Translations under genes and position numbers: made by a program
Notes under the pieces: model-generated
The model's input: only the letters and a program-made list of their open reading frames with translations
Told to the model about the DNA's origin: nothing
Database searches by the model: none
Shown: one piece after another, positions 1 to 13,830 of the stretch
How positions within the stretch are numbered: the first letter of the stretch is position 1
Layout of the letters: each line of letters starts with the position of its first letter
Origin: Verrucomicrobiota bacterium
GTDB lineage: Bacteria; Verrucomicrobiota; Verrucomicrobiia; Limisphaerales; AV2
Assembly: GCA_003218935.1 (NCBI GenBank)
Contig: QHPA01000019.1
Coordinates: forward strand, 1-13,830
DNA: 13,830 nt
Direction: 5' to 3'

Positions 1-341
1 AACACTCCACCCCCGACCGGATCTGCCACGACGATCGCGAAAAAGATCAGGAGCGCAGCGATCGTCGCCAGCAGCCCATTGACGACCTTGCCCTGGGGCG
101 TCTTGCGGATGATGAAGGCCTGAATGTCTCGGTAATTAAATCGCTTGTAGTACTCCCGGTAGCCATCGGTTTCCACCAACAACAGGTGTTCCGGGCCAAG
201 CCAGAGCTGCGTGCGGCGACCGCGGAACAACAGCACGAAAATGCCCATCACAAAGAACAGCAGGACCAACGCCCAGGGCGGCACAAGGTAATGGTAGCCT
301 GTCCCGGACAGGCGACGATAAGGCGGTGCGGCGTTGGCCAT
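1..341 (-). CDS. Hypothetical membrane protein with PH-like segment, partial at window edge
   Basis: An open frame starts at an ATG at 341 and runs leftward off the window with no stop, giving at least 113 residues. It begins MANAAPPYRRLSG. A hydrophobic helix lies at about residues 19-40 (VPPWALVLLFFVMGIFVLLF). A polar stretch follows (GPEHLLLVETDGYREYYKRF, then YRDIQAFIIRK), the pattern of bacterial PH-like membrane proteins. A second hydrophobic helix lies at about 87-106. The start is supported by an AGGAG motif at 354-358, about 12 nt upstream. The gene lies 8 nt downstream of the preceding zinc/membrane gene, so the two are very likely co-transcribed. I do not recognise a specific family; the function is unknown. 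The 3' end is missing. Confidence 0.7.
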   Translation of the reverse strand, partial: MANAAPPYRRLSGTGYHYLVPPWALVLLFFVMGIFVLLFRGRRTQLWLGPEHLLLVETDGYREYYKRFNYRDIQAFIIRKTPQGKVVNGLLATIAALLIFFAIVVADPVGGGV

Positions 342-349
342 AAAAACGG

Positions 350-904
350 TTAACTCCTGACCGCGGCAATGATCACGATCACGAACACCAGCGTTTGCAG
401 GGTCCCCAGGACCAACGCGACCGGCATCGCCCAGCGCATCGGCCTCACCAGGCTTGGGGGCGCTTTCCAATACCGGGCGGCGACATAAATGGCGGCCAAT
501 CCCGTGATGAACAACGGGAGCACCGCCAGCACGAGCGCCTGCCGGTTGTACAGCATCCTCATGTCTTCCAGGCTATGGATCGTTTTTTTCTTTTTGCCGG
601 ACTCCAGGCAAGCCGGACAGAGATGTTTTCCATCCAATTCCACGTCGCACAGCGCGCATAGAAAACGTCCGCATGCCTCGCAGGGAACCACGGCCTTTTT
701 TTGCGGATGATAAAAGCAACTCGATTCCACTTCCACCACGACCCGGTCGCCGGTCTGGCCGACCTCCGGCGGCTTGAAGAAAGCCGGGAATACCTCCAAC
801 TGCAGTCGCGCGTCGCACTGGGGACAGGCGATCAGGTTGCCGGTGTTAAACAATTCGCCCGGCAACTGCGAGCCGCATTTGGTGCAGGGAACGGTCGTGC
901 GCAT
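350..904 (-). CDS. Zinc-ribbon / B-box-like zinc finger membrane protein
   Basis: This 184-residue protein has a cysteine-rich cytoplasmic half and two C-terminal membrane helices. Visible metal-binding pairs are C7/C10 with C27/C30, forming an N-terminal zinc ribbon. A B-box-like set follows: C63, H66, C75, C78, C83, C86, H94, C96 and C99. A basic patch (GKKKK) precedes predicted transmembrane segments at about 122-142 and 159-181. It starts 15 nt after the stop of the RDD frame and ends 8 nt before the next gene, so it is the middle gene of a leftward operon. No enzyme motif is visible. A membrane-anchored zinc-binding or scaffold role is an inference; the precise function is unknown. Confidence 0.75.
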   Translation of the reverse strand: MRTTVPCTKCGSQLPGELFNTGNLIACPQCDARLQLEVFPAFFKPPEVGQTGDRVVVEVESSCFYHPQKKAVVPCEACGRFLCALCDVELDGKHLCPACLESGKKKKTIHSLEDMRMLYNRQALVLAVLPLFITGLAAIYVAARYWKAPPSLVRPMRWAMPVALVLGTLQTLVFVIVIIAAVRS

Positions 905-919
905 CTGCTGTTCAACCGA

Positions 920-1584
920 TCACGACATTTTCTTTACCACACGGGTGCCGCAGACGCGGTCGTGCAGCGCCCGTTTCTCGCTGTCAAACGCCGCAAGGAT
1001 ATATCCGATAAACAGCGTCACTATGCTCAAATACTCCGCCAGACTGCGGGCAAACGCCTTGGCGTAACTCACCTTGCTCCCGTCCGCGTTGACCACCCGG
1101 GCCTTGACCGCCATTTTCCCTGGCGTTGCACCATAGGCCCCGACGAAAATCGTCCGGTAGAGCATATCAACGATGAACCCCATGCCATAGAGCAACACCA
1201 ACGCCGCCATTGGATTTGACTTGCTCAACCCGGCCAAAGCCGCTCCTCCCGCCAAGCCGATAAACGTTCCGACAAATCGCAGAATCAGTCCGTCCACAAA
1301 TTTCGCCACGAACCGGATCCAAAACCCGGCATACTCGATGACGCCCGGCAACACGGCCCCTTCCTTGATCCGTTGCACGAACGTCGGCTTGCATGCCGCG
1401 CAAACCCAGAGGTCGCCGTAGCGAATCACGTCGTCGCGCCCGAACAGCTTGCCGCAACTCGAACAAACTACTCGCGCCAGATCAGTGCGTCGCTTAAAAT
1501 CGTTCCGGCGCGCACCAGGTCCTCAAGTTCGGCGTCCGTGACCGGCCCGCGTTGTTGTCCGGCTTCGGCGTAATACCAGCTCAT
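920..1584 (-). pseudogene. GYF_2 (DUF4339)-zinc ribbon-RDD membrane protein, frameshifted
   Basis: Two adjacent leftward frames look like one gene. The first, 1584-1468, starts [20 protein letters not shown]. This is a typical GYF_2/DUF4339 N-terminus, and it stops with TAG after LIWRE. A clear AAGGAG at 1589-1594 supports this start. The second frame (-1 relative) is open before 1429 and encodes [10 protein letters not shown], a zinc ribbon completed by CAAC, then an RDD domain: FWIRFVAKFVDGLI, GATPGKMAVKARVV and KRALHDRVCGTRVV. The only canonical start in that frame is GTG at 1429, which would cut off the CSSC half of the zinc site. In relatives a linker of roughly 20-30 residues separates GYF_2 from the ribbon; here it is absent. 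A deletion with frameshift is the simplest reading. The GTG-initiated 169-residue RDD protein (1429-920) could still be made. Confidence 0.75.
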
Positions 1585-1588
1585 GTGG

Positions 1589-1594
1589 CTCCTT
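1589..1594 (-). promoter_or_regulatory. Ribosome binding site for the GYF_2 start
   Basis: On the minus strand AAGGAG lies four bases before the ATG at 1584. It decides for MSWYY as the true start over the longer open frame that begins at 1740. Confidence 0.7.
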
Positions 1595-1629
1595 CGAGTG
1601 GTTTGTGAACGGCTGTTTGTTTCGGGTTC

Positions 1630-1651
1630 CGCTTCCGGATTAACGGAAGCG
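1630..1651. other. Perfect 8-bp hairpin in the leader of the GYF/RDD operon
   Basis: CGCTTCCG and CGGAAGCG flank a 6-nt loop (GATTAA). It lies between the candidate promoter near 1697 and the ribosome binding site, so it would sit in the 5' untranslated region. There is no U-tract and no visible riboswitch pattern; its role is unknown. Confidence 0.4.
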
Positions 1652-1690
1652 CGGAGTATCGCCCAAGGACGAAAAAAGCAAAGATTTTTC

Positions 1691-1726
1691 TGATATAATA
1701 CCACGAATTTGGCGGGTACCGCAACG
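1691..1726 (-). promoter_or_regulatory. Candidate promoter for the leftward GYF/RDD operon
   Basis: Reading leftward, TATTAT (in TGGTATTATATCAG) is a good -10 candidate. A weak -35, TTGCGG, lies 18 nt upstream. It is the only AT-rich stretch upstream of this operon. The -35 match is poor, so this is tentative. Confidence 0.35.
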
Positions 1727-1766
1727 TCGAGCGCTGGCATTTCTCCTTTGGGAACCGCCCACGCAT

Positions 1767-1853
1767 CATGAACGGTGGGGCGAGACTCCGTCGAGCCCTG
1801 ATCTCCAATGGATAGAAGTTAGGGCTCGACGGAGTCTCGCCCCACCGTTCATG
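1767..1853. repeat. Perfect 33-bp inverted repeat with 21-nt spacer (REP/BIME-like)
   Basis: The arms at 1767-1799 and 1821-1853 are exact reverse complements, separated by 21 nt (1800-1820). Each arm also folds on itself: GGGC and GCCC pair around GAC/GTC with a tandem GA mismatch. This gives two small hairpins in opposite orientation, as in paired REP elements. It lies in the divergent spacer between the GYF/RDD operon and glyS. The spacer length equals that of the inverted pair at 8927-9000. No open frame is inside it. Confidence 0.85.
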
Positions 1854-1903
1854 GAAAGCCTGGTCCCACCGAACTCCCACTCCACTGCCATTCCGCGCCT
1901 CCC

Positions 1904-1932
1904 TTGACATCAGTCGGTGCTTCAAGAAAACT
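1904..1932 (+). promoter_or_regulatory. Candidate glyS promoter
   Basis: A perfect TTGACA at 1904-1909 is followed 17 nt later by AAAACT (weak -10, 3 of 6). Transcription would begin within a few bases of the ATG at 1942. That implies a leaderless transcript, or initiation at the internal ATG at 1969. The weak -10 makes this tentative. Confidence 0.35.
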
Positions 1933-1941
1933 GCCCGCCTC

Positions 1942-3951
1942 ATGGCTGAGCCGAAAGAAACTCCCTTGATGGAAAAAATCGTGTCGCTGTGCAAACGACG
2001 CGGTTTCATTTTCCAATCGTCGGAAATTTACGGAGGCATCAACGGGTTCTGGGATTACGGCCCGCTTGGCGCGGAACTGAAGCGCAACGTGAAAGAACTT
2101 TGGTGGCGCAGCATGACGCAACAGCGCGAAGACGTGGTCGGCCTCGAAGCCTCCATCGTCATGCACCCGAAAATCTGGGAGGCCAGCGGCCACACCAGCA
2201 CCTTCAGCGATCCGATGGTGGATTGCCTCGGTTGCAGGAAACGATTTCGAGCGGACCAAATCGAGGCACGGAGCGGGACTGCGTATTCTTACGTCGGAGC
2301 GTTTGATGAAAAGCTGTGGAGCCAGGCAGCCATTGCTGGAATAACCGGCGGGACGGAGCCTTCGGCAGATTTTCTTTCACAACTGACCGACGACGTAACG
2401 AGACACAACTTTGCAAAACAACTTCTGTCTTCGTCGGAGCCGGAAATCCGCGCGATTGGAAAGGACCTGGAACAGCAGACGATCAGCAAGTATCAATGCG
2501 ACATCCCGTTTGCAGTTCTGCTCCCCTCAGGAAAAGCGGCCGATAGCGCGCGAAAAATCGCAAAACAGTATTATCGACAGCGCAGCGTCGCGAACCCCGT
2601 GCCGCGTGACGAGCGTTCCGAGGAAGTAAAAAACAGCACGCACTACTGCAACGAATGCGGCAGCCTTCTGACACCACCCAAGCAGTTCAATCTGATGTTC
2701 AAGACCTACGTCGGTCCGGTGGAGGATCCCGAGAGCGTCGCTTATCTCCGCCCGGAAACCGCGCAGGCCATCTTCGCCCAGTTCAAAACGGTCCTCGAAG
2801 TTTCGCGGCAGAAGATTCCTTTCGGCATCGCGCAGATCGGCAAAGCATTTCGCAACGAAATCAACCCGCGCAACTTCACCTTCCGCTCCCGCGAGTTCGA
2901 ACAGATGGAACTGGAGTTCTTCATCCGCCCGGATGAGGTCGTCGAGACGATCTGCGGGAAAGTGGCGAACGCGGCGGATATTTGGAAAGAAAACATCGAA
3001 CCTCGAACATCGAACGCCGAACATCCAACCTCTGGCTCTCAACCTTCAACTCTCAACCCTCAACCACAGCCCGACTGGGGCTGGGAAGCGTGGCACAAAT
3101 ACTGGATCGAGCAACGCATCCGTTGGTATGAGAGCATCGGCCTGCCGCGCGCTTCACTGGAGGAATACTGGCAGAAGAAGGACGAACTCGCCCACTACGC
3201 CAGGGCCACGGTCGATATTCTCTACAAGTTTCCTTTCGGCACGCAGGAACTCGAAGGCATCGCCGCGCGCGGCGATTTCGACCTTTCGCAACACCAACGT
3301 TTTTCCGGCAAGCCAATGGGCGTGTTCGACGACGAGTTGAAGGCGGCCTGGGCGAGGCTCGAGGAAGCGAAAACGAAGGAGCTTGGGCAGCGCTACCACG
3401 ATGCGCGACTGAAATATCTCGCGCAGATGGGCGTCGCCGCCGAGGAATCCTCGAAACAGGCGCGCGAAGACGCCGACTGCCTCGCCCGGGGCAACTATAT
3501 TCCGCACGTGATTGAACCGAGCGCCGGGGTGGACCGTCTCATCCTCGCTTTGATCTGCCACGCTTACTGCGAAGACCAGGCGCCCGACGAAAAGGGCCAT
3601 CCGGAAACGCGTGTCGTGATGCGGTTCCATCCGCGCATTGCGCCAATCAAGGTTGCCGTGTTCCCGTTGCTCAAGAACAAACCCGACCTCGTGAACAAGG
3701 CAAAAGAAGTGCGCGACCTTCTGCGTCCGCACCTGACGGTTTTCTATGACGAGGCTGGCGCGCTTGGCCGCCGCTATCGCCGTCAGGACGAGGCCGGCAC
3801 ACCGTTCGGCCTCACGATTGATTTCGAGACGCTCGGCGAGAAAGGGCCGGAACTGAAAGACACCGTGACCTTGCGCGACCGCGACTCGATGAAGCAGGAG
3901 CGAGTGAAGATCGGCGACCTCGTTCCATTATTGCTGGAAAAGGTCCGGTGA
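1942..3951 (+). CDS. glyS: Glycyl-tRNA synthetase (single-chain, class IIa) with insertions
   Basis: The protein charges tRNA-Gly with glycine in the cytoplasm. The N-terminus (KRRGFIFQSSEIYGGINGFW) is typical of the alpha2-type enzyme. Motif 2 is FRNEINPRNFTFRSREFEQ from residue 303, motif 3 is EPSAGVDRLILAL from residue 525, and a C-terminal anticodon-binding domain (HPRIAPIKVAVFPLL) ends the protein. It has 669 residues; common bacterial forms have about 450-550. The excess includes about 130 residues between the zinc pairs C95/C98 and C236/C239. A smaller insert at about residues 352-377 is encoded by a 7-nt repeat tract. The DNA of the first insert (about 2260-2640) is visibly less GC-rich than the flanks. 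The start at 1942 lacks a clear Shine-Dalgarno; ATG 1969 (MEKIVSL) is an alternative. All catalytic motifs are present, so the enzyme is probably functional. Confidence 0.96.
   Translation: MAEPKETPLMEKIVSLCKRRGFIFQSSEIYGGINGFWDYGPLGAELKRNVKELWWRSMTQQREDVVGLEASIVMHPKIWEASGHTSTFSDPMVDCLGCRKRFRADQIEARSGTAYSYVGAFDEKLWSQAAIAGITGGTEPSADFLSQLTDDVTRHNFAKQLLSSSEPEIRAIGKDLEQQTISKYQCDIPFAVLLPSGKAADSARKIAKQYYRQRSVANPVPRDERSEEVKNSTHYCNECGSLLTPPKQFNLMFKTYVGPVEDPESVAYLRPETAQAIFAQFKTVLEVSRQKIPFGIAQIGKAFRNEINPRNFTFRSREFEQMELEFFIRPDEVVETICGKVANAADIWKENIEPRTSNAEHPTSGSQPSTLNPQPQPDWGWEAWHKYWIEQRIRWYESIGLPRASLEEYWQKKDELAHYARATVDILYKFPFGTQELEGIAARGDFDLSQHQRFSGKPMGVFDDELKAAWARLEEAKTKELGQRYHDARLKYLAQMGVAAEESSKQAREDADCLARGNYIPHVIEPSAGVDRLILALICHAYCEDQAPDEKGHPETRVVMRFHPRIAPIKVAVFPLLKNKPDLVNKAKEVRDLLRPHLTVFYDEAGALGRRYRRQDEAGTPFGLTIDFETLGEKGPELKDTVTLRDRDSMKQERVKIGDLVPLLLEKVR
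2992..3068 (+). repeat. 7-nt tandem repeat tract inside glyS
   Basis: Eleven consecutive 7-nt units can be drawn across this stretch. Ten begin with AAC, for example AACATCG, AACCTCG and AACGCCG; the later units are AACCTTC, AACTCTC and AACCCTC. It adds about 25 residues (PRTSNAEHPT, then SQPSTLNPQ) just before the conserved DWGWEAWHKYW of the synthetase. The reading frame is kept. Units of the same family occur reversed in larC (7702-7736) and upstream of pckG. Confidence 0.85.
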
Positions 3952-3978
3952 ATTCCCCTCTACCATGATCCGCCCCTT

Positions 3979-4047
3979 CGTCCTCGTTCTCGAACTCGTC
4001 CTCGGCTGGCCGACTCGATTCCGAGGACGAGGACGAGCTCGAGGACG
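3979..4047. repeat. Imperfect palindrome of CTCGTC/GAGGAC units
   Basis: The arms at 3979-4004 and 4022-4047 match as inverted repeats at 22 of 26 positions, with a 17-nt spacer. They are built from CGTCCTCG-type units. The palindrome fills most of the gap between the glyS stop (3951) and the broken AI-2E gene. Apart from this, the small hairpin at 4099-4117 and a promoter-like motif, I see nothing else in 3952-4133. Confidence 0.7.
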
Positions 4048-4098
4048 ATCCAGTTATGGTCCCAATGCATGCGCAAAAGCCGAGGCGGCTCAAAACGC

Positions 4099-4117
4099 CA
4101 GTGGCAAAAAGCCACTG
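4099..4117. other. 7-bp hairpin CAGTGGC-AAAAA-GCCACTG
   Basis: A perfect 7-bp stem with a 5-nt loop lies directly before the candidate -10. It is not followed by a T-run, so it is a weak terminator candidate for glyS. It could instead be an operator for the downstream genes. Confidence 0.4.
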
Positions 4118-4120
4118 ACT

Positions 4121-4129
4121 TGCTATAGT
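4121..4129 (+). promoter_or_regulatory. Extended -10 promoter candidate for the AI-2E/DUF2127/lar run
   Basis: TGCTATAGT matches an extended -10 (TGN before TATAGT). No good -35 is visible, as expected for extended -10 promoters. Transcription would start near 4136, next to an ATG at 4135 whose frame is now out of register with the AI-2E frame. Confidence 0.4.
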
Positions 4130-4133
4130 CCGT

Positions 4134-4277
4134 CATGAGCTCAGTTTCAACCGCAGCAAAGCGCTCGGCGTTGCGATTTACATCATCGCGGTAACCGCGG
4201 TCGGCTACGGGCTTTTTTATTTCTCCCGCAAGGCGTACGTCGAGCTGCCCAGCATCGCGGACGCAACCATTCCCGCG
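4134..4277 (+). pseudogene. Upstream in-frame remnant of the AI-2E transporter lacking a start codon
   Basis: This stretch is open and in frame with the CDS at 4278. It encodes HELSFNRSKALGV followed by a clear transmembrane helix (AIYIIAVTAVGYGLFYF) and then PSIADATIPAVVEYA, which match the family. An in-frame TGA lies at 4116-4118, and no ATG, GTG or TTG occurs before 4278. The first roughly 75-80 residues of the family are missing. The ATG at 4135 is in another frame that stops at about 4194. The likely cause is a deletion joining the original start region to mid-gene sequence. Confidence 0.65.
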
Positions 4278-5018
4278 GTGGTGGAATACGCCGAGAAACA
4301 GGGACTGGATCTGCCCTTCACCGATTACGCGGACCTCAAGACCCTTGCGTTGAACTCGGTCAAAGAAAAATTCGCCAACGTGGGCCGTTACGCACGCGCG
4401 GCCGTGCTTCAAGTGGCCATGTTGATCATCGGTCTGGTGGTCGCCGTCGGGCTTTTTCTGGATGCCCGATGGCAAATGGAGGGCGATCCCCACGCCGTCA
4501 AAGACAGCCTGTACGCGCTCGTCAGCCAGGAGCTTGCCCTCCGCTGCAGAACGTTTTACCGCAGCTTCGCGACGGTCATCGGCGCGCAGATTACCATCTC
4601 CGCGATCAATACGTTGTTGACCACGGCTTTTTTGGTTTGGGCCGGCTACGGCTTCGTCATGGTCCTCGTGGGGATCACGTTTCTTTGCGGCCTGCTGCCG
4701 ATCATCGGGAATATCCTGAGCAACACACTGATCGTCGGCGTCGGATTCACCATCTCCCCAAAGGTGGCGTTCTTCGCGCTCATCTTCCTCATCGTCGTCC
4801 ATAAACTGGAATATTTATTGAACAGCAAAATCATCGGCGACCGGATCAAGAACCCGATGTGGCTGACGCTGCTTGGACTCGTGCTCGGCGAAAAGCTGAT
4901 GGGCATTCCCGGCATGATCCTCGCGCCGGTCGTGTTGCACTACATCAAGGTCGAGGCTTCACGAAATAAAGTCTCTGACCTCGCCAGCGATGAGTCTCAA
5001 TCCAGAAAAGCTGCCTGA
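4278..5018 (+). CDS. AI-2E family transporter, N-terminally truncated
   Basis: This is the C-terminal core of an AI-2E family (PF01594) integral membrane permease. The family exports small molecules or, in some members, exchanges ions; the substrate here is unknown. Visible parts are a helix MLIIGLVVAVGLFLDARW, a coiled amphipathic region, FATVIGAQITISAINTLLTTAFLVW, then FLCGLLPIIGNILSNTLIVGV and HKLEYLLNSKIIGDRI. The conserved tail is GIPGMILAPVVLHYIKVEA. It has 246 residues from GTG 4278, against about 340 for the family. The true frame extends upstream through one more helix without a start codon, so this may be a pseudogene or use a non-standard start. It overlaps the DUF2127 gene by 29 nt. 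Confidence 0.8.
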   Translation: MVEYAEKQGLDLPFTDYADLKTLALNSVKEKFANVGRYARAAVLQVAMLIIGLVVAVGLFLDARWQMEGDPHAVKDSLYALVSQELALRCRTFYRSFATVIGAQITISAINTLLTTAFLVWAGYGFVMVLVGITFLCGLLPIIGNILSNTLIVGVGFTISPKVAFFALIFLIVVHKLEYLLNSKIIGDRIKNPMWLTLLGLVLGEKLMGIPGMILAPVVLHYIKVEASRNKVSDLASDESQSRKAA

Positions 5019-5577
5019 CGACCTGGTGCCAGCGGCGCGGAAGACCAGTTCCCTAACGCCCGCGGCAGGCGCCCTGAAGAAGCGGGCGCCTACGCTTTAT
5101 GCCATCATCGCTATCAAGCTGCTGAAAGGACTGCTGTTTGTGGGCCTTGCCGTGATGGCCTACACGCTGTCGGACAATGATCTGCCCGCCGAATATCGGC
5201 ACTTGCTGCACTTGTTGCGCGTGAATCCAGAGAGAAAATTCTTCGCTGACCTCGCCCTTCAAATCGGCCAACTCACCGAGGCAAACGTCCTCTGGGCGGC
5301 CGCCGGCACGCTGGTTTACAGTCTGTTTTCGCTCGTGGAAGGAACGGGATTGCTGTTCCGCGTGAGCTGGGCCTGCTGGCTGTCGATCGGCGAATCAGCC
5401 TTTTTCATCCCGATCGAGGTGTACGAACTGGTGCATCGGGCGAACCGCGAGCGGTTTCCCTGGGTGGTCTTTGGCATCCTCGTGATCAACGTGGTCATTG
5501 TCTGGTATCTATTGCAGAACCGGCATCGTCTCTTTCGGCATCACCATCAACCTCACCAGGATGCCACTGAGAATTGA
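4990..5577 (+). CDS. DUF2127-family membrane protein
   Basis: This protein of 195 residues has four predicted membrane helices: about 36-60 (TLYAIIAIKLLKGLLFVGLA), 98-123, 126-148 (CWLSIGESAFFIPIEVYELV) and 160-178. The LYAIIAIKLLKG start and the SLVEGTGLLFR...IGESAFFIPIEVYEL region fit DUF2127 (PF09900), whose function is unknown. A basic, histidine-rich tail (HRLFRHHHQPHQ) ends the protein. It overlaps the AI-2E frame by 29 nt and ends 36 nt before larB, so it belongs to the same transcription run. The linker (residues 20-33) contains an 8-bp DNA hairpin at 5067-5091 that may be a repeat insertion. No clear Shine-Dalgarno precedes the ATG; translation is probably coupled to the upstream frame. 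Confidence 0.8.
   Translation: MSLNPEKLPDDLVPAARKTSSLTPAAGALKKRAPTLYAIIAIKLLKGLLFVGLAVMAYTLSDNDLPAEYRHLLHLLRVNPERKFFADLALQIGQLTEANVLWAAAGTLVYSLFSLVEGTGLLFRVSWACWLSIGESAFFIPIEVYELVHRANRERFPWVVFGILVINVVIVWYLLQNRHRLFRHHHQPHQDATEN
5067..5091. repeat. 8-bp inverted repeat in the DUF2127 coding sequence
   Basis: AGGCGCCC and GGGCGCCT flank 9 nt. It lies in the variable N-terminal linker before the first helix and may be an insertion of a short palindromic repeat. Chance cannot be excluded. Confidence 0.35.
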
Positions 5578-5613
5578 GATGCCAAACCGGCCGGACTTCG
5601 GCATCCTCGGCCC

Positions 5614-6375
5614 GTGACCGCGAAGGAAGCTATCGACTTGTTGGAAACATTTCGCGCCGGGAAGGTCAGCCGCGAGAAAGTGTTGCGCGCTTTTCAGACC
5701 GCGCCGCTGGTTGACCTCGGCTTCGCCCGGGTGGACACCCACCGCGCGCTGCGAAAGGGTTTCCCGGAGGTTGTCTTTGGCGCGGGCAAAACACCGCTCC
5801 AGGTCGTCCAGATCGCCGCGAAAATTTTTGAGCGCGAACAGCGCATCCTGGTCACTCGCATCAATGGCGAACATGCGCGTGCGCTGCGCCGGAGGTTCAA
5901 AAGCGCAGTTCATCACCAGGCGTCGCGTTGCGTGACGATTGAAAAGTCGCCTTTGCCCAGGCGGCCTGGCACCATCGCCGTTCTGTGCGCTGGCACCAGC
6001 GATTTGCCGGTGGCCGAGGAAGCCGCGGTGACGGCGGACATCATGGGCAACCGTGTCGAGCGGATTTACGATGTCGGCGTGGCGGGGCTGCACCGGCTGC
6101 TGAGCCGGCTGGAATTGATCCAAAGCGCGAACGTCCTCGTCGTGGTCGCGGGTATGGAAGGAGCGCTGCCGAGCGTGGTCGCCGGATTGGTTTCCAAACC
6201 GGTCATCGCCGTGCCGACCAGCGTCGGCTACGGCGCGAGCTTCGGCGGACTTGCGGCGCTGCTTGGCATGTTGAACAGTTGCGGCAGCGGCGTGACCGTG
6301 GTGAATATTGACAACGGCTTCGGCGCGGGCTACGCCGCCAGCCAGATTAACGCTCTGTCTAGCGGCGGTCTGTGA
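5614..6375 (+). CDS. larB: Pyridinium-3,5-biscarboxylic acid mononucleotide synthase LarB
   Basis: LarB carboxylates and hydrolyses nicotinic acid adenine dinucleotide. This is the first step of nickel-pincer nucleotide cofactor synthesis for LarA-type racemases. The 253 residues match the family's usual length. Recognisable blocks are GFARVDTHRALRKGFPEVVF (36-55), GKTP, CAGTSDLPVAEEAAVTA (125-141), RIYDVGVAGLHRLL, AGMEGALPSVVAGLVSKPVI and PTSVGYGASFGG. The last block, NSCGSGVTVVNIDNGFGAG, contains C223, which corresponds to the substrate-binding cysteine known in Lactiplantibacillus LarB. The start is GTG 5614: the same frame contains the DUF2127 stop 36 nt upstream and no other start codon. 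The final residues (SSGGL) and the stop come from a REP-like hairpin at 6360-6382. The gene looks intact. Confidence 0.94.
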   Translation: MTAKEAIDLLETFRAGKVSREKVLRAFQTAPLVDLGFARVDTHRALRKGFPEVVFGAGKTPLQVVQIAAKIFEREQRILVTRINGEHARALRRRFKSAVHHQASRCVTIEKSPLPRRPGTIAVLCAGTSDLPVAEEAAVTADIMGNRVERIYDVGVAGLHRLLSRLELIQSANVLVVVAGMEGALPSVVAGLVSKPVIAVPTSVGYGASFGGLAALLGMLNSCGSGVTVVNIDNGFGAGYAASQINALSSGGL

Positions 6376-6599
6376 CCGCCGCAAACTCGTATGGAACGGC
6401 TGCGTCGCCTGGAGCAAGTTCATGTCGCAAACCCAATCTACTTCGTTACCTGTCGCACGGAGGCGCGAAGGGCATTTCTCGCGCGCCCGCAAGTCCATGC
6501 CGCCTTCGTTCAGTTTTGCCAGGAGGCTGCGAGACGAAACATTTTCGTCGGACGCTACATTCTGATGCCTGACCATGCTCGCCTGTTAGACCGCCGCTA
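6360..6599 (+). mobile_element. RAYT-derived element bounded by inverted REP-like ends
   Basis: The left end, TAGCGGCGGTCT (6360-6371), is the exact inverse of AGACCGCCGCTA (6588-6599). The left end continues into a hairpin, GCGGCGGTC-TGT-GACCGCCGC (6362-6382). The right end, read on the minus strand, begins GTAG followed by the stem, like the tetranucleotide foot of REP elements bound by RAYT enzymes. Between the ends lies the start of a RAYT gene. The element separates larB from larC and abuts both. No target-site duplication was seen. Confidence 0.65.
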
Positions 6600-6606
6600 C
6601 AAATGA
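6391..6606 (+). pseudogene. Truncated REP-associated tyrosine transposase (Y1_Tnp)
   Basis: The 71 residues begin MERLRRLEQVHVANPIYFVT. They contain the N-terminal RAYT/TnpA_REP pattern: PIYFVTCRTEARRAFLARP, then VGRYILMPDHA. The family's HUH metal site normally reads MPDHxH. Here the frame breaks at MPDHAR, so the second histidine and all downstream sequence, including the catalytic tyrosine, are missing. It is therefore a dead remnant of perhaps 40 percent of the gene. Its stop overlaps the larC ATG (ATGA), probably by chance, because the break falls at the REP-like right end. Confidence 0.75.
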
Positions 6607-8139
6607 AAACGCTTTACCTCGATATCTTCAGCGGCATCAGCGGGGACATGTTCATCGGCGCGATGATTGACCTCGGCGTCGATGCGCGGGCAATCGAACA
6701 CCAACTCGAAAAACTCAAGCTCGACGGCGGGCGCATCCACGTCGCCCGTGGACAAAAGGCGAATATCGCTGGGGTGAAATTTGACGTGCAGCTCGCGCAC
6801 GCCCACGAACACACTCACGCCAACGGCACCAGGCACGCGCATCCGCATTCGCACACAGCCGGTCGCGACCAGGGTCCGCGCGGTCCGCATGGGGGTCCGC
6901 TGGTCAAAACGTCGTTCGGCAACGTGGAACTCAGCGTGTTCGAGACCAATGTGCCGCCGCGCTTCCGGCTCTACTTTTTCGATTCAACCGGCAAACCGCT
7001 CGCGCCGGTCGCTGCCAGGAGCGTCGGCCTCGAAACGGTTCGCCCAGGCAGGAGACGCCAGCTCTTCCAGTTCAAGCGGCAGGGCGATTACCTCGAAGCG
7101 ACCGAAGAACTGCCTGAACCGCACGAGTTCGCAGCCGTGTTGAGGCTGAAACTTGGAAGCCGGATCGAAAAGCGCGAGACGCAGTTCGTCGAGCACCATC
7201 AGCACCTCGAACACGGACAAACCCACGACCGCGGCGACGCACGCGAGCATGAGCACGAGCAAGTCCATCGCGGTCTTCCACCGCATCGCAGTGGCCGAAG
7301 GAAAAATTCACGGCCTTCCGCCGGAGCAAGTCCACTTTCACGAGGTCGGTGCGGTGGATTCCATCATGGACATCGTGGGCGCATGCGTTGCGCTCGAACT
7401 GCTCGGCAAGCCGCGCGTGCTCGCGGCGCCGGTCGTCGAGGGCGCGGGTTTCATCGATTGCGCGCATGGCCGCTTTCCACTGCCCGCTCCGGCCACGCTC
7501 GCCATTCTCGGCGCGCGCGGCGTCGGCATCACGCAATGCGACGAGCCGCACGAACTCGTCACGCCCACCGGCGCGGCCTTGCTGGCCGAGTTCGTCGAGA
7601 GCTTCGGGCCGATGCAGGGTCTGGTCGCCGCAAAAATCGGTTATGGGCTCGGCACGCGCGACAATCAGACGCGGCCAAACGTGCTCCGCGCCGTTCTGGG
7701 AGAAATTCCGGGTTCCGCGCTCCGAGTTCAGCGTTCGGCGGGCGCGAACGATTGGGAAACAGACACCGTCGCCGTCGAAGGCGCGCTCGATGTGTTCCAC
7801 ACGCCGATTCAGATGAAGAAGAACCGGCCGGGCGTGTTGCTCACGGTGCTTTGCGCCGCCGCGGATGCCGACAGGTTTTCCGAACTCATCCTGCACGAAA
7901 CGAGCGCGTTCGGCGTGCGGCGTTACTCGACCGAGCGGCGCAAGCTGAAACGCGAACTGGTGAAGGTGAAAACGCAATTCGGCGAGGTCACCGTAAAAGT
8001 CGGCAAGTTGAATGGCAAAGTGGTGCAGGTCGCGCCGGAGTTTGAGTCGTGCAAGAAGCTGGCAGAGCAAACCGGCGTGGCGTTGAGGAAGGTTTACGAA
8101 GCGGCGATCAAAGCTGCGAACATCGAATGCTCCAAATGA
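6603..8139 (+). pseudogene. larC: LarC nickel-insertion protein with inserted domain, frameshifted
   Basis: LarC inserts nickel into the pincer nucleotide in a CTP-dependent reaction. The first frame (from ATG 6603) begins MKTLYLDIFSGISGDMFIGA, the family's signature. A histidine-rich stretch follows at residues 66-84, then a foreign domain at about 92-197, then a second histidine-rich stretch at 198-222. Near 7258 the homology moves to another frame: SIAVFHRIAVAEGKIHGLPP, HFHEVGAVDS, LVTPTGAALLAEF and TPIQMKKNRPGVLLTVLC, ending at 8139. About 20-25 conserved residues between the histidine-rich loop and AVFHRIA are missing. A second in-frame gap at about 7774-7780 removes the family's ETN-DD region (VAV joined to GALDVF). 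The Lactiplantibacillus larC uses programmed frameshifting, but at a different place. Probably inactive, unless the window has assembly errors. Confidence 0.85.
7702..7736 (-). repeat. 7-nt repeat tract inside larC
   Basis: Five 7-nt units can be drawn. On the minus strand they read GAACGCT, GAACTCG, GAGCGCG, GAACCCG and GAATTTC. It encodes a variable loop (IPGSALRVQRSA) between the conserved RPNVLRAVLGE and DWETDTV of LarC. Same family as the glyS tract, in opposite orientation. Confidence 0.65.
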
Positions 8140-8792
8140 AAACCATTACGTCTAAGAATGAATTTGAAACTCTGCTTCAGGCGGATAGGGCTATTGTCTT
8201 CATTTTTTTTGCATGGTCAGGCCAAGCGGTCCAGTCACGCGAAGTAGTTAATCAGTGGGAAAACGACCCTGAGCTCAGTCCGACGAGAATCGGTGTAACT
8301 GTACACCAACTCGTCCCAGAGGAGCACTCATATAGCCATGAGTGGGTCACGGACGGCGCACACGAAGCAGGGGGTGGGGGCGCGGTTGTGTGGATAAGAA
8401 ACAGATCAATTGTAGGCCACATCCCAAATGCTGCGCGCACAGGAGTTCAGACGTTAGCCCAGTTAACGCACGACTATCTGGTTCTGCACAAAGTCCAGCC
8501 GGCTCCGACGCCATCAGCGCTCCAAGTCGAAGCAAAGGTTTCAGTCGATCCAGAACTCTTAAAAATCATGTGCTGTCCGGAAACGCGTCAGCCGATTGCG
8601 CTTGCGGAGCCGATCTTGATTGAAAAGCTCAACCAACAAATCGCCGCCGGACAATTGCAAAACCGCGCCGGACAACCGGTGAAGGAAAAAATTGACGACG
8701 GGCTGGTGCGCGAGGATAAAAAATTTCTTTATCCGATTCGCGCCAACATCCCGGTCATGTTGATTGACGAGGCGATTCCGCTGACGGTCTGA
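8136..8792 (+). CDS. Thioredoxin-fold / Trm112-like fusion protein
   Basis: The ATG at 8136 overlaps the larC stop as ATGA, indicating translational coupling; a longer frame from 8049 is possible but lies inside larC. The 218 residues have two parts. Residues 1-120 resemble a thioredoxin-like fold (AIVFIFFAWSGQAVQSREVV), but the usual WCGPC is replaced by WSGQA, so no redox cysteines remain. Residues 136-218 match the Trm112/UPF0434 family: VDPELLKIMCCPETRQPIAL, then KFLYPIRANIPVMLIDEAIP. Trm112-like proteins act as small partners of methyltransferases; their bacterial role is poorly defined. The DNA of the first half is less GC-rich than its neighbours, so this half may have been acquired and fused. 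The product's role is unknown. Confidence 0.8.
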   Translation: MKTITSKNEFETLLQADRAIVFIFFAWSGQAVQSREVVNQWENDPELSPTRIGVTVHQLVPEEHSYSHEWVTDGAHEAGGGGAVVWIRNRSIVGHIPNAARTGVQTLAQLTHDYLVLHKVQPAPTPSALQVEAKVSVDPELLKIMCCPETRQPIALAEPILIEKLNQQIAAGQLQNRAGQPVKEKIDDGLVREDKKFLYPIRANIPVMLIDEAIPLTV

Positions 8793-8839
8793 TTCACCAG
8801 CCTCAGTCTCGTTCTCGTTTCGCGCTCAAACCGGGCTTG

Positions 8840-8865
8840 GTCAAGGCTCGGCAGGAGCCGCGCCC
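8840..8865. repeat. Small GC-rich hairpin with CTCGGCAG core
   Basis: GGCTC-GGCAG-GAGCC (8845-8859) forms a 5-bp stem. The flanks are GC-rich, with GGGC upstream and GCGCCC downstream. The core CTCGGCAG also occurs in the REP pair just downstream, so the two may be related. It lies 48 nt after the stop of the Trm112 fusion and could aid termination, but there is no U-tract. Confidence 0.4.
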
Positions 8866-8926
8866 CGCGGCCGATCACGGAAAGCCCCCTTTCGTTTTGC
8901 GCATGCATTGCAACCATGAACCATGG

Positions 8927-9000
8927 CGTAGCGGCGTCTCGGCAGAGCGCCGCTCACAGTTGTTCCCACGAATTGCGGCGCTCTGCCGAGACCCGCTACG
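8927..9000. repeat. Inverted pair of REP-like hairpins with GTAG feet (BIME-like)
   Basis: The arms 8927-8953 and 8975-9000 are inverse copies with one bulged base and a 21-nt spacer. Each arm folds alone: GCGGCG and CGCCGC pair around CTC-GGCA-GAG in the left arm. GTAG stands at the outer foot of both hairpins, matching the tetranucleotide recognised by characterised RAYT enzymes. It lies between convergent genes, the typical location of REP elements. Its start TAGCGGCG and end CGCCGC match the hairpin beside the RAYT remnant. Confidence 0.8.
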
Positions 9001-9018
9001 AGGAGACGGGTCACGTCT

Positions 9019-9035
9019 GTTTACCAACAGTAAAC
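9019..9035. terminator. Weak hairpin after pckG
   Basis: GTTTAC and GTAAAC flank CAACA just past the pckG stop. The stem is short and no T-run follows on the minus strand, so terminator function is only a possibility. Confidence 0.25.
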
Positions 9036-9039
9036 CCCG

Positions 9040-10779
9040 TCAACCGAGCCGTTCGCGCAACTCGTCGAGTTGTTGCTTGAGCGCGCCGGGTAGCTTCTCT
9101 CCGAACTTAGCTTGGTAAGCGGCGATGTCATCGGCTTCCTTCTTCCACCCGGCAATGTCCACCGAGAGAAGTTGCTTCAGGTCCTCGCCGGGGAGATTGA
9201 GCCCGGAGAGGTCGAGGCCATCCGGCGTGGGCAGGTTGCCGATGGGTGTCTCCTGTGCTTTCGCCGCGCCTTCCACTCGTTCGCAAATCCACTTCAACAC
9301 CCTGCTGTTCTCGCCGTAACCGGGCCAGAGCCATTTGCCGTTGCCGTCCTTGCGAAACCAGTTCACGAAATAGACCTTCGGCAGCTTGCTGCGGTCGGCG
9401 CGCTGCGCAAAGGAGAGCCAGTGCGCGAAGTAATCGGCCATGTTGTAGCCGCAGAACGGCAGCATGGCGAACGGATCGCGTCGCAGCACGCCGGCCTGGC
9501 CCAGCGCCGCTGCGGTGGTTTCGGATCCGCAGGCCGAGCCGAGGAAAACACCATGCTCCCAATTGAACGCCTCGTTCACGAGCGGAATCGTGCTCGGACG
9601 ACGCCCGCCAAAGAGAATTGCCGAAAGCGGCACACCTTCGGGATTCTGCCAATCAGGATCAATGACCGGGCACTGCGACGCGGGCGCGGTGAAGCGCGAG
9701 TTCGGATGCGCTGCTTTGCGTCCGGTGTCGGGCGTCCATTCCCTTCCTTCCCAGTCAATCGCTTTGGCCGGGGCGGGCATGCCGGAATCTTCCCACCAGA
9801 CGTCGCCGTCCGCGGTAAGGGCCACGTTCGTGAAGATGCTGTTCTTCGCGAAGGTGTCCACGGCATTCGGATTCGACTTCCTGGAAGTGCCGGGCGCAAC
9901 CCCGAAGAACCCGGTCTCCGGATTGATGGCGTAGAGACGTCCGTCTTTGCTCACTCGAATCCATGCGATATCGTCGCCGAGGCAGGTCGCCTTCCAGCCG
10001 GGCAAAGTGGGCAACATCATGGCGAGGTTGGTTTTGCCACAGGCGCTCGGGAACGCCGCGGCGAGGTAATGTTTTTTGCCCCGGGGCGAAGTGAAGCAAA
10101 GGATGAGCATGTGCTCCGCCATCCAGCCTTCTTTCTTCGCCACGACCGACTCGTCCGGAAAATGCACGATGTATTTCTTCTGCGGGTCCGGCTCGCACGG
10201 CCAGGCGATGTCTTTCTGTCCGGGCTTCAGCGGCGCGCCAATGGAGTGGAGGCACGGAATGAACCTGCCGTCGGCGCCGAGCTTGTCGAGCACAGCCTGC
10301 CCCATGCGCGTCATGATCCGCATGTTGACGACGACGTAGGGCGAATCGGAAATCTCGATGCCGATCTTGCAAATGGGCGAATCGAGCGGGCCCATCGCAA
10401 AAGGAATCACATACATAGTGCGACCCTTCATCGAACCGTTGAACAAGCCGAGCAACGTTTTCTTCATTTCGGCCGGGTCGGCCCAGTTGTTGGTGGGACC
10501 GACTTCGTCTTTGCTCCTCGCGCAAATGAAGGTGCGGTCCTCGACACGCGCGACATCACTGGGATGCGAGCGAGCCAGGTAGCTGCCGGGGCGCAGCTTT
10601 TCGTTCAACTTCGTGAGCGTGCCGCTTTGGACCATGAGGTCGCAGAGCATCTGGTTTTCCTGCTCCGAACCGTCGCACCAGAAGATGCGGTCCGGCTGGC
10701 AGAGTTTGGTCATCTCGTCCACCCAGGCGAGAGCGGCTTTGTTGGGCGTTTTACAGGTTCCGAGTTTCGATTTCGACAT
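9040..10779 (-). CDS. pckG: Phosphoenolpyruvate carboxykinase (GTP) with internal deletion
   Basis: The family converts oxaloacetate and GTP to phosphoenolpyruvate, GDP and CO2 in gluconeogenesis. Recognisable blocks are [38 protein letters not shown], the P-loop [13 protein letters not shown] (C247, K249), GDDIAWI (D269, D270), [35 protein letters not shown] and [20 protein letters not shown]. It has 579 residues; the family has about 600-620. At residue 211 the sequence passes from HFPDES directly to VVAKKEGW. About 27 residues containing the family's SYGSGYGGNALLGKKC-type block are missing in frame. That block holds the lysine that binds the catalytic Mn2+, so this protein should be inactive unless the gap is an assembly error. 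No strong Shine-Dalgarno precedes the ATG. Confidence 0.95.
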
Positions 10780-10782
10780 AAG

Positions 10783-10802
10783 TCAGTTCAAGTTCAGCGT
10801 TC
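10783..10802 (-). repeat. Short GAAC repeat in the pckG leader
   Basis: On the minus strand GAACGCT, GAACTT and GAACTGA run directly up to the pckG ATG. GAACGCT also occurs in the larC tract. It is a short, irregular copy of the 7-nt family, and it takes the place where a Shine-Dalgarno would be. Confidence 0.4.
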
Positions 10803-10835
10803 AAGTCGAGTCGCAAAAGCGACGTGAAAGTCGAA

Positions 10836-10863
10836 AAAGTAACAGTTGAGTTTTGACGGTCAA
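10836..10863 (-). promoter_or_regulatory. Candidate pckG promoter
   Basis: On the minus strand TTGACC (10863-10858) is followed after 16 nt by TACTTT (10841-10836). This places the transcript start about 50 nt before the ATG. The -10 keeps the conserved T, A and final T positions only. Confidence 0.35.
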
Positions 10864-10967
10864 GCGGCTTGCGGGAAAAAATGCTTCAAGAAAATCTCAA
10901 AAGGCGGCGAACGCTGCGCTCCACACTGGCTGAACAACACCCCGCGCTCCAATCCAATCGCGTCGTC

Positions 10968-11927
10968 TCAAGTGGGTTGCGAGGTGGCGCATTCGGCGGG
11001 AAGTCCAGCAGCGGCCCGACGATTCTCGCCGGTGCGGCTGCTGATGACCAGCACCACCGCCGGAACAATCAGCCCTGCTCCCAGGAGCATTTGCGACGTA
11101 ACCCGTTCGCCGCCGAGCGACCAGCCCAGAAAAATCGCCACCACCGGGTTCACGTAGGCATAAGTTGCCACTTTGGCGGGGTCGCAGATCTGCAGCAACC
11201 AGATGTAAGCCGTAAACGCCAGCAGCGAGCCGATCAAAACGAGGTAGGCGTAGGCGAGCAGTGAGCGCGTCGTGACGGCGGCAGGGTTGAACCGGCTCGC
11301 TTCGCCGGTCCCCAGCGCCAGCAGCGTCAGCAGCGCGCCGCCACAAACCATCTGCAGCGCCGCGGCCATGAACGGCGAGGTTGCCGACCTGGTTTTGCGC
11401 GCATACAACGAACCGATGGACCAGACAAATGCGGAAAACAGCACCACGCCGATTCCCAGTCCTGGAGTGGAAGAAAACGCGTGAACGTCCCCCGCTCGCC
11501 GCTGAACGAGCAAAAAAGTTCCGGCAAAACCGAGCGTAAACCCAAACCACACTTTCGGCGTTGGCCGTCCGGTGATGCCGGCAAACCATCCCAGCAAAGC
11601 CATAAAAAGGGGCACCGTCGCCACCAGCAAAGCCGCCAGGCTCGAAGGAATATATTGCTCGGCGAATGCCAACCCGCCGTTGCCGCAGAGGAGCAAACAA
11701 GCGCCCACAATGAACGCGGTTCGCCAATCCGCTGACGTCGGCCACGCGGCACCCCGCCAACGCGCCACGACAAACAGGATTGCGCCCGCCAGCAGAAAGC
11801 GCGTGCCGCCCATCAGAAACGGCGGGACCGACTCAATCGCGAAGCGGATGCCGAGATAGGTCGAACCCCAAATGACGTAAAGCACGGCAAAGGCCGCGAT
11901 CAGTTGAGCGCGAGGGGGCCGATTCAT
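10968..11927 (-). CDS. EamA / DMT-superfamily exporter
   Basis: This 319-residue membrane protein belongs to the drug/metabolite transporter superfamily. It begins with the signature AVLYVIWGSTYLGIRFAIES, and PPFLMGGTRFLLAG follows. About ten hydrophobic helices form two EamA repeats. The second repeat is marked by LGIGVVLFSAFVWSIGSLYARK and ends with the conserved KVATYAYVNPVVAIFLGW block. That block and GSTYLGIRF resemble the YedA-type exporters. The substrate cannot be read from sequence. The tail (SSRTGENRRAAAGLPAE) is polar. It lies 46 nt after the sigma factor stop and on the same strand, so read-through from the sigma operon is possible. The gene appears intact. Confidence 0.9.
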   Translation of the reverse strand: MNRPPRAQLIAAFAVLYVIWGSTYLGIRFAIESVPPFLMGGTRFLLAGAILFVVARWRGAAWPTSADWRTAFIVGACLLLCGNGGLAFAEQYIPSSLAALLVATVPLFMALLGWFAGITGRPTPKVWFGFTLGFAGTFLLVQRRAGDVHAFSSTPGLGIGVVLFSAFVWSIGSLYARKTRSATSPFMAAALQMVCGGALLTLLALGTGEASRFNPAAVTTRSLLAYAYLVLIGSLLAFTAYIWLLQICDPAKVATYAYVNPVVAIFLGWSLGGERVTSQMLLGAGLIVPAVVLVISSRTGENRRAAAGLPAECATSQPT

Positions 11928-11973
11928 CGCTTCAACTGAGAACGGAATGGCGTTTTCCCGCGCCCGTTTTCAA

Positions 11974-12963
11974 TCAGGCAGCGAATTGAACGGTGTCGAG
12001 GTCCTGAATCCGTTTGCGGAGCTTCTTGAGCGCGATTTCCTCGATCTGACGGATGCGCTCGCGCGTCACGCCGAATTGCTCGCCGATTTGTTCCAGCGTT
12101 TTCCGCTCGTCTCCGTCCAGCCCGAATCGCTGGCGGAGAATCGCCTGCTCACGCGAGTCGAGCGTCCCGACCATTTCGTGGACCAGCGCGCTGTTCGTCT
12201 TCTCTTCGAGCTGCTCATAGGGCGTTTCCGCGCTTTCGTCTTTGACGACGTCAGCGACGCGATTCGTTTCATCGTCGCCAATCGGCGCCTCGAGCGAAGT
12301 GGGACGAATGGCGGCGCGGCGCAACATTTTCACGCGAGCAACCGGATAGTCGAGTTCCTCGGCCAGTTCATCGTCGGTCGCCTCGCGGCCCAGGACCTCT
12401 TCCAGTTTTGCCGCTGCGCGACGGAGATGGAAGAGTTTGTCCACCACGTGCACCGGCAAACGAATGGTCTTCGATTGATTGGCCAGCGCGCGTTTGATGG
12501 CCTGTTTGATCCACCAGGCGGCGTAGGTCGAAAGTTTCGCGCCTTTCTTCGGATCGAAGCGCTCGACGCCTTTCATCAGCCCGATATTCCCTTCGTTGAT
12601 GAGGTCGAGCAGCGGCAGACCGTAACCTTCGTAGTCACGCGCGATCTTCACGACGAGACGAAGGTTGGCCTTGATCATGTGCTCGCGCGCTTTCTTGTCC
12701 CCGCGCTTGATGCGCCGGGCGAGTTCGATTTCCTCTTGCGGGGTCAGCAGTGGCGTTCGGCCGATCTCCCGCAGGTAAAGATGAAACGCGGTGTCGCCGT
12801 CGTAGGACACGCTCCCAGCGTCAGCTGGCGACGACTCAACAGGAACACCAATGCGGCCCGGCGACAACTTCGGCAGCAGAACGGTTTTCACCCGCGCCGT
12901 CTTGATCAATCCCCTTCGCCCCCGCCGGACTGGAAGCGAACTGCCTCTGATTTTGGCACGCAT
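11974..12963 (-). CDS. RpoD-like RNA polymerase sigma factor (short, sigma-70 family)
   Basis: The 329 residues contain region 1.2 (DTAFHLYLREIGRTPLLT, about 57-74), region 2 (HMIKANLRLVVKIARDYEGY at 95; INEGNIGLMKGVERFD; KLSTYAAWWIKQAIKRALA at 143, including the -10-melting aromatics), region 3 and region 4.2 (TLEQIGEQFGVTRERIRQIE, about 289-308). Region 1.1 and the large non-conserved region of the primary factor are absent, so this is probably a group-2 or RpoS-like factor rather than the housekeeping one. That assignment is an inference. AAAGGA at 12973-12978 lies 9 nt before ATG 12963 and favours this start. A GTG at 12987 would add eight residues and would overlap the preceding small gene's stop as GTGA. 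Confidence 0.93.
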   Translation of the reverse strand: MRAKIRGSSLPVRRGRRGLIKTARVKTVLLPKLSPGRIGVPVESSPADAGSVSYDGDTAFHLYLREIGRTPLLTPQEEIELARRIKRGDKKAREHMIKANLRLVVKIARDYEGYGLPLLDLINEGNIGLMKGVERFDPKKGAKLSTYAAWWIKQAIKRALANQSKTIRLPVHVVDKLFHLRRAAAKLEEVLGREATDDELAEELDYPVARVKMLRRAAIRPTSLEAPIGDDETNRVADVVKDESAETPYEQLEEKTNSALVHEMVGTLDSREQAILRQRFGLDGDERKTLEQIGEQFGVTRERIRQIEEIALKKLRKRIQDLDTVQFAA

Positions 12964-12972
12964 ATTATTTTT

Positions 12973-12978
12973 TCCTTT
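12973..12978 (-). promoter_or_regulatory. Ribosome binding site choosing the sigma factor start
   Basis: AAAGGA on the minus strand sits 9 nt from ATG 12963. It lies inside the longer GTG-initiated frame, so it argues for the shorter 329-residue product. Confidence 0.6.
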
Positions 12979-12983
12979 CCACT

Positions 12984-13193
12984 TCACGATTCGTTATCCA
13001 AAGCACCGCCGCCACCGGTCGGGCCCTGATTGATTTGACAGACGAGACCGGGTTTTCGTTTCGCCACCGCGCGCAGCGGGAAGTCCTGCACTCTGACAGG
13101 CAGCGCCACGAGCGAGAATTGATTCACCAGCGCGAACAACCGCTTTCTATTTGGCGATGTGCTTTTCATCATTCGGTTTAGGCGCTTCAGCAT
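12984..13193 (-). CDS. Small hypothetical protein upstream of the sigma factor
   Basis: An open frame of 69 residues runs from ATG 13193, 10 nt after the stop of the 115-residue gene, to a TGA at 12986-12984. That stop overlaps the alternative GTG of the sigma factor. The product is basic at its N-terminus (MLKRLNRMMKSTSPNRKR), then LFALVNQFSLVALPVRVQDF, and ends in a glycine-rich tail. No family is recognised. No Shine-Dalgarno is visible, and a longer GTG start at 13250 would overlap the upstream gene. The tight spacing with both neighbours is the main argument that it is real. Confidence 0.4.
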   Translation of the reverse strand: MLKRLNRMMKSTSPNRKRLFALVNQFSLVALPVRVQDFPLRAVAKRKPGLVCQINQGPTGGGGALDNES

Positions 13194-13203
13194 CGCGGCA
13201 TTG

Positions 13204-13551
13204 TCAAACCGCCAGAGCGACAATGCCCTGGCTGCGCTCCCGGATTTCACGCTGCCGTTCCGACTGAAGGAATGCCTCGGCCGCTTTCTCCGCGAACAAC
13301 TCTGGCAGAACGAGCAGGGGATAAGGCGTCGCCCAGGCCAGTGCAGCCGCTTCTTCCGCCGCGCGCCGCAAATACGACAAGGCGACTTCGTCGGACGTGG
13401 TTCTCGCCTTTTCGTGAAACAACCGTTGTGTCAACTCCTCCAGAACCGCAGTGCGGCTGGAGCGATGGCCGCCAGTTGGGACCTGGTTTGACTTGAACCG
13501 GGTTTCGGATCCGAACTCGGCGGCGACTTTGACTGATTTCAGATTCTTCAT
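13204..13551 (-). CDS. Conserved-looking hypothetical protein
   Basis: The 115 residues start MKNLKSVKVAAEFGSETRFK. They continue with a polar segment (NQVPTGGHRSSRTAVLEELT) and then an alanine- and glutamate-rich helical part (SYLRRAAEEAAALAWATPYP, then a charged helix SERQREIRERS). There is no signal peptide or membrane helix. I cannot assign a family. It is the first gene of a leftward set that continues through the 69-residue frame into the sigma factor. An AT-rich spacer with a dyad lies directly upstream. The overlapping 103-residue frame from 13558 has less plausible composition and is taken as a shadow. Confidence 0.6.
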   Translation of the reverse strand: MKNLKSVKVAAEFGSETRFKSNQVPTGGHRSSRTAVLEELTQRLFHEKARTTSDEVALSYLRRAAEEAAALAWATPYPLLVLPELFAEKAAEAFLQSERQREIRERSQGIVALAV

Positions 13552-13566
13552 ACGCCATGTTCGACT

Positions 13567-13589
13567 GTAATAAGTGAATACTTACTCAC
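13567..13589. promoter_or_regulatory. Operator-like imperfect dyad upstream of the small-gene/sigma set
   Basis: GTAATAAGT and ACTTACTCAC form an imperfect palindrome around GAAT. On the minus strand TATTAC, a possible -10 for the 13551 gene, lies at one edge, so a bound repressor would cover the promoter. AT-rich DNA (13591-13607) lies next to it. The dyad has the general look of a TetR-type site; no regulator gene is in the window. Confidence 0.4.
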
Positions 13590-13606
13590 GATTTTTTAAA
13601 AAAAAT

Positions 13607-13830
13607 TCATTTGTTGCCCACACCAAAAAAGACCGACAAGGCTTCGGGGTTGTAATGCCGGGCAATCGAACTGTCCGTCAGCCCGAGACCACGCAGCGCA
13701 AACCAGATAACTTGATGCAACAGTTCTTCGCGGTTCACCTTGTAATCGATCACCGGCTTCTTTGGCAGATGATTGATCGCAATCATGGCGGCCACGTGAT
13801 GCGCGAAACGCACGCGGTTTTCCCGGCTGA
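13607..13830 (-). CDS. Partial hypothetical protein, C-terminal end only
   Basis: The frame enters from the right edge (SRENRVRFAHHVAAMIAINH onward) and stops at 13609-13607. At least 73 residues are visible. The segment LLHQVIWFALRGLGLTDSSI followed by ARHYN could be a helix-turn-helix, but that is only a resemblance. The end is VFFGVGNK. I do not recognise the family. The GTG at 13813 is probably internal, because the frame is open to the edge. Confidence 0.55.
   Translation of the reverse strand, partial: SRENRVRFAHHVAAMIAINHLPKKPVIDYKVNREELLHQVIWFALRGLGLTDSSIARHYNPEALSVFFGVGNK

Follow-up and report, generated by a model that had tools for sequence, protein, structure and literature searches.

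Organization of the larC locus

The window, which is the whole stretch of 13,830 nucleotides that was analyzed, contains larB and, downstream of it, a larC gene whose frame starts at position 6603. The following features were assigned.

5614 to 6375, + strand: larB (NPN cofactor synthesis), NCBIfam NF033503, E 3.7e-92
6603 to 6791, + strand: N-terminal core of LarC, residues 1-63, PF01969, boundary set by relatives
6792 to 6875, + strand: first His-rich linker, residues 64-91, read from the sequence
6876 to 7196, + strand: inserted domain, residues 92-198, profile match and homologues in LarC, NicO, CDF and CzcB proteins
7197 to 7260, + strand: in-frame portion of the second His-rich linker, up to about residue 219, DNA alignments against L005 and L006
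7261 to 8139, + strand: remainder of LarC (C-terminal part of LarC1 plus LarC2) in another frame, PF01969, TIGR00299 and NF052512

Residues 4-74, before the insert, matched PF01969 (Ni_insertion) with an E value of 1.4e-17. After the insert the same family was matched in a different frame, covering profile positions 83-375 (E 7.4e-95). The two pieces scored 64.3 and 318.7 bits at a cut-off of 22.1, and four intact fusion homologues reached 457-473 bits. The insert and the LarC N-terminus share one reading frame, and the domain profile was matched at 6879-7196 (E 1.7e-53). The earlier note had placed His-rich stretches at residues 66-84 and 198-222 on either side of the insert. Both stretches are real, but the second stays in frame no further than about residue 219 (position 7260). 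Because 62-68 nt of the relatives are absent at this point, residues 220-222 and the rest of that frame are not LarC.

The gap between larB and larC (6376-6602) showed a match to a REP-associated tyrosine transposase at 6391-6606, which at 26.7 bits lies below the cut-off of 80. In the related loci L005 and L006, about 100 nt with short repeats were found between the two genes in place of the transposase-like stretch. Further upstream, a class II tRNA synthetase frame (1942-3951, glycyl by eye) contains a repeat-like peptide stretch at about 2980-3070, part of which is extra relative to L007.

The interrupted larC copy

The larC gene of the window is not one continuous frame. It is broken after 7260, and the related loci L005-L012 are open. 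DNA alignments revealed that 62 nt are absent after 7260 compared with L006 and 68 nt compared with L005, and that position 7775 is followed by a further, in-frame gap of 66 nt. Two more genes are affected as well. Relative to L006, a truncated AI-2E transporter frame has a gap of 115 nt upstream of it, after 4140, and the PEPCK gene has an in-frame gap of 78 nt after 10150. The Pfam matches are shortened at these places: that of the AI-2E frame begins at profile position 116, and that of PEPCK_N stops at position 190 of 218. Over the longest upstream stretches, L006 and the window are 95-96% identical. The relatives have gaps of their own, with about 117 nt less in L005 than in L006 in the AI-2E region and 52-57 nt missing from PEPCK in L007. 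Elsewhere in the genome of the window, about 79 nt fewer than in G001, but not fewer than in G004, were counted near larE. A gap of about 255 nt was seen near larA, where comparison was possible with G001 only. No clear loss was detected at the larE and larA loci.

That similar clean gaps occur in two further genes points to a fault of the assembly, which is the likeliest source of the gaps in this 546-contig genome. The actual larC of the organism is probably intact. Alternatively, the break could be biological, with larC being a pseudogene here or its two frames being joined by a programmed frameshift, as is the case for larC1 and larC2 of Lactobacillus. Consistent with a biological break, LarC is covered by two separate frames in the window, no other LarC was matched in its genome, and the larA and larE loci show no clear loss. 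Against it, the close relatives L005 and L006 have an open larC throughout with 62-68 nt more at the break, and the same window lacks 115 nt in the AI-2E region and 78 nt in PEPCK, where the match ends at 190/218. Comparable gaps in L005 and L007 fit assembly faults, though they could be real. We regard a biological origin of the break as improbable; programmed frameshifting between the two frames is unlikely.

Recurrence of the LarC fusion

A species-level scan, with one genome per species, yielded 16 loci encoding relatives of the segment. In eight of them (L005-L012, all from Verrucomicrobia) the fusion is intact, with an open LarC of 546-598 residues and the insert at the same place. The remaining loci comprise seven classed as NicO (L013-L019) and one CzcB-type adaptor (L020), in which the domain is close to the N-terminus. 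Among the 320 genomes of the order to which the window belongs, LarC was found in 266 and the domain in 40. Twelve of the 266 LarC-bearing genomes, including that of the window, have the domain within the LarC frame (G000-G004, G037, G038, G061, G062, G063, G102 and G103). The larC gene is open throughout in 11 of these, and the twelfth (G000) is the broken copy of the window. The fusion genomes bear six family codes, and among the listed genomes with those codes the fusion is present in 12/12. The order has 47 domain places in total, of which 15 were left unclassed (open frames of 371-608 amino acids), and L043 was assigned to no host.

In a sample of 387 genomes of the phylum, the domain occurred in 11 and lay within a LarC frame only in G000; the other places were of the NicO or CzcB class, with one (L127) unclassed. 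A region search of the protein database gave PF01969 together with PF25971 in 113 of the 120 matches listed from a total of 383, the other seven of these 120 being CDF proteins. The search for the same insert in other LarC proteins, which had been proposed as a check, thus turned up intact fusions both in relatives and in the protein database. That the insert is an ordinary part of LarC in this phylum was rejected on the basis of the 387-genome sample. An origin as out-of-frame junk was likewise rejected, since the insert is in frame, has homologues and is constrained.

Insertion site and His-rich flanks

From the order, 74 LarC proteins were extracted, 11 with and 63 without the insert, the latter being mostly best-scoring matches and not a random draw. 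At the insertion point all 63 have a loop, which is usually His-rich, and the solved LarC 12bi (414 amino acids) has about 10 residues. The loop in these proteins indicates that the domain was most likely placed into a pre-existing variable loop of LarC. It also bears out the observation that residues 92-197 lack a counterpart in ordinary LarC.

For the analysis of the flanks, only copies flanked by 25 or more residues on either side were counted, and a flank of 30 residues was termed His-rich if it contained at least four His. Both flanks were His-rich in 111/114 LarC copies, in 19/21 copies from a set of proteins about 350 residues long (see below) and in 12/65 NicO copies. More than 80 residues away from the domain, His accounts for 2.9% of the residues of the same proteins. 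The domain itself consists of 5% His and 0.3% Cys.

In genomes G081, G132, G243, G258 and G304 of the order, LarC is spread over two contigs with the split in or close to the His-rich loop, which looks as though the repetitive loop DNA had broken the assemblies.

Relationship of the domain to metal transporters

The inserted domain is homologous to domains of RcnA/NicO nickel exporters, CDF transporters and CzcB-type adaptors, so the likeness to CDF and other metal proteins that the earlier note had proposed was confirmed. Profile-profile comparison of the insert gave an E value of 3.7e-48 with the NicO copies and, in hhalign, a probability of 99.2 with an E value of 3.5e-19 for the CzcB copies. 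Database matches to the insert bear the precomputed label PF25971, which we take to be the CzcB N-terminal domain. The hmmscan listings of the window pieces, of four intact fusions and of P0225 and P0252 contained no PF25971 match, and the insert alone matched 0 families in Pfam and NCBIfam. Transporter parts (PF01545, PF03824) were absent from the window pieces and the four intact fusions, where PF01969 was the only family above its cut-off.

A region search based on the NicO copies returned NicO/RcnA and CDF proteins, proteins with PF25971 only and two LarC proteins among the 120 matches listed of 484. The PF25971-only proteins, such as P0225 and P0252, are about 345-361 residues long and had no Pfam match by hmmscan. 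About 20 proteins resembling these two (around 350 residues) contain hydrophobic segments and have the domain within a His-rich central loop; this group is possibly another metal transporter family. In the CDF protein P0027, two tandem copies of the domain were recognized by eye in residues 1-240, ahead of the transmembrane part.

The genome of the window also encodes a NicO-type nickel exporter whose central loop contains the domain (G000:C480:16348-16677; L002, L026). Its gene adjoins an RND pump gene (PF00873) and a gene for a small helix-turn-helix (HTH) protein, which showed an LysR-type HTH match below the cut-off and appeared ModE-like by eye.

Predicted structure of the insert

As suggested in the earlier note, the structure of an intact homologue was predicted. 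In the model the insert stays a separate domain, an Ig-like beta-sandwich between His-rich linkers predicted to be disordered. In the L010 model, residues 67-101, which are the counterpart of the first linker, had pLDDT values below 50. VIA-align placed the copper/silver-binding CrdA and FetP at the top ranks for the insert model. Foldseek searches with the same model gave no significant match, and searches of PDB sequences with the insert and the profiles gave no match or matches with E values of 0.45 and worse. Ig-like beta-sandwiches are frequently binding modules.

Constraint and evolutionary history

Nine pairs of sequences gave dN/dS values of 0.07-0.20 for the domain, indicating about the same constraint as on the C-terminal core of LarC (0.065-0.18); these values are rough because synonymous sites were saturated in several pairs. 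Distances of the domain and of the core were correlated across 44 proteins (Mantel r 0.61, with 0 of 999 permutations as high), and some domain residues are invariant in all 44. The residues that are kept across hosts are mainly hydrophobic residues, Pro, Gly, Arg and Glu. Conserved Glu and His residues occupy positions 18, 23, 74, 81, 83 and 84 of the insert model. The intact fusions in other genomes and the low dN/dS of the domain show that the insert is more than a chance event, and on the sequence evidence residues 92-197 are a real domain within the His-rich loop of LarC.

The domain could nevertheless be a passenger, that is, a piece of the loop of a nickel exporter that reached the larC loop through the readily recombining His-rich coding repeats and is tolerated there because this loop is a surface linker. 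The insertion lies in a His-rich loop in 11/11 intact genomes that were read, larC is split over contigs at or near the loop in several genomes of the order, which suggests repeat-like DNA, and the solved LarC 12bi has only a short turn at the insertion point. However, a useless passenger would be expected to decay, and the dN/dS values of 0.07-0.20 in nine pairs, the invariant domain residues in 44 proteins and the presence of the fusion in 12/12 listed genomes of the six family codes all speak against it. We consider a passenger very improbable.

A tree of the domain was calculated from 106 columns, with 96 of 232 matches as rows; the omitted matches were duplicates, pieces shorter than 85 residues and, among the LarC rows from the protein database (P rows), two thirds. 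A well-supported branch (99/98) separates a LarC side, containing 45 LarC copies and four unclassed rows, from the NicO, CDF and CzcB copies. Three of the unclassed rows are short or partial proteins, and the fourth has a very long branch. A tree of LarC itself was built from 73 of the 74 rows (L069 was left out), excluding the loop and the insert. Here the 11 insert-bearing rows require five changes, at least two of which are forced by well-supported branches. A single clade of insert-bearing LarC was not rejected (AU p 0.105); the bootstrap of this tree had not settled. The data fit one capture from a transporter, after which the domain would have been inherited, with losses or transfers; alternatively, LarC may have captured it several times.

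A putative nickel-handling module

LarC introduces nickel into the pincer nucleotide in a CTP-dependent step, according to PMC11796402. In all eight related loci, larB lies upstream of larC on the same strand at a distance of 18 to 1753 nt. The genome of the window has a match to the LarA family (E 1.6e-62) and one above the cut-off to LarE (E 1.6e-91). In the fusion genomes, the LarA family was found in 11/12 and LarE above the cut-off in 11/12. None of the 12 fusion genomes gave a match to a second LarC.

The insert and its linkers could form a nickel-handling module that is tethered to the nickel insertase and was captured from metal-export machinery, and we give this inferred function about an even chance. 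A beta-sandwich domain of about 105 residues would have been taken up into the His-rich loop of LarC, where domain and linkers together would bind nickel, or retain it, and offer it to the core of the insertase. Such a module might raise the local nickel concentration or aid nickel selection where the metal is scarce or drained by competing exporters. The hosts of the domain with a Pfam identity, which are metal transporters, RND adaptors and LarC, fit this interpretation. The insert may collect or sense nickel, as the earlier note proposed, but the domain itself is low in His (5%) and Cys (0.3%), and its structural resemblance to Cu/Ag-binding proteins is not significant by Foldseek. For RcnA, the His-rich loop is predicted to be cytoplasmic and is discussed as a possible nickel chelator in PMC11247825. 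A more specific and clearly less certain version is that LarC carries its own metallochaperone, a putative nickel-recognition module derived from and shared with exporters. If this is true, the domain and its His-rich arms would draw on the nickel pool of the exporters and pass nickel directly to the pincer nucleotide.

The main rival to a nickel-handling module is a docking or sensing module that ties LarC to a partner or alters its activity, with the linkers alone binding metal. Partners considered were another LarC subunit, LarB, LarE, LarA or an exporter. An Ig-like beta-sandwich would suit this role, since such folds are often binding modules and the structural neighbors in Foldseek, none of them significant, are largely of this kind. 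The residues conserved across hosts (mainly hydrophobic, Pro, Gly, Arg and Glu) and the few candidate soft-metal ligands in the domain point in the same direction. However, metal transporters, an adaptor type and a metal insertase as Pfam-identified hosts fit metal handling better than general docking. A second copy of the domain was matched in only 3/12 fusion genomes, which are incomplete, so that pairing with another such domain does not seem to be required. On balance, a docking or sensing role appears rather doubtful, and we retain nickel handling as the working interpretation.

To our knowledge, the route by which nickel reaches LarC is not established. A natural fusion of a transporter domain with the insertase makes nickel delivery to LarC directly testable, and a soluble enzyme host among transporters provides a lead on the function of a widespread domain for which the resources used gave no description. 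The four-gene lar system of E. coli, which is described in PMC11796402, would allow the module to be deleted from LarC, transferred to a different LarC or purified. A literature search, which covered part of the literature, found no paper on a LarC fusion with this domain. The databases name the fused proteins LarC with the PF25971 label, which means that the fusion is on record but, within the literature covered, apparently not described.

Comparison with known systems

The core of the fused protein matches the LarC family on both sides of the insert (PF01969; TIGR00299 for LarC1 and NF052512 for LarC2; solved structures 12bi and, for LarC2, 6bwo). It differs from ordinary LarC by the approximately 105 extra residues that form a separate domain in the His-rich loop and are absent from 12bi. 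CrdA (9ll4), FetP (3nrq, 5i0x) and FtrA (8vv6) share 8-15% identity with the insert, which was not significant by sequence or Foldseek. CzcB-type RND adaptors (L020 and others) have a homologous N-terminal domain, but their role is in export and their domain copies lie on a branch distant from the LarC copies. CDF transporters (P0025-P0030, P0033 and others) contain the same domain as the fused LarC; in 31/31 classed copies its start falls in roughly the first 15% of the chain, whereas in LarC it lies inside the core. The RcnA/NicO exporters (L014, P0144 and the C480 protein of the same genome) are, unlike LarC, membrane proteins and rarely have the two His-rich flanks (only 12/65), but they resemble the fused LarC in carrying the domain in a central loop.
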